Shown: positions 1 through 64,000 of the stretch, one piece after another
How positions within the stretch are numbered: position 1 is the first letter of the stretch
Layout: each line of letters starts with the position of its first letter
Assembly (NCBI RefSeq): GCF_900177345.1
Contig: NZ_FWZT01000032.1
Coordinates: 1-64,000 of the forward strand
Reading direction: 5' to 3'
Length of the DNA: 64,000 nt
Source of the DNA: Pseudobacteriovorax antillogorgiicola
GTDB taxonomy: Bacteria > Bdellovibrionota_B > Oligoflexia > Oligoflexales > Oligoflexaceae
Notes under the pieces: model-generated
Seen by the model: only the letters and a program-made list of their open reading frames with translations
What the model was told of the DNA's origin: nothing
Database searches by the model: none
Translations under genes and position numbers: made by a program

Positions 1-80
1 GGGTGAAAAGGTCACGGGTCAGGAACTGACCTTAGGTGTGGAGTCTGGGGTTACCTGGATGTTGAAGCACGAAACTCCGC

Positions 81-875
81 CTATACCGGAGCACGTTCGT
101 TATGGCGTGTGAGGATTAGGAGGATGTAGTTCATATCAGTGTGGTTCATGAACTCTGTCAAGGCGGTTATACCATGATAGTCTGTCTTCAGGCTTATAGA
201 AAGTTCCTGTGTCCGGCGCTCAGACCAAAAAAGATCGGGGTCGTTGGTGCGATAGGAGCTATAGGACAGCTGGCCTTGGAGCACGGGGTTATCGATCTCG
301 ATAAGGACTCCCATGATTCCTAGATAATCTCTTGTACTTCCAGACTCTTGCTTGGTTTTTGAGTGTCCGGCAAACAAGCTCGCGCTAAAATCCCAGTTTT
401 GGTAGCTATAGAGTCCAGAGGCCCTGAGGCCCTCATAGTGGTCGTAGCGATTGATACCATATACTTCAGCAGGAGGTATGGTCCATGGGTGAGCTATGGA
501 TCGTTTTTCGCTTGCTGAATAGAAAAGTGTCTCATTGCGGAGACGACCTGCACTGACATGATAGTGGTCGCTTGGCTGGAATCTGAGGAATGCGTAGTCA
601 TTGACCAGCCCAACGTCTCCCGCAAGCGTATTTGTAGATATTTGGCTTTCAAAGACGAACTCTTTCGCAAACTGGGTACCTAAGCTTAATCCAGCATTGG
701 TTAGTGCTGCAAAGCTCGCTTTGTTAGTGATGTCCCATTTATCTTTTTCATAGGGCCACTTGGTAGACGACCAAGCTACTCCCGTATTAAAGAATCCCTG
801 ATATCGTAGTGCTTCGTATCCATGACCAAGGTTTGAGAGGAATAAAAAAATGACAATAAAATAGATTCTTGTCAT
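81..875 (-). CDS. putative outer-membrane porin-like protein
   Basis: The protein starts with a clear signal peptide (MTRIYFIVIFLFLSNLGHG). Alternating aromatic, polar and charged segments such as YAFLRFQPSDHYHVSAGRLR and WDFSASLFAG follow, as in the beta strands of porin-like proteins. I chose the ATG at 875 because it gives the signal peptide and lies 10 bases after the stop of the upstream lipoprotein gene; the open frame extends further upstream only into that gene. At about 264 residues it is short for a porin, and the last dozen residues (ILLILTRHNERAPV) do not look like a beta strand. A 3'-end truncation or frameshift is therefore possible. No specific porin family recognised. Confidence 0.5.
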   Translation of the reverse strand: MTRIYFIVIFLFLSNLGHGYEALRYQGFFNTGVAWSSTKWPYEKDKWDITNKASFAALTNAGLSLGTQFAKEFVFESQISTNTLAGDVGLVNDYAFLRFQPSDHYHVSAGRLRNETLFYSASEKRSIAHPWTIPPAEVYGINRYDHYEGLRASGLYSYQNWDFSASLFAGHSKTKQESGSTRDYLGIMGVLIEIDNPVLQGQLSYSSYRTNDPDLFWSERRTQELSISLKTDYHGITALTEFMNHTDMNYILLILTRHNERAPV

Positions 876-885
876 GGAGCATCCA

Positions 886-2169
886 CTAATTGATAACGAA
901 GTCACCAGGTAAGATGGGGTAATCCACAACAGAGAGTCGGACGCGTCCCACATAGAAACCATTTTTCTCACGAATGACGCGGATCGATCCGACCTCTCGA
1001 AGGTGAGTTCCTACAACCGCTTGCTCGGTCTCGCTACGATTCATTTCAACCCGGAAAATGGGATACTTTTTGTTGATTCCAAGCTTGTTGTTGTTGGCAT
1101 AAATGTAGACCCAATTTCCCGCTGATATAAAGGCGATTTGAGGCAAAAATGACTTCTTAAAGTCTGGAGTTTGATACTCATCTAGGAAGCGTTCCAGCCG
1201 GGGTTGAAGTACAATGGAAGCCCATTTGCCTCGGCCTTCTCGGCGATAATGAGGGTAGGCTTGGATCGGATCACCAATGTATTCGTAGTAGACTCCAAGG
1301 TTGTGATGAGCCACGGCATTTTTCGATTCTTTGGCTAGAGCGTTTTCCCACTTAGTCGCAGCAAGTTTCCATCGATTTTGCTTGGCAAGATCGACTCCTT
1401 CATTGATGAGTAGGCCTGCTGGAGTGTTGCTTGGGAAATAGTAAAGAAACTCTTTATACTGCTGTCGTTCACAGACTTTATCAATAATTCTGTTGCGAAG
1501 GCTGGCGATAATCACATCTTGTACATCTTTTCGAGCTACAGCGGGCTTTGCAGAGAACACACTTAATGTCGAAGCGGTATCGGCAATGCCTTCCACAGCA
1601 ACTTTTCCAGTAACGCGGTTATACAGGGCATATCGAATTTTGTATTCATAGTCAGCATAGCGAATATAGATACTTTTTCGACCTATCTTCCTCTTCGGAG
1701 CCATTTCAAATTGATTGGAGTAGCCAAGCTCAGGTTTTGCGGGTATTCCGTAATTTACAAACCAATCTTGATTTTTGCGATCCAAAAAACGAAAGGCTGT
1801 GCTTTTCTCGAGGCGCTTCTTCACTCGCTTCACGGAAAGATCTAAGGCAAGGATTCCATTTGATGTTCTGGCTTTGGCATCTTTTTCGATCGTTTTTTCA
1901 AAAAGCTCCTTAAGTTCCTTACTATTTGCCTTAGACATATTGATTGTTGTTTTAATGTCATCAACTTCAGAGAAGTTACGACATTGCTTGAGACTCTCAA
2001 AGAGCTTTTTAGAGAACTCAGGAGCGAAATCTTCGTCCATCACGACACCCAACTTTTTAAGCTCGGTAAAGCCTTCTCTAGGTGTTTTGTAACCTTCTAG
2101 CTGAACTTCGTAGAATTTATCAGCACATGAGCTTAGTAAAAGTAGGATGACTAAGTTTCGCCAGACCAT
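886..2169 (-). CDS. TPR lipoprotein with FlgT-C-like terminal domain
   Basis: Probable outer-membrane lipoprotein: the N terminus MVWRNLVILLLLSSC ends in an LSSC lipobox. The middle (about residues 255-320) has TPR-like helices (EGVDLAKQNRWKLAATKW, AHHNLGVYYEYIGDPIQAY). The C-terminal 80 residues (GNWVYIYANNNKLGINKKY to LPGDFVIN) resemble the small beta-barrel fold of the FlgT C-terminal domain; this is my inference from pattern. The ATG at 2169 is preferred to the in-frame GTG at 2181 because a GTGGAA stretch lies just before it. It is followed after 10 bases by the porin-like gene, so the two are probably co-transcribed. Function unknown. Confidence 0.65.
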   Translation of the reverse strand: MVWRNLVILLLLSSCADKFYEVQLEGYKTPREGFTELKKLGVVMDEDFAPEFSKKLFESLKQCRNFSEVDDIKTTINMSKANSKELKELFEKTIEKDAKARTSNGILALDLSVKRVKKRLEKSTAFRFLDRKNQDWFVNYGIPAKPELGYSNQFEMAPKRKIGRKSIYIRYADYEYKIRYALYNRVTGKVAVEGIADTASTLSVFSAKPAVARKDVQDVIIASLRNRIIDKVCERQQYKEFLYYFPSNTPAGLLINEGVDLAKQNRWKLAATKWENALAKESKNAVAHHNLGVYYEYIGDPIQAYPHYRREGRGKWASIVLQPRLERFLDEYQTPDFKKSFLPQIAFISAGNWVYIYANNNKLGINKKYPIFRVEMNRSETEQAVVGTHLREVGSIRVIREKNGFYVGRVRLSVVDYPILPGDFVIN

Positions 2170-2294
2170 AAAAGTTTCCACGCTGCGTTCAAGGATACCC
2201 CTATTTTAATCCAATCAGATTGCAACGGCAAACAGGCCGATCGCTGATCTGGGAAGAGTTCAGTGGAGCTTGACTTATTTCTGAAAGCTAGCAC

Positions 2295-2322
2295 TAGACA
2301 TGGTTGATTGGAGTCTTATAGT
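2295..2322 (+). promoter_or_regulatory. candidate sigma-70-type promoter
   Basis: TAGACA (2295-2300) and TATAGT (2317-2322) each match five of six consensus bases and are separated by 16 bases. Transcription would start near 2329, upstream of the small ORF at 2384 and its strong AGGAGG. Confidence 0.35.
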
Positions 2323-2383
2323 ATTGCTAGAGACTCAAACAAGTGTAAGAGTCGTGATCTTTTTCGTGATTTAGGAGGTTACG

Positions 2384-2575
2384 ATGATTGGAACTCGCTT
2401 GGTGAACAAGACCTACAGCACGAACTTTGGCCTCCGGCCTAGGATTCGCGCAAAATTAGGTTCACGAATGACGAACAGTGCCCCTTCCGGAGGTTTGCAG
2501 GTGAGGGCAACCCTCACGCGGCTTGGCTCAAAGTCCAGGCCTGCACCACTTAGAGGAACCCTTCGTGATTCTTAG
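2384..2575 (+). CDS. small basic ORF or structured RNA, unrecognised
   Basis: This is a 63-codon reading frame with a near-perfect Shine-Dalgarno AGGAGG (2373-2378) five bases before the ATG. A promoter candidate lies upstream and no other gene is on this strand nearby. The product would be very basic (many Arg) with no membrane segment or family resemblance that I can see. The same stretch is rich in inverted repeats (GTGAGGG-CAA-CCCTCAC; TCACGAA pairing with a distant TTCGTGA; TGCAGG with CCTGCA). It could therefore be a structured RNA instead of, or as well as, a coding gene. Treat the coding call as tentative. Confidence 0.3.
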   Translation: MIGTRLVNKTYSTNFGLRPRIRAKLGSRMTNSAPSGGLQVRATLTRLGSKSRPAPLRGTLRDS

Positions 2576-2587
2576 ATAAAAGAAATA

Positions 2588-2605
2588 CCGAACCCTCGGG
2601 TTCGG
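2588..2605 (-). terminator. rho-independent terminator of the nagB-like gene
   Basis: The stem CCGAACCC/GGGTTCGG with a two-base loop sits two bases after the stop codon of the gene ending at 2607. On the minus strand it is followed by the U-rich tail TATTTCTTTTAT. It may also stop transcription arriving from the small ORF on the plus strand. Confidence 0.65.
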
Positions 2606-2606
2606 G

Positions 2607-3239
2607 CTATTGTTGCTCTGCCTTAACTTGGTCTGAGCGATAGATAATGGTTAGGTCGGGATGCTCACGCAACCAAGTAGCTGGAAAACGACGATCATTG
2701 CGTAGCATGCCATCCAAGGCCTTTTGTTTGCTTTCGCCAACAACGAGCAGAAGCACACGTTCACTGGCCATGAAGCTTCCCACCCCATAGCTAACCCCCC
2801 GTGTGCCTTCAGGCAGTCGCAGATAGCGGCATGATTCAGATGAAAGCGTTACTTCGCCAAATCGAAACCCAGGGCTCATATGGGGTTCGTGAAAGGCAAT
2901 GTGACCATTGATACCCAGGCCTAGGATAGTAGCACCGACTCCATCTAGTGGGCCCTGATCAATCCAATGAATCTGGTTTCGATAAGTAGGAAGATAGTCT
3001 TCAAGAAAGGAGCGAAATCGAATCTTAGGGGGAACGTCGAGAAGTTCGTCGATCTGCACGAAGGTAACATTTTGGAGCCAAGGAAACGACTCCTGCTCTA
3101 TATGCTGATAGAGAGTCTTGGGTGTGTTGCCAGCAGGCACAAATATCTTCCGAATATCCATATCTTCAACGGTTTTTCTAAGCCATTGCAGGGATAGGTC
3201 GATAAAGGTTCTGTCGTCCGCACAAGATAATATCTTCAT
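2607..3239 (-). CDS. glucosamine-6-phosphate deaminase-like protein (NagB family)
   Basis: NagB/6-phosphogluconolactonase superfamily, cytoplasmic. Family signatures in order are VPAGNTPKTLY (substrate phosphate loop, residues 34-44), QIDELLD (residue D64 at the place of the catalytic Asp of NagB) and LGLGINGHIAFHEP (106-119). In E. coli NagB the last motif reads GNDGHIAFNEP, whose D, H and E form the ring-opening triad; here the Asp is Asn (N111), while H113 and E118 are kept. At 210 residues it is shorter than the usual 240-266. The divergent PIG-L deacetylase starts only 14 bases away, which supports an amino-sugar substrate rather than phosphogluconolactone. Activity may be altered by the Asp-to-Asn change. 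Confidence 0.7.
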   Translation of the reverse strand: MKILSCADDRTFIDLSLQWLRKTVEDMDIRKIFVPAGNTPKTLYQHIEQESFPWLQNVTFVQIDELLDVPPKIRFRSFLEDYLPTYRNQIHWIDQGPLDGVGATILGLGINGHIAFHEPHMSPGFRFGEVTLSSESCRYLRLPEGTRGVSYGVGSFMASERVLLLVVGESKQKALDGMLRNDRRFPATWLREHPDLTIIYRSDQVKAEQQ

Positions 3240-3253
3240 AGGTGGAATCTCTT

Positions 3254-3943
3254 ATGTCTCGCCCGTCTCACCATGAGTATAACTTAATCGTAGCAGCCCA
3301 TCCAGACGACGAGACACTATTTTTTTCATCGATTTTGATGCAGGAGGCTCGCGAGACTCGGGTTCTGTGTGTGACGGATGGTAATGCCGATGGTCAAGGG
3401 TCTGTTAGGAAGAAGCAGTTTACGTCAGCCATGGCAAGCTTTGGAATTCACCACGGTAAGTTCGGGACTTTACCCGATATCTATGAAAAAAGGCTCAGTT
3501 ATGACGAGGTCTCTGAGATGTTAGAAGATCTACCGACGCCTACTAGAGTTTATACTCATGGTCCCGTTGGTGAGTATATGCACCCTCACCATCAGGATGT
3601 GTGTTATGCTGTGACACGATTCTTTAGAGGGGTCTGTCCAGTTTTTGGAGTTGCTTACAATTGTTTTCCGGATGAGCATCATCACCTGAGTCGGGCGCAA
3701 TTTGAATTAAAAGCCAAGGTCATAGCTGAAACCTACGGCTCCGAAACGAATCGATTTCTGAATCTCATTCCGTGCACCGCAGTAGAAGGTTTCGTGGAGC
3801 TTTCATATTCAGAAGTGAGAGAAATTTATAAACTGCTCTCAGGACAGTCTCAATCAATGGACGAATCCCAACTAAAGCATTTCCTATGGCTTAAAAAATT
3901 CTTGATCCACCGAGCATCCTTATCGGGAGAGCGTCTATTCTGA
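3254..3943 (+). CDS. PIG-L family N-acetylglucosaminyl deacetylase-like protein
   Basis: The LmbE/PIG-L zinc-dependent deacetylase signature AAHPDDE appears near the N terminus, and the later metal/substrate motif HPHHQDV near residue 110. Known members remove acetyl groups from GlcNAc-containing small molecules or lipids. The ATG at 3254 is chosen over the in-frame GTG at 3242 because AGGTGG lies about eight bases before it. It is divergent from the NagB-like gene with start codons only 14 bases apart, so each promoter must lie inside the other gene or further off. Together they could deacetylate and then deaminate an amino sugar (inference). Confidence 0.75.
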   Translation: MSRPSHHEYNLIVAAHPDDETLFFSSILMQEARETRVLCVTDGNADGQGSVRKKQFTSAMASFGIHHGKFGTLPDIYEKRLSYDEVSEMLEDLPTPTRVYTHGPVGEYMHPHHQDVCYAVTRFFRGVCPVFGVAYNCFPDEHHHLSRAQFELKAKVIAETYGSETNRFLNLIPCTAVEGFVELSYSEVREIYKLLSGQSQSMDESQLKHFLWLKKFLIHRASLSGERLF

Positions 3944-3945
3944 AC

Positions 3946-4719
3946 TCAGAATAAACTACTGCGTTTCGTGGATTCCGCTTCCGCTAATTGGCAAAGATAA
4001 GCCTCTGGAGTGTGGGTTCCGAAGCGCTCCTGAAGATCAGAAAAAAGCTGCCAGATATTGCCAGATTGGATACTATCTTTCAAACGCTCCCAGTATTGGC
4101 GCTCACTACTTAACTTTTCAAAGCTTTTCATGGTTTTCCATGATCCAGACTGTGGAATAAAGGTGACTTGTCCGGGTGATACATCATAGTTAAGAAACTC
4201 CACGAAGCCTTTGAGCCATCGCGTAAAGACGTTATCACCAGGAACAATCGCCGCAAACTCTGGTGCTAGCCACTGGGATGGTGGGAGGTGAGGCACCAGA
4301 TCCAGTTGGGTGATAGCGGAATAGATCTTTTCTTGAAGATGAATTTCTAAGTCTCTTAGGTACTCGGCGTCCCCTAGACGAGGAGCAGCACTGGTATACA
4401 ATCCCTTGATCGGCAGCTTGTTCTTAGCAATGTAGAGTGAAGTCAGCTGGGCCAGGCCACCGCCAAGGCTATGGCCAGTGACGAATATCTTCTTAACCTT
4501 ATGACGACGGGATTCTATCCCGTTGACAAGAGCAGGGCGGAGGTTTTTGTAGTGCCGAAGAATACCGCTATGCACTTTGCCGCGAACTTCGTTGACGTTT
4601 GATGATCTCTGAAAAAATTCTGCATCTATAAGGTAGTCTTTGATCCATTTACTACCTCGAAAGGCGATCAGCATCGTATCGCCGCTAACAGCAATCATAG
4701 ATTCCGCACCCCCCCACAC
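3946..4719 (-). CDS. class 3 lipase, C-terminal catalytic part (frameshifted)
   Basis: This carries the alpha/beta-hydrolase core of the fungal-lipase-like class 3 family: IAFRGS near the start, VHSGIL, the nucleophile elbow GHSLGGGLAQL, TSAAPRLGD, and a catalytic Asp region TQLDLVPHLPP. It lacks its own ribosome site and signal peptide. Its first codons continue the protein encoded by the upstream reading frame after a one-base shift at a run of seven C (4709-4715; G on the coding strand). With six bases in the run, the two frames would join as ...DSVGGAESMIAVSG..., giving a secreted lipase of about 350 residues. Either a pseudogene, a slippage-controlled gene or a sequencing error. Confidence 0.7.
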   Translation of the reverse strand: MWGGAESMIAVSGDTMLIAFRGSKWIKDYLIDAEFFQRSSNVNEVRGKVHSGILRHYKNLRPALVNGIESRRHKVKKIFVTGHSLGGGLAQLTSLYIAKNKLPIKGLYTSAAPRLGDAEYLRDLEIHLQEKIYSAITQLDLVPHLPPSQWLAPEFAAIVPGDNVFTRWLKGFVEFLNYDVSPGQVTFIPQSGSWKTMKSFEKLSSERQYWERLKDSIQSGNIWQLFSDLQERFGTHTPEAYLCQLAEAESTKRSSLF

Positions 4720-4999
4720 TATCTGGAGTGATCATCTCGATATCTGAGAAGCCTAAGTCTTGAAATTGAGATTGAACTTCATCCGAGGAGTTGTTCTCCA
4801 TGACATGTGCAGCCCAAAGGAACAGTATTGTGTTTTCTAGGCTAAAGCTTGATCTAGATTGGAACTTCAAGTTTGGCAAGCTATCAGCACAACGGACGTC
4901 TTTCAGTGACGATTGGTCCCAGACTATTTCATCACGGCCATAAAGATTGGTAGCTAAGGCTCCCGCGAGAAGAAGTGATCCCGCTAAAACTCGTTTCAT
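4685..4999 (-). CDS. class 3 lipase, N-terminal part with signal peptide (frameshifted)
   Basis: It begins with a signal peptide (MKRVLAGSLLLAGALA) and encodes the N-terminal region of the secreted lipase whose catalytic part lies in the overlapping frame 3946-4719. After residue 97 (DSVGG) the frame runs through the 7-base homopolymer and stops within eight codons (CGIYDCC). No hydrolase motif is present in this fragment alone. See the companion entry for how a one-base change restores the full protein. Confidence 0.65.
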   Translation of the reverse strand: MKRVLAGSLLLAGALATNLYGRDEIVWDQSSLKDVRCADSLPNLKFQSRSSFSLENTILFLWAAHVMENNSSDEVQSQFQDLGFSDIEMITPDSVGGCGIYDCC

Positions 5000-5084
5000 A
5001 TTTGATCCCCATCAAAATGTAAGCGAACGTTGGTGCCTAGTAAAAACAGCTTACAGAGAAATGTCTATTTACTATAGCTAAGTG

Positions 5085-5108
5085 CAACAATGACTATGAT
5101 CATTGTTG
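5085..5108. terminator. inverted repeat, probable transcription end
   Basis: CAACAATGA and TCATTGTTG form a perfect nine-base-pair stem around a six-base loop, 19 bases after the stop of the MFS gene. There is no U-run on either strand, so it may act as a 3'-end stabiliser rather than a classic terminator. Confidence 0.4.
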
Positions 5109-5126
5109 TGTGGAACGTCTCTTGCT

Positions 5127-6278
5127 TCAAGTTGATTGAAATTTGATAGGATTGTTCCGGAAAAAGCTCAAACTCATGAACAAGGCGATCGTGATCATCA
5201 GTGGGGCGAGATAAAAGGCTCGTTCGATACCCACCCAGTCTGTCAACTGGCCTACACTGAGGTGAATGAGGGCTAAAGATGTTTGTATGGCAGTGAAGAT
5301 CCAGATAGTCATAGACTTCCAGAGCTTGGGATAGATATGTGAAACTTGTGCCATAAAGAGAGGAAAAAATGGTCCTAATAAGCCAGCAAGAGGCATGAGC
5401 TTAGGATACCCATTGATAGCTAGAAGAATGAAGGTAATGCCTAGAACTAGGCTGCCTATCATTGCCATACGCTCCCACTGTGGACGAACTAACAAGAAAC
5501 TAAGGAAGCGGCTCGATGAGATAGCAAGAAAGAAGTAGCTGGTCAGTTGTGAGGCATCTACAGTGGAATAGTTCTGTACTTGGATAAAATAAGTCGACAT
5601 CCACATGGATGTTAGCACCTCACCACCTACATAGATGGCGAAAAGGGTGACCGGCACCAAACTATACCATTGGAAGGGTTCCTTTGGTTGATTTAAGTCA
5701 TGATCTTCCGCTGGCTCATCGGGAACCACCCGAGTTATGATGCCAGCTAGAATTAGGTTTGCTAGTGACATGATACTGATCGCTGTCCACCAAGGGTATT
5801 GTGCTTCGTAGAACCAGGCGAAAGTCATAGGTCCAAGGAACGAACCGACGCCGTACATGACTTGCTGAATGGATAGCAAACGACCACGGAGGTGGCTAGG
5901 TGAGCCTTTGATTGTAAGAATATTACAGATGCTTCCCATCAGTGCGACACCAGCTCCCATAACTAAGCCGAGTGCTAAAAGTCGTACGAGATCGTGGACC
6001 CATGGGGCAATAAAGCCCGGGAGGGCACAAAAACCGCAGATAAAGAGAGTGACTTTTTTCTCTGAATGTCGCTTTAGTGCCCGGCCCATCATCAGGGTCG
6101 ACACCACGGCTGCAAAGTTGCCGATTGTCAGAAAGAGTCCACCATAGCTATAGGAGAGGTTAAGACGTTCGCAGAGAATGGGAAGTAAGGGCCCTCGGAT
6201 GTTATCTAAGAACGATACGGAAACAAGGGTCGCAATTCCTGCAAATACATAGCCTGGGTGAATCGTAGTCCGACTCAT
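5127..6278 (-). CDS. major facilitator superfamily transporter
   Basis: 383-residue inner-membrane protein with about twelve hydrophobic helices in two halves, joined by a charged loop (VVPDEPAEDHDLNQPKEPFQ). The loop between helices 2 and 3 (GRALKRHSEKKV) fits the MFS motif-A region, and GVGSFLGPM resembles the family's helix-5 motif. Substrate cannot be read from sequence. Its start codon lies one base after the rlmI stop, so it is translationally linked to rlmI and the deaminase upstream. Confidence 0.75.
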   Translation of the reverse strand: MSRTTIHPGYVFAGIATLVSVSFLDNIRGPLLPILCERLNLSYSYGGLFLTIGNFAAVVSTLMMGRALKRHSEKKVTLFICGFCALPGFIAPWVHDLVRLLALGLVMGAGVALMGSICNILTIKGSPSHLRGRLLSIQQVMYGVGSFLGPMTFAWFYEAQYPWWTAISIMSLANLILAGIITRVVPDEPAEDHDLNQPKEPFQWYSLVPVTLFAIYVGGEVLTSMWMSTYFIQVQNYSTVDASQLTSYFFLAISSSRFLSFLLVRPQWERMAMIGSLVLGITFILLAINGYPKLMPLAGLLGPFFPLFMAQVSHIYPKLWKSMTIWIFTAIQTSLALIHLSVGQLTDWVGIERAFYLAPLMITIALFMSLSFFRNNPIKFQST

Positions 6279-6279
6279 C

Positions 6280-7461
6280 TTACACCTTTCTCAATAATAA
6301 CCCTTTTAGGTATAGTGATTCTGGAAATGATAGGCGAGTAGGGTGATCTTCAGATTGACTCAAATGCTTAACAATCTGGGCATCGCAGCCCGCATCAATG
6401 GTGGCTCCAAAAACAACTTTTTGGAACAAGTCACGAGAGATCAATCCCGAGCAAGAAAAGCTTGCTAGAAGGCCCCCTGGGCGGAGCAATTGGAAAGCTA
6501 AAAGGTTCAAGTCCTTGTAGCCGCGACAAGCACCCTGAATATTACGGTGGCTTGCTGCAAATTTAGGTGGATCGAGTATTATGAAGTCGAATTGCTCACC
6601 AGCATCTCTTAATTCGCGAAGATATTTAAAGACATCCTTGTGGATGGTATGGTGAGGTATCGACAAACCATTTTTTTCGAAGCTTTCTTGGGCCAATTCC
6701 AAAGCTGGCTCGCTTTCGTCGATGCTTGTTACCTCGTGAGCACCACCCAGAGCTGCTGCCACGGAGAAGCCCCCTGTATAGCTAAAGCAGTTTAGCACCC
6801 GAGACCCTTCGCTATAGTGTTTGATAATTGCGCGATTGTCTCGTTGATCGATGTAGAAGCCGGTCTTATGTCCCTCCCAAAGATCCACAAGGAGTTTCAT
6901 GCCATTCTCTAAGACAGTAACCCCCTCCTTGGGCAGCTCGCCGAGGATTACCTCCTTGCGAAGTTCCAAGCCTTCTTTCTTTCGAACCGCCTCATCGGAA
7001 CGTTCGACGATGCCTTGTGGGTTTAGTAGTTCCAGAATTAACGCGATAATGGTATCTCGATGCTTTTCCATCCCAGCTGTGAGGATTTGAAACGAAACCC
7101 ATTGGTCAAACTGATCTATGACTAGTCCGGGTAAATAGTCAGCATCATGGGCCACCAAGCGAATGCAGTTGGTCTCTTGGCGATCAATGTGCTTGCGCCT
7201 CTCGATGCTTGACTTGATCTGCTCTCTTAGGAAATCTGCATTCAGTGAAACTCCATCTTGCCATGAATAGATGCGAACTCTGATCTGAGAGTGGGGATTA
7301 TAGTATCCCCGCCCTAGAAACTGGCCTTTGGCACTATGGACGCTCACATCATCACCACTCGCAAGGCTCTTGGGGGCGGTTTGCAGAGCGCCACTGAATA
7401 CCCAGGGGTGATGATTGATCAGTGATTTTTCTTTACCCGGTTTTAAATGTACCTTGGCCAT
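6280..7461 (-). CDS. rlmI: 23S rRNA (cytosine-C5)-methyltransferase, RlmI family
   Basis: S-adenosylmethionine-dependent methyltransferase of the RlmI (YccW) family. An N-terminal PUA domain (LKPGKEKSLINHHPWVFSGA) is followed by an RlmI-specific middle region (DQRDNR). The Rossmann methyltransferase core then has SYTGGFSVAAALGGA (SAM site), the acidic SIDES, DFIILDPPKF (motif IV) and FSCSGLIS with the catalytic-Cys region. The 393-residue length agrees with E. coli RlmI (about 396). E. coli RlmI makes m5C1962 in 23S rRNA; the exact site here is inferred. It lies between the deaminase and the MFS gene in one operon. Confidence 0.85.
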   Translation of the reverse strand: MAKVHLKPGKEKSLINHHPWVFSGALQTAPKSLASGDDVSVHSAKGQFLGRGYYNPHSQIRVRIYSWQDGVSLNADFLREQIKSSIERRKHIDRQETNCIRLVAHDADYLPGLVIDQFDQWVSFQILTAGMEKHRDTIIALILELLNPQGIVERSDEAVRKKEGLELRKEVILGELPKEGVTVLENGMKLLVDLWEGHKTGFYIDQRDNRAIIKHYSEGSRVLNCFSYTGGFSVAAALGGAHEVTSIDESEPALELAQESFEKNGLSIPHHTIHKDVFKYLRELRDAGEQFDFIILDPPKFAASHRNIQGACRGYKDLNLLAFQLLRPGGLLASFSCSGLISRDLFQKVVFGATIDAGCDAQIVKHLSQSEDHPTRLSFPESLYLKGLLLRKV

Positions 7462-7465
7462 GTCG

Positions 7466-7909
7466 TCACCTAATATTTAAGGTCCAATGATAGAGGTCAT
7501 CTTCCAGCACTTTTTCAGCCACATGAAGATCGCTCATTGACAGTGAGTCTTCAATACGCCGATACCGTTCTTTAAAAAATACTTCTCGAACTCCCGATTG
7601 CCATATGGCTCGTAAGCATTCGGGGCAGGGGCTTAGGGTACAAACCATAATCCGGCCTGCTGTAGCATGGCCGAGGCGTGCGCAGTCAAACAACAGCTTT
7701 CGCTCGGCATGAAGCATATAAGTATATTTGTGAGGCCTTGTATTCGGTAACCCTGTGCCACAGTGACCATCGATGAAGCCATTCCAATTACTGAGTATGG
7801 TTTGATAGCTCTCATCGAGAAGCACAGCACCAACTTTGGTTTCAGCATCCGGCGAAAACTGAGCGGCTTGCTCGGCCTGGGAAAGGGCGTCTCTGACCAA
7901 TTGTATCAA
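7466..7909 (-). CDS. dCMP/cytidine deaminase-like zinc hydrolase
   Basis: Cytosine-nucleotide deaminase superfamily. The zinc ligands and catalytic Glu are visible as HAE (in YTYMLHAERKLLF) and LSPCPECLRAI (PCxxC). The general order and the extra loop before HAE (GHCGTGLPNTRPHKY) resemble deoxycytidylate deaminases more than tRNA adenosine deaminases. 147 residues, cytoplasmic. First gene of the deaminase-rlmI-MFS operon; the rlmI start lies four bases after its stop. Substrate not certain. Confidence 0.75.
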   Translation of the reverse strand: MIQLVRDALSQAEQAAQFSPDAETKVGAVLLDESYQTILSNWNGFIDGHCGTGLPNTRPHKYTYMLHAERKLLFDCARLGHATAGRIMVCTLSPCPECLRAIWQSGVREVFFKERYRRIEDSLSMSDLHVAEKVLEDDLYHWTLNIR

Positions 7910-8113
7910 TCTTGTCTCCTTAACCGAGTCAGATGGGACGCGGATACTAACAGAATCCCACCGTCATTCCTAGACCTTTTTTTAGTGTAAGTCCCTGAAA
8001 ATACAAGGCTACAATTCAAGGGGAGGAGCACCTGTCGGAATATTACCTTGCTTAGCGATCCCTACAGGCCTTAAATACCATGAAATTTCTATGATTTTCA
8101 CGAGGACAACAGG

Positions 8114-8536
8114 ATGGCATCGATTCTCTTTCTATGTACGGGTAACTCATGCCGTAGCCAAATGGCTGAGGGTTGGGCAAAGTTTCTTTGGCAGGGGCAG
8201 CACGACGTTTACTCGGCTGGTTTGAAAGCCCATGGTTTGAATCCATACGCCGTTAGGGTTATGAAGGAAGCTGGTGTGGATATCTCCCAACAAAAATCTC
8301 AAGTGATTGATGATGTGCCTTGGCAGAGTATGGATTATGTGACAACAGTTTGCGGGCACGCAGATGAGCACTGTCCGAGTTTACCGGTGAAAGCCAAGAA
8401 GATTCACCATCCCTTTGACGATCCACCAAGATTGGCTCAAGATCTAACCGATGAAGAAGAGATTCTTTTTGTCTATAGGCGAGTTCGCGATGAAATTCGC
8501 GACTTTCTAGATGGCTGGGAAGGAATGAAGCAGTAG
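8114..8536 (+). CDS. arsC: arsenate reductase, thioredoxin-coupled type
   Basis: Low-molecular-weight phosphatase-fold arsenate reductase. The active-site loop is CTGNSCRS (CX5RS) at residues 8-15. The redox pair sits in [11 protein letters not shown], the same spacing as Cys82/Cys89 of the plasmid pI258 enzyme, and HHPFDDPP is the conserved substrate-proximal segment. Length 140 residues is typical. No arsR or arsenite pump is next to it; the SDR gene follows 18 bases later and may be co-transcribed. The redox cysteines separate it from plain tyrosine phosphatases. Confidence 0.9.
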
Positions 8537-8554
8537 CGTCATAGGGGAGCGAGG

Positions 8555-9529
8555 ATGAGAGCATTTGTAACTGGTGGTACCGGATTCATCGGACTTCACG
8601 TGGTCAAGGAGCTGATTGCGGATCGTTGGGATGTGACGGTTCTCTACCGAAAGACCTCGGATCTTTCGCGCCTCGATAACCTCGATGTTCAGTTGGTTGA
8701 GGGTGATATTGTCGACCAGGATCAAATGGCTAGGATTCTGAGCCAGGGTTTTGATGCGGTTTTTCATGTTGCGGGTGACGTGAGTTTGTGGAGGATGAAA
8801 AATGATCTGCAGAACCAGATCAATATTCACGGCACTCGAACCTTGGCAAGACAAAGTTTGAAACACGAAGTAGGGCGGTTTGTTCATACTTCTAGTGTGG
8901 CAGTTTGGGGCCTACCCGATGGAACTATCAATGAGCGATCGGAAAAAAAAGGACCTACAGCTCCGATTAATTATATGAAATCCAAATTCTATGGAGAGCA
9001 GGAAGTCTTGGCCTGTGTGCAAGAAGGCTTGGATGCGGTGATCCTAAATCCGTGTCATGTGATGGGTCCCTACGATGAGCAAAACTGGTCTCAGCTTTTT
9101 ACTATGATTCATCGCGGGCAATTGCCTGGTGTGCCTCCAGGGCTCGGAACGTTTTGTCATGTAAAAGATGTTGCAAAGGCTCATCTGCAAGCTCTCTACA
9201 AAGGTACTCAAGGAGAATGTTACCTGCTCGGCGGCAGCCAGGCGTCCTATCTTGATGTGGGCCGCGAGGTAGCAGAGCTGCTTCAAGTCCCGGCCCCCAA
9301 ACAGCTACCGGCTTGGCTCCTAGCAATGTCAGGGCAGTATGCTGAGTTGGTATCTTGGTTCACGGGGCGTGAACCGGCCATGACCCCTGAAAAGGCTGCT
9401 TTGCTATCCCACGATGTTAAGGTTGACTGTACCAAAGCAATCAATCATTTGGACTATGAAATCACACCTGTGTCTCGTATTCTAGAAGAGAGCTTCCACT
9501 GGTTGAAGCATGCCGGCTATCTCAGCTAG
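8555..9529 (+). CDS. NAD(P)-dependent epimerase/reductase (extended SDR)
   Basis: Extended short-chain dehydrogenase. The nucleotide-binding motif is TGGTGFIG at the N terminus, HVAGD follows at the end of strand 4, SSVAVWG contains the catalytic Ser, and NYMKSK is the YxxxK motif. The profile resembles dihydroflavonol-4-reductase-like and 3-beta-hydroxysteroid-dehydrogenase-like proteins common in bacteria, so the substrate is probably a small carbonyl compound or nucleotide sugar. It follows arsC by 18 bases and ends convergently with the CheA-like kinase gene. Confidence 0.8.
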   Translation: MRAFVTGGTGFIGLHVVKELIADRWDVTVLYRKTSDLSRLDNLDVQLVEGDIVDQDQMARILSQGFDAVFHVAGDVSLWRMKNDLQNQINIHGTRTLARQSLKHEVGRFVHTSSVAVWGLPDGTINERSEKKGPTAPINYMKSKFYGEQEVLACVQEGLDAVILNPCHVMGPYDEQNWSQLFTMIHRGQLPGVPPGLGTFCHVKDVAKAHLQALYKGTQGECYLLGGSQASYLDVGREVAELLQVPAPKQLPAWLLAMSGQYAELVSWFTGREPAMTPEKAALLSHDVKVDCTKAINHLDYEITPVSRILEESFHWLKHAGYLS

Positions 9530-9568
9530 GTTTGTCAATATTTTTTTGAAACTGCCGTTACCCCTCAA

Positions 9569-12040
9569 TCAGGCAACCTTATCTAGGAGCTGTCGTTCTA
9601 ACCCTGGAACAATAATTTCAAACCGACACCCGGAACCGGGAACCGAAGTCACTTTGATTGTCCCACCGAGATCTTCGATTTGCGACTTCACAACATCCAT
9701 GCCGATGCCCCGGCCGGATACTTCAGTGATCTGTTCGGTTGTGGATAGAAATGCAACGAATATGAGGTTTATCTTATCTTCTAAGCTCGATTGTTTCGCC
9801 TCTTCAGGAGTCCAATGGCCTGAAGATATTGCTTTTTCCACCAGCCGATCCACAACAATTCCTCGCCCGTTATCTTCGATTACCAGGTGGAGCTTCCCCT
9901 TGCGTCGATGGCAGGCGAATTGAATCGTCCCGTCTCGTTGCTTTCCGACAGCAAGTCGTTCTTCACAAGTTTCGATGCCATGGTCAACGCAATTGCGAAG
10001 GATGTGTGTGATTGCGCTGTCAAATCTCTGAGCCTCATGAAAGGATAGCTCAGAGCTATCATCTTCAAAACTCAAGCGAATGGATTTATTCTCCTGCTGA
10101 GCTAGCTCAAGGATCATACAGTGGTACTTCGCGAACACTTCCGATGGTGGGTATAGCTTCAAGTTGGCGATCGCTGACAGCCATTGGTTGCTAGCATCTC
10201 GCTGGGCAAGGCGAATCAAATCATCGATTTTTCGCTGATCCACCCGAACATAGGAGGAATTTTTCTGTAAACCAAGAATCTCATTGATATCGTTGGTCTC
10301 CACCTCCCATTGGTTTTTAATAACATTCCATAGGTTTTTAGCATCTGGCGACACAAGTGTTGGTTGACCACCTTGAATCTGGCTTTCTAGTTCGTGTATC
10401 CGATGGGAGATAGAACTGAATTCGAACGTTGCAGTATTGCCTTTAAGAGTATGAAGGGTTTGCACGAGAGGCTGAAATCGTTCGCTTCGGCCATCGAGTA
10501 TCCATTGATCGATACAGAAAAAATGCTTGTTTGTTTCTTGAAAAAAATCTTTGAAACTTTCAAGGTTTGATGCAGCCATGGAGATACGCTTGATACGCTC
10601 GGTCTGTGCTTCTTGCTTCTGCTGTGCTTCCAGTGACTCTGTTTGGTCTGAAATCACAGCGATGACTCCATCTAGTTGACCATCAGCCTGGAAGTGTTCT
10701 TTGTATGCGACGGCAATCTTTCGGGTCCTATCATCAACTACAAAGTCGAAAGAGCTAGGCAGCAGGGCCATGGTACCCTGAAATGATGCTACCAGGCCAG
10801 AATCCTCCTTCAGGCATTCAAGGACGAATTCCACAGTATCGGCTTTGGTATCGCAGTAATAGTTTAAGAAATCAGCGATTGAATGGAAATCCTCTGAACC
10901 TGGCAGGATCTTCTCTAAGGCCTGTGATCGTTCCTTAGCGATTTTCCCTTCTTTGTCGAAAAAAAATAGACCTTCAGATATCGTTTCCAGGAGGCTTCTT
11001 GTATTGGCATCGCTTTTTTGGATTGCTTGAATCATCACATCAAATGAAGCTGCTAGCTCGCCAATTTCATCCTTGCTCTGCACATCAATCCGTTTATCGT
11101 AGTGACCCTGAGCGATTTCCTGGCTGACTTGAACCATTTTAGTCAGTGGCTTCAGTAAAAGTGCTACGGCTATGATGAAGATAGGCAAGAAAATAAGTGC
11201 TATAAGCCACGACAACGAATTGATACGATCTTGAGTTTGCGCGAGGTCTTTTACAATCCGAGTCATGTCTGCGTAAACGACGAGGTGAGCCTTGTCGTTA
11301 AAAACTTCATGGGGGAGGGGAACTTCCCTCAGATTATAGATTCCGCGATGCTCGCCATGGTAGTAGCCGTCATCGCGAAGCTGATAATCTTGATCCGAAG
11401 GGGGGGTGAGAAGGAAGTTGCCAACAGAGAGCTGCGAATAGTAGCCAGTGCTTTGCTGAAACTCAACAAGAACCGGGAGCAGGCTGCCAACAAATCCGTG
11501 GATAGTAGCGATATCACCGCTATCGTCCTCAGCAGGAATTGCGACAACGAATAAGGGTTCACCGGAAGGGGATGTGACAAAACCAGTCTCGATAGCTTCA
11601 CTATTCATAGCACGGTCGATAATAGCCTGGACTTTGTTATCGCTCTCACTGAACACGACGCTGTCAAGGGATACTCGGTAGTCAAACAGTCGATGGCCTT
11701 CAAAGTCGAACGATATAATTTGATTGACACCGAATGCCACGCTGATCTGATTGCCAACTCCCAGAACAGTCCGTTCCCAAAGCTCCTTATCGACGGATTG
11801 AGAGGTGAAAGCTTTGAGGTTAGCGGGAATGAGCCACGGCCTTAGCCAAGAATTCAGGCCTTCTAAATGATTATCGAGTATCCTCGAAAACAAACCGGCC
11901 TGCTCACTTGCGGACTGGTTTTCGAATGATTCGATCGTGGCTCGTTCCACTTCCCGAGCAATGAATGGGTTCATTCCAAGAAGTAATAATGCGAGACTGG
12001 CTACGATTATGGTCAGTCTGAATTTAATTGAAGAAAGCAT
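9569..12040 (-). CDS. membrane-bound CheA-like sensor kinase with Hpt domain
   Basis: The order is: an N-terminal membrane helix; a periplasmic sensor region of about 240 residues; a second helix (WLIALIFLPIFIIAVALLL); HAMP (LTKMVQVSQEIAQGHYDKRI); a PAS-like region (TISEGLFFFDKEGKI); an Hpt domain with the phospho-accepting His in QTLHTLKGN; a helical segment; and a CheA-type ATPase (ILRNCVDHGIE, IEDNGRGI, GRGIGMDVV). There is no ordinary HisKA dimerisation box, no CheY-binding P2 and no CheW-like domain, so it is CheA-like but probably not part of a chemotaxis array. The start at 12040 has GGAGGAG upstream. No response regulator is adjacent. A second kinase of the same core design is at 52341-55073. 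Confidence 0.85.
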   Translation of the reverse strand: MLSSIKFRLTIIVASLALLLLGMNPFIAREVERATIESFENQSASEQAGLFSRILDNHLEGLNSWLRPWLIPANLKAFTSQSVDKELWERTVLGVGNQISVAFGVNQIISFDFEGHRLFDYRVSLDSVVFSESDNKVQAIIDRAMNSEAIETGFVTSPSGEPLFVVAIPAEDDSGDIATIHGFVGSLLPVLVEFQQSTGYYSQLSVGNFLLTPPSDQDYQLRDDGYYHGEHRGIYNLREVPLPHEVFNDKAHLVVYADMTRIVKDLAQTQDRINSLSWLIALIFLPIFIIAVALLLKPLTKMVQVSQEIAQGHYDKRIDVQSKDEIGELAASFDVMIQAIQKSDANTRSLLETISEGLFFFDKEGKIAKERSQALEKILPGSEDFHSIADFLNYYCDTKADTVEFVLECLKEDSGLVASFQGTMALLPSSFDFVVDDRTRKIAVAYKEHFQADGQLDGVIAVISDQTESLEAQQKQEAQTERIKRISMAASNLESFKDFFQETNKHFFCIDQWILDGRSERFQPLVQTLHTLKGNTATFEFSSISHRIHELESQIQGGQPTLVSPDAKNLWNVIKNQWEVETNDINEILGLQKNSSYVRVDQRKIDDLIRLAQRDASNQWLSAIANLKLYPPSEVFAKYHCMILELAQQENKSIRLSFEDDSSELSFHEAQRFDSAITHILRNCVDHGIETCEERLAVGKQRDGTIQFACHRRKGKLHLVIEDNGRGIVVDRLVEKAISSGHWTPEEAKQSSLEDKINLIFVAFLSTTEQITEVSGRGIGMDVVKSQIEDLGGTIKVTSVPGSGCRFEIIVPGLERQLLDKVA

Positions 12041-12296
12041 TCAACTATCTCCTCCGCGCCGTCGTCTCTAGTTGAATGACATGGCCCTGGGGGCCTTCTC
12101 TACTATTCTAGCGTGCAGTTGGGCACTTACGGGTGAGCCTGTCATCAGCATAATGCCTCGGCGGTCTTGTACTTTAAGTTCGGTACTTAGCCCCTCAACC
12201 ATTGAGCTTTTGATTCTTATTTATGGGTAGGGATATTGGGGGGGGAGCGGGGTAACCATTTCAAAGGTTTGAGCCGCTCCTCCAAAGAGGTCGATT

Positions 12297-12992
12297 CTAG
12301 AGGTCGATGCCGTAGTTCACACCAACTGTTACAGAAGGCAGCACAGGAACAGAATTTAGTGCATCCTTCTGAGCTTCATCGAAACGCTTTGACAACGCAT
12401 CTTTGTACAGACGCGGGCCATATTCGGCCTCGATTGAACTGTGAAAGCCATGTTTTAAGCTTAGCTCCGCCTTGATGTCGATAACCTTATTGATTGGGAT
12501 CAGATAACCTAGACTGCCCTGAAAGAAATGAATATCTCCCTTTAAGCCCAGCTCGTAGTTTTCCTTGCTTGGACCCAGATTTCGAACAGGTCGTCCGTGG
12601 GAAATTAATGATAGGGTGTCTGCTGGCGGAAGGTGCCCATCCCCTCGAATCATCGCATAGCCGAAATCGAAGTATAGCTGACGGGATATTTTTGGGATTT
12701 TGGAACCTAGGGAAATTTCGAAATGAAACCCCTCCTCGTAGGCATTGTCAAAAATAATAGCTTGCTCGACATTGATCCTATTGGCTTCAAGAAGTGCCTC
12801 AGAACCACCCATAATGTAGCCGGGGGCCAGGGCTCCGACCTTTATCTTTATCTCCACTGGGGTGGGTAGAATTCCAAAACGAGCCTCGACTCCGTTGGAA
12901 AAAGGGTACTCACTGTACACGCCAATTTTGAAGGGCGTGGCACTTGCCGAAAAGCTCATTAAGAGCAACAAGATAGCAAAAATCTTTGTCAT
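12297..12992 (-). CDS. secreted or outer-membrane protein, unrecognised
   Basis: Signal peptide MTKIFAILLLLMSFSASA followed by about 210 residues with alternating hydrophobic/polar stretches (KIGVYSEYPF, FHFEISLGSKIP, LYFDFGYAMIRGD, VTVGVNYGIDL). The last residues resemble a beta-barrel closing strand, so an outer-membrane barrel is likely. The ATG at 12992 has GAGAGA upstream; an in-frame ATG at 13007 would add five residues. No family recognised. It stands alone, with about 255 bases of non-coding sequence on each side in which I see no other gene. Confidence 0.6.
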   Translation of the reverse strand: MTKIFAILLLLMSFSASATPFKIGVYSEYPFSNGVEARFGILPTPVEIKIKVGALAPGYIMGGSEALLEANRINVEQAIIFDNAYEEGFHFEISLGSKIPKISRQLYFDFGYAMIRGDGHLPPADTLSLISHGRPVRNLGPSKENYELGLKGDIHFFQGSLGYLIPINKVIDIKAELSLKHGFHSSIEAEYGPRLYKDALSKRFDEAQKDALNSVPVLPSVTVGVNYGIDL

Positions 12993-13263
12993 AAGTCTCT
13001 CTATCATAGTCAGTTTGTCCTGGGTGGGGGGACTATATTCAGCTGAAGTATGTATGTCAATAAAAATATGGACAGTTTGGCTATCTATCTAAGATTTGTA
13101 AAAGAACCGTTCCCAAGTGCAAAAGCAAATTGATTCCAGGGCTTTGTATGGTACTCATGCCCACCTGTAGAGTGGCGCAACAGGCGAATTTCCTGCCATT
13201 TCGAGTCATAAGTCTTGTTAGAGGTGCCGATCAGGGGCCAACGGTGATCTTGCGGAGAACGGT

Positions 13264-14565
13264 GTGAGTCAGTTTTTATCTTGGGGTCGTTACTTTCCCC
13301 ATAAACCTAGTCAAATTAGGCCTATAGCCTGGCGTGATGAGTTCACTTGGCTTGGAGTAGAGCCTCATTGCCTTGCCTACGGCCTGGGTCGCAGCTATGG
13401 GGATTCATGCCTCAATCATCATGGGGTCTTGATCCCAACCCGAGGGCTCAATCGCTTGATCGCTTGGGATGATGAGACGAACATTCTTCGCTGTGAAGCG
13501 GGAGTGTCTCTGGGGGAGGTCTTGGAGTTTGCGGTACCCCGGGGAAGTTTCCTGCCGGTATCACCTGGAACTAAGTTTGTTACTGTGGGGGGAGCAATCG
13601 CCAACGATATCCATGGTAAAAACCATCACAGCGCTGGCACCTTTGGGCGTTATGTGAAGGCATTTGGGCTTCTACGATCCAACGGGGAGGAACTCGTTTG
13701 TAGTCCTGCAAGCAATGCAGATCTTTATCGGGCGACGATTGGCGGTCTTGGCTTAACTGGCTTGATCACTTGGGCAGATATACAACTTAAATACGCTTCG
13801 CCGGTGATGGCGGTCGAGAATGTTCCTTTTGAGGGGCTGGATGAGTTCTTCAACCTGTGCGAAAGTTCAGAGCACTATGAATACACAGTCGCTTGGATGG
13901 ATTGCATCGATGCCTGGAACCGTTGGGGACGAGGCATCTTTATGCGAGCCAACCACAGCCCAGATGAACTTCCGAACCAATCCCGTAAGCCCTCGCTATC
14001 AGTGCCTTTTAGCCTTCCTAGCTTTGTCTTAAATCGTTATTCCTGCAAGGCGTTTAACGAAGCCTACTATTATGCCAATAGTTTGAAACAGGGAACAAGC
14101 CTCAAGCCTTATGAGCCGTACTTTTATCCCTTAGACATGGTTCACCACTGGAACCGTATCTACGGCAGTCGCGGATTCTTTCAGTATCAATTGGTGGTAC
14201 CTCTTTCTGAAAAAGAGGCCTTTGCTGAAATCTTCAATGTGATTGCAAAGTCGGGCCTAGCATCCTTCCTAGTGGTTCTTAAAAAGTTTGGCAATCTTAG
14301 CTCCCCAGGGATGATGTCATTTCCGATGGAAGGATACACGCTAACTCTAGATTTTTCCCACCGGCCAGGCTCGACCAAAGCCACCTTAAAGAGGTTGACA
14401 GACATAGTTAACGAAGCCCATGGCAGACTGTACCCGGCGAAAGACAGTGTAATGACGCCAGAGGACTTTGAGCGCTACTATCCCCAATGGCGTCAGTTTT
14501 CAGAGTACAAGGACCCGAAGTTTTCTTCCAGCTTTTGGAGAAGGGTGGCTCCAACGAGCCAATAA
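13264..14565 (+). CDS. FAD-binding oxidoreductase, DprE1-like
   Basis: The FAD-binding type 4 (PCMH) domain is seen in YGLGRSYGDSCLN, CEAGVSLGEVLEFAVPRG, PVSPGTKFVTVGGAIANDIHGKNHH (an HG...H motif typical of DprE1-like oxidases) and TIGGLGLTGLI. The C terminus YPQWRQFSEYKDP...SSSFWRR matches the DP-x-SxxxRR end of this family. DprE1 oxidises decaprenylphosphoryl-ribose in mycobacteria; other members act on sugars or lipid-linked sugars. No DprE2-type SDR is next to it, so the substrate is open. The start is GTG with GGAG eight bases before. Confidence 0.7.
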   Translation: MSQFLSWGRYFPHKPSQIRPIAWRDEFTWLGVEPHCLAYGLGRSYGDSCLNHHGVLIPTRGLNRLIAWDDETNILRCEAGVSLGEVLEFAVPRGSFLPVSPGTKFVTVGGAIANDIHGKNHHSAGTFGRYVKAFGLLRSNGEELVCSPASNADLYRATIGGLGLTGLITWADIQLKYASPVMAVENVPFEGLDEFFNLCESSEHYEYTVAWMDCIDAWNRWGRGIFMRANHSPDELPNQSRKPSLSVPFSLPSFVLNRYSCKAFNEAYYYANSLKQGTSLKPYEPYFYPLDMVHHWNRIYGSRGFFQYQLVVPLSEKEAFAEIFNVIAKSGLASFLVVLKKFGNLSSPGMMSFPMEGYTLTLDFSHRPGSTKATLKRLTDIVNEAHGRLYPAKDSVMTPEDFERYYPQWRQFSEYKDPKFSSSFWRRVAPTSQ

Positions 14566-14688
14566 GCTTTCTGGACCAGCATCTTGTTCGCAGAGTCCTG
14601 AATTCTATCGGGGGAAGCTCCAGTTGAAAAAATCTGGAAGCACAGCTAGAGTCTCAAAATTCACTCTACAAGATTTTGGGATCATACA

Positions 14689-15585
14689 ATGAATCACCTG
14701 GCCGTTGAAATCCAATCGCTTCCGAATCCGCTACCATTTTATTACAAGGCAGTATTCTCTTCAAAGAGGTTTCGCGAAGGGGACGCCTTTCCAGAATTAG
14801 CCTGTCAATGGAAAGACTTTAAATTTGATTTAAAACGTCTCAACAAGTATCGGCAAATTTGCCAGATCGACGATAATGGCTATGTACCCATACTCTACCC
14901 TCACTCGTTTCTTGGGCCTTTGCACTTGCAGATCATGACCCACGACACCTTTCCACTCAAGCTTCTCGGCTCAGTTCATCATCGCAACCACATTGTTCAA
15001 TATCGCCCGTTGAAGGTTGAAACAAACTACGGGGCCAAACTAAGGCTCGGGGAGCATCGGCGACGGCCTCAAGGAATGGAGTTTGATTTAATTACTGATA
15101 TTGAGGATGACCGTGGCGTGGCCTGGTCAAGTGTTAGCACTTTCTTGGTAAGAAAAAAGTTTTCGTCGGAAGACCCTGGGTCTCCTCTCGCGGAGATGAT
15201 CAAGAATCTTGAACACGCGGGGGTCGAAGCACTGCGCTTCACTGTACCGTCTCATGCCGGTAAATCTTTTGGCCTGATTACTAAAGATATCAACCCCATT
15301 CACATGTCAGCAGTGATGGCTAAGGTCTTTGGCTTTAAGCGGGACTTGGCTCACGGTATGTGGGCCTTGGCACGGGGAACAGCGCCTTTGATGCTCCATA
15401 TCAATGCGAGCGAGCCGATTCGTTTTGATGTGGCATTCAAGGGTCCGGTTTACATGAAAGATCAAGTCCGAGTGCTTACAGCGGGCCAGGACAAGGGGCA
15501 CTTTGAATTTTACAGTGGGAAGAATGATCGGCCAAGTATTGTGGGGCAGATAAAAAATGTTTCCGAAAGAGAATCAGTATCTTAA
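14689..15585 (+). CDS. MaoC-like hot-dog dehydratase domain protein
   Basis: 298 residues. The C-terminal half holds a MaoC/hydratase-2-type motif: ITKDINPIHMSAVMAKVFGF followed by RDLAHGMWALA, matching the D-x-N-P-x-H ... A.G pattern of R-specific enoyl-CoA hydratases. The N-terminal half (LLGSVHHRNHIVQYRPLKVE) looks like the non-catalytic hot-dog repeat seen in double hot-dog members. It probably acts on a CoA- or ACP-linked acyl chain. It lies 123 bases after the DprE1-like gene on the same strand, suggesting a lipid-related role for the pair (inference). Confidence 0.7.
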   Translation: MNHLAVEIQSLPNPLPFYYKAVFSSKRFREGDAFPELACQWKDFKFDLKRLNKYRQICQIDDNGYVPILYPHSFLGPLHLQIMTHDTFPLKLLGSVHHRNHIVQYRPLKVETNYGAKLRLGEHRRRPQGMEFDLITDIEDDRGVAWSSVSTFLVRKKFSSEDPGSPLAEMIKNLEHAGVEALRFTVPSHAGKSFGLITKDINPIHMSAVMAKVFGFKRDLAHGMWALARGTAPLMLHINASEPIRFDVAFKGPVYMKDQVRVLTAGQDKGHFEFYSGKNDRPSIVGQIKNVSERESVS

Positions 15586-15694
15586 GAACAGCTAAGCACC
15601 TTCTTAAATGGCTCTCATGGTCCCCTTACAAGATTATCATGGATTTCCTGAGACTTTCGTTGCAACCCTAGGGAACGTTCACTTAGGAGATACC

Positions 15695-16114
15695 ATGAGG
15701 AAATCAGATTTTGAGAGTATTGTAAAGTCGCAGCCTGGATTGACTGCAAAAGGTTTCATGTCTCCCCTCTCCCCTGACTACGGTCGTGCCCGTCAGGACT
15801 TTATGAATTCAGCCCACTATCTCCAACATACTATCGATGCGATGAGTGTCTTGGTGCGGTTTAAACCTACTGTTCTCATGACCAAGTGGCAAAAGGAAAA
15901 CTGTACGCCTCTCAACTTGAGAGGTCTCATTGAATGGCACTGCGGTCGTACCGTTAGCATCGGCGCTATTATTGTGGCCGCTCTGGCTCTTGGCTTTCGA
16001 GTTGAGTATAGCCCGCAAGGTGAGGCCTGCTTTAATATATTCGCGCGTCAGCTGGAAGGCGAATTACGAGACTTCCGGGTGCGGGAGTTAATCAAGCAAG
16101 CTGTTGGGCATTAG
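15695..16114 (+). CDS. hypothetical protein
   Basis: 139-residue protein with no recognised family. The start at 15695 is chosen because AGGAGA (15685-15690) lies directly before it; the longer frame from 15608 has no ribosome site. There is a central hydrophobic stretch (SIGAIIVAALALGF) that could be one membrane helix or a buried helix, flanked by CGRT and a polar C terminus. Same strand as the DprE1-like and MaoC-like genes, 109 bases after the latter. It ends convergently with a three-base overlap (16111-16113) with the stop codon of the lipoprotein gene at 16111. Confidence 0.5.
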   Translation: MRKSDFESIVKSQPGLTAKGFMSPLSPDYGRARQDFMNSAHYLQHTIDAMSVLVRFKPTVLMTKWQKENCTPLNLRGLIEWHCGRTVSIGAIIVAALALGFRVEYSPQGEACFNIFARQLEGELRDFRVRELIKQAVGH

Positions 16115-17505
16115 TTTTTCACGGTCCCAGGATTGGCAATAAATCTTATCAAGACTTCTGTCGCGCTATCGAGCGTGGCTGGAACGAAAATCACGTTATT
16201 CTCGCGCCGCCAATCGTGGGTCTTTTGGCCATCATAATAGACTTCCCATATCCCAGCATTGGGGTTGGTCACTGAGTTTATCGCAAACTGAGTGCGATTC
16301 TGCGTGAACGTGTAGAAAAAGCGAATTTCCAGTGGTCCATCCGTTTCGCAGTCGACCATGACGCTGCGTTTGCTAATGGCTAGGCCATTCCCAGAACGAC
16401 ATCGGGATGGATCAAAGTCAGTGCGAAGACTACCCGCATCCGGTTCTCTTGAAAGCGTGAGCCCTTCAGTGATATCGATCTCGTCTTTATATTGAACAAT
16501 GATCTCCCGTCCGGCAAGAAAACTGTCTGCTGCAATCGTTAGGGTTCTATCTACGACCGAGTGACTTAGCAACTCTTGGCTTTGGGCATCTTTGACGATA
16601 ACTTGGCTTGGAGAGCTTGGTGCGCTGGCTAAGGAGTAGGCAAGTTGATCACCCTCGTTTAGGATGTAGTTGATCTGAACCTTTGTTCCATCCCCAGGTG
16701 GTGGAACAAACTCTAGGATTCCTGTCTCCTGGCTAAATTGAAATAGATCCGGTGCAGCTGGAGCATCGTTGTAAAAAACTTGAATCGATTTTTGGAGAGT
16801 ACTGGAGCCTAAATTCTGGCGCGAGACCATCGGTTCGTCTCGCCGATACTGAACAGTCAAAGTTGCGTTGACACTTGGAGGCGACACCAGGCTCAAGGTT
16901 TGGCCGGATACCGCATAAAGGTCCTGGCTCAGTGCCTGACTATTTAACGAAACTCTCAAAGTATCTGTGGCTGGAGGAGCCATAAGAATATAGTCTGTAA
17001 TCGAATGATCATATCTCGCGACCACTGAGTTGCCGGCTGCAACACTCCCCGCTTCGAACATCACCCGTTGATTGGTGATTGTATAGCCTGTGACCGGGGA
17101 GTCGTTCAATAGAATGGTTAGGGTTCCCGCACGGGCGGGCTTTGTTAGGTCAACAAAAAGGCCAGTACCGTTAGCAAGAACGGTGAGGTTCTCCTCGATG
17201 GATTCGTTACTTGTGAAAGTTTCATTGAATGCCTTACGGTCCACCTGAGAGAAACTGATCTCTTGCTGAGCAAGATTTGAGATCAGTGTAAAGCTCTGCT
17301 CTTTGATGGTGTTTTCAATGGTGAAGCTCTCTTCGGTTGTGGTTTGACCCCCAACTCGAAAAAGAAATTCAAATGCAGAACGTGCCGATAGATCGGCGTC
17401 GCTTGCTTGGCCTACGGTTCGTCGGTCGAGATCAGCTCTCTGAGCGTCCTTACAGCCGAGCACGAAGCTCAGCGCAACGAGCGCTGTCACAATATGGTAT
17501 TTCAT
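16111..17505 (-). CDS. lipoprotein with repeated beta-sandwich-like motifs
   Basis: Signal MKYHIVTALVALSFVLGC with an LGC lipobox, then a Ser/Thr-rich region. The rest contains several copies of a pattern of about 75-85 residues in which a short 'x-V-x-[LVY]-N-[DS]' strand is followed some 25-40 residues later by an 'xVxY' strand. Examples are LTILLNDSPVTGY...VVARYDH, LRVSLNSQALSQDLY...LTVQYRR, IQVFYNDAPAAPDLF...VQINYIL, VIVKDAQSQELLS...IIVQYKD and WEVYYDGQKTHDW...VLIRFIA. This suggests a chain of beta domains on the cell surface. No named family recognised; an adhesin or scaffold role is only a guess. Confidence 0.6.
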   Translation of the reverse strand: MKYHIVTALVALSFVLGCKDAQRADLDRRTVGQASDADLSARSAFEFLFRVGGQTTTEESFTIENTIKEQSFTLISNLAQQEISFSQVDRKAFNETFTSNESIEENLTVLANGTGLFVDLTKPARAGTLTILLNDSPVTGYTITNQRVMFEAGSVAAGNSVVARYDHSITDYILMAPPATDTLRVSLNSQALSQDLYAVSGQTLSLVSPPSVNATLTVQYRRDEPMVSRQNLGSSTLQKSIQVFYNDAPAAPDLFQFSQETGILEFVPPPGDGTKVQINYILNEGDQLAYSLASAPSSPSQVIVKDAQSQELLSHSVVDRTLTIAADSFLAGREIIVQYKDEIDITEGLTLSREPDAGSLRTDFDPSRCRSGNGLAISKRSVMVDCETDGPLEIRFFYTFTQNRTQFAINSVTNPNAGIWEVYYDGQKTHDWRRENNVIFVPATLDSATEVLIRFIANPGTVKN

Positions 17506-17694
17506 AATCCCCTCTATTAGCCCAACTTTATATCGGCTAGGGGTAGTCGAAACCTAAGAAATAGATATTAAGATAGCGAAACTAGTATCTTGTAGAGGCG
17601 AATAGGAGGCTTCAGACAGGAGGCTCTAGCGCAAAAACACTAGTGCTTAACCAGATTTAGTTCAGGGTTTGGTTATTTCAGAGCGAAAAACTGC

Positions 17695-17716
17695 TGAGGG
17701 CTCTTGAGAACCCTCA
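17695..17716 (-). terminator. rho-independent terminator of the cys operon
   Basis: TGAGGG...CCCTCA with inner TC/GA pairs forms a hairpin 13 bases after the cysK stop. On the minus strand it is followed by GTTTTTCG. It ends the sulfate assimilation operon. Confidence 0.7.
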
Positions 17717-17729
17717 TAGTTCCCAATGG

Positions 17730-18674
17730 TTAAGCGTCTTCGAACAACCAAGTTGAGAGATAGCGCTCACCGCTACTTGGTAATATGGCAACGATTTCTT
17801 TGCCTTGATTTTCCACCCTTGAAGCAATTGCCACTGCGGCAGCGATGGCTGCCCCAGACGAGATGCCTCCCAGAATCCCTTCTTCCTTAGCAAGGCGTCG
17901 TGCCCACTGACCAGCTTCCTCGTTGCTGACTTGGATCACCTCGTCAATCAGTTCCGTGGCAAGGATATCGGGGATGAATCCTGCACCAATACCTTGGATT
18001 TTGTGAGGGCCTGGGTCTCCTCCTGATAATACGGGAGAGTCCTTTGGCTCAACAGCAATGGCATTTATTCCAGGTTTTAATTCCTTCAGGACACTTGCGA
18101 CACCTGTAATAGTTCCTCCAGTACCAACTCCTGAGATAATATAGTCGACGTTACCATCGGTATCATCCCAAATCTCCAGAGCCGTCGTTCGCCGATGAAT
18201 ATCTGGGTTCGAGGGGTTCTTGAACTGCTGAGGCATATAGTAACTTGGGTTCTGTTCTTTTATCTCAGTCGCCTTGCTAATCGCACCGTTCATTCCTTTC
18301 TCCCCTGGGGTCAATACCAGCTCTGCACCAAGAGCTTTGAGCAGTTTTCGTCGCTCGATAGACATGGTGTCTGGCATAGTTAGAATGAGCTTATATCCTT
18401 TTGCTGCTGCAACAAATGCTAAACCGATCCCAGTGTTGCCACTGGTCGGTTCGACTATGGTAGCACCTGGTTTTAAAGTGCCATCAGATTCTGCTTGCTC
18501 CACCATATTCAAAGCAATACGATCTTTAACACTTGAGAGAGGGTTGAAAAACTCACACTTGACAATGATGTTTCCGGGCAGGTCCTTGTCTAATACATTG
18601 AGCCGAACGAGAGGTGTGTTGCCTACAGTTTCTAGGATACTCTTTGCAATTTTGGGTCGATGTAAACGGTTCAT
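17730..18674 (-). CDS. cysK: cysteine synthase A (O-acetylserine sulfhydrylase)
   Basis: PLP-dependent enzyme making cysteine from O-acetylserine and sulfide. Signatures: [10 protein letters not shown] at the N terminus; [14 protein letters not shown] with the PLP-binding Lys; [12 protein letters not shown] (substrate loop); [11 protein letters not shown] (phosphate-binding loop); and GISSGAA near the end. The 314-residue length fits CysK. Last gene of the sulfate operon, 17 bases after cysE, with AGGAG before its ATG and a terminator after its stop. Being next to cysE, its product may form the cysteine synthase complex. Confidence 0.92.
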
Positions 18675-18691
18675 TTTTTTCTCCTATAAAT

Positions 18692-19561
18692 TTAAATTCC
18701 ATCGCCATTAGTAAAGAAATTTTGCTGATAGCGTGACTGTTGAATGCGACTGTATGCAGGCAGACTCTGGGTGAGCCACACGTTACCACCAATAATAGAG
18801 TGGTGACCAATTGTGATTGCGCCTAAGATCGTAGCGCCAGCGTAAACGGTGATATGACTTTCCAATGTCGGATGCCTAACTTGGCCTTTGATAATTGTGC
18901 CATCGGGATTTTTAGGAAAGCTTTTTGCACCTAGGGTCACTCCTTGGTAAAGAGTGCAGTGATCACCGATTACGGCCGTTTCTCCAATGACAACCCCAGT
19001 TCCATGGTCAATAAAGCAGGAGGAACCAATTTCGGCTCCAGGGTGAATGTCGATCCCGGTTTTTTGATGAGACAACGTGTTAATGAAGCGTGGGACTAAA
19101 GGCAGCTTTTCCTTAAAGAGCATATGGGCGAGTCGATGATGGCTTAGAGCGCGAATACTGGGGTAAGACATAGCAATTTCCAAAGGATCAGTGCTTGCGG
19201 GGTCGCGGTCCATGGCGGCTTGTATATCAAGACTAAGCTCTTCTTGTAAGGACGGTAGATAGTCGAGAAACTTTGCCATGAGTTGATCAGTGGCGGCTTC
19301 CGTCCATTTCTTTGGATAGAGTTTTTCGATTTGATTGGCTGCTCCGTGGAGCTTTTCTAGTAGATCACTAAGCTCAGAAACAACATTCTCACTCTGATCG
19401 AGCGGCGACAACAACAAGGATTCAAAGTGCTCCAAAAGATCGATGCATGCTGACTTTATGTCTCTTAAATGAAAACCAGAGCGAAGCGAGGACTCTTTGA
19501 GCTGCTTGGCAATCAATTCGAGGGTCTGGCGATTTTTAATCAAATAGTCTTGTTTGGTCAT
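18692..19561 (-). CDS. cysE: serine O-acetyltransferase
   Basis: Left-handed beta-helix acetyltransferase making O-acetylserine from serine and acetyl-CoA. Hexapeptide repeats run from IDIHPGAEIGSSCFIDHGTG through VVIGETAVIGDHCTLYQGVTLG to ITIGHHSIIGGNVWLTQSLP. A helical N-terminal half of about 150 residues precedes them, as in the longer SAT type. The C terminus ends in QQNFFTNGDGI, and a terminal Ile is the usual anchor for CysK binding. Its start overlaps the stop of the DUF2061 gene by four bases (ATGA). Confidence 0.9.
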   Translation of the reverse strand: MTKQDYLIKNRQTLELIAKQLKESSLRSGFHLRDIKSACIDLLEHFESLLLSPLDQSENVVSELSDLLEKLHGAANQIEKLYPKKWTEAATDQLMAKFLDYLPSLQEELSLDIQAAMDRDPASTDPLEIAMSYPSIRALSHHRLAHMLFKEKLPLVPRFINTLSHQKTGIDIHPGAEIGSSCFIDHGTGVVIGETAVIGDHCTLYQGVTLGAKSFPKNPDGTIIKGQVRHPTLESHITVYAGATILGAITIGHHSIIGGNVWLTQSLPAYSRIQQSRYQQNFFTNGDGI

Positions 19562-19821
19562 GCTAGATTCCTTTTTTCAGGTGAGACGTATGACTCCTGA
19601 TCAGTTGGCATGGGATAAACCCGACCCCAGTGAACTGAGTTCCAAAGTCTTTCGTGCCCGTAATATAGAACCATTTTTGCGATAGCTTCAAGACCTCCCA
19701 CTGCAAGTGCGGCATGAAGGTCTTGGGTAAATATATAGACCAATAGGCCTGTAGCAAGGGTTGCAATGATGCGCCAGGAGCAAGTTTTGAGCAGCGACCT
19801 TTTGAGTGTTTCTTGACTCAT
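19558..19821 (-). CDS. DUF2061 small membrane protein
   Basis: 87 residues with two hydrophobic segments (IIATLATGLLVYIF and ALAVGGLEAIAKMVLYY). The DUF2061 pattern is visible: RSLLKTCSWRIIATLATG and YYGHERLWNSV. Function is unknown in the family. It is translationally coupled on both sides (ATGA overlaps with cysN and cysE), so it is an integral part of the sulfate operon and probably helps sulfur assimilation at the membrane (inference). Confidence 0.75.
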   Translation of the reverse strand: MSQETLKRSLLKTCSWRIIATLATGLLVYIFTQDLHAALAVGGLEAIAKMVLYYGHERLWNSVHWGRVYPMPTDQESYVSPEKRNLA

Positions 19822-21335
19822 GACAGTGAACCTCCTGATAGAAGCAGTCGTCTCAACCGTTGTAGGTCATTTTCAGACCATTCGCGCCAGAGAACACCTT
19901 CGGAATAATCTAATAGCTCACGGCGATTGGTGACTACAGGAATGTTGCTTTTAGAAATCTGTTTCAGCCACCACAAATCAATTTCTGGAGACCCTGGCAG
20001 AGGACTGTTATCTATTAACAGCGTATTGGATTCCTGAATGAGACTTTTGAACAACTCAGAGTTTTGGCTATCGATAAAGTGCCATACAAGCTCGCGCTGG
20101 GACTTTGGGAGTTCTATAGGAAATTCAAAGCGTCCAGCGGCAACCGTGGCATATGTTTGCTCATCTACCAGCAAGAAACTACCGAGGAGACGGGATGATT
20201 CGTAAGAACTAGCTCCAATTGTCGCTTGGCTTTCAATCACACATTGGCCAATATCATTTAGGCTTAGTCCTCTGGTTGCCTGAGTTTGGAGTGTGCTGAG
20301 ATTCAACTTACTAAGAAGTTTGCTCAACCTAACCTTGAAGTAGCGACTGCGGTGTTTGAGCAGGTAGGTGCGACCTTCCTGGGCTTCATGGGCTGCAAAC
20401 CAAACCAATGAGCTTTGCCAAGCGTAACTCTCTTGAATGGGGTTGTCTACATGGCTGATAATGGAGCCAGCTTGGATATCTAGGTTCTCTTCTAGCTCCA
20501 CTAGAATCGATTGTCCTTCGCGAGCTTCTCCCTGTCGCTGATTCCCGCGATAGATAGCCTTGATGCGGCTGCGGCCATCTTCGGGGAAGACTTCAATAAA
20601 ATCACCCTCCCGCAGAGTCCCATCAGTAACTTTGCCAGCGAAGCCACGAAAGTCCTGATGGGGGCGGATGACGTATTGAACGGCGAGATGTCCGTGGCTA
20701 TCACGACTTGGGCTGACATCGAGAGTTTCCAGATGTTCCAGCAGCGAAGGGCCACGATACCAGGGCATTGCTGTCGATTGCTTGGTAATGTTATCACCCT
20801 TTAAGGCACTCATGGGAAGCGCGAGACTTTCTGCAAATCCTAATTTTTGTGCCATGGCTAAAACTTGCTGCTCAATCTCAAGGTAGCGGTCTTCATCATA
20901 GGCGATACTATCCATCTTGTTGATGGCGAAGATCACGAGCGGAATTTTGAGAAGGTGGCTGATAGCAGTGTGGCGTTTGGTTTGCTCAGTAGGGCCCTGG
21001 CGGGCATCGACAAGTATGATCGCCAAATCAGCTGTGGACGCTCCTGTTGCCATGTTTCTTGTGTACTGCTCGTGACCGGGTGTATCGGCAAGGATAAATT
21101 TACGGCGAGGGCTAGCAAAATACTTGTAGGCCACATCGATGGTGATACCCTGTTCTCGCTCAGATTTGAGTCCGTCGGTAAGAGCAGCAAAGTTGAGGTC
21201 GCCTTGACCCTGAGTCGAGAGCTGATGCATTTGATCAGTCATGATTGATTGGCAATCGTGAAGGAGGCGTCCTATCAGTGTAGATTTGCCGTCATCAACA
21301 CTACCAGCTGTGGATATTCGTAGAAGATTCTTCAT
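19818..21335 (-). CDS. cysN: sulfate adenylyltransferase subunit 1 (GTPase)
   Basis: GTPase subunit that drives APS formation from sulfate and ATP together with CysD. Motifs: GSVDDGKSTLIGRLL (P-loop), GITIDVAY (switch I), DTPGHEQY (G3), NKMD (G4) and SALKG (G5), followed by two beta-barrel domains ending at about VAAGRFEF. Residues 425-505 form an extra tail (PKSQRELVWHFIDSQ to LLLSGGSLS). It sits where CysNC fusions carry an APS kinase, but it has no P-loop and so is not a functional CysC. Its start overlaps the cysD stop (TAATG). Confidence 0.9.
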   Translation of the reverse strand: MKNLLRISTAGSVDDGKSTLIGRLLHDCQSIMTDQMHQLSTQGQGDLNFAALTDGLKSEREQGITIDVAYKYFASPRRKFILADTPGHEQYTRNMATGASTADLAIILVDARQGPTEQTKRHTAISHLLKIPLVIFAINKMDSIAYDEDRYLEIEQQVLAMAQKLGFAESLALPMSALKGDNITKQSTAMPWYRGPSLLEHLETLDVSPSRDSHGHLAVQYVIRPHQDFRGFAGKVTDGTLREGDFIEVFPEDGRSRIKAIYRGNQRQGEAREGQSILVELEENLDIQAGSIISHVDNPIQESYAWQSSLVWFAAHEAQEGRTYLLKHRSRYFKVRLSKLLSKLNLSTLQTQATRGLSLNDIGQCVIESQATIGASSYESSRLLGSFLLVDEQTYATVAAGRFEFPIELPKSQRELVWHFIDSQNSELFKSLIQESNTLLIDNSPLPGSPEIDLWWLKQISKSNIPVVTNRRELLDYSEGVLWREWSENDLQRLRRLLLSGGSLS

Positions 21336-22231
21336 TAGAAATAACCCTCCCGTTTCTTTTTTTCCATGGATGCTTCACCATCATAGTCGATGATGCGGGT
21401 GACTCTCTCAGAAGTTTGCGCCTCCACAGTTTCACGGATGATATCATCAAGTGTTCGTGCTGTTGAGGGCACTGCTCCAGTACAAGGTGCGCAACCCAGG
21501 GTTCTATAGCGGCTTGGAACGGGCACTGCATCCGGGTGATTGCCTAAACGGCCTACTGCAGGGATCAATTGACCCTGTTTTGAAATCATTGGTCGTGAAG
21601 CAGAGAAATAAAGTGGCACTATAGGAATGTTTTCCCGTTTAATATACAGCCAGATATCAAGTTCGGTCCAGTTAGAAAGAGGAAAGACTCTTAGACTTTC
21701 TCCGGGGTGAATCAGAGTATTAAAGCTATCCCATAGTTCTGGACGCTGATTTTTGGGGTCCCACTGTCCATGTTGATCGCGAAACGAGAAGAATCGCTCT
21801 TTCGCTCTCGACTTCTCTTCATCACGGCGGGCTCCACCTAGAGCAGCGTCGACCTCGTAGAGTTTAAGGGCGTCAAGCAAAGCCTTAGTCTTGAGCAGGC
21901 CACAGCAACGAAGGGTTCCTAATTTGCTGGGATGGGCCTCGTCTTTTATAGCTTCTTCATTGCGATAGACTTTGAGGTCCACATCATAATGATCTTTTAT
22001 CCGATCACGAAATGCGATCATTTCTGGGAATTTGTAACCCGTATCAATATGAAGCAAGGAGAATGGAATGCGACCTGGTGCAAATGCTTTACTAGCAAGG
22101 TGAAGCAGTGCAGAAGAGTCTTTTCCCACTGAATACAGCATGATCGGTCTTTCGAACTGACTGGCGACTTCACGGATCACGTAGATCGCTTCGTCTTCCA
22201 GATCGTTAAGATGTTTTTCATTCAGGTGCAT
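21335..22231 (-). CDS. cysD: sulfate adenylyltransferase subunit 2
   Basis: PP-loop ATP-dependent catalytic subunit of ATP sulfurylase; 298 residues. The start at 22231 (MHLNEKHLNDLEDEAIYVIREV) matches the usual CysD N terminus and has AGGAGG upstream; the longer open frame upstream is in a shadow of cysH. Motifs: MLYSVGKDSSALLHLA (PP-loop), PFSLLHIDTGYKFPEM, LGGARRDEEKSRAKER, and the C-terminal RTLGCAPCTGAVPSTA. It overlaps cysH by 14 bases and cysN by one. Confidence 0.93.
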   Translation of the reverse strand: MHLNEKHLNDLEDEAIYVIREVASQFERPIMLYSVGKDSSALLHLASKAFAPGRIPFSLLHIDTGYKFPEMIAFRDRIKDHYDVDLKVYRNEEAIKDEAHPSKLGTLRCCGLLKTKALLDALKLYEVDAALGGARRDEEKSRAKERFFSFRDQHGQWDPKNQRPELWDSFNTLIHPGESLRVFPLSNWTELDIWLYIKRENIPIVPLYFSASRPMISKQGQLIPAVGRLGNHPDAVPVPSRYRTLGCAPCTGAVPSTARTLDDIIRETVEAQTSERVTRIIDYDGEASMEKKKREGYF

Positions 22232-22940
22232 CTTCCTGCCTCCTATGGTTATGCAGACCACATTCCTTTTTTCTGCTTTTCTCCCACCACCAACGTCCAG
22301 ATCGAAAGTCTTCTCCGGGACTAATGGCACGGGAGCACGGCTGGCAACCAATGCTGGGGTATCCTTGTTTATGAAGTCTGTTAAATGGTACTTGGTGGGA
22401 GTCGATGTAATCCCAAAGATCTTGCCAGCGCCAATTTTTGAGCGGATTGATTCGAACTCGGTTGTAACCATCGTCTTCGAAAAACGCAAGTGTTGAGCGA
22501 TATGAAGACTGCTCTGCCCTTAAACCGGCAAACCAAGCATGTTGCTGATCAAGAGCTCTAGCAAGAGGCCTCACCTTACGTACATGGCAGCAAGCTGTTC
22601 GAGCCTCAACAGACTGGTAGAAACCGTTGATTCCGTAACCCGCTACATAACGGCTAAGTTCGTCAGGCTCAGGATGAATGCTTCGAAAGCGGTTGCCATA
22701 GCGTTTTTCAGCGTCTTCTATAAGCTGATACGTTTCTATGGGGAGTCGCCCCGTATCGATATAAAAAATATCGATACTGTAGTCCTTCAGCATGTGAAGC
22801 AAAACCATATCCTCTAGCCCAAAACTTGATGCAAAAGACAAGCGATCCCCGAATCGTTTGATCCCATGATCAATGATGTCCTGGCTAGACCATCGGTGGG
22901 CTTCTTGGTTTAATTTATCGAGATTTAAGGATCGTATCAT
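22218..22940 (-). CDS. cysH: adenylyl-sulfate (APS) reductase, 4Fe-4S type
   Basis: PAPS/APS reductase family, 240 residues. The catalytic C-terminal KKECGLH is present. The pair ACC (in EARTACCHVRKV) and GCQPC supply the four cysteines of the 4Fe-4S cluster that marks APS-using enzymes and is absent from E. coli-type PAPS reductases. This agrees with the lack of an APS kinase here: the route is sulfate to APS to sulfite. Its start overlaps the cysI stop (ATGA). Confidence 0.92.
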   Translation of the reverse strand: MIRSLNLDKLNQEAHRWSSQDIIDHGIKRFGDRLSFASSFGLEDMVLLHMLKDYSIDIFYIDTGRLPIETYQLIEDAEKRYGNRFRSIHPEPDELSRYVAGYGINGFYQSVEARTACCHVRKVRPLARALDQQHAWFAGLRAEQSSYRSTLAFFEDDGYNRVRINPLKNWRWQDLWDYIDSHQVPFNRLHKQGYPSIGCQPCSRAISPGEDFRSGRWWWEKSRKKECGLHNHRRQEDAPE

Positions 22941-24613
22941 TCTAAGCCCTCCTCGATTGGTTTAAGGTTAGCCAAGCCGACACGATCCACAAAATCACCA
23001 AAATCTTCGGTGGGCTCTCCCTGCTTAGACCACTGGGAAAAGGCAAAATCAAGATACCTATATATATCGTCGAGCTTGAGTTTATCGCCTATTTTCTTGG
23101 CTAGCCGTGTTCCCTCTTGGCTGCCACCTAAAAATAAAGCGTATTTGCCAGGTAATTGACCCACGAGGCCGATCTCAGCAGCATAGGGACGAGCACAACC
23201 GTTTGGGCAACCTGTGATACGAACGGTTGGTGCTCGTCGCCCTTGCCGATGTTTGTCAAATAGCTCTTGGATGCTAGAGAAGGTTGCTTCGCCAACTCTC
23301 TCACTTTCGGCTAGTGCCTTCACGCAGGTTGGCAGAGCAACACATGTCACGGCTCGATCAAAGATTCGGTTTGGGGAAAAAGGGCTAATGCCATTCTGAT
23401 CCAAAATCGTTTCCACTTCGATTTGCTTTTCGGGATCGATTCCCTCCAGAATCAGATCTTGTTCAGCTGTGATTTGCACTTGTGTAACGTAGTGATCGAT
23501 TATCTGGCGAAGAGCCGATTTCAGCTTGCGGTTTGGCTGATCTATAATGCGACCAGAAAGTAGATGCAAGCCCAAAGCTTTTTTGCCATTGGCTTGATCA
23601 AACCAACCCAAAGGCGATCTAGTCTTCCAGGGAGCAAGGGGGCGATCTTCAAAGTCGACACCGGCGCGACTGCTTACCTCATGGCGAAACCAATCGACTC
23701 CTCGATGAGCAATGGTGTATTTGAGCCGAGCTTGGGAACGGTCCTCACGATTGCCGAAATCCCTTTGGGTCGTGACAATGGCTTCACTAATAGGGATAAG
23801 TTCTTTTTTAGGAATCCAGCCTAGATGATCAGCGAGCCTGGGAAAAGTCGCTTCGTTATTATGGGATGTGCCCATGCCGCCGCCAGCAAATATATGGTAG
23901 CCATCGATCACTCCACCATCGTTGAAAGTAGCGACGATGGCGAAGTCGTGAGTATAGATGTCGACACTGTTGTCACCTTCCGCACTTACAGCAATTTTAA
24001 ACTTTCGGGGCAAATATCGGTCGCCATAGATCGTTTCTTGTTCATCGACGCGCACCGACTCACCATCGAGAAAGATATCGAAGTACGCCTGACTTCTAAC
24101 TTCGAAGTGTTGCGAGATGAGTTCGGCCACATGATCAAGCTGCGCAAGCTTCGGGTCTCCCCAAGGGTTGACTGCCTGAGTTACATTGCGAACAACATCG
24201 CCACAGGCACCTGTGGTAGTTTGAAGTGATTGGTGAATCTTCTTGATGGAGTCTTCCACTTGAGATTTTAGAACACCATGTAATTGAATACTTTGTCTGG
24301 TGGTAAGCCTAATTCCGCCGCTGGAATATGCGCTTGCTAGATCGTCCCATACCCTCCAGCTTTCGGGGCTGAGACGCCCTCCCGGGATTCGGCCCCGAAT
24401 CATCAAAGTAAAGGGTTTAGGGCCAAGCTTGCGCTCTGCTGGTGCGCGGCGATCTCGGTCTTTCTGCTGATACATGCCATGAAATTTAAGCAATTGCTCA
24501 GAATCATTGGTAAAGCGCTTGGCTTCGGGATCCTTAAGTTCTTCTTTGATTTTGCCTCGCAAGCCATGTGAACTTTGCTTGAGGCGTTCAATTTTGGTTA
24601 ACTCTTGGCTCAT
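22937..24613 (-). CDS. cysI: assimilatory sulfite reductase, siroheme subunit
   Basis: Reduces sulfite to sulfide. The nitrite/sulfite reductase ferredoxin-like half (IPGGRLSPESWRVWDDLAS, IRLTTRQSIQLHGV) is followed by the siroheme/4Fe-4S cysteines in CVALPTC and GCPNGCARPYAAEIGLVG. Length 558 residues fits CysI. No cysJ flavoprotein is in the operon, so electrons may come from ferredoxin or a distant partner; I cannot tell from the sequence whether this is a ferredoxin-type Sir. It precedes cysH with ATGA overlap and follows the SUMT gene by 21 bases. Confidence 0.9.
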   Translation of the reverse strand: MSQELTKIERLKQSSHGLRGKIKEELKDPEAKRFTNDSEQLLKFHGMYQQKDRDRRAPAERKLGPKPFTLMIRGRIPGGRLSPESWRVWDDLASAYSSGGIRLTTRQSIQLHGVLKSQVEDSIKKIHQSLQTTTGACGDVVRNVTQAVNPWGDPKLAQLDHVAELISQHFEVRSQAYFDIFLDGESVRVDEQETIYGDRYLPRKFKIAVSAEGDNSVDIYTHDFAIVATFNDGGVIDGYHIFAGGGMGTSHNNEATFPRLADHLGWIPKKELIPISEAIVTTQRDFGNREDRSQARLKYTIAHRGVDWFRHEVSSRAGVDFEDRPLAPWKTRSPLGWFDQANGKKALGLHLLSGRIIDQPNRKLKSALRQIIDHYVTQVQITAEQDLILEGIDPEKQIEVETILDQNGISPFSPNRIFDRAVTCVALPTCVKALAESERVGEATFSSIQELFDKHRQGRRAPTVRITGCPNGCARPYAAEIGLVGQLPGKYALFLGGSQEGTRLAKKIGDKLKLDDIYRYLDFAFSQWSKQGEPTEDFGDFVDRVGLANLKPIEEGLE

Positions 24614-24634
24614 TGTAGTCTCCTATGGGTGTCG

Positions 24635-25432
24635 TTAAGCTTTCATGCGTTGATCGGGGCTAATGAATGGAGTTAGAGTGATCGCTCCCTCAACCTGCTG
24701 GCTGGCTTGCCATTGAAGGAATAGATCAACTGTTGGTCCGATATAAATAATTCCAGGGCCGTCGATTGCCTTGGGCATACCATACGATATGACATCCTCT
24801 AATGTTCTCACTTGCGCGTGGGGTTGCATCTTAGAATCTGACTCCACCATGGCCATAGGAGTCGTCCGAGATAGTCCGTGCTCAATCAGTTTTTCTGCAA
24901 TAAGAGAAGTTTTTCGAGAGCCCATAAAGATGACTAGGGTTCCTTCGAACTGTGCCAGCTGCTGCCAGTCTTTTGAGTCTTGGCCCAAGGTATGGCCCTC
25001 GATAACCATGACCTTTCGCACCATCTCCCGATGGGTGAGGGGCAGAGCTATGGAGCTGGCAACACCGTTTAAAGAGCTAAGACCAGGGACGATCTCACAT
25101 GGAATTTGAGCTTTGAGGCAGGCTGTGAGTTCTTCGCCCCCACGACCAAAAATGAATGGATCGCCACCTTTGAGTCGAACCACATGCTGGCCTTTTTTAG
25201 CCCAGCGAACTAAGAGGTCCTCGATCTCCCGTTGAGGAACTGTGTGGTGAGAGCAGCGCTTACCAACATGGAATCGAGGGATTCCAGTTGGGATGACGGA
25301 AAGAAAATCTTCGCTTAATAAAGCGTCGTAGAAAACAACATCAGCTTGTTGAAGAGTGCGATAAGCCCTCATCGTAAGTAAATCGGGATGACCTGGGCCT
25401 GCCCCAACGAGGCTCACCTTGCCATAAGTCAT
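24635..25432 (-). CDS. cobA: uroporphyrinogen-III C-methyltransferase (SUMT)
   Basis: Adds two methyl groups to uroporphyrinogen III to give precorrin-2, the precursor of siroheme needed by CysI. Motifs: VSLVGAGPGHPDLLTMRA, VFYDALLS, VVRLKGGDPFIFGRGGEE, and PGLSSLNGVASSIALPLTHR. Only the methyltransferase domain is present (265 residues), not the CysG dehydrogenase/chelatase half. The start at 25432 has AAGGAG six bases upstream, in preference to the longer frame from 25453. First structural gene of the sulfate operon, behind a long leader with a Cys-rich peptide. Confidence 0.9.
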   Translation of the reverse strand: MTYGKVSLVGAGPGHPDLLTMRAYRTLQQADVVFYDALLSEDFLSVIPTGIPRFHVGKRCSHHTVPQREIEDLLVRWAKKGQHVVRLKGGDPFIFGRGGEELTACLKAQIPCEIVPGLSSLNGVASSIALPLTHREMVRKVMVIEGHTLGQDSKDWQQLAQFEGTLVIFMGSRKTSLIAEKLIEHGLSRTTPMAMVESDSKMQPHAQVRTLEDVISYGMPKAIDGPGIIYIGPTVDLFLQWQASQQVEGAITLTPFISPDQRMKA

Positions 25433-25447
25433 AGCATGCTCCTTAAA

Positions 25448-25488
25448 TCGCATGTCTTGACATGCGAAGTCCTGATGCTTGTCAAGAC
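25448..25488 (-). promoter_or_regulatory. mutually exclusive hairpins before the cobA ribosome site
   Basis: On the minus strand, GTCTTGACA, 17 bases, then TGTCAAGAC form a perfect nine-base inverted repeat. The second arm is also inside a tighter hairpin TCGCATGTC-AA-GACATGCGA (nine-base arms), which ends just before TTTAAGGAG, the cobA ribosome site. The two stems cannot form together. This looks like a second regulatory layer (RNA switch or protein operator) after the attenuator. Confidence 0.5.
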
Positions 25489-25573
25489 CACGGCAGTTAA
25501 ACGCTAATAATATGGCGTAAAGAACTCTGGGTCTGAGTCGCGATCAATAATATTAAGTTGTTGAAATAAAGGG

Positions 25574-25595
25574 AAAAAAAGTTGCGGTTAGCAAC
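25574..25595 (-). terminator. attenuator hairpin with U7 tail
   Basis: On the minus strand GTTGC-TAACC-GCAAC is followed directly by TTTTTTT. The 5' arm is made of the last two Cys codons of the leader peptide and the loop contains its stop codon. A second upstream GTTGC (25606-25610), also in Cys codons, could pair with the same 3' arm. The stem is short (five pairs), so strength is uncertain. Confidence 0.6.
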
Positions 25596-25683
25596 AACAA
25601 GAAAGGCAACAGAGGCAGGGTAGCAAAGAAGCGAAGCTAAAAGGCTGTTCGGTCAAAGTCGATTTATAATGCTGTCTTCTCAT
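25588..25683 (-). CDS. cysteine-rich leader peptide of the sulfate operon
   Basis: 31-codon frame starting with ATG at 25683, with AGGTGA four bases before it. Its C-terminal end reads LLPCLCCLSCCC, then stop: six Cys codons among the last nine, in a genome where Cys is otherwise rare. It ends inside a hairpin followed by seven U, 155 bases upstream of cobA. As in the classical trp, his or leu leaders, a ribosome held at Cys codons when charged Cys-tRNA is scarce would cover the hairpin's 5' arm and allow read-through into the cysteine biosynthesis genes. The codons and the hairpin are seen directly; the mechanism is inferred. Too short for ordinary gene finding. Confidence 0.75.
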   Translation of the reverse strand: MRRQHYKSTLTEQPFSFASLLPCLCCLSCCC

Positions 25684-25728
25684 AAGGTCACCTATTGATA
25701 CAAGGATGAACTGACACTACACTTTTCC

Positions 25729-25756
25729 ACTATCCTGCCCTAGAAGTCAATGGCAA
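25729..25756 (-). promoter_or_regulatory. candidate promoter of the sulfate operon
   Basis: On the minus strand TTGCCA (25756-25751), 16 bases, then GATAGT (25734-25729). Transcription would begin about 40 bases before the leader-peptide ATG. Only four of six bases match at the -10, so this is tentative. Confidence 0.35.
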
Positions 25757-25792
25757 AACAGCGTCATGCTCTTGGAACCCACACAAAAGGCA

Positions 25793-25857
25793 GTGTTTCA
25801 AAGAACACCTTACCTTCGGTAAGAAAGGGTAAAGCCTTGAGTTGTTTATTTAAGGCT
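25793..25857 (+). promoter_or_regulatory. three consecutive hairpins upstream of the pseudopilin operon
   Basis: Perfect short stems follow each other: GTGTT/AACAC (25793-25808), CTTACC/GGTAAG around TTC (25809-25823), and AGCCTT/AAGGCT (25833-25857). The pseudopilin gene starts about 95 bases downstream. No U-run follows, so it is not a terminator; it could be a structured leader or a protein-binding region. This and the cys leader fill most of the non-coding stretch 25433-25952. Confidence 0.35.
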
Positions 25858-25952
25858 GGGTAATGACGAGTCATTTCCCGTGCCAATTAAGGCTTTTCTG
25901 GGGGCCACCGATATTCAGGCTGAGGACAAATGACCACATTTTAGAGGGCACC

Positions 25953-26678
25953 ATGGGTATCCGGTCTGGGTTTTCCATCGTCGAGCTGTTGGTCGCTATC
26001 GCCTTCGCAATCGCGACCACCTATTTTGCTATTGATAACATTCTCGTCGTTCGGGACTTGGCCCGCTTAACAGAAAATAAAGTTGTGGTGTCCGAGATCG
26101 AGGAAAGCCTGCGATCCACCTTGTCTTCTCGGAAGAAATTTACGGCAACGATCAATCGTAACCCAAGACTAAAAACCTGCATGATTGAAGATGCTAAACT
26201 TTGCTCAGCCACTCCCATGAGTCTTGAACTTTGGGCTTCGAACCAGCATCAGATTCCATTGCGATATTTTATCGATGGTAAAACCTGTGACAATGATCGC
26301 TGTCCGTTAGAAGTGGAGCTGCTGGCGAGAGGGCTCTGTGCAGATGCAGGCCGCTGTGATAAGGCAGCGACAATATTGGTTGATTACGCCATTTTTGCAG
26401 ATGGCGCCGTTCTACGCCGAGGTAGTATAAAGCGAAATATTTCGACGCCTCCAAGCTCTGATACAAATCAAGTTTGTCCCACCGGGGCAGATGATCAAAA
26501 AAACCTAGCTAGTGACGTGCGGGGTGGACGATTGCGCTGCGTTCCAGCGCCGCAATTACAGAGATCAATTACAGGTGTGATGCCAGGCGACTGCCTATTG
26601 GGAAAACAGCTCTTAGTAGGCTTTTCTAGCGAAGGCGACCCACTTTGTCAGGATATAAAGTTCCGGGGGAACCCATGA
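25953..26678 (+). CDS. type IV pilin-like (pseudopilin) protein 1
   Basis: The prepilin N terminus MGIRSG^FSIVELLVAIAFAIATTYFAI has a cleavable leader, the Glu at position +5 and the hydrophobic helix of class III-signal pilins. The remainder is Cys-rich (CDNDRCPLE, GLCADAGRCD, QVCPTGADD), which suggests a disulfide-stabilised, exported head. It ends with LLVGFSSEGDPLCQDIKF, a motif repeated in the next two proteins. The ATG at 25953 has GAGGG upstream and gives a standard leader; the frame is open further upstream. Its stop overlaps the next start (ATGA). Confidence 0.75.
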   Translation: MGIRSGFSIVELLVAIAFAIATTYFAIDNILVVRDLARLTENKVVVSEIEESLRSTLSSRKKFTATINRNPRLKTCMIEDAKLCSATPMSLELWASNQHQIPLRYFIDGKTCDNDRCPLEVELLARGLCADAGRCDKAATILVDYAIFADGAVLRRGSIKRNISTPPSSDTNQVCPTGADDQKNLASDVRGGRLRCVPAPQLQRSITGVMPGDCLLGKQLLVGFSSEGDPLCQDIKFRGNP

Positions 26679-27457
26679 AGCTGCCCAGAAGTGATGGGTT
26701 TACACTCGTAGAATCAGTGATCGCTGGTGCGGTACTCCTGGTGATCCTCGGTGGTGTGATGATGAAAGTCACATCAATCACAGATCATATTCGGAAGACC
26801 GAGCAAATACTAGCACTGGATAGCCTCGAATCATGGCTTGCGCCTCTTCTCACAGATCTGGAAAGCCTACGCTATTCAGCCAGTCTTCTTAAAGATAAGC
26901 AACTTCAGGCTTGCCTAGAAGGAAAACTTCCCTGCCGCAGCGACCGAGACTTCCCCCTGCCTGTGTTTCTGAAAGGGCAGAAGAACCCAATCAGTGGCGC
27001 CGGGAGTCGCTATGATGCCAATGGCAATTTATGTTTCGATGATAAATGTGAGGCCTATCAAGTAAACACTGTGGTGCAAACCAATTGTTCGGTGGGGGCT
27101 GTGTGTGAAAGCCCTTCGTTCTTAACGATTCGTTACGATATAGTTGACTCAAAGTCGAACAAGACGATTCGCAAGTTTTTCCTTGAAGCCAATCGTTTTA
27201 GAAACAAGCGCTTTCCCAACTTGTACACCACTTGTGTGGAAAATCAGGTCTTAAGGGGCTTGGGCATCAATGGGGAGCCTCTTTGTGTAGCTCTATCTGA
27301 TATAAAATTGAAGAACTCTGCTGGTGACATCGATACCGGACAAATTCAAGTCAAGGCAAAGGACTGTGCTGAAGCTAATAGTGATGACAGAGATCAGTTT
27401 TACGTGCGCGGGATGAATCGTCAGGGTGATCTTCTTTGTGCGAAGAGGTTTTGGTAA
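26675..27457 (+). CDS. type IV pilin-like (pseudopilin) protein 2
   Basis: Prepilin signal MKLPRSDG^FTLVESVIAGAVLLVILGGVMM with Glu +5. The head is Cys-rich (QACLEGKLPCRSD, NLCFDDKCEAY, TNCSVGAVCE). Two C-terminal copies of a short motif occur: LRGLGINGEPLCVALSDIK and VRGMNRQGDLLCAKRFW. The start at 26675 overlaps the previous stop, and its own stop overlaps the next start (TAATG), so the three genes are one translational unit. No pilus motor or prepilin peptidase gene is nearby. Confidence 0.75.
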   Translation: MKLPRSDGFTLVESVIAGAVLLVILGGVMMKVTSITDHIRKTEQILALDSLESWLAPLLTDLESLRYSASLLKDKQLQACLEGKLPCRSDRDFPLPVFLKGQKNPISGAGSRYDANGNLCFDDKCEAYQVNTVVQTNCSVGAVCESPSFLTIRYDIVDSKSNKTIRKFFLEANRFRNKRFPNLYTTCVENQVLRGLGINGEPLCVALSDIKLKNSAGDIDTGQIQVKAKDCAEANSDDRDQFYVRGMNRQGDLLCAKRFW

Positions 27458-28677
27458 TGTTAAAAGATGAGTCTGGTATCAGCACAGTAATGATGGTAAT
27501 GATTGGTGCTCTTGTGATGAGTACTGTGGGGTCTACAATCATTCTTTTAGATAAGAGGAAAACCTATCTTGAGATTGTTCGAATGCAAACCCGCCTTGAG
27601 CTGACAGAAAGACAAGTGAAAGAAACAGCCACAAGCCTTGGGGCACTGCGCGTCAGTGGCAATAAAATGGGTGCGGGACACCCTCTCTATCAGTGCATTG
27701 AAGCACAGAGCTGTATTCATATGAATTTCTTTCAGCCCTACACGCTATATGATGCAGGTGGGCGGAGAGTTAGTGGTAGGCGGACGCTAGCAGGAGAACC
27801 CTGTGACGGCGAATGCCCTCTGGATATTGAAACGAGGTTTCGCATTTCCTGTGGTGGTGGGCAAAGCCGTTGCAACCAACCAGCGGAAGTAGAGACTCAA
27901 TATTCCCTAAGAAAAGATAGCAAAGTCTATTTTGGGAACCGGAAGTTCCAAGAGATCGAAGGCACAGTCAGTGCAGCGACCTTCGTCTGCCCTGAAGATG
28001 AATATGTCACGAGTATCAGCGAGGATGGCCAGATTTCTTGCTCAGGTGCTCTTGACGAAAGGTTTGTGAGTATATGTCCTCCAGGTTCCGCTGCTTACGG
28101 GATGGACGCGCGAGGCTTATTTAAATGCGCTCCCGTGGTTGATTATTGCCAAGAGCCGATTGCCTTTGCTTATGTCATAGATACATCTGGCTCTATGCGT
28201 CGCGGAAAACTGGATGCGGCCAAAACCTCGTCAAAATCCCTACTTGGGAATTTGGAAACCGGTGACCGGGCTTCTCTCACTCGCTATAGTAGTTCAGCGG
28301 AGAGTGTTCAAAGCCTCACAAAAAATACCAACGATGTAATTTCCAGCTTGAATCAACTCAAGGCGAGAGGCTTCACTAATATGACAGAAGGTCTTCGGCT
28401 TGGTGCGCAAAGCTTGCAAGGAATCGCCAAAGATCATCCTGTCATGGTGTTTCTGAGCGATGGTTATCATAATCGTGGTGATGTTGACCCGATCGTCGAG
28501 GCACAGAAAGTGAAGGATTCCGGTGTTCGGATCTTTACGGTAGGTTATGGCAAGAAACCAGATGAGGATCGGCTCCAGAAGATCGCAACTGCCCCAGCAG
28601 ATTACTTTCGCGCAGAAAATGCGTCACAGCTGCAAAAGGTGCTAGCCAATATCTCAACGATCATGTGCCGAGAATGA
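27457..28677 (+). CDS. pseudopilin-associated protein with von Willebrand A domain
   Basis: An N-terminal hydrophobic helix (GISTVMMVMIGALVMSTVGSTIILL) is reminiscent of TadE/PilX-like anchors but lacks the classic prepilin Glu. A Cys-rich middle region (CIEAQSCIH, GEPCDGECPLD) resembles the two preceding proteins. Short VTSISEDGQISCSG and YGMDARGLFKCAP motifs follow, then a complete vWA domain (about residues 235-405) with the metal-ion site DTSGSM, the Thr in GFTNMTEGL and the Asp in FLSDGYH. The cluster could form a pilus tip carrying a ligand-binding vWA module, comparable in concept to PilY1 (inference). Confidence 0.75.
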   Translation: MLKDESGISTVMMVMIGALVMSTVGSTIILLDKRKTYLEIVRMQTRLELTERQVKETATSLGALRVSGNKMGAGHPLYQCIEAQSCIHMNFFQPYTLYDAGGRRVSGRRTLAGEPCDGECPLDIETRFRISCGGGQSRCNQPAEVETQYSLRKDSKVYFGNRKFQEIEGTVSAATFVCPEDEYVTSISEDGQISCSGALDERFVSICPPGSAAYGMDARGLFKCAPVVDYCQEPIAFAYVIDTSGSMRRGKLDAAKTSSKSLLGNLETGDRASLTRYSSSAESVQSLTKNTNDVISSLNQLKARGFTNMTEGLRLGAQSLQGIAKDHPVMVFLSDGYHNRGDVDPIVEAQKVKDSGVRIFTVGYGKKPDEDRLQKIATAPADYFRAENASQLQKVLANISTIMCRE

Positions 28678-28749
28678 ACCTAGGATTGTAGTTGCTCAGA
28701 AAAGCCACTAGAATAGTGGGAGGTGCGTTCCATTTCAGTAGGTTGACTT

Positions 28750-29979
28750 ATGCCGATTGGTGCCTGTATCCATGTTAATCAGAGCCTTGGAAATGCATTG
28801 GACCACTACCGTCGGTACTTGCAGCTTCCCTACCAGTGGCAACCGTTCAAAGCTGGAGAGAAATATTCGGTAGAAGGTGGCGACTTCTTTGTCTTACATA
28901 ATAGCATTCCTGAAGAGCTCAAGACTATTGATGTGCTTCACCATCTTCATAGCCACCCTTGCTATTGTGCAATTCCAATCATATTTGTTTCGGAAGATTT
29001 ATCCCCTAGTGCCTCGACACTTTATGATGAAGCCGAATTTGTTTGGCAAATTAAGCCCTTTGACTCCGGGGAATTTTTTCAAACACTCCATGATATTCAA
29101 GACTATATTAAGAAAAATCAAAAACTTCTCCAGTATCGAACCAAGCTTCAGGTAGCGATTCATAAGAAAGAGTTTTCTTTGGCAATGAAGGTCTATCAAG
29201 CTATCCAGAAGCGTTACCCTTACCCATATCGCTCGCATCTGCTTGCGGGCGAAATTATGTACGGTTTAAAGCAGTATGATGAGGCTATTGCAGAGGTTAA
29301 ACAAGCACAAGAGCTGATTCCAAACTCGATGGAAGCTGATTCTTTGCTAGCTAGGATTTATCTGGAGCGTGGAGATGAAGCTCACTATCAAGATGTAATG
29401 AATCGTATGACACAGAAGGCAGAAATACACCTCAAAAATATGATTCACTGGGGTCATGTTTATGTGGAAAAGGGTGAAACTCTGAAGTCCTTATCTGTTT
29501 ATGAAAGAGCATTAGAGGAAGATCCAAACAATGTTGATGCTCAGCATGGCTACTTAGCGGCTAACTTGATCAGCGGCAAGACTGAAGTGGCTAAAGAGAT
29601 AATCGAAGGTTCGTCTCAGGCCCTGCAATTAGCAAGACTTTGCAATATGAAGGGTATCTCTATGGCTAACAAGGGCCAATACCGTTCGGCTCAGAAGTTA
29701 TATCGAAACGCTATGAACTTTCTTCCTGATAAGGCAGCGGAGCATAAACTTTGGTTTAATCTAGGTCTATGTTTAAAGAAGAAGGGCGAACTAGTGGACG
29801 CCAGAGAAATGTTTGAAAAATGTCAGGCTACAGCTCCTAAGGATTTTAAAAAGGTGCATGATCAGATTGAAGATATCGATCGAAAGCTGAGAGAGCAACG
29901 AGAGGCGGAAGAGCAAGAGAAGTCAAAAACTATCGCTGATTCCTTCACCTTAGATTACGAAACGATTATCGTCAAATAG
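28750..29979 (+). CDS. pseudo-receiver domain protein with TPR repeats
   Basis: Residues 1-120 have the layout of a response-regulator receiver: IPIIFVSED as strand 4 and WQIKPFD with the conserved Lys. However, the phospho-accepting Asp position reads FFVLHNSIP, with no Asp, so it is probably not phosphorylated. From about residue 140 it is TPR repeats (AIHKKEFSLAMKVYQAIQKR, GLKQYDEAIAEVKQAQEL, MANKGQYRSAQKLYRNAM, LGLCLKKKGELVDAREMF) and a charged tail. Cytoplasmic, likely a scaffold. Convergent with the CheX-like gene, two bases apart. Confidence 0.75.
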   Translation: MPIGACIHVNQSLGNALDHYRRYLQLPYQWQPFKAGEKYSVEGGDFFVLHNSIPEELKTIDVLHHLHSHPCYCAIPIIFVSEDLSPSASTLYDEAEFVWQIKPFDSGEFFQTLHDIQDYIKKNQKLLQYRTKLQVAIHKKEFSLAMKVYQAIQKRYPYPYRSHLLAGEIMYGLKQYDEAIAEVKQAQELIPNSMEADSLLARIYLERGDEAHYQDVMNRMTQKAEIHLKNMIHWGHVYVEKGETLKSLSVYERALEEDPNNVDAQHGYLAANLISGKTEVAKEIIEGSSQALQLARLCNMKGISMANKGQYRSAQKLYRNAMNFLPDKAAEHKLWFNLGLCLKKKGELVDAREMFEKCQATAPKDFKKVHDQIEDIDRKLREQREAEEQEKSKTIADSFTLDYETIIVK

Positions 29980-29981
29980 CC

Positions 29982-31463
29982 CTAAGCGCTTGATTCGATA
30001 CTCTCTTGCCCGTGAAAGCTAGGGAGTGCTTGGAAATAGGGCCAAATATTATGAAACTGATCACCATACGATGAATCTGCCCCAAAAAAGGCTCGGCAGC
30101 TCTCCTCCCCAATGATCAGGTCTTGTCTGAAGTAGAGGCCAGGAGTTTTGATCACATAGTCCAGCCCATGACCAGAGAATTCGCCGTGATAGATCCTTTG
30201 AAAAGTATAGTTTTCACCTTTGACGAGCTTTAGAAATTCGCCACCCACCTGATTGATAATTTCGCCCCAGTAGTCGTTGACCATCGTGTCATCGACATCC
30301 CCAGGCTCCATGCCCATGGTTTGTTTCATAATGAACTCGGAAAGAGATCTGGGTATCTCAAGGCCGATCGTGATAGTTCCCTGCCAGCTCGCCGCGTGAA
30401 AGAGGTGGAGTGAATCTTCGTGATAGAGAATATTTTGGTGTTTCAGAACGGGTCCAAAGGTGATTTCCTGGCCCAAATTTGCAGGAATGATTTTTTTAAT
30501 GGCACTATCAAAGCCGTTCACTAGTCTGACATCGAGTGAGCTTTTCCCACTAGAGCTGGACTCTTCTTCGATTTCACGAATTGAGGTTTGGTAGGTATTG
30601 TAGCAGAACGATAGCGAAAACTTCATATCTTGGAAGGTGAAGGGCAAATGGTAATATCGACCATTGGAGGTGGATGCATTTAAAAATTCTTCACCCATCG
30701 TAACCACTTGCATGGATGATTTGAGTTGCCAGCCGAATTCACTCAATGAGTTACGGACGGCTCCGAGGATTTGATTCGATAGCTCAGCAGACAGATCTGA
30801 AATCATTTCTGTCGTCACATCGCTTTCATCACAGTAGAGCATTTTCTGAGCGAATGTCACCATCAACTTTTTTTCGGTTCCGATGGTTATCGAGCCTAGG
30901 AAACCGTCGCCATAGAATGCAGACACCATCGCAATCTCTTCTGGCACCTCCTTAGCCTTAGTTTCAACTATTGGCTTTGCTTCCATGGAGCATTGGGTGT
31001 TCTTAGTGATGACATCGCCGACACTGGTCACAATACTTTTGATATAGCGAATATCAAGTTTTTGTCCTGGGGGGGTTAGTAAGTTCCGAACACAATTGTA
31101 CATGAAGGATTCCGTAAAATCAGAAGTTGCTTTACCAATTAGGTTTTCTGGAATCTTACTAGACGCCAAAACTTCGGCTGTGATGAGCTTGTCATAATTA
31201 TTGTCATCAAGGATAAAGAAAGGCTTTCGCTTAGCCTTGGCATAACACTGGGACAGAAGGTTGATCTCACTTTTCTCTAGAGGAGTTTCGTTGAACATAA
31301 TAGCAATTCCACCAGACTCTAGTTGGCCTGCAACATCGTTGATGTTGGTGGCCATGAGAAGGTTTAGCTGGATGTTCTGCGTCATTTTAAAACGCTCAAC
31401 AACCCGCTCCGCAAAGCCCTTGGTTTTTTCTGATGGGCGAAGGACGAACATTATCTGGGCCAT
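29982..31463 (-). CDS. double CheX-like phosphatase-domain protein
   Basis: 493 residues. The N-terminal 115 residues look like a receiver-type fold (IMFVLRPSEKTKG, PFFILDDNNYDKL) without a clear phosphorylation site. Two CheC/CheX-type domains follow, each with the E-x-x-N signature helix: DLSAELSNQILGAVRN (about residue 230) and DYWGEIINQVGGEFLKL (about 410). In CheX and CheC these Glu/Asn pairs dephosphorylate CheY. Both pairs are kept, so it may be a phosphatase for a receiver domain elsewhere. The start at 31463 is near AAGGAAG. Confidence 0.7.
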   Translation of the reverse strand: MAQIMFVLRPSEKTKGFAERVVERFKMTQNIQLNLLMATNINDVAGQLESGGIAIMFNETPLEKSEINLLSQCYAKAKRKPFFILDDNNYDKLITAEVLASSKIPENLIGKATSDFTESFMYNCVRNLLTPPGQKLDIRYIKSIVTSVGDVITKNTQCSMEAKPIVETKAKEVPEEIAMVSAFYGDGFLGSITIGTEKKLMVTFAQKMLYCDESDVTTEMISDLSAELSNQILGAVRNSLSEFGWQLKSSMQVVTMGEEFLNASTSNGRYYHLPFTFQDMKFSLSFCYNTYQTSIREIEEESSSSGKSSLDVRLVNGFDSAIKKIIPANLGQEITFGPVLKHQNILYHEDSLHLFHAASWQGTITIGLEIPRSLSEFIMKQTMGMEPGDVDDTMVNDYWGEIINQVGGEFLKLVKGENYTFQRIYHGEFSGHGLDYVIKTPGLYFRQDLIIGEESCRAFFGADSSYGDQFHNIWPYFQALPSFHGQESIESSA

Positions 31464-31631
31464 GGAACTTCCTTGAGCTGCAAGATTTCTTTCTATTTTA
31501 ACATCTTTAAGATGGAAATCGAAAACGCCCCATAGAAAACAAGGCTTTCATTGTTCAAGGTTGTGCTTGAATCTTGCAAATTGTCTCGATCTAACCTATA
31601 TAGACTCGCTAACAAAATGAGGCGGCCGCAT

Positions 31632-32207
31632 ATGATCGGTGACTCGCGTCGCTTGAGACGAGACAATCTAATTCAACTCATGGGTAGTTTAGAGCAAGAA
31701 GGAACCAGCTGCCGAGACTGCTCTGGGGTGTGCTGTACCTTTGTTGGTAACTCCATGCAAATCACACCTTTAGAGGCCTGGGACTTGCACCTCTATCTTG
31801 TTATGGAAAAACGCTGGACCGTGGGTTTGGAGGAACGTCTCCTCGAAACAATTAAAAATTTCCGATTAGATCAGCCAGTGCCCAGCAACGGTCTTCGAAA
31901 TTTTGCTCGACGTCGCTACACATGCCCATTCTTTAAAGATCAAGCCCTTGGCTGTTCGATCGCTCCAGAGTGGAAACCCTACGGCTGCCTTGGTTTTAAC
32001 GCCAGATCTGGTGGTGTCAAAGATGGTGAAAACTGTTCATCACGTTTAGACGCCTTAGAGGCTCGGGAGCACTTAGACCCAAACGAGGCTAATGATAACA
32101 ATGTGTTGCGAGAAAAGTATCAGTGGTCATGGCAAAAGCTCAGTATTCCCGAAGCCTTAATGGCAATCTCCCAAGAGATTCCCTTCAATCAGTCCCCTCA
32201 TAATTAA
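31632..32207 (+). CDS. YkgJ-like cysteine cluster protein
   Basis: Cys pattern CRDCSGVCCTF near the N terminus, then YTCPFF, LGCSIAP and YGCLGF, matching the YkgJ/UPF0153-type zinc- or iron-chelating family. Role in this organism unknown. The start is uncertain: ATG 31632 has GAGG about ten bases upstream, ATG 31617 would add five residues, and the frame is open to a TTG at 31551. About 191 residues from 31632. Single-gene unit divergent from the double CheX gene. Confidence 0.65.
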   Translation: MIGDSRRLRRDNLIQLMGSLEQEGTSCRDCSGVCCTFVGNSMQITPLEAWDLHLYLVMEKRWTVGLEERLLETIKNFRLDQPVPSNGLRNFARRRYTCPFFKDQALGCSIAPEWKPYGCLGFNARSGGVKDGENCSSRLDALEAREHLDPNEANDNNVLREKYQWSWQKLSIPEALMAISQEIPFNQSPHN

Positions 32208-32280
32208 CGATATCGTAAATTCCCACGCTACAAGCACTGATAATAACGGCTTAAAGTCGTTTTCAGGTGCAATTATGGCA

Positions 32281-32286
32281 TATAAT
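32281..32286 (+). promoter_or_regulatory. consensus -10 element for the OmpA-like gene
   Basis: A perfect TATAAT lies in an AT-rich stretch 83 bases before the ATG at 32369, with no good -35 at 17 bases. Tentative promoter. Confidence 0.35.
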
Positions 32287-32368
32287 ATGTATAGTTGACT
32301 AAGTCAGATTAAACTGGCTTTGACGACGATATGAAACCTGTGTTGAATGATTTGATTGGAGTAGATTG

Positions 32369-32959
32369 ATGTCAAACCTGAATAATGCATTAAAATCAGG
32401 ACTTTGCCTGGCTATTTTAGGCTTGGGCTCAGTTGCCTGCCAAACCAGCCAAGAAGAAGGCAAGCTTGAGTCCTCAGATGAGTTTCTGGCATCCTTGGAT
32501 TCCCAAGAGGAAGAGCCAGCAGGCTTTGAGGTGGATGAGCCAGCGAGTACTACGGATCAAGCCGTGGAAGATTTTGCGATCGAAGAGAACTATGAAAGCT
32601 TTGATCCAGCAGATATTCGAATCAAGTTTGAATTTGATAGCGCTGCCCTAACTGCAGACAATACCGCAGCTTTGGATAAGATTGTTGCAGGCTTGAAAAA
32701 AGATCCATTGGCAAAGATCTTTGTTCGTGGTCACGCTGACAAACAGGGACCAGAGGATTACAACGAACATCTTTCAGAAAAGCGGGCGAAGGTGATTTTT
32801 GATTACCTAACCAGCCATGGGATCGATGAGCAGCGCTTGATTCGTGTCCACCTTGGAGAGTCGGAGCCACTTGTAGATGGCAACAATGTTGCTGCTTTCC
32901 GCAAGAATCGCCGTGGTGACTTTCACCTCGACTATAGCGATGGCGCTTTTTCCCGCTAA
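32369..32959 (+). CDS. OmpA/Pal-like peptidoglycan-binding lipoprotein
   Basis: Signal MSNLNNALKSGLCLAILGLGSVAC with lipobox SVAC, then a very acidic linker (about residues 30-80). The OmpA_C domain follows: IKFEFDSAALTADNTAALDKI, IFVRGHADKQGPEDYNEHLSEKRA and RVHLGESEPL...RKNRRGDF. The Asp and Arg that hold diaminopimelate in Pal (HADxxGxxxYNxxLSxxRA, NRR) are present. It anchors the outer membrane to the cell wall. ATG 32369 has GGAG upstream. No tol genes nearby, so it need not be the main Pal. Confidence 0.85.
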   Translation: MSNLNNALKSGLCLAILGLGSVACQTSQEEGKLESSDEFLASLDSQEEEPAGFEVDEPASTTDQAVEDFAIEENYESFDPADIRIKFEFDSAALTADNTAALDKIVAGLKKDPLAKIFVRGHADKQGPEDYNEHLSEKRAKVIFDYLTSHGIDEQRLIRVHLGESEPLVDGNNVAAFRKNRRGDFHLDYSDGAFSR

Positions 32960-33002
32960 TGCTCTACACGCTAGGGCTAATTAATTTCTTATGATTTGGT
33001 CG

Positions 33003-33033
33003 AGCCGGTCTCTTGAAAGGGGTCGGCTTTTTT
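33003..33033 (+). terminator. rho-independent terminator
   Basis: AGCCG...CGGCT with additional inner G-C and G-U pairs around TTGAAA, followed by TTTTTT. It lies 44 bases after the OmpA-like stop and abuts the stop of the MCP gene on the other strand. Confidence 0.75.
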
Positions 33034-34556
33034 CATGCTGCTTGTTCGTCTCCAGGAGACGGTGTTGGAGCCTCTTCTTGGCCAAATACCTGTTTATGAA
33101 GGATCGTCCCCACATTTTTAATACCGCGCTCGCTATTTTCGACCTGTCTCGTCACATCATAATAATTATTGATCATCTCGTTCATGGTATCGAATCGGCG
33201 AATGATGTCTGAGATTTTCTGTGACATCTGACTTTGTTGATCTGTTTGCTGCTCGATCTGGCCATTGACTCGATGTACTATCTGAACCATTTCAGTTGAC
33301 TGCTGGAATAAGTCCGCAAACACCTTATTAAGCTCTGTGATTGCTTTCTTCTCAGTTTCAAGACTGCTTCTAGCGGTAGAAATCAATGTAGTACAAGACG
33401 TAGAAACGTCTTCAAGACGCCCCGCAATGGCTTCCGAAATTTCACCGCTCAATGAAGCTAGGGTTCCCACCTCTTCAGCTACTACAGAAAATCCCTTGCC
33501 ATGCTCACCTGCCTTGGCTGCCTCAATTGAAGCATTCACCGACAACAGGTTGGTTTTGAATACAATTTGATCGATCATGGCAATTTTTTTCGAAATGTCG
33601 CCAACTGCCGAACTGAGCTGAGTAAGCTTGCTGAAATCATTAGAAAGCTGCTGATTGGAGTTGCCTAAGTCTTGCAGTCGACTGCGACCCAAGTTTGCAA
33701 AGTTCTCCAGAGATTCAGAGGCACGATGGATTACACGCGAAAGCTCTTTCAGTTCACGGCTACCATCTTCAAGAGTTGATCCCAAACTGATGGCCTCTTT
33801 AGCATCGGATTGGTTGGAGGTGGAGTACTCCCGAAGATTGGCTCCGGTCTTCTGAATCTCGGTGGCTAGATCATGGAAGTTTTGAGATTCCTCTTGAAGG
33901 ATTCCCATGGAACTGACTAGATTTTTGGAGATGATGTGGGCAGTGAAACGCAGCGCAACACCAACAAGAAGAGCACCCCCTACTAACAGGCTAGCAAATA
34001 AAATAATCGTATTACGATTGCGCTTGGCAAAATCTTCTCTTGCGGCACCGACACGCTTCTCGCCCAACTTTCCGATTTCACCAAGCAGATCGTTGTACTT
34101 TTCCTGCCAGGGCAGAAACTCTTCAAAGTATATCTTGATAGCTTCCTGCTGGTCCATAAATAGGGTTTCTAGGATTTTGGTGTCCAGTGGGCGAAGGTAG
34201 TCCTGGTCGATTTTGAGTAGCTCTGTGATGCGTTGTTTAAGTTGCTCGTCACTTGTGTTTTCTTGCAATTTGGTAAGGTTTTCGAGGTTGAGGTCATATG
34301 CCTCGATCTTTCTTTCAGAGTAGTAGCCAAGTCGATCAGGGTCGAGGAGCATAGCTTTCGTGGCATCATCTTGGATCAGCGATGTGGGGAGTAAATGTTC
34401 TACATTTGACTTGAAAACTAGAGCCTCCTGAAGTTCTTTGCCGTTGTTACTGAGGTCTCTTGATACAACGATGGTGAGGGCCACAGTGATAACGGCTATC
34501 GGAACCATATTCAGATTAATCTTCTTCTTCAGATCCATACTTTTGAGTTTCACCAT
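33033..34556 (-). CDS. methyl-accepting chemotaxis protein
   Basis: Two membrane helices ([14 protein letters not shown] near the N terminus and [20 protein letters not shown] near residue 200) flank a helical periplasmic sensor of the four-helix-bundle type. The cytoplasmic hairpin tip [20 protein letters not shown], followed by [17 protein letters not shown], is the MCP signalling signature. The HAMP region is degenerate. Start at 34556 (ATG) preferred over the in-frame TTG at 34568. No cheW or cheA neighbours. Ligand unknown. Confidence 0.85.
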
Positions 34557-34669
34557 TTCCCGTTCCAACCTATTTCAAAGTCGCCTTATAAGCGGCGTAT
34601 CGGCAATGGGTTTCGTATCTCATGGGGAAACTTTGGAATCTCATTAAAATTACAAAGAAGTATGAGTTC

Positions 34670-35551
34670 TCAAGCTTCTGTTAATGCGTCCTTGGTAGCT
34701 TCAGCAATGAGTTTAGCTATCCGCTCCACTTTGATTGAGTCTACGTTGAAATCTGGCAATGAAAAATCCATGGGGTTATCGACGGAAGCTACATAGTGCT
34801 TAGGCAAGTCTAGGGCAATGGCTGGGCACCGAGTCAGGTGGACATTCATTAGAAATGCAGAGTCGGCACAATAGGGGTCATTTTCTACAAAATCGATAGA
34901 TGCTCGATTGAGGCTGTCAATGATGGCTTTTTTAAGCCGCGGATGGGCGATTTCCCTAGCATCCTCATCCTGGGTAATCACATCGAAAAGGCGAAGATTA
35001 TCTGGCGTGCGTGGCGCATCAGTAAACTGCTGACAGTAAGCCCTGAGCCCCTCGAATGAAACAGGTTTGGTTTCAATTTTACCATCGTTCATTGGCGAAA
35101 AACTTGCCATCGTATGCATGTCAATAACAAAGCCATGGCGATCATTGATCACTTGATGCAGCTCTTCTAGTTTCTCTAAACTTCGCTTGTGCATCCCTAA
35201 GAGGCGATCATTGAGCTGCTCTTGCAAGGTGGGAGGCAGGCACGGGCGTAAACAGTGGCTTAAAATTCGCCCCCCGTCCACAATGGCCCTTGGGTACTGC
35301 CACTCAAGAACCATACTCGATATTCCGCGCTGTGCTAGCTGATGCCCAAGCTGATGAGCTAGCTGATCGGCACCCTTATCACGTTCAATTTCCACGTATT
35401 GCTCAAATAAGTCCCAATGACTCTTGATCAATGGGTGATTCACAATCTCGGGAAACTGATCAAAAAACTCCTTGCCATCGGCGCTGTGGGGCGACACAAC
35501 AAGAACGCTGTATTCTTCTGGGTTCGAACCATAACTAGTGCATTGGTACAT
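34670..35551 (-). CDS. N-formylglutamate amidohydrolase-like enzyme
   Basis: Family features: VVSPHSADG with the metal-binding His near the N terminus, a Glu-rich helix (YVEIERDKGADQLA), YPRAIVDGGRI (the R-x-x-x-D pattern) and FVIDMHTMAS with the second metal His. Known members cleave N-formylglutamate; relatives hydrolyse other N-acylated or gamma-linked glutamates. It is divergent from a glutamine-synthetase-like / alcohol dehydrogenase / aldehyde dehydrogenase operon, so it may release glutamate from the pathway's gamma-glutamyl product (inference). Confidence 0.65.
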   Translation of the reverse strand: MYQCTSYGSNPEEYSVLVVSPHSADGKEFFDQFPEIVNHPLIKSHWDLFEQYVEIERDKGADQLAHQLGHQLAQRGISSMVLEWQYPRAIVDGGRILSHCLRPCLPPTLQEQLNDRLLGMHKRSLEKLEELHQVINDRHGFVIDMHTMASFSPMNDGKIETKPVSFEGLRAYCQQFTDAPRTPDNLRLFDVITQDEDAREIAHPRLKKAIIDSLNRASIDFVENDPYCADSAFLMNVHLTRCPAIALDLPKHYVASVDNPMDFSLPDFNVDSIKVERIAKLIAEATKDALTEA

Positions 35552-35598
35552 GGGTCTTCCTACGAGTGGTCTATTCTACGGCTTTCTTATATAACACA

Positions 35599-35629
35599 AT
35601 TGAAATTTTGTTCCTTTTACAAATTCAAT
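35599..35629. promoter_or_regulatory. inverted repeat in the divergent promoter region
   Basis: ATTGAA-AT-TTTGT and ACAAA-TTCAAT form an imperfect 11-base inverted repeat around a short spacer, midway between the amidohydrolase-like gene and the glutamine-synthetase-like operon. Candidate operator for both. Confidence 0.4.
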
Positions 35630-35686
35630 GTTAAGCTACCTAAGTCTTGATGCTTATGAAACTGCTACCGACGCGAATCTATTGAA

Positions 35687-37060
35687 ATGAGGTCTAGTGT
35701 GTCTGAGCCGATCGATCCCAAGCTTTTAGAAAAGATAGAAAACACCCACCACAAAAAGGTCAAAGTAGCCATTGTCGATATGGATGGAGTGCTTCGAGGA
35801 AAGTACATCCATAAGGAAAAATTTCTGTCGGCGATGAAGAGTGGCTTTGGGTTTTGTAACGTGGTCTTCGGCTGGGATGCCGCCGATGTCTGCTATGATA
35901 ATGTTTCCTATGCGGGCTGGCATACAGGCTACCCAGACGCAGATGTTCGACTTGATCCAAAAACCTTCCGCACCATTCCTTGGGAAGATCACGTGCCCTT
36001 TTTTCTGGGGGAGTTCGTCGACGATCAAGATCAACCTTTAGGGGTATGCCCTAGACAGCTATTGAAGAAGGTCTGTGCCCGGGCCGAGACTATGGGCTTC
36101 AAGCCTCGGTTTGGGGTCGAGTACGAGTGGTTTAACTTTGACGAGACTCCCGATAGCCTGCACAGCAAGGACTTTAGGGGGATGAAGCCACTGACACCTG
36201 GAATGTTCGGTTACTCAGCACTACGGTCCAGCTATGCCAGCCCCTATTTTCACGATCTTATGGATCTTCTTGAAGAGTTCGACGTTCCTCTTGAGGGGCT
36301 TCATACGGAGACGGGGCCTGGAGTCTATGAAGCTGCAATCATGAACTGTGATGCCGCAACCCAGGGTGATCGCGCCATACTCTTCAAGACAGCTGTGAAA
36401 GAGATTGCTTACCGACATAATATTTTACCCACGTTCATGGCTCGTTGGAATACCGAACTACCAGGCAGTAGCGGTCATATTCATCAGAGTCTCTGGGACG
36501 ACGATCGCAATCTTTTCTTTGATGCGAATGACGATGCACGGATGAGCCCCTTATTTAAGCACTATCTCGCTGGCCAAATAAAGCTTCTACCCGAAATTTT
36601 GCCGATGTTTGCACCGACTATGAACAGCTACAAACGGTTGGTGGAAGGGTTCTGGGCACCGACGCGGGCCAACTGGGGAATCGACAATCGTACGGTTGCC
36701 TTTCGTGTGATACCAGGCAGTGCAAAAAGTTGCCGGGTAGAAGCTCGGGTAGGGGGAGCGGATATGAACCCATACTTGTCAATCGCTGCAAGCTTGGCTG
36801 CCGGGCTGTATGGTATTGAGCATAAGCTCGAACTCGATAGCGACCCCATTCGTGGCAATGGGTACAACAGCGAGGCCGGGACGGCCTTGGCTAGCAATTT
36901 GGAGCAGGCAGCTCAGCTCATGGGACGCTCAGAAATTGCTAGTGAACTGTTCGGTGCACCGTTTGTTGAGCATTTTGTGAATACCCGGCTTTGGGAGTGG
37001 CGCCAAGCCCAGCAGGCTGTTACTGACTGGGAGCTGAAACGTTACTTTGAAATCATTTAG
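35687..37060 (+). CDS. glutamine-synthetase-like gamma-glutamyl ligase
   Basis: GS-fold enzyme, 457 residues. Metal and ATP residues are visible in FGVEYEWFNF, LHTETGPGVYEAAI, GSSGHIHQSLW, NSYKRLVEGFWAPTRANWG and CRVEARVGGADMNPYL. The N-terminal beta-grasp is short (VKVAIVDMDGVLRGKYI), as in GS-like enzymes such as PuuA and the Streptomyces GlnA-like ligases that join glutamate to amines. Cluster context suggests it glutamylates an amino alcohol. The start may instead be the GTG at 35699, which has GAGG just before it. The alcohol dehydrogenase gene follows 14 bases after the stop. Confidence 0.8.
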   Translation: MRSSVSEPIDPKLLEKIENTHHKKVKVAIVDMDGVLRGKYIHKEKFLSAMKSGFGFCNVVFGWDAADVCYDNVSYAGWHTGYPDADVRLDPKTFRTIPWEDHVPFFLGEFVDDQDQPLGVCPRQLLKKVCARAETMGFKPRFGVEYEWFNFDETPDSLHSKDFRGMKPLTPGMFGYSALRSSYASPYFHDLMDLLEEFDVPLEGLHTETGPGVYEAAIMNCDAATQGDRAILFKTAVKEIAYRHNILPTFMARWNTELPGSSGHIHQSLWDDDRNLFFDANDDARMSPLFKHYLAGQIKLLPEILPMFAPTMNSYKRLVEGFWAPTRANWGIDNRTVAFRVIPGSAKSCRVEARVGGADMNPYLSIAASLAAGLYGIEHKLELDSDPIRGNGYNSEAGTALASNLEQAAQLMGRSEIASELFGAPFVEHFVNTRLWEWRQAQQAVTDWELKRYFEII

Positions 37061-37074
37061 AGCGGATTCAATCG

Positions 37075-38199
37075 ATGATTACACAATTTAATTTTCCGAC
37101 TACGGTCCGCTTCGGTTCTGGGGCTATTGCTGAGCTACCAGCTTCATTGCTCGATCGTTTTCAAAGACCACTGATCGTTACAGATAGAGTGATTGCAAAA
37201 CTACCTTTTCTTGTGGACACCTGCGCTCAATTGAAAGAGAGAGGATTTTCTGTTGAGGTGTATTCAGATATGGGTGGCAACCCCGTTGAGTCAGATGTCA
37301 CGGGTGGTGTCGACGCCTTCAAAAAGTACCAGGCGGATTGCATTGTGATGATTGGTGGGGGAGCAACCATGGATGTAGGGAAGGCTATTGCCTTGATGGC
37401 CAATCATCCAGGTGCGCTTTTCGACTACGAAGATGGGAAGCCTGACGCACGCCCTTCAAATGAAGCATTTCCCTTCATGGTAGCAGTGCCTACAACTGCT
37501 GGAACAGGTAGCGAAGTGGGCCGAAGTTCGGTCATTTCAGATAATGTATCCAAGGCTAAAAAAATCATTTTTTCCCCAAAAATGTTGCCGGACTTAGTGA
37601 TTGCCGATCCTGCACTTACTCTGGGACTTCCGCCGGGTGTAACCGCTGCTACGGGCATTGATGCCCTGACTCACCTCTTGGAGGCATATCTCGCTCAAGG
37701 TTTTCACCCTATGTGCGATGGGATTGCTTTAGAAGGCATTCGTCTGGTGAGCAAGAGCCTTAGTAAAGCTTTTCATAACCCTTCGGATATTAATGCCAGG
37801 CAGGATATGCTAGCTGCATCAATGATGGGAGCAGTTGCCTTTCAAAAAGGTCTTGGGTTGAATCACTCCTGCGCTCACGCCTTATCAACTGTTTTCGATA
37901 CCCATCACGGTCTCGCGAATGCAATGATGCTTGAGGCGTGCATGAGCTTTAATCAAACTGCTGTGCCAGAGAAGTTTGAAACTTTAGCTCAGGTGGTATC
38001 TAGGGCATCTGGAGATGATTTTATTCAATGGCTGAAGGAGCTAAAGGACGATCTTCAGATTCCTGCGGGATTGGCGAAGCTAGATATTCAAGTCAACGAT
38101 CGCCTACTAGATGTGGCTGAGGCTGATATTTGCCACCCACTGGGGCCAAGACCTGTGAGCCGTCAAGATTTTAAACAGCTTTTTGAAGCATCCATGTAA
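37075..38199 (+). CDS. iron-containing alcohol dehydrogenase
   Basis: Group III Fe-dependent ADH, 374 residues. NAD site GGGATMDVGKAIA (GGGS/T-x-x-D); metal ligands in TGIDALTHLLEAY (Asp, His), LGLNHSCAHAL (His) and FDTHHGLANA (His). The segment VPTTAGTGSEV is the family signature. In this cluster it would oxidise the hydroxyl of a gamma-glutamylated amino alcohol to the aldehyde (inference). Tightly followed by the aldehyde dehydrogenase gene, 10 bases after its stop. Confidence 0.88.
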   Translation: MITQFNFPTTVRFGSGAIAELPASLLDRFQRPLIVTDRVIAKLPFLVDTCAQLKERGFSVEVYSDMGGNPVESDVTGGVDAFKKYQADCIVMIGGGATMDVGKAIALMANHPGALFDYEDGKPDARPSNEAFPFMVAVPTTAGTGSEVGRSSVISDNVSKAKKIIFSPKMLPDLVIADPALTLGLPPGVTAATGIDALTHLLEAYLAQGFHPMCDGIALEGIRLVSKSLSKAFHNPSDINARQDMLAASMMGAVAFQKGLGLNHSCAHALSTVFDTHHGLANAMMLEACMSFNQTAVPEKFETLAQVVSRASGDDFIQWLKELKDDLQIPAGLAKLDIQVNDRLLDVAEADICHPLGPRPVSRQDFKQLFEASM

Positions 38200-38209
38200 G
38201 GATATTCCG

Positions 38210-39574
38210 ATGTTAAGTGTAATTAATCCCGCAACGGAAGAATTAATAAAACAGCTGGTAACTGATACCCAAGAATCCATTGGCAGTAAGTACCAGCTTT
38301 GTCGCCAGGCTCAAATTTCCTGGGGGCAGGTGGCCATTGAAGAGCGAAAAGAGATTATCGAGAAATTTAGGGTTCTACTTCAAGACAACGCTGATGCTTG
38401 CGCACGGGACACAAGTCTTGAAACTGGAAGGCCAGTTCATCAGGTTCGCAATGAAATCAAGGCGACTGATGCACGGTTGATTTATTTTAATGAGACCATT
38501 GAAGAAGTCATCAAGACCCAAGAGGTGTATCGTGATGAAACTGTGCGGGAGATGGTTTCCTGGGAACCGCTCGGAGTTATAGCTAATATTTCGGCATGGA
38601 ACTATCCATATTTTGTTGGTACCAATGTATTTGTGCCAGCACTTTTAGCTGGCAATGGAGTGCTTTATAAACCGTCTGAATACGCTTCACTTACAGGCCA
38701 GAGGCTTGTGGAGTTGATGTTGCAAGCGGGGCTTCCTGAAAATGTTATGACTCCTGTTATCGGTGATGGTCAGGTGGGTGCTATGCTCATGGAGCAAAAG
38801 ATCGATGGAGTCTTTTTCACCGGTTCCCACGACACAGGGCGGAAGATCAATGAGGAAGTGGCATCTCGTCTGGTCAAGGTGGGATTCGAACTGGGTGGTA
38901 AGGACCCATGCTATGTTACCGAAGACGTTGATGTTTCTCAGGCAGCTGCAGCTGTGGCAGATGGAGCTTTCTATAACTGCGGGCAAAGTTGCTGTGCAGT
39001 TGAACGGGTTTATGTCCATGAAAAAATCTATGATGGTTTCGTAGCTGCATTTATCGAGGCGGTCGAAGGGTTTAAGGTGGGTAAACCTGAAGACCCGAGT
39101 ACCTACCTCGGGCCCCTAACCCGCAAGGAGCAGATCGAGGTTCTTAACAATCAGATCGCGGATGCGGTGAAACAGGGGGCGACTCTTCAAGTTGGTGGCA
39201 ACCCAACGGAGGGCGTAGGCTATTATTTTGAGCCAACGGTATTAACTGAGGCTAACCATCAAATGAAGCTCATGGTAGAGGAAAGCTTCGGGCCGATCAT
39301 CGGAATTCAGAAGGTGAGTTCCGACCAAGAGGCAGTGGAGTTAATGAATGATACTGACTATGGTTTGACAGCATCGGTTTATTGCAGAAATTTGGATCGT
39401 GCCCGAAATATCATGTTTCACGTCCACGCAGGAACTGTATATACAAACTGCTGTGATCGGGTGAGTCCTTACACACCGTGGTCTGGCCGGGGCCATTCAG
39501 GACTAGGCTCAACTCTGGGGCGGATGGGGCTGGAAACTTTCCTTCAACCAAAGGCTTGGCATATCAAACCTTAG
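38210..39574 (+). CDS. NAD(P)-dependent aldehyde dehydrogenase
   Basis: ALDH superfamily, 454 residues from the ATG at 38210 (AGGA eight bases upstream). WEPLGVIANISAWNYPYFVG, FTGSHDTGRKI (cofactor), FELGGKDPCYV (general base Glu) and NCGQSCCAVERV (catalytic Cys) are all present, with ESFGPIIGI near the C terminus. The last enzyme of the putative gamma-glutamyl pathway, turning the aldehyde into an acid. It ends with a four-base convergent overlap with the receiver gene on the other strand. Confidence 0.88.
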   Translation: MLSVINPATEELIKQLVTDTQESIGSKYQLCRQAQISWGQVAIEERKEIIEKFRVLLQDNADACARDTSLETGRPVHQVRNEIKATDARLIYFNETIEEVIKTQEVYRDETVREMVSWEPLGVIANISAWNYPYFVGTNVFVPALLAGNGVLYKPSEYASLTGQRLVELMLQAGLPENVMTPVIGDGQVGAMLMEQKIDGVFFTGSHDTGRKINEEVASRLVKVGFELGGKDPCYVTEDVDVSQAAAAVADGAFYNCGQSCCAVERVYVHEKIYDGFVAAFIEAVEGFKVGKPEDPSTYLGPLTRKEQIEVLNNQIADAVKQGATLQVGGNPTEGVGYYFEPTVLTEANHQMKLMVEESFGPIIGIQKVSSDQEAVELMNDTDYGLTASVYCRNLDRARNIMFHVHAGTVYTNCCDRVSPYTPWSGRGHSGLGSTLGRMGLETFLQPKAWHIKP

Positions 39575-40215
39575 CTAATTTTCAGCATCTTTGATTTTGA
39601 TGTGTAAGAGGAGTACTCCACATCGGAGGCGTCAAGGGTTTGGATCTTCGCCACCAGGTCCTTGATACGCTCCAAGGCTTGCAACGTGCGGTTGAACTTT
39701 GTCTCATCAAACTTAGAAAAGTCAGAGCCCAAATTGCCATAGGCAATGGCTAAGGGGTTATTGATTTCGTGATTGTAGGTAACAATCATCGCATTAATCG
39801 CTTCGATCTTTTGGGACTTGGCAGACTCTTCTGCAAGGACTTTGAGTTTGAGCTGGGTGTTGATCCGCTGCAAGGCTATTTTGAATGAAATCTGCTTAAG
39901 TATGTAGTCGTTCGCCCCTTTTTCAAATGAGCTTATGATCGTATCTGGGTCTTCTTCTGCAGTAACCATGATGATTGGTAGCTGAATCGAGGTAAAGGTT
40001 TTGCGAACTTCATCAAGAACTTCGTGACCATCGATTCCGGGCATATTAAGATCAAGCAAAACCAGGTCGATCTTCGAAGAGTCAATTATTTTTAGCGCGT
40101 CGCTACCGCTGGACGCTTCGATCACCTCATACTCTTTTTTTAGGAGTCGGGCCTTCATCATGCCACGCTGGATCTCGTTGTCGTCTACCACCAGTATTAC
40201 TGGATTTTCTGCCAT
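39571..40215 (-). CDS. response regulator receiver with orphan H-box domain
   Basis: Residues 1-120 are a complete receiver: VDDN, LVLLDLNMP with the phospho-accepting Asp, MVTAEE (Thr) and YILKQIS (Lys). After a helical linker comes a HisKA-like dimerisation box, IVTYNHEINNPLAIAYGNL. The protein then ends after about 60 residues with no ATPase domain. It could be a phosphotransfer dimer, a partner of a split kinase, or a truncated hybrid kinase. No kinase lies nearby on this strand. Confidence 0.8.
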   Translation of the reverse strand: MAENPVILVVDDNEIQRGMMKARLLKKEYEVIEASSGSDALKIIDSSKIDLVLLDLNMPGIDGHEVLDEVRKTFTSIQLPIIMVTAEEDPDTIISSFEKGANDYILKQISFKIALQRINTQLKLKVLAEESAKSQKIEAINAMIVTYNHEINNPLAIAYGNLGSDFSKFDETKFNRTLQALERIKDLVAKIQTLDASDVEYSSYTSKSKMLKIS

Positions 40216-40485
40216 GCTGATCCCTTACAAGTTTTTCGCTGCCGAGTTTAAACCCGCGTATCCTAACAATCGGGTATCTTGGCTGAACTCTGACTTACCA
40301 TTCCGTAAGATGTATTCATGACATCGGTTCGTCAGTTCACGACTTGAGATCTTGATTTAATGCACTGTAATTAATGGATTTAATGTTTTGGTAAAGACCT
40401 TCAAGGTAGCGCAAGCTCCTTGTAAAATGTCCGTAGACCACGTAGCTGTCGGTTTGTTACCTTGGGGGACATAGGAGGGAGTAGA

Positions 40486-43400
40486 TTGACTGTCGTTGTT
40501 GTAGCAGAAAAGCCTTCGGTGGCTCGCGATATTGCAAAGGTCTTGGGTGCCGATCAGAAAAGAGATGGATATTGGGAAGGTTCAAACTACCAGGTTACTT
40601 GGGCGCTAGGACACCTTGTCCGTGTTGCGGAGCCCCACGAGATTGACCCTCGATGGAAGGAGTGGCGTCGCGATACCCTACCGATGATTCCTGAGCGTTG
40701 GCCACTCCTCGGTAATCCAAAAACTAAAAGTCAATTGGAGGTGGTAACGCGCTTACTTGGCAGCAGTGAGCGCGTGGTGTGTGCCACAGATGCTGGGCGC
40801 GAAGGAGAGCTGATCTTTCGCTATATTATCGAGAAGGCGTCTTGTCGAAAGCCAATGCAGCGCCTTTGGATTTCTTCACTCACTCCTGAAGCGATTCGCA
40901 CAGGATTCGAGAGGCTACGTCCCGTCAAAGACTACGACTCACTGGCAGATGCAGCACGGGGACGGAGCCGCGCTGATTGGCTAGTGGGGATGAACCTGTC
41001 ACGGGCCTACTCCTTGTGTTTTGGCGATAGCTTCTCAGTGGGCCGTGTTCAAACACCGACCCTGTCGATTTTAGCGCAGCGTGAGCTAGACATTCAAAAT
41101 TTTGTCCCAGAGGATTACCGAGAAATTCAAGGGGTGTTTCGGGGCCACGGACAGAGGGAAGAGTTCACTGCGATGCTCTTCGATCTCAAAAGCAAAAAAG
41201 CCAAGCGCTTCAAGGATGATGATAAAATTCTTAAAGCTGTTCTGGAAGAGTTAAAGGGTGATCGCTATCAAGTTGAAAAGGTCGAAGAAAAGACGATTCA
41301 GCTAGAACCCCCCTTGCTTTTTGATTTGACTGAACTGCAAAGACACTGCAATCGGCTTTATGGGTTTCAATCTCAGAAAACTTTGGATATCGCTCAGTCA
41401 CTATACGAGAATCTAAAGCTCATTAGCTATCCAAGAACAGACTCTAGATATCTATCGAGAGATATGACTAGCGGGCTGCCCCGGATTGTGCAATCGATCC
41501 GTGAGCCTTATGATGATCAGATTCAGGAAGACACGGGAAATAGACCACTTGGGTCACGCTATATCAATGACGGTCGCGTTACTGATCACCATGCGATTAT
41601 CCCTACCGGAGTCCTTTCATCCCGCATGAGTCAAGACCAGGCTAACGTGTTTGATGCCATCTGTAGACGCTTTCTTATGGCTTGGCAAAAACCGTATCGC
41701 TATGCCAGTACCAACGTCTTGGTGAAGGGCCATGAGCATCAAGATAATGTATTTCAAGCTCGGGGAAAAAAGCAGCTGGAGCGCGGCTGGAAATCCCTGG
41801 AAACGGGGAAGGGGAACGACAAAGATCGTTTCCTGCCATCGTATCTACAAGCAGACCTGGCGGTTGATCTTGCATCGTTGCAAGAACTCAAGAAGCAAAC
41901 TCAAGCACCACCAAGGCTTACCGATGCTAGTTTGCTCACAGCTATGGAAACAGCTGGTCGTCAGTTGAATGATAAGGAGCTTTCCGCCGCTATGAAAGAG
42001 CGGGGCTTGGGAACACCGGCTACCCGTAGCTCGATCATTGAAACTTTGATTCAGCGCCAATATTTGGTGCGCGAGGGTAAGCAGTTTCACGTCAGCAGAA
42101 AGGGCTTGCGGTTGATCGAGCTGGTTCATGATGATGTCAAAAGCCCAAAAATGACAGGAGAATGGGAATTTACCCTGCGGCAAGTTCAAGACGGTAAAAT
42201 ATCTTTGAAGCAGTTTTCCCAGGATATCCAGTCTTTTGTTAGCAAGGCAGTTGCAAAAGTGCTTGAACAGGCGCCGGCTCGCCCCTCGACGCAGATTCCA
42301 GCTATGGCTGGGGCATCTTCAGACTTAAAAATTGGACAAGAAGTGATTCGACATAAAACCCCCGCCGCAGAGCTTCGCCCTCTGCTTAAAAAGATTTTCG
42401 GCTTTGAACGCTTTCGGCCATATCAAGAGGATGTTTGCAGAGACATCGTTAGAGGTCGAGATGCTCTACTCGTGATGCCAACGGGGGCGGGAAAGTCACT
42501 TTGCTATCAGCTTCCAGGAATGGCGCTTGGCGGAACCACTGTGGTGATTAGCCCTTTGATTGCATTAATGGACGATCAGGTGGAGAAGTTACAAGCAACT
42601 GGCTTGAGGGCAGAAGCCATTCACTCTGGTAAAGGACGTCAAAGGTCTAGGGAAATCTGCCGGGAGTATCTGGAAGGTCAGCTTGATTTCCTTTACATTG
42701 CTCCAGAGCGGTTAGGTGTCCCTGGTTTTGTACCACTTTTGGGAAAACGAAAGCCCACATTGGTAGCTATCGATGAGGCTCACTGTATCTCTCAATGGGG
42801 CCATGACTTTCGCCCTGACTATCGCATGTTGAAAGAGCGACTTGAACCTTTGAGGCCTTCTGTGATCGTTGCGATGACCGCGACAGCAACACCTCGTGTT
42901 CAGAAAGATATTGTCGATCAGCTTGGTCTTGTGGAAGCTAGTATTCATAGTCATGGCTTTCGCAGGACCAATATCGCCATTGAAAGTGTTGAAGTCAGTC
43001 GACCGCAGCGGGTCGAGGTGATCAGGAAGCTCTTGAGTAAGGAGCAGCATAGGCCAGCGATTGTTTATGCCCCCACGCGCAAGCAGGCCGAGGAGTGTGC
43101 TGCAAAGCTAGGGCAAGGAGCGCAGATCTATCATGCTGGAATGTCTGCCGAGCGACGCGCCCAGGTGCAACGAGACTTCCTTGAAAACAAAGTTGATGTC
43201 ATGGTCGCGACAATTGCTTTTGGAATGGGAATAGATAAGCCCGATGTTCGGATGGTGATCCATATGGCGTTTCCTGGAAGCATGGAGGGCTACTACCAAG
43301 AAATCGGTCGTGCGGGGCGGGATGGGAACCTGTCCCGAGCTGTGATGTTCTTCTCATTTGGCGACTTTAAGACTCACGAGTTTTTTCACAAGAAAAATTA

Positions 43401-44340
43401 TCCCGAACGGATTGATTTGAAGGCTGTCCTAAAACAAATCCCTGATGCAGGTATCGAGCGAACAATGCTAAGACCTCCGGTTGAAAAAGACGATATTGAA
43501 ACCTATCTAGAAAAACTTTGGGTCCATGGGGCTATAGAGTTTAAGGGGAATGATGAGGTTTTTACAACAGGTAAGGCTTGGGAGCTGGCCTATGAAGCTC
43601 AGCGGCAGCATCGCTTTGGTCAACTCAAGGAAGTCTCTCAGTATGCTCAAAACCAAGGTCAGTGTCGCATGTTGCAACTTATGGAGCACTTTGGAGACCC
43701 CGATGCTAATGGTGTGGTATGTGGCATCTGCGATGTGTGTGCTCCTGATAATACCAATGTGAAAAGTTTGCGGCTGCTCGATGAGACTGAGAAACAGCAC
43801 TTGAAAACGATTATGAGCGCGCTGAGTTCGGATCGCTATTTAGCGGTAGGCACGCTCCAACGGAATCATATGGATCCTCTCAAGGTGAGTCGCAGTCGAC
43901 TTGAGGAGTACATTGACCTTCTAGTGCGAGAAGATTTCGTAGGCACGGAAACTAAAGTTTTTCAAAAAGATGGTAAAGATATCTCTTACCGCGTCCTTTT
44001 TCGATTAAGAATTATGAACCAATTGCACCTGAACACCATGCAAATTGCCGATATTCAAGATTTGAAGCGTTCTGGTGCTAGCCGGAAACCTAGCAAGAGA
44101 GTCAGTAGGAAGGCAGCGGTCACAGGCTATGACGATGCTGTCTATCAGAAGCTCAAGGACTGGCGTCTTAAAGAATCTAAACTCAAAAAAATGCCCGCAT
44201 TTCGTGTTCTAAGCGATCGGACACTTCAGGAAATTGCCTTGAATTTGCCTAAGACTGAGGAAGATCTACTCGGAATATCGGGGGTAGGGCCGAGTAAATA
44301 CGAGAAATTTGGGAAGAAAATTCTGGATCTTCTCCATTAA
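40486..44340 (+). CDS. topoisomerase III-RecQ helicase fusion protein
   Basis: 1284 residues starting at TTG 40486 with AGGAGG seven bases upstream. Residues 1-590 are a type IA topoisomerase of the TopB kind: VVVAEKPSVARDIA (Toprim Glu), CATDAGREGELIFR, SVGRVQTPTL and the active-site Tyr in LISYPRTDSRYL (about residue 315). A 40-residue linker follows. From about 630 it is a RecQ helicase: MPTGAGKSLCYQLP (Walker A), AIDEAHCISQWGHDFRPDY (DEAH), ATIAFGMGIDKPDVR, QEIGRAGRDG, and zinc cysteines ending in CGICDVC. The final 75 residues are HRDC (LKDWRLKESKLKKMPAF, LLGISGVG). All key residues of both enzymes are kept. One chain thus joins the partners that elsewhere dissolve double Holliday junctions. 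Confidence 0.9.
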   Translation: MTVVVVAEKPSVARDIAKVLGADQKRDGYWEGSNYQVTWALGHLVRVAEPHEIDPRWKEWRRDTLPMIPERWPLLGNPKTKSQLEVVTRLLGSSERVVCATDAGREGELIFRYIIEKASCRKPMQRLWISSLTPEAIRTGFERLRPVKDYDSLADAARGRSRADWLVGMNLSRAYSLCFGDSFSVGRVQTPTLSILAQRELDIQNFVPEDYREIQGVFRGHGQREEFTAMLFDLKSKKAKRFKDDDKILKAVLEELKGDRYQVEKVEEKTIQLEPPLLFDLTELQRHCNRLYGFQSQKTLDIAQSLYENLKLISYPRTDSRYLSRDMTSGLPRIVQSIREPYDDQIQEDTGNRPLGSRYINDGRVTDHHAIIPTGVLSSRMSQDQANVFDAICRRFLMAWQKPYRYASTNVLVKGHEHQDNVFQARGKKQLERGWKSLETGKGNDKDRFLPSYLQADLAVDLASLQELKKQTQAPPRLTDASLLTAMETAGRQLNDKELSAAMKERGLGTPATRSSIIETLIQRQYLVREGKQFHVSRKGLRLIELVHDDVKSPKMTGEWEFTLRQVQDGKISLKQFSQDIQSFVSKAVAKVLEQAPARPSTQIPAMAGASSDLKIGQEVIRHKTPAAELRPLLKKIFGFERFRPYQEDVCRDIVRGRDALLVMPTGAGKSLCYQLPGMALGGTTVVISPLIALMDDQVEKLQATGLRAEAIHSGKGRQRSREICREYLEGQLDFLYIAPERLGVPGFVPLLGKRKPTLVAIDEAHCISQWGHDFRPDYRMLKERLEPLRPSVIVAMTATATPRVQKDIVDQLGLVEASIHSHGFRRTNIAIESVEVSRPQRVEVIRKLLSKEQHRPAIVYAPTRKQAEECAAKLGQGAQIYHAGMSAERRAQVQRDFLENKVDVMVATIAFGMGIDKPDVRMVIHMAFPGSMEGYYQEIGRAGRDGNLSRAVMFFSFGDFKTHEFFHKKNYPERIDLKAVLKQIPDAGIERTMLRPPVEKDDIETYLEKLWVHGAIEFKGNDEVFTTGKAWELAYEAQRQHRFGQLKEVSQYAQNQGQCRMLQLMEHFGDPDANGVVCGICDVCAPDNTNVKSLRLLDETEKQHLKTIMSALSSDRYLAVGTLQRNHMDPLKVSRSRLEEYIDLLVREDFVGTETKVFQKDGKDISYRVLFRLRIMNQLHLNTMQIADIQDLKRSGASRKPSKRVSRKAAVTGYDDAVYQKLKDWRLKESKLKKMPAFRVLSDRTLQEIALNLPKTEEDLLGISGVGPSKYEKFGKKILDLLH

Positions 44341-44453
44341 AATAAATCTCGTTGATCCTGCTTTTCATGTTTTGATGGTCTGCCTGACATAAGTACAAAC
44401 AAAAGACTTAGAATGAAGACGATCAGAGGAACATGAATCATAAGTCCTTTCAT
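44337..44453 (-). CDS. 38-residue single-span membrane protein
   Basis: ATG at 44453 with AAAGGTGG about nine bases upstream. The product has one strong membrane helix (HVPLIVFILSLLFVLM) after a short N terminus and a charged tail (SGRPSKHEKQDQRDLF). Its stop overlaps the stop codon of the Top3-RecQ gene on the opposite strand. A plausible promoter (TTGCCT, 17 bases, TATCAA) lies upstream. No family recognised; the size resembles small accessory subunits of membrane complexes. Too short for normal ORF calling. Confidence 0.5.
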   Translation of the reverse strand: MKGLMIHVPLIVFILSLLFVLMSGRPSKHEKQDQRDLF

Positions 44454-44491
44454 AGTATTTTCCACCTTTCCCTAGAGTGTGCCCTACATTA

Positions 44492-44520
44492 TTGATAAAC
44501 ACTATGGCAGGATGAGGCAA
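44492..44520 (-). promoter_or_regulatory. candidate promoter of the small membrane protein
   Basis: TTGCCT (44520-44515), 17 bases, TATCAA (44497-44492) on the minus strand; four of six matches in each box. Confidence 0.3.
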
Positions 44521-44570
44521 ATAAATTTTACATAAAGACATGTGACGTATCTATAAAGGCTTAAAGCCAT

Positions 44571-44604
44571 ATCAGATCGGAACTTTAGCCGATCTGATTT
44601 TTTG
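44571..44604 (+). terminator. strong rho-independent terminator
   Basis: ATCAGATCGG and CCGATCTGAT form a perfect ten-base stem around AACTTTAG, followed by TTTTTG on the plus strand. It is the probable end of the Top3-RecQ transcript, 230 bases after its stop. It also lies just downstream of hisIE and may mark the end of the his operon, although the minus-strand side lacks a U-run. Confidence 0.75.
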
Positions 44605-44607
44605 CTA

Positions 44608-45219
44608 TTAGGAGGGAGATTGATTAGAATGGCGATCGTAAAGGACCTGACAAACCTCTTCTATGGTACAATTTTTTGCCTTTAATAGCACCATTAGATG
44701 AAACAGCAAGTCAGCAGACTCTCCTAGAAACTCCTGCTTGTCATCATCTTTCGCAGCGAGCGCGACTTCTACCCCCTCTTCACCGACCTTTTGAGCCATC
44801 TTATGGAGGCCCTTATCGATCAGTCGACTCACATATGACCCTTCGGGCCGCTGCTCAAATCGCTGTTCGATAACGTTTGATAGCTCTTTAAGGAAGCTGA
44901 CGTCGGTGGCAACATCACCAAAGCAGGTTTTAGTTCCTAGGTGACATGTGGGGCCGATCGGCCTAGCTTTAATAAGAAACGTATCTTGATCGCAGTCGAG
45001 ACTAATCTCCTCTAACTCCAGAAAATGACCCGATGTCTCACCCTTCGTCCACAGCCGAGACTTGCTTCGACTGAAAAATGTAACCCTACGAGTTTCGATA
45101 GTTTGTGCCAATGCCTCTTGATTCATATAGCCAAGCATGAGGACATCCTTGCTATTCGCATCTTGGACAACAGCGGGCACTAACCCGTCAACTTTTTGCC
45201 AATTGACTTGATTGATCAT
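44608..45219 (-). CDS. hisIE: phosphoribosyl-AMP cyclohydrolase / phosphoribosyl-ATP pyrophosphatase
   Basis: Bifunctional histidine enzyme (steps 2 and 3). The N-terminal HisI domain has [30 protein letters not shown] and zinc residues in DCDQDTFL and GPTCHLG. The C-terminal HisE domain has [27 protein letters not shown] and [13 protein letters not shown]. Its start overlaps the hisF stop by four bases. Last gene of the his operon. Confidence 0.93.
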
Positions 45220-45983
45220 AGCCGAACCTCCAGGCCCTGAGATTTCAAATATCGTTTCAGATCTGGAACTGTGATCTCTCCACGGTGAAAGACTCCAGCT
45301 GCCAGAGCAGCATCGACTTTGGCATCGATAAAAGCATTTTTGAAGTCTTCCAGACTGCCAGCACCACCTGAGGCAATCAGCGGAACTTGGCAGAAATCGC
45401 GGGCAATGCGGAGCTGCTTAAGATCGTAACCAACTTTGGTGCCATCGGCTCCCATGCAGTTGAGGACGATTTCTCCAGCTCCCCGTTCCTGAACCTCGAC
45501 TAGCCAGTCCATTGTCTTTTTACCAGCACTTTGAGCCGTTGATTCGCTACCGGTATACTTCCAAATGTAGTAATCATCATCTTGAAGGGCAGAGTCGACG
45601 CCAATGACCACACATTGAGAGCCAAATTCTTTTGCAAGTTCATTGATTAGGTCAGGTCGTTCGATTGCTGGTGAGTTGATCGAGACTTTATCGGCACCGG
45701 CGTGCAAAACTCGCCTCGCATCGTCTACAGAGCGAATGCCCCCAGCTACGCAGAAAGGGATATCGATGACCTGTGCAGTGTCTTCGATCCACTTGGTCGA
45801 GACGGTTCGTTTTTCAGCACTGGCAGTGATGTCATAGAATACCAGCTCGTCAGCCCCTTGGTCTCGGTAGCGCTGAGCAAGGTCGAGGATCTCGCCAAGA
45901 ATCACATGGTTCTTAAACTTAACCCCTTTTACAACTTGACCATCCCGTACATCCAAGCAGGGAACGATTCGTTTGCTTAACAT
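45216..45983 (-). CDS. hisF: imidazole glycerol phosphate synthase, cyclase subunit
   Basis: TIM-barrel cyclase that works with HisH. It starts with [20 protein letters not shown] (catalytic Asp), then [47 protein letters not shown] (second Asp) and [13 protein letters not shown]. 255 residues, full length. It overlaps hisA by seven bases and hisIE by four. Confidence 0.95.
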
Positions 45984-46705
45984 ATCAAAGCCTCCCTCAA
46001 GTCTAAGGTGCCTTCGTAAATAGCCTTGCCGATGATGGCGCCACCCACATTGTCAGCCTTCAGTGCCTTAACCTGATCCACAGACTTCAAACCGCCAGAA
46101 GCTAAAAACTTTACGGTAGGGAAGCGCAGGGAAAGCTCTTTGTAGAGTTCGAAATTTGGTCCTGTAAGTGTTCCATCGCGACTGATGTCTGTGCAAAGCA
46201 CTTGTGATAAGCCGAGTGACAGGTACTCGTTCAGAACTTCATCTGCAGTCAGGTTTGATACTTCTTGCCAACCGTGGGTGGCGACCATTGGGGTTCCGGC
46301 ATCGTTAAGCGAGACGTCTAAGCCTAAGGTGATACGTTCACCCCCAAAAGTTTCTAAGATTCTTTTTGTTGCGGCCATATCCTTCACAGCTAGGCTGCCG
46401 ATGATGACACGATCCACACCAGCGTCTAATAGTTCTGATACATCACCGGCACTTCGGACTCCGCCGCCAACCTGGAGTTTGAGCTTAGTTTCCTCAGCAA
46501 TTGTGCGGATAATTTTCGTTTGCTGGGGAGCACCTTGCTTCGCTCCATCTAAGTCCACAACATGAAGATAGGTGGCTCCCATGGCTTGAAACTCTTTAGC
46601 CATCTGCACAGGGTTATCGTTATAGATTGTTTTTTGGTCGAAGAGGCCCTTAGTTAAACGAACAACTTGGCCATTAATCATGTCGATAGCAGGATAAATT
46701 TTCAT
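45977..46705 (-). CDS. hisA: phosphoribosylformimino-AICAR ribotide isomerase
   Basis: TIM-barrel isomerase for step 4 of histidine synthesis. [18 protein letters not shown] (catalytic Asp), [61 protein letters not shown] and [12 protein letters not shown] mark both phosphate sites. 242 residues. Overlaps hisH by four bases. Confidence 0.94.
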
Positions 46706-47289
46706 AAGGCAATAAAGTTCCTAAGCATAGTTTGGCCAATGGCAGCAGATTTTTCAGGATGAAATTGGGCACCAAAGAAATTATCTTTCTCAACAAGGGC
46801 TGGAATTTCCACACCGTAATGGGTCGCTGCTTTTGTGTACTGATTAATCGGGCCTTGAAATGAATGGACGAAGTAAACAAAAGAGCCTTCTTCCACATTT
46901 TTTAGCAAGGCACTATCTGATTTGAAACTTAAGCGGTTCCAGCCCATGTGGGGTAGCGTCAGTCCTTCGTTCCTGGGAATTGCCGTCACCCGGCCAGGGA
47001 TCATACCCAGGCAGGCTGTTTGACCCTCATCCGAACCCTCGAAAAGCAACTGCATTCCCAGGCAGATTCCTAACGTTGGCTGAGTCAATCGCGGTAGCAT
47101 CTCACTAAGCTCCGCTTTGATAATTTTGTCCATAGAAGCTCGTGCTGCTCCCACGCCGGGTAGAAGAACTTTTTCTGCCTTAAGTATGATGTCTGGGTCC
47201 TGAGTGATGATCCAGGGGCAATCCAGTCGGTCTATGGCATTACTAACAGAGGAAAGGTTTGATCCTCCGGTGTTGACAATGGCTATCAT
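46702..47289 (-). CDS. hisH: imidazole glycerol phosphate synthase, glutaminase subunit
   Basis: Class I glutamine amidotransferase that feeds ammonia to HisF. The nucleophile Cys is in PTLGICLGMQLLFEGS, the His/Glu pair in GAQFHPEKSA; LLPGVGAA is the usual early motif. 195 residues. Four-base overlaps with hisB and hisA. Confidence 0.94.
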   Translation of the reverse strand: MIAIVNTGGSNLSSVSNAIDRLDCPWIITQDPDIILKAEKVLLPGVGAARASMDKIIKAELSEMLPRLTQPTLGICLGMQLLFEGSDEGQTACLGMIPGRVTAIPRNEGLTLPHMGWNRLSFKSDSALLKNVEEGSFVYFVHSFQGPINQYTKAATHYGVEIPALVEKDNFFGAQFHPEKSAAIGQTMLRNFIAL

Positions 47290-48362
47290 AGCATTCCCTT
47301 TGTAGATGGAAGTTCACCCGATTGGTCGTTTTTCACAGCTTGGCGAAGCGTCCTAGCGAGACCTTTGAAAAGTCCTTCAACTTTGTGGTGATCGTTGCCG
47401 CCTTCAATGCTCATGTGAAGGTTTGCTCCTAGAGACTCAGCAAACGATCTGAAGAAGTGAGGCACCATTTCTGTGGCCAGTTCGCCAACCATATCCCTTT
47501 TGAACTCTCCCTTAAAAATAAAGTAAGGGCGACCACCAAGGTCGAGACTTACCTTTGCTTCAGACTCATCCATGGGCAATACAAAGCCGTAGCGCTGGAT
47601 GCCAATCTTGTCGCCAAGAGCTTTGCGGAAACACTGTCCCAGTGCTAAGCCGATATCTTCTACCGTATGGTGGTCATCGATATGAAGGTCACCTTCACAG
47701 GCAACCTTGAGTGAAAAGCCACCGTGCTTGGGCAACTGTTCTAGCATGTGATCGAAAAAACCAATTCCTGTGGCGAAGTGATTCAGACCTGTGCGATCGA
47801 GATCGATTTCAATGTTGATTGCAGTTTCCTTCGTCTTGCGGCTGACAGTGGCTTGACGCCTAAGAGACGTTAGCTCGTGAGCGATATCATCCCACGATGC
47901 ACCTTGCGTGGCATCAGGTTCATTAACACGAATGCCACGAATTCCCATGCGTTCCGCTAAGAGTAGATCGGAGTCCCGATCGCCGATGACAGCGGAGCGA
48001 TCTCGATCCCAATGAGGATCTTGCAAATAAGGCAGAACCAAATCAAGATTGGGCTTACGGCAGCCGCACTGATCTGACGGCAGATGTGGGCAAATCAAAG
48101 TAGTCTCGAATTGAATCCCTTGGCTTTGTAGTAGCTTCATCAAGAACTGATGTGGAACATCAAAGTCTTCTTGAGGAAAACTCTCTGTCCCCAAACCGTC
48201 TTGATTGCTGATCATGACTAGAGTATAGCCGTGACTTTGGAGCTTTAATAAACTAGGGATGACTCCCGTAAGTAATTCGATCTTATCGATGCGATCAACT
48301 TGTTCATCCTCCGGCTCTTTGCAAATGGTACCATCTCGGTCGATGAATAATAGCTTTTTCAT
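47286..48362 (-). CDS. hisB: bifunctional histidinol-phosphatase / IGP dehydratase
   Basis: The N-terminal HAD phosphatase (LLFIDRDGTICKEP, MISNQDGLGT, zinc cysteines in CPHLPSDQCGCRKP, VIGDRDSDLLLA) is fused to imidazoleglycerol-phosphate dehydratase (FFDHMLEQLPKHGGFSL, DDHHTVEDIGLALGQ, EGGNDHHKVEGLFKGLARTL). 358 residues, the enterobacterial-type fusion. Four-base overlaps on both sides. Confidence 0.94.
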   Translation of the reverse strand: MKKLLFIDRDGTICKEPEDEQVDRIDKIELLTGVIPSLLKLQSHGYTLVMISNQDGLGTESFPQEDFDVPHQFLMKLLQSQGIQFETTLICPHLPSDQCGCRKPNLDLVLPYLQDPHWDRDRSAVIGDRDSDLLLAERMGIRGIRVNEPDATQGASWDDIAHELTSLRRQATVSRKTKETAINIEIDLDRTGLNHFATGIGFFDHMLEQLPKHGGFSLKVACEGDLHIDDHHTVEDIGLALGQCFRKALGDKIGIQRYGFVLPMDESEAKVSLDLGGRPYFIFKGEFKRDMVGELATEMVPHFFRSFAESLGANLHMSIEGGNDHHKVEGLFKGLARTLRQAVKNDQSGELPSTKGML

Positions 48363-49675
48363 GATGACAAACCTTTTCCCTTGAGCTGCTGGAGGCGAAT
48401 GCTGACAGCGTTTTTATGAGCATCTAAACCTTCCAGTTCAGCAAGGTGTTCGACTGTTGGCCCTAAAGAGCACAAGCCTTCTGCACTCAAGTTTTGAAAG
48501 GTAACCTGCTTTAAGAACGAGTCTAAGCTCAAGCCACTGACAGCTTTTGCATAGCCATAGGTTGGAAGCACATGATTGGTGCCGCTGGCATAGTCTCCCA
48601 CAGATTCAGGGGACCAAGGACCCAGAAACACGGAGCCAGCATTGTGAATTTTGCTCGTCCATGACTCAGGATCAGTCACTTGGATAATCAAGTGCTCGGG
48701 ACCATAGCGATTGGAGATTGCTAAGGCTTCGCTCAGGTTGTCAGTTGTGATGATCCTGCTTTTCTCAAGGGCAATAGCTGCAATATCTTTGCGGGATAAC
48801 TGTGATAATTGGGTCATAACAGCCTCAACCACTTGCTCAGCTATGTGCTTCGAATTCGTTACAAGGATCGACTGGGAGTCGACACCATGCTCTGCCTGAG
48901 ACAGAAGGTCGGAAGCGATGAAGTCGGGGCTAGCATTCTCATCGGCAATAACCATAACTTCAGAAGGGCCAGCAGGCATATCATACATGGCACCCGCAGG
49001 GTCTTTGGCAACCTGCAATTTGGCTTCAGTAACCCATGTGTTTCCTGGACCAAAGATTTTAGAGACTGAAGGTATGGATCCAGTACCGAATGCCATGGCT
49101 GCAATAGCCTGGGCCCCACCAGCCTTGTAGACTTGATCGATTCCAGTGAGCTTGGCTGCAACAAGAATATGAGGGTCGATGCTGCCATCTTTTCTGGGAG
49201 GTGTGCATAGCACTTTGAGAGGGCACCCAGCTATGGTCGCAGGAACACCAAGCATGACCACTGTCGATGGTAAGGGGGCGGTACCGCCAGGAACGTATAG
49301 CCCAACGCGCTCAATGGGCCGAGCTTCGCGGCGACAGGTAACACCAGGCATCGTTTCAATAGAAATCGACGACGGCTTTTGGACTTCGTGAAACTTACTC
49401 ACATTTTCGATTGCTGTAAGGATTGCTTCACGACTTCGCGCTGATATACTCGACTCAGCGTCTTCGAATTCTGCTGGGCTCACGGCTAGATGATCTAAGG
49501 TGACTCCATCAAATGTCTCCGTAAGAGCCTTGACGGCTTCATCTCCATTTTGCCGAACTTGAGAGATGATCTGAGCAACCTTTTCTGAAACACTGGCGGA
49601 TTGATCCAAGGCTGGCCTCGAAAGAACGAAAGCCTGCTCTTCGCTATTTAAATCTGACCAATTGAAAATCTTCAT
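48359..49675 (-). CDS. hisD: histidinol dehydrogenase
   Basis: Zinc enzyme for the last two oxidations. [70 protein letters not shown] and [19 protein letters not shown] cover the family signatures including zinc ligands. 438 residues. Starts six bases after the hisG stop. Confidence 0.95.
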
Positions 49676-49681
49676 AGTGAC

Positions 49682-50566
49682 CTACTCAATAATCTTTTCG
49701 ATAGGGAGAACCAAGATAGAACTTGCACCGGCTCGTTTAAGCTGTTCCATGGTTTCCCATACCACATCCTCTTGGGCAACCGCGTGAATGGCTACTTTAC
49801 TGGAATCGGTACTCAGGGGAACCACCGTGGGTGTTTCCATTCCAGGTAAGTATTGAGCAATTTCGTCGATGGAAGACTTGGGCGCATTCATCATGATGTA
49901 ATTTGCGTTTTGTGCAAGCAGGGTGCCGTCGATTCTTTGTAGCAATCGTGTAAGAAAGTCTTCTTGTTCTGACTCTAAAGTTTGATTAGATCGTACTAAT
50001 ACCGCTTCGCTCTCTAAAATGGTGATCACTTCTTTGAGGCCATTGGAATCAAGAGTCGCACCAGTGGAAACCAGATCACAGATGGCATCGGCAACACCAA
50101 TGGAAGGTGTGACTTCAACAGAGCCACTGATTTCTACAGCCTCCGCAGCGATGCTTTTCGATTCAAGATAGCGCTCTAATATGTTCGGATATGATGTGGC
50201 GATGCGTTTGCCGCTGAAACTTTCCAACCCTTCAAACGGCACCGATTTTGGCCATGCTAGTGAAAGGCGACAGCTGCCAAAGCCCAAGCTGCGAATCACC
50301 TTCACAGGGTTGTCTGGGCTCTTGCTACAACCAATCTTTTCTTCAAGTTCGTTAAGCCCTACGATCCCGATATCGCAGACACCATCGCGGACATAATGTG
50401 GAATATCGTCGTCACGGACCAACATAAGCTCGACAGGATGATTTTTTGCCCTCGAAATCAGGGTTCTCTTGCGATTATCAAACTGAAGGCCGCAGCGATT
50501 TAATAGGGATAGGCATTTTTCACTTAATCGTCCACTTTTTTGGATAGCGATTCGCAAGTTCTTCAT
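49682..50566 (-). CDS. hisG: ATP phosphoribosyltransferase, long form
   Basis: First enzyme of histidine synthesis. RIAIQKSGRLSEKCLSLL, LVRDDDIPHYVRDGVCDIGIVG, RIATSYPNILERYL and EAVEISGSVEVTPSIGVADA (PRPP region) form the catalytic part. The last 75 residues (NYIMMNAPKSSIDEIAQYLP to LPIEKIIE) are the ACT-like regulatory domain of the long form, so feedback by histidine is expected and no hisZ is needed. Overlaps the TrpR-like regulator gene by four bases. Confidence 0.94.
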   Translation of the reverse strand: MKNLRIAIQKSGRLSEKCLSLLNRCGLQFDNRKRTLISRAKNHPVELMLVRDDDIPHYVRDGVCDIGIVGLNELEEKIGCSKSPDNPVKVIRSLGFGSCRLSLAWPKSVPFEGLESFSGKRIATSYPNILERYLESKSIAAEAVEISGSVEVTPSIGVADAICDLVSTGATLDSNGLKEVITILESEAVLVRSNQTLESEQEDFLTRLLQRIDGTLLAQNANYIMMNAPKSSIDEIAQYLPGMETPTVVPLSTDSSKVAIHAVAQEDVVWETMEQLKRAGASSILVLPIEKIIE

Positions 50567-50886
50567 GAGATTCCGTCTTTCTTTTTCTGTTTGTCCAATA
50601 AAATTCGATAGCCTTTTGCGCCGTATGTCATTGATCGTGCGACTCTGGTGATCGTTGTGGTGCTTACACCGGTTTGCTCATTGATGGTCCGATAGGAGTC
50701 GCCTTTCTCAAGCTGTTTGGCAACCCGCCAGCGATCTGCCATGGAGCGTAGTTCTGCGGGCGTGCATAGATCGTCAAAGAATGCCTGAAACTCTTCTGGC
50801 CCGTCTAACAGACTCAAGCTCTGATAAAGCTCCTCAAGAAAGCGACCGTTCCAATGATCGTCTGTTTTTCCAGATTGGCTTGCCAT
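50563..50886 (-). CDS. TrpR/YerC-family regulator of the his operon
   Basis: 107 residues. The TrpR-superfamily helix-turn-helix is visible in LCTPAELRSMADRWRVAKQL and SYRTINEQTGVSTTTITRVA, the arrangement of YerC/YecD proteins. Such proteins have been predicted as histidine-responsive regulators in other bacteria. It is the first gene of the his operon, translationally coupled to hisG, and a perfect 12-base palindrome lies 45 bases upstream. The likely role is a histidine-sensing repressor (inference from context). Confidence 0.8.
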   Translation of the reverse strand: MASQSGKTDDHWNGRFLEELYQSLSLLDGPEEFQAFFDDLCTPAELRSMADRWRVAKQLEKGDSYRTINEQTGVSTTTITRVARSMTYGAKGYRILLDKQKKKDGIS

Positions 50887-50930
50887 TCATTGATCTCCTG
50901 ATCTACTGTTTTACCACGTTAATACAGTGG

Positions 50931-50942
50931 TGTGTTAACACA
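50931..50942. promoter_or_regulatory. palindromic operator candidate of the his operon
   Basis: TGTGTTAACACA is a perfect 12-base palindrome; a related ACGTTAATAC lies 15 bases closer to the gene. On the minus strand TTGCCA precedes it and TATTAA follows it, so it would overlap a promoter and suit repression by the TrpR-like protein. Confidence 0.5.
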
Positions 50943-51084
50943 TTAATCGGTCATTGGCAAGAAAGCTTTGATAGTAATTGGCGAAATACCAGACAACTTA
51001 CTGTAAACTATGCTTTTAAATTTTTGCAGATCGGTAAGGTAGGGTTGCCTGGGTGAGGCTCGTGAGGCGGCTAGGAGGAAGGAG

Positions 51085-51106
51085 GAGTCTCTGGGCCCTG
51101 AGACTC
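51085..51106 (-). terminator. hairpin after the M14 peptidase gene
   Basis: GAGTCTC and GAGACTC (seven pairs) around TGGGCCCT, 16 bases downstream of the stop. No U-run follows, so terminator strength is doubtful. Confidence 0.4.
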
Positions 51107-51122
51107 TCAGTCGTCTGTTAGG

Positions 51123-52055
51123 TCAGTTATTGCTCTCCTCTTGGGAATCGTTTACAGCATCCATCCGTGGTCGCTTTTTGGAAGCCCTCATGGCAACTGT
51201 CCCTGCGATGTCCTGGAGGAAGTCTAACTGGTCCATCTTCTCTAATAGTTTTGAATCTTTGAGTTCTACCGTGAGAACCGGGACATTCTTATCCTTCCAC
51301 ATGTAGCGGCCCAGAGATCCTGGGAACGTTCCTAACGAAACCCATGGAATCCACTTGTAGTTCGGGAAACGAATCTTCGGTCCGTCAAAGTCTAAGACGC
51401 CATAAGGAGTGTGGATCGCAACAATGAAGTCTGGTCGAAAGTCTTCAATGTGCTTGATCGTGCATTTGGTTTCAGGTTCGCTGCCCGCGCTAGGGCCAGG
51501 ATTGCGTCTTGGGTCTTTGCCTTTTTTCTGGACCCAGTATTTGTGAGCCAGTTCATCCCAGTCCTTCGAGGGAAAGTTGCGGTTAATATCGACACCATTG
51601 GCATTCATTCGAGTTTTCGCCTCCCAACCATCAGGATTCAGAATGGGAACGATCCGCCACTGGTTCCTAGCTGTTAGGTCGACAAGCCTCTCCATCCACC
51701 GTCGAGCAACGCTGCCCCCTTCGGCCTCGTCGCCGTGCATTAAGCCGAGAACCAGCACTTTTTTCTGGCGGGTGGAGGGTTGGACCTTTGAGTCGTAATG
51801 GTAGATCGGATCGCCTGCCACGCTCTTACAGGTGGGTAAGACTTGAACTTCATCACAGGCTTTGGCGATTCGTGCCTTATCAAATTCTCCTGGCAATTTT
51901 GCAAGAGACTCGCGACAGATCTTTGGGATTTCGCCTATTTCCGCCTTTTGGGGTTCCTGCGGGTAAAACGGAACTCCCCAGGGAGGAATTGCGTCAGCCA
52001 CAGCTTGCAATGGCAAGGCGGCTAGGCAGAAAGCGAAAAGATGTTTTGACCACAT
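51123..52055 (-). CDS. secreted M14-family zinc carboxypeptidase
   Basis: Signal peptide MWSKHLFAFCLAALPLQAVADA, then a carboxypeptidase fold. GLMHGDEAEGG holds the first two zinc ligands (H..E), NGVDINRNFPSKDW the substrate Arg, FIVAIHTPYGVLDF the third ligand and VLTVELKDS the catalytic Glu. It resembles MpaA-type murein peptide amidases more than digestive enzymes, so cell-wall peptides are a likely substrate. The start at 52055 has GAGG upstream; the longer frame from 52070 lacks one. Confidence 0.8.
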   Translation of the reverse strand: MWSKHLFAFCLAALPLQAVADAIPPWGVPFYPQEPQKAEIGEIPKICRESLAKLPGEFDKARIAKACDEVQVLPTCKSVAGDPIYHYDSKVQPSTRQKKVLVLGLMHGDEAEGGSVARRWMERLVDLTARNQWRIVPILNPDGWEAKTRMNANGVDINRNFPSKDWDELAHKYWVQKKGKDPRRNPGPSAGSEPETKCTIKHIEDFRPDFIVAIHTPYGVLDFDGPKIRFPNYKWIPWVSLGTFPGSLGRYMWKDKNVPVLTVELKDSKLLEKMDQLDFLQDIAGTVAMRASKKRPRMDAVNDSQEESNN

Positions 52056-52340
52056 AGGTTCCTCATTCATTTATCAAGGTAAAAAGACCATCCCATTGTC
52101 TAGTATAAGCAGTTTATATCATTGGATCTATACAAGATAAAGGGAATATCAGAGGCTTTCGCGCTTTTCGAAGCCTTGTCAAATCCCGTGATAACTGCCT
52201 TTGGCTAGCAGAAATCAGCTCATCGTTGGTCGGGTCAGGAGAGCTAATTTGCCGGAAACAGCCAGGTTCTTTTTGAGATCTTAACTATCTTAAAAAGCGA
52301 CCGCTAGGTCATCTGTTGCGAACCTTCTTAGAGGCATGTC

Positions 52341-55073
52341 TTGAAAGGCCTAGCTATCCTTATCTGGCTGCTCTGGTACCGACCCGCATTTGGGGTGGAT
52401 GCTATCGACTTCAGCAGGATCGACGACCAAAAGTCTGTGGATCATGCACTCTATTTGGCTGATCAGGATGGGATAGTGACCGTTGAAAGCTTGGTTTCGA
52501 GCTCGGAGTCAGCATTTAAAGACTCAGGTGGCAAAAACTTATCCTTTGGCTGGACCAAGGCGGTATATTGGGTAAAACTTCCTGTGACGAATACCGGAAA
52601 TGAGAGTATCCAGAAACTTTTGGAAATATCATGGCCTCTGCTAGATTCCATTAAAATATTTATCTACGATGGTCGGGAGTTGGTAGAACAGTTTAATCTT
52701 GGCGACAAGTTGCCTTTTAATAGTCGACTCATTCATGCAACAAGCTTTGTCGTGCCCATCATCGTTCCCTCGGGAAGCCAACATGATATTTACCTTCAAG
52801 TGTCCTCGACTTCTTCTGTCCAGATTCCAATGACCCTCTGGGACCCAATTTATTACTATGAGGTTGCTTCACGATTCATCGCAGCCCAGGCCTTTTATTA
52901 CGGGGCTATGGTGGTTATGATGGGGTATAACTTCTTTATTTTCCTTGCTTCAAGAAAGCTTGCTTACTTTATCTACGTATGTTTCGTAGCATCTTATGTG
53001 ATATTACAGTCATCCCTGAAAGGGATTTCGTTTCAATACGTTTGGCCAAACAATACGTCACTCTCAGATTACGCTATTAGCTTTGGTGGAAGTGTTGCCG
53101 TTCTCTTTGTTTTATTATTCGCTTATGTGTTTCTAAGGATTGATCAAAGCTCCTTTGATAAATTAAGGAAAGTACTCAAGTTTGAGATTGGTATTGGTTT
53201 GGTGTTTATTACTTTCTGCGCTGTTGCGCCTTACAGCCTTGCCATTAAACCTCTTGCGGGATTTACGGTTGTTGCGATTCTTACGGCACTCGTAGCCGGT
53301 GTCATTCAGTTCTCTAACGGGCTAAAGCAGGCTCGCTACTATATATTAGCCTGGCTTGCCTTGATCACCGGAACTACCACGTTTTTGCTAAAGCAGTTTG
53401 GTGTTTTACCCCTGAACTTTTTTACTGAGTATGCGATGCAAATTGGATCGTTTTTGGAAGTCCTTCTTCTATCTTTTGCTCTGGCGGACCAATTGAATGT
53501 GATGCGAGAGAAGCTTCAAGTCGCCAATCGTGGCTTGGAAAAACTGGTGGCAAGTATTCAAACTCAAGTAGATCAAAAAACCCAGGAGATTCGAACCATA
53601 TTGAATACCATCCAACAAGGGATATTTATGATCATGCCCGGAGAAAATTGCATTCACGGTGATTACTCTGCTCACAGCGAAGTTATCCTGGGGGCCCGAG
53701 ATCTTTCTGGCAAAGATGTGTTTGAAATTTTTTTAAGTCATACAGAATTAGCAGAGGAAGAGCTGGATCAGATTCGCACAGTTTTGAGCCTGACAATTGG
53801 CGAACCTCAATTAGCTTTTGAAATGAACTCTCATCTTCTACCAAACGAAGTTATTTATCACCAACGAGATCTTACTTTATCTTTGGAATTAGACTGGCAG
53901 CCAGTCGTAGATGATGATGACGATCAGATAGAAAAGATCTTAGTGTCTATTCGTGATATCACTGACCTAAAAAGACTGAAGGATGAGAGCCACAAAAACG
54001 AACAGGAACTTATGATTGTTTCTGAGATCCTAGACGTTAAACGAGAGAAGTTTCTTTCCTTTTGGCGCTACCTATCGGAAGTGCTCGACGATTTGGAAAT
54101 CTTCGAACATCGCGATGATATCACCCAAGGTGACTTGGATCACCTTAGACGATCAATGCATACGGTAAAAGGAAATGCTCGCCAGCTCTGTCTTGTGCAT
54201 CTGTCTCATGCTATCCATGAATTCGAAGAGAGCCTAAACGACGATGTTCGCACAGTAGGGCGAAATATTAAGCCTGCTGCGGATCGTTTGATGGCGGTAT
54301 GTACAGTCTATCGAAAGGTTGCATGTGACAAGCTTGCTATTATTGGTGACGATAATCGAACTCAGAAAATCCCCTACCAAATAGCTCGGATTTGGCTACT
54401 TGAAATTGACCGTTGGGGGCTTCACGAATCAGGGAACTTGAAGTCTTTACTGAAGGACGTCAAACAAAAATCCTTGGAAGCTGCTTATTCAACATTTGCA
54501 GAGTATATCAGAGATTTGGCAAAGGGTACCGAAAAGCTAGCAGCTGATCTTGGCAAAGTTGCACCTTCATTTCTTATCAATGGTGATGCCTACTTTTTAA
54601 GTGATGAAGGACAACGCTTCTTAGATCGAGTTATGATCCACTTGATACGTAACTCTTTGGATCATGGTATCGAATCACCACAAGAACGGATTAGTAGAGG
54701 TAAAGTGGAAGGTGGGACAATTTCTGTTAAGATCTCGCCGAGTGACCGTGGTTACGAAATTGTCTATCGTGATGATGGACGAGGTCTTAACATTCCAACT
54801 CTACGAAATATCTGCGAGACGACTCCTGGCAGTTTACTAGCTCTATGCTCCGTGATCTTCCGTCCCGGACTAACCACAGCTAGTACGGTCACCTTGGTTT
54901 CGGGGCGGGGTGTAGGCCTTGATGCCGTGAAACTGGAAACAGAGTCTTTTGGGGGGCGTATTGAGATCGAGCTTGATCACCACGACCTCTCCAAGGAATT
55001 CGTAAGCTTTCAGTTTCGATTGTACCTACCGACTCACTTAATTAAAGAGAATCAGAACTTAGTTGCTGCATGA
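52341..55073 (+). CDS. 7TM-DISM CheA-like sensor kinase with Hpt domain
   Basis: 910 residues, TTG start with GAGG six bases upstream. Signal peptide; a 7TMR-DISMED2-type extracellular domain (FGWTKAVYWVKLPVTNTG); seven membrane helices (about 185-385, with FYYGAMVVMMGYNFFIFL); a coiled linker; a PAS-like region; an Hpt domain (SMHTVKGNARQLCLVHLSHA); a helical stretch; and a CheA-type ATPase (LIRNSLDHGIESPQERISRG, YRDDGRGL, VSGRGVGLDAVKLE). As in the kinase at 9569, there is no HisKA box, P2 or CheW-like domain. It may sense carbohydrates or other ligands through the DISM domain. Confidence 0.85.
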   Translation: MKGLAILIWLLWYRPAFGVDAIDFSRIDDQKSVDHALYLADQDGIVTVESLVSSSESAFKDSGGKNLSFGWTKAVYWVKLPVTNTGNESIQKLLEISWPLLDSIKIFIYDGRELVEQFNLGDKLPFNSRLIHATSFVVPIIVPSGSQHDIYLQVSSTSSVQIPMTLWDPIYYYEVASRFIAAQAFYYGAMVVMMGYNFFIFLASRKLAYFIYVCFVASYVILQSSLKGISFQYVWPNNTSLSDYAISFGGSVAVLFVLLFAYVFLRIDQSSFDKLRKVLKFEIGIGLVFITFCAVAPYSLAIKPLAGFTVVAILTALVAGVIQFSNGLKQARYYILAWLALITGTTTFLLKQFGVLPLNFFTEYAMQIGSFLEVLLLSFALADQLNVMREKLQVANRGLEKLVASIQTQVDQKTQEIRTILNTIQQGIFMIMPGENCIHGDYSAHSEVILGARDLSGKDVFEIFLSHTELAEEELDQIRTVLSLTIGEPQLAFEMNSHLLPNEVIYHQRDLTLSLELDWQPVVDDDDDQIEKILVSIRDITDLKRLKDESHKNEQELMIVSEILDVKREKFLSFWRYLSEVLDDLEIFEHRDDITQGDLDHLRRSMHTVKGNARQLCLVHLSHAIHEFEESLNDDVRTVGRNIKPAADRLMAVCTVYRKVACDKLAIIGDDNRTQKIPYQIARIWLLEIDRWGLHESGNLKSLLKDVKQKSLEAAYSTFAEYIRDLAKGTEKLAADLGKVAPSFLINGDAYFLSDEGQRFLDRVMIHLIRNSLDHGIESPQERISRGKVEGGTISVKISPSDRGYEIVYRDDGRGLNIPTLRNICETTPGSLLALCSVIFRPGLTTASTVTLVSGRGVGLDAVKLETESFGGRIEIELDHHDLSKEFVSFQFRLYLPTHLIKENQNLVAA

Positions 55074-55155
55074 CGATCTCTTGCCTAGACAAGGTGCAAA
55101 TGATTCTGCTAGATTTTCTCGGAACATTCCTTTAATCGAGTCTTCCGGAGAGTCT

Positions 55156-58100
55156 ATGAAAACATCGCTCCCTATCGTATTAGGTTTGCTCGGTGTCCTG
55201 ACAATGACAGGCTGTAGCAATTCTAAGAAAAACAAAGATGATGCCCAGGCAACTATAGAAAGTAAGGAGGGCCAAGATCTAAATTCCGTTTCAGGACGGC
55301 CTGCTGAGGTCGAGCAGTTCTTGGCAACGGTGCAATTTAGTGAGCCTGCTTTGCTTACGAGTAGCCGATACACGAATGGCAAACATGTCGTGGATGAAGC
55401 CCTAAAAGAGCGTATTCTTAATGAACATCAGCAATTCAAAGAGATGTTGGAATATCTATCACCGGCAATCAAAATCATTCATGAATACAAGATGGTTCTT
55501 AATGGGATGACAGTCTTGGTTCCTGGTAAGTATCAGGATCGTTTCTATCAAATGACGAGTTCAATGAACGCCCAATCGTTTAAGCCTCAGCTTATCGAAC
55601 GAGCAGATATCCAGGAAGAAGCAGCCTTTCGTAATTCCTGGGGTGAGGTGACATCGGCATCATTTATCAATGCGAGTGCTTTTCAAAGCCAGTTTAACGC
55701 ACGAGGAGAGGGTATCAAGGTCGGTATTATCGATACCGGTATTGACTATACCCACAAGATGTTTGGCGGGCTTGGTGATGCGACAGCTTATCAGAACAAT
55801 GATCCCAAGCTTATCGAAGATCAGTCATTCCCAACTGCCAAGGTAGCCGGCGGCTATGATTTCGTGGGTGAATCCTATAATTCAGGGGGGCTCACTTGGG
55901 ACCAACGACTCCCACAACCTGATCCCGATCCATTGGATATCGGTGGCCATGGAACTCATGTTGCCGGAACAGTGGCGGGGCTGGGTGATGGGGTTAATAC
56001 TTACGATGGGGTAGCTCCAAAGGCCTCACTCTATGCGTTGAAAGTTTTTGGGACATCTGGCTCGACCAGTGATTCGGTGGTGATTGCAGCCCTTGAGTAT
56101 GCTGCTGATCCGAACGGCGATTTAGATCCTGCGGACAAGCTCGATGTGGTGAATTTATCGTTAGGAGGAGCCTTTGGCTCACCAAATAGCCTTTACGATA
56201 TTGCTATGCGTAATCTAACCATTGGCCGTATCATGCCTGTGATCTCTGCTGGTAACTCGGGAGATCGACCCTATATTGTGGGGTCTCCGTCCACCACTGC
56301 TGAGTCCATATCCGTGGCAGCATCTGTAGATGCAATGGATCATAACTGGCGAAGTCCGGCATTAAAAGCAGGCTTTTCCGGTGGTGATGAGTCTGTGATG
56401 GGCTACGCACCGAGTGCTATTACCATTCCAGCTGATGGTTTTTCGGAAGCAAAGGCGTTGGTGGATCTTGGTCTAGGAACTTCGGCTCCTGATGATGATA
56501 CAAAGGCAGATCTTTTGGGTAAATTTGCATTGATTTCAAGAGGAGAGACCAGTTTCTGTAGCAAAGGCCTCATAGCACAGGATGGAGGCGCCGCTGGCTT
56601 TGTTGTCTATAACAATGCAGCAGGAGATCCCATCACGATGGGTGGCGACTGCATGTTGCAAATTCCGGGTGTGATGATTTCCTTGGCAGATGGAGATGCT
56701 ATTAAAGAAGCTATGAACGGCGGCGATGTGATGGTTACCTTAGATGCCGGCGTTTTTGAAGAAGCTCCAGAGAATATTGATAAGATTGCAGGTTTCTCTT
56801 CAAGGGGGCCTCGCTCGATAGATTCTTTGCTAAAGCCAGAAATTACTGCGCCAGGTGTTGAAATTGTTTCAGCAGCTGTAGGCAGTGGCTTTCGTGGAGT
56901 TCGATTTGGTGGCACATCCATGGCGGCACCACATGTCGCTGGTGCAGCAGCATTGTTACGACAGGCATTTCCAAATGCTAGTGTAGCAGAGCTAAAAAGT
57001 CGTATGATGAATACGTCTTTGACCATGAAGCAAGACGAAACAAATCTCTATCCTTTATCTCGACAGGGTGCTGGTCGTATCGATATCCTTCGTGCTGCGC
57101 AAACTCCTGCTACTGTTTCACCTTCGGCCTTATCCTTAGGGCAAGTGAGTGCCGGAGCGGAACGAGCCATTCGGGTTCAATTTAGGGTTGAAAATAGCTC
57201 GGACGAATCCCAAACTTTCCAGGTTCTAGCACAGTCTCTGTCCCCAGAGCTAAGAATGAGCTTCCCGTCTATGGTATCTGTGGGCGCAGGAGAAGCTACC
57301 ATGGTGCGTGGTGATGTACATATCGAATCTCCATACAATGCTGTGCCTGTGACGGAGATTGACGGCTTTGTGAATCTTGTTCAGAATAGCTCGGTCGTGT
57401 TGAAAATTCCTGTTCACGGGGTTCGTGTGAAGGCTGCAGACATTCGGGCAGATAGGCTAACTGTGGCTTCGTCCAGTGTCGACTACGTTGACGCCCCCGC
57501 GCACACCAAGGTTTCTAACGATGGCAATGCGCCTGGTGAAGCTCTTATTTTCAATCTTCTTGCACAAGACGAACGTGCTGCAAGGAATCTAAAGTCATCA
57601 GATCGTACTTTCTGTGACCTTCAGAGTGTGGGGTACCGTGTGGTGGACGACTGGACATCACCATTGGGGGGACGCTATCTGGATATTGCCTTCAAGCTCT
57701 ATAACCCTGTTACAGACTGGATATTCTGTCAGCCTACAGCACTCATAGACATGGATGGCGATGAGCTTGCAGATTTTGAGGTCTTTGGTTCTGATGTGCA
57801 GTCGTATTCCCTTCAAATAGCGAGTGAGGACAATACGAATAGTATCTTAGTTGATGCCGAGAGAATGCGTGACATTCGCCGTAACTATGATCTTAATTTC
57901 TTCCCAGGCCAAGAACTTGACTTTGGGGATGCGATCCTTGATCTTCAAGCCTACCAGACCTATAACTTCTCGACCGTAGCTATGCTTAGAATTAACCTAG
58001 AGGCTTTTGATAATCAATGGCAGGAAATGAAACTCATGCCCGGTGTATTAAGCTCATGGAGAGGACGTGCCGGAGATGATTTCGTTTCTAAGTGGCAGTC

Positions 58101-58305
58101 AGTGTACATAGATCCAGCAGAGTCTAGCTTCTTTAACTTTGATCCACAGTTCACAGTTCGGGCTGGAGACTTCGAAGATCTAGATTTGGTCAAAGGGATT
58201 GGTCAAGAGCCATTGATCTTATTCTACCCACAAAATGCTGCCAATTTCTCTGTTCAGCAAAATGATATGCAAAGCCAGGTTCTCAAGCCTCGCTATCAGT
58301 TCTAG
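55156..58305 (+). CDS. subtilisin-like (S8) protease lipoprotein with PA domain
   Basis: Lipoprotein signal MKTSLPIVLGLLGVLTMTGC, then a pro-region. Catalytic Asp in VGIIDTGIDYTHKMFGG, His in GGHGTHVAGTVAG, oxyanion Asn in ISAGNSG and Ser in GGTSMAAPHVAGAAALL. A protease-associated (PA) domain is inserted before the Ser (KFALISRGETSFCSKG to GVMISLADG), as in the Vpr/lactocepin-type subfamily. About 400 residues of beta-rich C-terminal domains follow. Start at 55156 with GGAG upstream. Expected on the outer membrane or cell surface; substrate unknown. Confidence 0.88.
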   Translation: MKTSLPIVLGLLGVLTMTGCSNSKKNKDDAQATIESKEGQDLNSVSGRPAEVEQFLATVQFSEPALLTSSRYTNGKHVVDEALKERILNEHQQFKEMLEYLSPAIKIIHEYKMVLNGMTVLVPGKYQDRFYQMTSSMNAQSFKPQLIERADIQEEAAFRNSWGEVTSASFINASAFQSQFNARGEGIKVGIIDTGIDYTHKMFGGLGDATAYQNNDPKLIEDQSFPTAKVAGGYDFVGESYNSGGLTWDQRLPQPDPDPLDIGGHGTHVAGTVAGLGDGVNTYDGVAPKASLYALKVFGTSGSTSDSVVIAALEYAADPNGDLDPADKLDVVNLSLGGAFGSPNSLYDIAMRNLTIGRIMPVISAGNSGDRPYIVGSPSTTAESISVAASVDAMDHNWRSPALKAGFSGGDESVMGYAPSAITIPADGFSEAKALVDLGLGTSAPDDDTKADLLGKFALISRGETSFCSKGLIAQDGGAAGFVVYNNAAGDPITMGGDCMLQIPGVMISLADGDAIKEAMNGGDVMVTLDAGVFEEAPENIDKIAGFSSRGPRSIDSLLKPEITAPGVEIVSAAVGSGFRGVRFGGTSMAAPHVAGAAALLRQAFPNASVAELKSRMMNTSLTMKQDETNLYPLSRQGAGRIDILRAAQTPATVSPSALSLGQVSAGAERAIRVQFRVENSSDESQTFQVLAQSLSPELRMSFPSMVSVGAGEATMVRGDVHIESPYNAVPVTEIDGFVNLVQNSSVVLKIPVHGVRVKAADIRADRLTVASSSVDYVDAPAHTKVSNDGNAPGEALIFNLLAQDERAARNLKSSDRTFCDLQSVGYRVVDDWTSPLGGRYLDIAFKLYNPVTDWIFCQPTALIDMDGDELADFEVFGSDVQSYSLQIASEDNTNSILVDAERMRDIRRNYDLNFFPGQELDFGDAILDLQAYQTYNFSTVAMLRINLEAFDNQWQEMKLMPGVLSSWRGRAGDDFVSKWQSVYIDPAESSFFNFDPQFTVRAGDFEDLDLVKGIGQEPLILFYPQNAANFSVQQNDMQSQVLKPRYQF

Positions 58306-58310
58306 TTTAG

Positions 58311-58340
58311 GAGGGAGGGTTAGCCCTCTCTCGTCTTTTT
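58311..58340 (+). terminator. rho-independent terminator of the subtilase gene
   Basis: GAGGGAGGG and CCCTCTCTC pair over nine positions (one G-U) around TTAG, followed by GTCTTTTT; six bases after the stop codon. Confidence 0.85.
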
Positions 58341-58352
58341 CCTGCCTACAAC

Positions 58353-58399
58353 TTAGCCATGGACGTTTTTTTTGATGAGAAGAATCAATTCATGGCTAA
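58353..58399. repeat. inverted repeat between the protease genes
   Basis: TTAGCCATG (58353-58361) and CATGGCTAA (58391-58399) are perfect nine-base inverted arms 29 bases apart, with a T8 run between them. A second imperfect stem (CATCC..TGATA / TATCA.GGATG, 58449-58484) lies closer to the M48 gene. They may be operators or a 5'-leader structure. Confidence 0.4.
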
Positions 58400-58552
58400 T
58401 TATCTGAAAACTTTCTAGAAATATAGTATTATTAGGATTGTGTGGTTCCATCCTCGTGATAAAACCTTTCATGATATCAGGATGATAGTATTTATAGTCT
58501 TGGTGATTGGTTTGCATCCTCGCTTATGGACATCTAAAATTCAGGAGGATAC

Positions 58553-59743
58553 ATGAGAACCACATTGTGGGCTTTCCAGGGAAGTCAATTATTCATTTTG
58601 CTTTTGGCGTTGGTCATTCAAGCTTGCACCCAAAGTCCTACCGTTTCCCGTAGGACTACTTTGGTCCAACCTGCGACAGCACCTGCAACGGAGACAGGTA
58701 ACGAAACTCAAGATGACTCAGAAGTTTCTGACGAGGCGGGAGACGATGAGGCCCTTGCTGAAGAGGAAAATCTCCCTCCCTACCTGTTTAAGCTAAGTGA
58801 AGCTCAGCAGATAGCCGAGCTAGTGGAAGCATACCTACCTACAGACTACGATATGTTTGCCGATGCTACTGCTGCTGCTAACAGGGAAGAATTGAGAGCT
58901 TACTTTCAAAGTTTCTTAGGCAGTATGATGGCCATCCCAGGACTTTCGCCAGGCAGGGAATTGGATGTTATGGTTTCAGATAGCGACGTCCCTAACGCCT
59001 CGGCGGCTGGTCAGCAGATTATGATTAACGAGGGGATGCTTGCTGTTGCAAATAGCAAATCCTTGCTAGGGGTGATCTGTCATGAGATTGCCCACAGTTC
59101 CAAAAATCATTCTCAGAAATCGGAGGCTGATCAGGTCTTCGCCGGGCTTGATGGCTTTTTGCAGAGTAACGAATTCGTTACTTACATAAATGCAGCGTAC
59201 AATGGTACTACCTATACCCACAATAAGGCTGACTACGACGCTCTTCGAAAAACATGGGATGAAGTAGCTAAGGACCCATCGGTTTACTCTCGTCGTCACG
59301 AATCAGAGGCAGATATAGTTGGTGGTATGCTATGTGCCCATCTAGGTATGAGTGCAGATGAATTCTATCAAAGCCAACTTCAATTAAGGAAAGCCCTGGA
59401 GGCAGGTCAAGGAGCACCGCAATCTGCTAACAATTTGCAAGATGGTACTCAGATTCCAATCGGACAAGACGAAATTCAAGACTTTGTCACTGGCTTCCTC
59501 TTCCCGCTCAACTCTCACCCTACTGGCAAAGAGCGCGATTCACAGTTGCTTAGGACAAAGACAGCTATTCAAAAATATTTTGATGGAAACTCGATGCTAT
59601 ATACAGACTTCAACAACAGATATACCGAGCTTACTCCAGCTGTCGGCCTGGTCGGTAGCCAGCCTCTGAAACTTCCATTCTGGTACAAACCGCGTTGTTC
59701 TCACAAGCAGCATCAGCTTGTTGTTGATATTGGGTCTCTCTAG
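58553..59743 (+). CDS. M48-type metalloprotease lipoprotein
   Basis: Signal peptide ending in VIQAC (lipobox), an acidic low-complexity linker (about residues 45-75), then a gluzincin core: VICHEIAHSSKNH (HExxH) and HESEADIVGGMLCAHLG with the third zinc ligand Glu. SHPTGKERDSQL is typical of M48 peptidases such as BepA/LoiP. It probably works in the periplasm on envelope proteins. AGGAGG precedes the ATG. Single-gene unit between two terminators. Confidence 0.8.
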   Translation: MRTTLWAFQGSQLFILLLALVIQACTQSPTVSRRTTLVQPATAPATETGNETQDDSEVSDEAGDDEALAEEENLPPYLFKLSEAQQIAELVEAYLPTDYDMFADATAAANREELRAYFQSFLGSMMAIPGLSPGRELDVMVSDSDVPNASAAGQQIMINEGMLAVANSKSLLGVICHEIAHSSKNHSQKSEADQVFAGLDGFLQSNEFVTYINAAYNGTTYTHNKADYDALRKTWDEVAKDPSVYSRRHESEADIVGGMLCAHLGMSADEFYQSQLQLRKALEAGQGAPQSANNLQDGTQIPIGQDEIQDFVTGFLFPLNSHPTGKERDSQLLRTKTAIQKYFDGNSMLYTDFNNRYTELTPAVGLVGSQPLKLPFWYKPRCSHKQHQLVVDIGSL

Positions 59744-59754
59744 AATTGATTTTT

Positions 59755-59777
59755 ACTCCTATCCCCGGGATAGGAGT
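59755..59777 (+). terminator. hairpin after the M48 gene
   Basis: ACTCCTATCC and GGATAGGAGT form a perfect ten-base stem around CCG, 12 bases after the stop, followed by a short TTATGAG tail. Confidence 0.6.
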
Positions 59778-60226
59778 TTATGAGATGGCTGAATAGTTAT
59801 TTCAATCCTTTTGATGATGTTCAAATAAGAAATGACAGGTTCATTGCCTTCTGTGTCTGATCTCTAAAGCTATCAAATCTTCCAAGCACTCTTAACTTAA
59901 TCAAGCCTATCGACACTATCTTAAGTTCATCACTCACGTGTAAATCCCCAGGGCAAGGCGTGACATCGCCATATCGCATTATATATAGTATAATTAGTTA
60001 TATAGACCAATAACTGCGTAGAGATTGAGAATCCATTGTAGATCACGATTCTTGATGGCGTATAAAGTGACTTATTACTGGTATTTACCGTGTTTGTAAT
60101 GTGCTGGTGCAGTGAAAGTGTCTACTTGTTAAAAGTCAAAGATCGAAAAAAGCTTAATAAAAACAAATCCCAACAGTGGAAGGAGCATTGCAATAACGGG
60201 ATTGGAAAATGTTGAAGGAGTCCAAA
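59778..60226. other. non-coding stretch with AT-rich promoter-like core
   Basis: No credible gene on either strand. An AT-rich core (59981-60012) contains TATAAT (59989-59994) but no good -35. It could drive the lipoprotein operon that begins at 60227 after a leader of about 225 bases. Nothing else recognised. Confidence 0.4.
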
Positions 60227-60862
60227 ATGAAAAGCACGCTAATTTTACTCTTTATGGTGGTAGGTTGTGGGGTTCAGAATCCAAACTCGTCTTCTACCGA
60301 ATCAGAATTACAAGTTGATGATGGTAAGCCTGCTCCCAAAATCGAAGAAGAGGTAGTGGAAAGTCTCCCACCATCTTATAATGCGGATTCTGTCGATTCA
60401 AAATCTGAAAATGTCCAATCAGAGAATGAACTTGAAAATCAGGAAGAGCTTTCGCCCGATGAAGCTCTAGTTTTGGATGTTACCATGTATAAAGGATACT
60501 TGGCGTTCGCCTACATAGCTGGTAGCAATCCTTGTATGGCGAGCAAAGCTATGTTCGAACTGAAACATGAGGAAAACCTGTTCACGATCCTTAAAAAGGA
60601 AGATCCTGAAAAAAGCGATATCATTTGTAATTTTGTTTTCCAAGAAACTCACGGACGAATTATGTGGAAAATTGATGACACCATCGATCTAAGCGAAGCC
60701 AAAGTTAAAAACTTTCAGACTCCTAATCATATCGCCCCCCTTCCCTTCGTTACCCCGGTCATTGCTAACGAGGAAGGGGGCGATACCCCCGCTGAGGAAA
60801 CTGATGGTAGTAAAGGATCGACATGTAATAGCAGATCTCATCCAGATGGATCCTTTTTATGA
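60227..60862 (+). CDS. small acidic lipoprotein, unrecognised
   Basis: Signal MKSTLILLFMVVGC with lipobox VVGC, then an acidic, Ser/Glu-rich linker and a compact region of about 80 residues. Two separated cysteines (NPCMASK, DIICNFVF) there could form a disulfide. No family recognised. GGAG lies before the ATG at 60227. Its stop overlaps the start of the next gene by four bases, so the three genes 60227-63290 form one operon. Confidence 0.6.
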   Translation: MKSTLILLFMVVGCGVQNPNSSSTESELQVDDGKPAPKIEEEVVESLPPSYNADSVDSKSENVQSENELENQEELSPDEALVLDVTMYKGYLAFAYIAGSNPCMASKAMFELKHEENLFTILKKEDPEKSDIICNFVFQETHGRIMWKIDDTIDLSEAKVKNFQTPNHIAPLPFVTPVIANEEGGDTPAEETDGSKGSTCNSRSHPDGSFL

Positions 60863-62040
60863 CAGATAAACTGCGCAAGGTGAGGATTGATCAGTTCAAG
60901 TCCGAAATCAAAAGTGAGCTTGATCTGATCGAAAAACCCAAGGAGAAGATCAATCATTGCTTGAAGCAGATCTCAGTTCTTGCCAAAGAGGACTCGACTC
61001 TACTGCAAGCTAGGCGATTTATCTATATTGTATTCTGCCTGACGTTACATGAGCGAAACGGAGGGTTGCGAGACAGTCAGATGGAAAACCTGTTCGAGAT
61101 TGCTAATGCCTTATGCCAAGTACTAGGTATCAAGCCAATCCGGTCGCAGTTGGCTTTTCTATATGGAGAACTTCACCTTGTGCGTAGCCAGATTCTCTTG
61201 AAAAAGGGCAATGTTTGGGGTGCACTGTGGCAACAGCAGATGTCGAAACACCTTTCTGGTAAACATGCACCTGGAGGCGAAGGCTTTCAGTATCTGGCCT
61301 TGGCCTTGCGGACTATGAGGCTGGGCCATAGCCACGAAGCTCTAGGTTATTTTGAGTTAGCTGAAAAATCAAAGATATCGAGGGCAGCCTTTGAGAGGGC
61401 TAGAATTGGAAGGCTGCGCTGCCTACGGCTTTCTAATCGATTCGATGAATTTAGCTATCTGTTGGAGAGCACGGAGGTTGATGAAGCTGGTTCCGGCTTA
61501 GACCTAGAAGTACAGTGGGAGCAAGCTTGCTATGAAGCCTTTCAAACCAATTCAATCGCAGCGATCATGAAACTTTTGAAAAAGTCTAAGCCTCACTACA
61601 TCGGTACCTATGTATTTGAAGGCTATCTCTGGTCTAGAGCGGTTCAGTCGGAGCGTTGGATGCCACACTTTTCTAAGATTGAGTCGCTATACAGAAATCC
61701 AAACTTCAATATTTCAGCTAACTCCCAGCTTTACCGAACCTGCCAAGCCTTAGAGTACGCCTACGAACCAGGGATGACTATGGCCTTGAAGCTGGATAAA
61801 TTGGGGCAGATTATGGAATCTGTGGAGAAGTTTCATAACATCGATAAGATCTTGCTATCTTTGCTCGCCGTAGCTCGTTGTCTTGTGAGAATAAATGGCT
61901 ACTTTCTTGCAAGAGCTTTATTGAACGAATATCGATCGCTATCCATTAAATTAAGCCAGGGTAGCTCTCATGATGTTTTGAATCTAGCCGGGGATTTGTT
62001 TCAGAGTAAGTGGTTGGAAAAAATGGGAACGAATCGTTGA
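60859..62040 (+). CDS. helical repeat protein, unrecognised
   Basis: 393 residues with no signal peptide or membrane helix. Mostly alpha-helical, with TPR-like helix pairs (GFQYLALALRTMRLGHSHEALGYFELAEK, RARIGRLRCLRLSNRFDEF). Cytoplasmic, probably a scaffold or regulator for the two lipoproteins that flank it in the operon. No family recognised. Start overlaps the previous stop (ATGA); its own stop overlaps the next start. Confidence 0.6.
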   Translation: MTDKLRKVRIDQFKSEIKSELDLIEKPKEKINHCLKQISVLAKEDSTLLQARRFIYIVFCLTLHERNGGLRDSQMENLFEIANALCQVLGIKPIRSQLAFLYGELHLVRSQILLKKGNVWGALWQQQMSKHLSGKHAPGGEGFQYLALALRTMRLGHSHEALGYFELAEKSKISRAAFERARIGRLRCLRLSNRFDEFSYLLESTEVDEAGSGLDLEVQWEQACYEAFQTNSIAAIMKLLKKSKPHYIGTYVFEGYLWSRAVQSERWMPHFSKIESLYRNPNFNISANSQLYRTCQALEYAYEPGMTMALKLDKLGQIMESVEKFHNIDKILLSLLAVARCLVRINGYFLARALLNEYRSLSIKLSQGSSHDVLNLAGDLFQSKWLEKMGTNR

Positions 62041-63290
62041 AAAAGCTAATCATACTATCGAGTATTCTGCTACTAGCCGTCACACTTTCGTGTCAGTCTG
62101 AGCGTAACCATGCTGGTGTCGTTGAGAAGGAAGGAGGCCAACGCCCTTCAGATGACACTGAAGGAGTGCCTGGTTATCTGATACACTGTTCGGAAATTTA
62201 CACCCCGACGGACTTGAGTCCTGAAGGTGAAATAGGTTGTGTCCTAGCTGAGAGTGCGACGCCGAAATCCAAAGTTGTCCTAGAGAATGTTGCAGAGTCT
62301 TGGGTTTGGAAGGTACCTCTCGATTCCGAAGACGAAGGTAAGGTCACTCAACGTGATTTGCCAGCAGAGAATGACTATCATGTTGCTTTTACAATTAAAG
62401 GAAATGACTTTCAAGACGCGGTAAGGCTCATGATGGCCATCGATGTGGTCTTCGAGGCTCAGTTTATTGGACAAGAAAGCAAGACTTCCGTGGTCGCGCC
62501 TTTGGATTCGGCCTTAGGAATCAACAAAGCTGTGAATGACAGAGTTTTGGCCCTGCAAGCTAGCTTTTCGAGCTATGACCCGTCGTTAGATCAAGTTGAT
62601 GCTAGCTTCTCTGCATCTTATGATAGGTCGACGATTGATTTTACTGTCCATATTATGGTTGATGTGATTTTTAATCGGTTTGCTAGTTTAAACTGGTGCC
62701 ACAGCTTAGACGAGCTCGCGCATCAGATGGAGTTATTCACGCCACCATTAATTACTCCAGCAGCTTCGAATCAGGCCTTGATAGACTCGGTGAACGAGGC
62801 AGTTGTTGATTTAAAAAGTCAGGGTCAATGCGATCGATCGACCGCGAGCTTTCCATTTGAGGCTTCGCAGTTGCTAGGTGATGCAAGCCAGGGTCTTGTT
62901 TCCAGTCCTGTGATTACTCACCACGGAGTGGTTTGGGACGCCTTTGAAAAAGACGGTCAGCCTCTTCATACGCTCTACAGCTCGACCAGTATTCAAAACG
63001 TCACTGAGAACTATTTGTTCTGTAAGGCCGACTTTTCAACAACAATCTTAGAGGCAGGTGAGGAAAAGCCTGGTCCTACGATAACATACCCAGATTTCAG
63101 CACTTCGATATTTTTAGTTCCACAAAGCCAAGGTTTTTATAGCCATCGACTCATGTCGGCTTCATTTGAGCGCTTTCAATTGCTTGATGAATCGCAGTCA
63201 TTTGTTCCAGAAAAATCTTCTGTCGAGATCAACTGCCAGATCTGTTTGGATGCTGATTTTCAAGTGTGTCTCGATCAGACTGATATATAG
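62037..63290 (+). CDS. lipoprotein, unrecognised
   Basis: Starting at TTG 62037 (overlapping the previous stop as TTGA) the protein has the signal KKLIILSSILLLAVTLSC with lipobox TLSC. A GTG at 62010 would give a longer N terminus. The remaining 400 residues look beta-rich, with scattered cysteines (IHCSEIY, IGCVLAE, CQICLDADFQVCLD). No known domain seen. Probably outer-membrane or surface-located; works with the other two genes of the operon (inference). Confidence 0.6.
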   Translation: MKKLIILSSILLLAVTLSCQSERNHAGVVEKEGGQRPSDDTEGVPGYLIHCSEIYTPTDLSPEGEIGCVLAESATPKSKVVLENVAESWVWKVPLDSEDEGKVTQRDLPAENDYHVAFTIKGNDFQDAVRLMMAIDVVFEAQFIGQESKTSVVAPLDSALGINKAVNDRVLALQASFSSYDPSLDQVDASFSASYDRSTIDFTVHIMVDVIFNRFASLNWCHSLDELAHQMELFTPPLITPAASNQALIDSVNEAVVDLKSQGQCDRSTASFPFEASQLLGDASQGLVSSPVITHHGVVWDAFEKDGQPLHTLYSSTSIQNVTENYLFCKADFSTTILEAGEEKPGPTITYPDFSTSIFLVPQSQGFYSHRLMSASFERFQLLDESQSFVPEKSSVEINCQICLDADFQVCLDQTDI

Positions 63291-63310
63291 GCTGAGTTCA
63301 CTCAGTCATT

Positions 63311-63333
63311 CGTTTTCCTAATCCTGGAAAACG
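63311..63333 (+). terminator. hairpin after the lipoprotein operon
   Basis: CGTTTTCC and GGAAAACG pair over eight positions around TAATCCT, 20 bases after the stop. A weak U content follows (CCCCTCTATTTCG). Confidence 0.5.
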
Positions 63334-63525
63334 ACCCCTCTATTTCGTTTATAACTCCTTTCCATGCGCTGCTTCATGCCGTATCTTCTGGCAAAAATAG
63401 CTCTTTTGGTGATATTCCTGTTATCATAAGATCGTTATTTAGGCTGGACCGTCGACTTTTAACGCCGTCGCGCCATATAATACGCCTAAAAGGCTAGAAA
63501 AGTTGAATGCAATGGAGTCAGTACC

Positions 63526-64000
63526 TTGGTCGCTACAGCAAGTCAAAACATCCCGAATGAAGTAGAAATCGAGTATCAGAACCTGGTTGAGATGCAGGAG
63601 CGATCTTGCGTTCGCTGGGGTAAAAAAACCATGTTTGGTACCAAGAGAGATGGCGAGTGGGTCTGGATTAATTTTGACGATTTTGCAGAACTGGTGAAGC
63701 ACGTGCGTGGTGGTCTTCAAGCTCTCAACATTGAGCCTGGGGATAAGGTGGGGATCATCTCGCGGAACTGCGTTGAGTGGGCTGTGGTCTGCTATGCATC
63801 TCTCGGTTTGGGAGCTGCCATTGTGCCAATGTATGAGTCTCAAAGCAGTGCCGATTGGGAATACATCATCAATCACAGCGGTGTGAAAGTCGTTTTTACG
63901 CAGAACTCGGTGATCTTTGATGTGATTGAGAAGGCGAAGTCGAAACTCCCTCATGTTAAGGGGTTGGTTAATATGACGGGGAGCGTTCAGGATAAGCGTA
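63526..64000 (+). CDS. long-chain acyl-CoA synthetase, N-terminal part (runs off window)
   Basis: Open frame from TTG 63526 (GGAG eight bases upstream) to the window end, 158 codons. The sequence follows the AMP-forming acyl-CoA ligase N-terminal domain: VRWGKKTMFGTKRDGEWVWI, FAELVKHVRGGLQALNIEPG, DKVGIISRNCVEWAVVCYAS and GAAIVPMYESQSSADWEYII, with the family's usual 'vplY-tss-e' stretch. The AMP-binding motif lies beyond the edge. It would activate a fatty acid with ATP and CoA. TTG is the best start I find; no upstream ATG in frame. Confidence 0.8.
   Translation, partial: MVATASQNIPNEVEIEYQNLVEMQERSCVRWGKKTMFGTKRDGEWVWINFDDFAELVKHVRGGLQALNIEPGDKVGIISRNCVEWAVVCYASLGLGAAIVPMYESQSSADWEYIINHSGVKVVFTQNSVIFDVIEKAKSKLPHVKGLVNMTGSVQDKR

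Follow-up and report, generated by a model that had tools for sequence, protein, structure and literature searches.

What governs the genes that carry Pseudobacteriovorax antillogorgiicola from sulfate to cysteine, and what role is played by a short reading frame in front of them that ends in a run of Cys codons? We addressed this question in a stretch of 64,000 nucleotides from contig NZ_FWZT01000032.1 (hereafter the window) and in a sample of 58 genomes of the phylum, only seven of which encode CysI together with this CobA. These pathway-bearing genomes, some of them closely related, are that of the window (G000) and G001, G002, G003, G012, G030, and G036.

The operon and its leader ORF

In the window, the genes cobA-cysI-cysH-cysD-cysN-cysE-cysK all lie on the minus strand and apparently constitute one operon leading from sulfate activation to cysteine:

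24635..25432, minus strand: cobA, uroporphyrinogen-III C-methyltransferase (siroheme; TIGR01469)
22937..24613, minus strand: cysI/sir, assimilatory sulfite reductase hemoprotein (NF010029, above cut-off)
22218..22940, minus strand: cysH, APS/PAPS reductase (NF002537, above cut-off)
21335..22489, minus strand: cysD, sulfate adenylyltransferase small subunit (TIGR02039, above cut-off, residues 94-384; the true start probably lies downstream of the listed TTG)
19818..21335, minus strand: cysN, sulfate adenylyltransferase large subunit (TIGR02034, above cut-off)
18692..19561, minus strand: cysE-like serine acetyltransferase (hexapeptide repeats and a weak SATase_N match)
17730..18674, minus strand: cysK, O-acetylserine sulfhydrylase (TIGR01136, above cut-off)

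A gene similar to the cysE-like one occupies the equivalent place in G001 and G003. The gap between cobA and cysI in the window (24613-24635) is only about 20 bases; G001, G002, G003, G012, and G030 carry a precorrin-2 dehydrogenase-like gene between the two, which is missing from the window operon. Elsewhere in the window, a divergent cluster on the plus strand (25863-28677) encodes proteins with prepilin-like N-termini (GFSIVELLVAIAF, GFTLVESVIAGAV) and a VWA-domain protein.

At the head of the operon, the following elements were recognized:

25588..25683, minus strand: leader ORF of 31 codons, translated as MRRQHYKSTLTEQPFSFASLLPCLCCLSCCC*, with PCLCCLSCCC at the C-terminus directly before the stop
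25588..25617, minus strand: Cys-codon tract TGC CTC TGT TGC CTT TCT TGT TGT TGC TAA, the candidate sensor
25688..25693, minus strand: Shine-Dalgarno (SD) sequence AGGTGA of the leader ORF, read from the sequence
25745..25750, minus strand: TTGACT, a -35-like box 67 nt 5' of the leader ATG and presumably part of the operon promoter, at a position conserved in relatives

A preliminary description of this DNA had proposed a 31-codon frame, provided with its own ribosome site and ending in a Cys run, in front of genes that make cysteine. Both parts of that proposal hold for the elements listed above, the biosynthetic route being complete as far as CysE and CysK.

The signals around the leader recur among the relatives. 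A TTGAC[AT] box 62-75 nt 5' of the leader ATG, together with a ribosome site, is present in all six genomes in which the region is visible; the contig of the seventh, G002, starts inside the leader, so that its upstream signals are out of view. The leaders of G001, G003, G030, G012, and G036 likewise have ribosome sites, of the GGAG type. This placement of promoter box and ribosome site argues for a transcript start just upstream of the leader. The leaders would then have a 5' UTR of about 25-40 nt in addition to their SD sites and would not begin with an ATG at the 5' end of the transcript as a leaderless ORF does. No -10 box is evident downstream of the TTGAC[AT] boxes of the leader promoters. 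In G012 (L202), G030 (L208), and G036 (L203), CAGCCT follows TTGAC[AT] after 17 nt, with no TATAAT-like box, and CAGCCTT recurs at the -10 region within one family; its position suggests an unusual -10 element or an activator site.

Conservation of the leader across the phylum

Each of the seven pathway-bearing genomes has a short ORF with a terminal Cys run at its operon head. It directly precedes cobA in five (G000, G001, G002, G003, and G030) and a periplasmic binding protein gene in the other two. In G012, the leader, the binding protein gene, ABC transporter genes, and then cobA and cysI follow one another on one contig, and in G036 the leader precedes the same binding protein plus a permease. 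Since the leader is kept even though the first gene changes, it appears to be tied to the operon head and not to any particular gene. The peptides of the six relatives are as follows:

G001: MKFQNAKPFIPSQVEATLESSAFSCLCCLSCCC (same family as the window; CobA 49% identical)
G003: MQNTPQRYAQRLQNPDSSRVLVSARAALCCPCLCCC
G002: ...LATLPLCPCCC (N-terminal part missing at the contig start)
G030: ...ASLQCPLCFCCC (another family)
G012: ...SSLCLSACLCCCC
G036: ...SSVLCACPCCCC

Between genera, the Cys tail is the only part of the peptide that is conserved, a restriction that fits a sensor and not a working protein. A functional Cys-rich small protein, for example a metal-binding one, would account for the high Cys content and for the conserved presence of the ORF; yet the conservation stops at the C-terminal run, the spacing of the cysteines within it varies (CLCCLSCCC, CPLCFCCC, CPCCC, and CLSACLCCCC), and the ORF is found at the head of one pathway. 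We therefore regard a working protein as very improbable. Codon choice within the run is also skewed: TGT is used for 18 of the 21 final-three leader Cys codons across the seven genomes, against 29% in the downstream genes (p 8e-7), and for 7 of the 18 remaining leader Cys codons.

Short ORFs are common, and a chance origin was assessed by pattern searches of the window's genome (7.28 Mb). The pattern TGYTGYTGYTRR matches 83 times, and the stricter TGY-N3..6-TGYTGYTGYTRR, which demands an extra Cys codon 3-6 nt upstream of the triple, 14 times. Nine other in-frame, stop-terminated matches to the stricter pattern were inspected; in none of them is the Cys run preceded by a start codon, and nearly every one crosses a long frame. 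The window ORF is thus the only real one found among the matches inspected, and it heads a cysteine operon. Together with the presence of the leader at the operon head in every pathway-bearing genome, which already contradicts coincidence, this leaves a chance ORF with almost no probability.

Searches beyond the operon head delimit the signal further. Within the seven genomes, other cysK-like genes and sulfate permease genes showed no convincing Cys-run leader in front of them. The cobA upstream regions of 80 named loci, mostly from gammaproteobacteria, likewise yielded no convincing Cys-run ORF, with one unrelated match among 840 ORFs, so that the signal is no general property of such regions. 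A record (L130) titled Streptomyces cinereus JCM 3040 has a 2.8 Mb genome whose CobA ranks among those of Psychrobacter and other gammaproteobacteria, and its title looks wrong. A riboswitch, a T-box, or another catalogued leader was also considered and rejected: an Rfam search of the window gave nothing beyond a weak snoRNA match, below threshold and on the opposite strand, and the six related loci gave no match.

Taken by itself, the proposition that the ORF encodes a cysteine-sensing leader peptide is strongly supported by the occurrence of Cys-run leaders in all seven genomes, by conservation of the Cys residues only, and by the position of promoter and ribosome site; we consider it highly probable on this comparative evidence.

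A probable hairpin formed by the last Cys codons

How such a sensor would act on the operon is a separate matter, for which the region around the leader stop codon is informative:

25581..25595, minus strand: hairpin GTTGC-TAACC-GCAAC (GTTGC 25595-25591, TAACC loop, GCAAC 25585-25581); the 5' arm consists of the last Cys codons, and the stop codon lies in the loop
25574..25580, minus strand: U7 tract after the hairpin, a weak intrinsic terminator candidate
25557..25563, minus strand: CAACAAC, an alternative 3' arm by sequence, complementary to GTTGTTG (25598-25592) of the Cys tract

Pairing of the last Cys codons, in several cases together with the stop codon, with sequence just past the stop was found in six of the seven genomes. 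The arms are TTGTTGCT/AGCAGCGA in G001, GCTGTTGA/TCAACAGC in G030, GTTGTTGT/ACAACAAC in G012, and GTTGTTGA/TCAACAAC in G036, whereas G003 has a 10-bp stem around an inner hairpin and G002 has no equivalent Cys-codon hairpin; CAACAAC also serves as the 3' arm in G012 and G036. The combined p for this recurrence is 4.5e-6 against shuffled post-stop DNA and 1.4e-4 against real downstream segments of the same loci, the latter becoming 0.003 without the two sequences most related to others. With statistics of this moderate order, the recurrent Cys-codon hairpin is likely to be a genuine feature. Since the sensor doubles as its 5' arm, the hairpin cannot form while a ribosome occupies the last Cys codons or the stop.

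The preliminary description had read the locus as amino-acid attenuation for cysteine, with the GTTGC/GCAAC hairpin, its stop codon in the loop, and a U7 tail as terminator, and a second GTTGC made of earlier Cys codons competing for the same 3' arm. The hairpin and its tail are present as described (25595-25574), as is the second GTTGC (TGT TGC, codons 25-26), and a classical intrinsic attenuator can thus be drawn for the window. The stem, however, has only 5 bp; with its flanking U's it folds at -5.5 kcal/mol, a value reached by 2 of 200 shuffled sequences. The 1.5-kb region holds 3 terminator-like sites, barely above the shuffle mean of 1.3 +/- 1.3. A stem directly followed by a U-tract is absent in the six other genomes, the U7 of G001 lying about 9 nt past its stem. 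The second GTTGC is common to G000 and G001 only, whose Cys-coding stretches are identical, and no conserved, mutually exclusive antiterminator pairing was seen in the seven genomes. Moreover, the early GTTGC-GCAAC pairing would also end at U7, so that such pairing alone would not prevent termination. An intrinsic attenuator would therefore be at most a local elaboration, and as the explanation of the locus we judge it distinctly unlikely. What stands of the original proposal is a Cys-codon leader for a cysteine pathway, which every pathway-bearing genome proved to have; what falls away is the intrinsic terminator, and the antiterminator, as conserved features.

Base composition past the leader stop: a candidate Rho loading region

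A second property of the post-stop DNA is its composition:

25528..25587, minus strand: candidate Rho loading region, a 60-nt stretch following the leader stop that is poor in G (8%) and rich in C (28%)

The corresponding 60-nt segment comprises 8-13% G and 22-35% C in each of the seven genomes, with G again at 23-32% further downstream. These post-stop windows fall within the top 0.1-2.5% of the windows of each locus for G-poor, C-rich composition. All seven genomes also encode Rho. The composition is that expected of Rho loading sites and is, as a sequence property, only suggestive of them.

Translational control as an alternative output

Control might instead be exerted on translation, with transcription unaffected: a pyrimidine-rich segment of the leader would pair with the SD of the first gene, and a stall at the Cys codons would free it. 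This is the model reportedly proposed by Canestrari in 2020 for the polycysteine ORFs of M. smegmatis, in which a stall at the Cys codons is said to free an SD otherwise paired with the leader ORF. Our folding predictions for the stop state show the SD paired with the leader ORF in three genomes: G000 (nt -39 to -44, about 0.5), G002 (-23 to -28, 0.9), and G030 (-19 to -25, 0.46). A stall modelled at the first Cys codon raises the openness of the G000 SD from 0.29 to 0.54. Masking of the SD is not predicted in G001, G012, and G036, however, and the modelled stall leaves these three unchanged, has the opposite effect in G003, and brings little net gain in G002, so that clear opening is limited to G000. 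The distance from leader stop to gene start also ranges from 78 to 268 nt. Since pyrimidine-rich leaders pair with any SD, an SD match is in itself weak evidence. SD sequestration as a common output was set aside, the predictions being inconsistent across the seven genomes, and translational attenuation of the mycobacterial type seems to us rather unlikely here.

Other structures were noted near the cobA ribosome site. Just 5' of it in the window (25488-25448, minus strand), two mutually exclusive perfect 9-bp stems share the TGTCAAGAC bases, GTCTTGACA pairing with TGTCAAGAC and TCGCATGTC with GACATGCGA. This segment has a folding energy of -18.6 kcal/mol (z -4.9), and the paired stems were not seen in G001; they could provide a second control of cobA translation. 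In G003 (L211), a 21-bp perfect inverted repeat, GTTTTTTGGCCATTGCTTTCG...CGAAAGCAATGGCCAAAAAAC, lies about 130-200 nt past the leader stop and abuts the cobA ribosome site; the other genomes differ.

Proposed working of the leader

The best overall explanation, to which we assign a probability of roughly 0.68, is a cysteine-sensing leader at which transcription terminates before cobA, probably through Rho, and at which a ribosomal stall gives read-through. Rho-assisted transcription termination is probably the output, and we rank it ahead of translational control. We infer the stall, the direction of control, termination as the output, and the response to Cys-tRNA, and events would run as follows. 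The operon would be transcribed from the promoter just upstream of the leader. With charged tRNA-Cys plentiful, the ribosome would pass the Cys codons, stop, and leave; the last Cys codons could then fold with the sequence just past the stop, G-poor, C-rich RNA would be exposed, and most transcripts would end before cobA, probably through Rho, perhaps aided in the window's species by the weak U-tailed hairpin. With charged tRNA-Cys short, the ribosome would stall on the Cys tract, cover the hairpin arm, and shield the region, and RNA polymerase would continue into cobA-cysI-cysH-cysD-cysN-cysE-cysK. Several points weigh against this explanation: G002 lacks the hairpin, the hairpin statistics are of moderate strength, the post-stop composition only suggests Rho, and the comparison covers seven genomes, some of them close relatives. 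In addition, a ribosome halted at the first Cys codon would itself leave the last Cys codons and the post-stop region uncovered.

A more far-reaching version of the Rho-assisted reading is a two-state attenuator that needs no separate antiterminator. The sensor codons would themselves be the 5' arm of the attenuating hairpin, a stalled ribosome would directly prevent the off-state, Rho and not a U-tract would end transcription, and the arrangement would provide general cysteine control of sulfate assimilation in the phylum. We put this version forward as tentative only, and as appreciably less probable than not.

Relation to known leader peptides

In the trp, his, leu, and thr leaders of enterobacteria, regulatory codons for the pathway's own amino acid lie in the 5' arm of the first hairpin, with the stop codon in its loop. 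The present leaders resemble these attenuators in having the pathway's own codons in the 5' arm and the stop codon in the loop but differ in that no pair of 2:3 antiterminator and 3:4 terminator is conserved. With the Rho-dependent tnaC of E. coli, they share a candidate Rho loading region after the leader stop, but in tnaC the stall takes place at the stop codon in response to free tryptophan, and the operon is catabolic; in the present case, it would occur on uncharged tRNA-Cys, ahead of a biosynthetic operon.

The closest parallel is with mycobacteria, whose polycysteine ORFs, judging by the title of the 2020 Canestrari study, are reportedly leaderless and act as cysteine-responsive attenuators. 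In contrast, the leaders of the present set have a Shine-Dalgarno sequence and a presumed 5' UTR. The mycobacterial mechanism is termed translation attenuation in PMC13236596, citing Canestrari 2020. Cys-run ORFs, with the run near the stop, precede cys operons in Mycobacterium and Propionibacterium acnes and cbs in Bifidobacterium longum; no terminators were seen at these ORFs, and Rho was proposed (Seliverstov 2005, PMC1262725). The two sets therefore agree in that Cys codons end a short ORF before cys genes, that a conserved intrinsic terminator is lacking, and that Rho has already been proposed; they differ in that here the hairpin made from the last Cys codons recurs, one leader heads a whole sulfate-to-cysteine operon, and the phylum is another. 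A further relative is the uORFC-8-2 motif of Rhodobacterales cysS, which has tandem Cys codons in the first of two stems and a U-run in all cases, and for which attenuation was inferred (PMC8632094). Tandem Cys codons in a stem and, in the window, a U-tail are common to both, whereas in the present set the ORF closes with a long Cys run, one of the seven genomes shows the U-tail, and the leader precedes genes of sulfate assimilation.

In the open-access literature, no published report of a Cys leader in this bacterial group was found. From its sequence features, the switch would be of a type already known, and its occurrence in this group appears to be new within the literature searched. The seven-genome leader set offers a clean case for separating intrinsic, Rho, and translational outputs. 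Cysteine-sensing leaders have so far been reported from Actinobacteria and, for cysS, from Rhodobacterales; their presence here suggests that runs of Cys codons were either adopted as sensors independently or have been widely kept but overlooked, in ORFs too short for annotation.

Follow-up and report, generated by a model that had tools for sequence, protein, structure and literature searches.

Related systems and the architecture of the fusion gene

E. coli and human cells make topoisomerase III and RecQ as separate proteins. Separate enzymes of the RecQ family and the topoisomerase III family function together in dissolution in eukaryotes, and the E. coli pair does so in vitro (PMC8191776). 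This teamwork is disputed in bacteria, however, as E. coli genetics published in 2026 found topoisomerase III to act with RecG and not with RecQ (PMC13244152), in contrast to the cooperation observed in vitro. In yeast, Top3 and Sgs1, which belong to these enzyme families, have been joined covalently by engineering (Bennett and Wang 2001, as cited in PMC3905885), in a system that is artificial and eukaryotic. In Listeria, the same two genes lie side by side, 23 bp apart with recQ first (L077), however their proteins are separate. The literature searched, which reached few subscription papers, yielded no description of a natural TopB-RecQ fusion.

Such a fusion is encoded on the positive strand of the window, the 64,000-nucleotide stretch of DNA analysed here. 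Its features, in order, are the following (residues in 1284-aa numbering):

40473..40478, + strand: Shine-Dalgarno-like AGGAGG, 7 bases 5′ of the TTG, read directly
40486..44340, + strand: TopB-RecQ fusion gene, 1284 aa, TTG start, assigned from the open frame, the start and ribosome-binding site, and the domains
40495..40878, + strand: Toprim domain (Pfam), with E8, D102, and E106 invariant in 37 aligned fusions
40933..42216, + strand: type IA topoisomerase core (Topoisom_bac, Pfam)
41428..41430, + strand: codon of the active-site tyrosine, Y315 in YPRTD, invariant in 37 fusions and aligned with YPRSD of E. coli TopB
42262..42369, + strand: linker of 36 aa, rich in Ala/Pro/Ser/Thr, from the open frame and linker comparison
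42415..42906, + strand: RecQ helicase lobe 1 with Walker A TGAGKS, DEAH, and an aromatic-rich loop (Pfam, alignment)
43009..43326, + strand: RecQ helicase lobe 2 with the QEIGRAGRDG motif (Pfam, alignment)
43405..43593, + strand: ~63-aa insert that separates helicase lobe 2 from the zinc domain (alignment; boundaries approximate)
43594..43740, + strand: RecQ zinc-binding domain (PF16124 over cut-off), with C1060, C1079, C1082, and C1085 invariant
44134..44331, + strand: HRDC domain (PF00570, 67.8 bits)

The longest ATG/GTG/TTG frame at this locus begins at 40462 and encodes 1292 aa, however the TTG at 40486, the start also chosen in the first-pass annotation, is the better candidate, with the AGGAGG seven bases upstream. 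The frame runs without interruption through 42250-42400, where a join had been suspected, and the codon-position G+C pattern is constant along the gene, with no break in composition. No gene neighbour of the fusion is conserved among the relatives compared.

Pfam identifies Toprim, Topoisom_bac, DEAD, Helicase_C, RecQ_Zn_bind, and HRDC in this order, all over cut-off. The protein exceeds the NCBIfam cut-offs for TopB (560 against 516 for TIGR01056 topB; 663 against 597 for PRK07726) and that of the RecQ family model TIGR00614 recQ_fam (394 against 220), while the strict E. coli-type RecQ equivalogs are not reached (498 against 640 for TIGR01389). In the alignment of 37 fusions, which takes in the divergent G015 and G035 and leaves out G022, the Toprim residues, active-site tyrosine, Walker A, DEAH, aromatic-rich loop, motif VI, and zinc cysteines are all invariant; three divergent fusions (G015, G022, and G035) fail simple motif patterns in the topoisomerase half. 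The region corresponding to the decatenation loop of E. coli topoisomerase III is present and is shorter in the alignment. Pfam finds no C-terminal topoisomerase zinc repeats in the fusion, and the TopB proteins of Listeria and Cytobacillus carry cysteine-containing C-terminal extensions at the point in the alignment where the fusion has RecQ. The first-pass annotation had described one protein joining topoisomerase III to RecQ, with a complete TopB-like domain and its active-site tyrosine, a complete RecQ with Walker A, DEAH, zinc cysteines, and HRDC, and an absence of C-terminal topoisomerase zinc fingers, and this description is borne out throughout.

Across the fusions, the linker ranges from 21 to 291 aa (median 55), is of low complexity and rich in Ala/Pro/Ser/Thr, and appears to serve as a tether, not a rigid latch. 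HRDC is undetected by Pfam in a number of fusions, including those of G001, G396, G404, and G427. The ~63-aa insert is common to the fused and stand-alone RecQs of this subfamily and is absent in the RecQs of E. coli and Listeria; it is uncharacterised, and its presence marks the subfamily whether fused or stand-alone.

One close counterpart is the dissolvasome (BLM/Sgs1 with Top3-Rmi1, or E. coli RecQ with topoisomerase III in vitro), which is built from the two enzyme families of the fusion, type IA topoisomerase III and RecQ bearing a zinc domain and HRDC. The fusion differs in being one covalent chain and in carrying the RecQ insert; in addition, Pfam finds in it no Rmi1-like domain and no match to the RQC winged helix, the region of which aligns only loosely. 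Reverse gyrase resembles the fusion in combining an SF2 helicase-type motor with a type IA topoisomerase in one chain, however its order is the opposite and its motor is a helicase-like domain, compared with the true RecQ and the flexible, variable linker of the fusion.

Distribution and evolutionary history

A total of 44 single-frame fusions were read, the window's included, of which 12 are in its own phylum and 32 in a second phylum, reached through a single distant locus of another species. The finding of the same joint protein in dozens of genomes from two bacterial phyla indicates that the fusion is real and old. In the window's phylum, represented by a sample of 58 genomes that are all of one class, perhaps Oligoflexia, the fusions span nine genera and four families, and the relatives with the same domain order recovered in a first search share 35-53% identity. 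Approximately 48 of the 377 second-phylum genomes sampled seem to bear the fusion, judged by open-frame length and matches. We infer that this second phylum is Myxococcota, since MYXO-CTERM domains turned up in nine of the 15 genomes examined from it (51 in one genome of 13.3 Mb) and in none of 14 control genomes. Breaks in the fusions of G003, G022, G002, and G434 are at contig ends, and the one in G006 is a frame break of a very fragmented assembly; G003, G022, and G006 are counted among the 44 because one frame spans the junction. No match covering 80% of the fusion was found in phage records or among the plasmid matches listed. The relative G001 encodes a fusion without detectable HRDC (L061 2682-6362). 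Elsewhere in its genome (L055 4976-7015) there is also a stand-alone RecQ, which does have HRDC and clusters with the RecQ half of the window's protein.

The fused TopBs form one clade relative to 14 stand-alone TopBs with support of 100/99, in a tree from which contig-edge rows and the longest branches were left out and whose grouping is less clean when these are included. In 41 fusions, TopB distances correlate with RecQ distances (r 0.93), and 0 of 2000 permutations gave a value as high. The single clade and the correlated distances together indicate one old fusion whose halves have evolved together, TopB-RecQ being one unit under selection. The RecQ trees differ: RecQs of this subfamily that stand alone are interspersed among and nested within the fused ones, at least seven changes are forced, and a topology that keeps all fused RecQs in one group is rejected (AU p 5e-59); the full RecQ tree is a quick one. 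Given this nesting, the simplest reading is a single fusion, after which the topoisomerase half was probably lost on repeated occasions. Such losses fit the finding that in several stand-alone-RecQ genomes (G066, G179, G221, G202, G099, and G287) nothing matches the TopB model beyond a distant, TopA-like hit; some stand-alone RecQs, though, are close to the end of a contig and may be fragments of fusions. Several fusions have no detected HRDC and the topoisomerase half has seemingly been lost repeatedly, so that coupling of the two enzymes appears to be useful but dispensable.

Other topoisomerases and recombination helicases

Only two type IA topoisomerases were found in the genome that carries the window: the fusion and an enzyme in an 878-aa frame (G000:C11:151410-153485, L068). 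The best model for the latter is PRK08173 topoisomerase III, which it matches below cut-off, and it carries two C-terminal topoisomerase repeats. Canonical TopA was not found in this genome, G001, G004, or G005 by a search that does recover TopA-like proteins in other genomes, and its place seems to be taken by the repeat-bearing topoisomerase III of PRK08173 type. Whether separate topB and recQ genes accompany the fusion, a point raised by the first-pass annotation, has a divided answer: the genome yielded no further TopB over cut-off and no further RecQ with zinc and HRDC domains, however it does encode this second topoisomerase III-type enzyme and a second, short RecQ (484-aa frame) in which Pfam detects the helicase core only.

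RuvC is present in this genome, as in all 17 of the genomes tested, and its loss is therefore rejected as the reason for the fusion. No match reaches the RecG cut-off in any of the 56 genomes of the window's phylum that were searched. The sole strong match in the window's own genome, an assembly that is 96.9% complete and in which single-gene absences could be gaps, is Mfd (977.5 bits to TIGR00580). Nearly all strong RecG-model matches in the phylum are in Mfd-sized frames, and both of those checked are Mfd; assembly gaps are an unlikely cause of the phylum-wide absence. In some of the myxobacterial fusion genomes the RecG-like matches run the full length; in others there are partial, Mfd-like matches only. 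Loss of RecG as a simple cause of the fusion is unsupported, since there are fusion-less relatives without RecG and several myxobacterial fusion genomes with it, and the absence of RecG does not follow the distribution of the fusion, either inside each phylum or across the two.

Proposed function and alternative readings

With some reserve, we judge it probable that the fusion is a one-chain RecQ-topoisomerase III strand-passage machine acting on joint molecules, in which the coupling, the substrates, and the biological role are predictions. Topoisomerase III and the RecQ helicase would be made as a single chain with a flexible tether between them. RecQ would open the duplex at joint molecules such as converging forks, D-loops, or double Holliday junctions, and would pass a single strand to the tethered topoisomerase for strand passage, unlinking the molecules. 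In this arrangement, RecQ occupies the position at which other topoisomerase III-type enzymes have C-terminal DNA-binding zinc repeats, and the machine may have a role in recombination or in the completion of replication. Dedicated dissolution of double Holliday junctions, suggested by the first-pass annotation, is plausible, however the presence of RuvC implies that dissolution would not be the sole route for these junctions.

Counting for a coupled machine, both cores are complete and over their cut-offs, the catalytic residues of both halves are invariant in the 37 fusions, the halves descend together in 44 fusions of two phyla, and the adjacency of recQ and topB in Listeria is an independent link between the pair; the dissolution carried out by separate pairs and the engineered yeast fusions also favour it. 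Counting against it are the apparent losability of the topoisomerase half, the several fusions with no HRDC match, the presence of RuvC, the lack of a conserved gene neighbour among the relatives compared, and the report that topoisomerase III in E. coli is partnered by RecG, not by RecQ. It is possible, though doubtful, that RecQ is now the fixed helicase partner of topoisomerase III in this RecG-less phylum, such that TopB-RecQ would perform the joint-molecule work of RecG and topoisomerase III in E. coli. An old and conserved covalent fusion is strong natural evidence for the use of a RecQ-topoisomerase III pairing in some bacteria. Its occurrence in a phylum without detectable RecG makes it a pointed test case, and point mutants of the single-chain enzyme could test the coupling directly.

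Several alternatives to this strand-passage machine concern what the protein is. That the gene is a product of a frameshift or an assembly join of two neighbouring genes is next to impossible: nothing was found in its support, and it is untenable because the 43 further genomes carry the same domain order in single frames. The label given by PADLOC would instead make the protein a DpdF-like helicase of a 7-deazaguanine DNA modification and defence system, as profile PDLC02865 'DpdF' matches it with 1258 bits. Both halves of the window's protein match this profile, while its name refers to a helicase of a DNA-modification system; the TopB half on its own reaches 614 bits, and E. coli TopB itself reaches 286 bits. 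The NCBIfam DpdF model NF041063 gives 205.8 against a cut-off of 550, and the six flanking genes scanned contain no strong defence match and no dpd-type match, such that a DpdF identity is effectively refuted and hardly credible. Because the TopB half and E. coli TopB match it, PDLC02865 evidently models the TopB-RecQ fusion family, and a myxobacterial fusion aligns to positions 20-1311 of its 1499 with 1696 bits. The fusion family is already catalogued in PADLOC-DB 2.0.0 under the misleading name DpdF, and PDLC02865 may give false calls of Dpd defence.

Other alternatives accept both enzymes and concern their relationship. The shared chain may serve only dosage or co-localisation, with the two enzymes working largely independently through a flexible linker. 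The low-complexity linkers of 21 to 291 aa are consistent with such a co-expression fusion, as is the apparent loss of the topoisomerase half many times with RecQ kept, however both catalytic sites are intact in 37 fusions, the halves co-evolve, and a single ancestral fusion has persisted across two phyla; we regard this alternative as rather unlikely, if the most serious of those considered. A reverse-gyrase-like enzyme, in which the helicase motor would drive the topoisomerase and change linking number by positive supercoiling, has a precedent in reverse gyrase itself, a known fusion of a helicase-like domain with a type IA topoisomerase, and the role of a eukaryotic reverse gyrase was once suggested for Top3-Sgs1 (Gangloff 1994, likewise cited in PMC3905885). 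Against this, the topoisomerase comes first, the helicase is a true RecQ with a zinc domain, the linker is variable and flexible and not a latch, and the reverse gyrase profile TIGR01054 gives 103.7 bits, far below its cut-off of 471.7. On these grounds a reverse gyrase is rejected as highly improbable.

A further frame in the window, at 47286-48362, looks by eye like a HisB-type fusion. It has a histidinol-phosphatase-like region at the N-terminus and an imidazoleglycerol-phosphate dehydratase-like region after it, and sits in a his gene cluster on the reverse strand.
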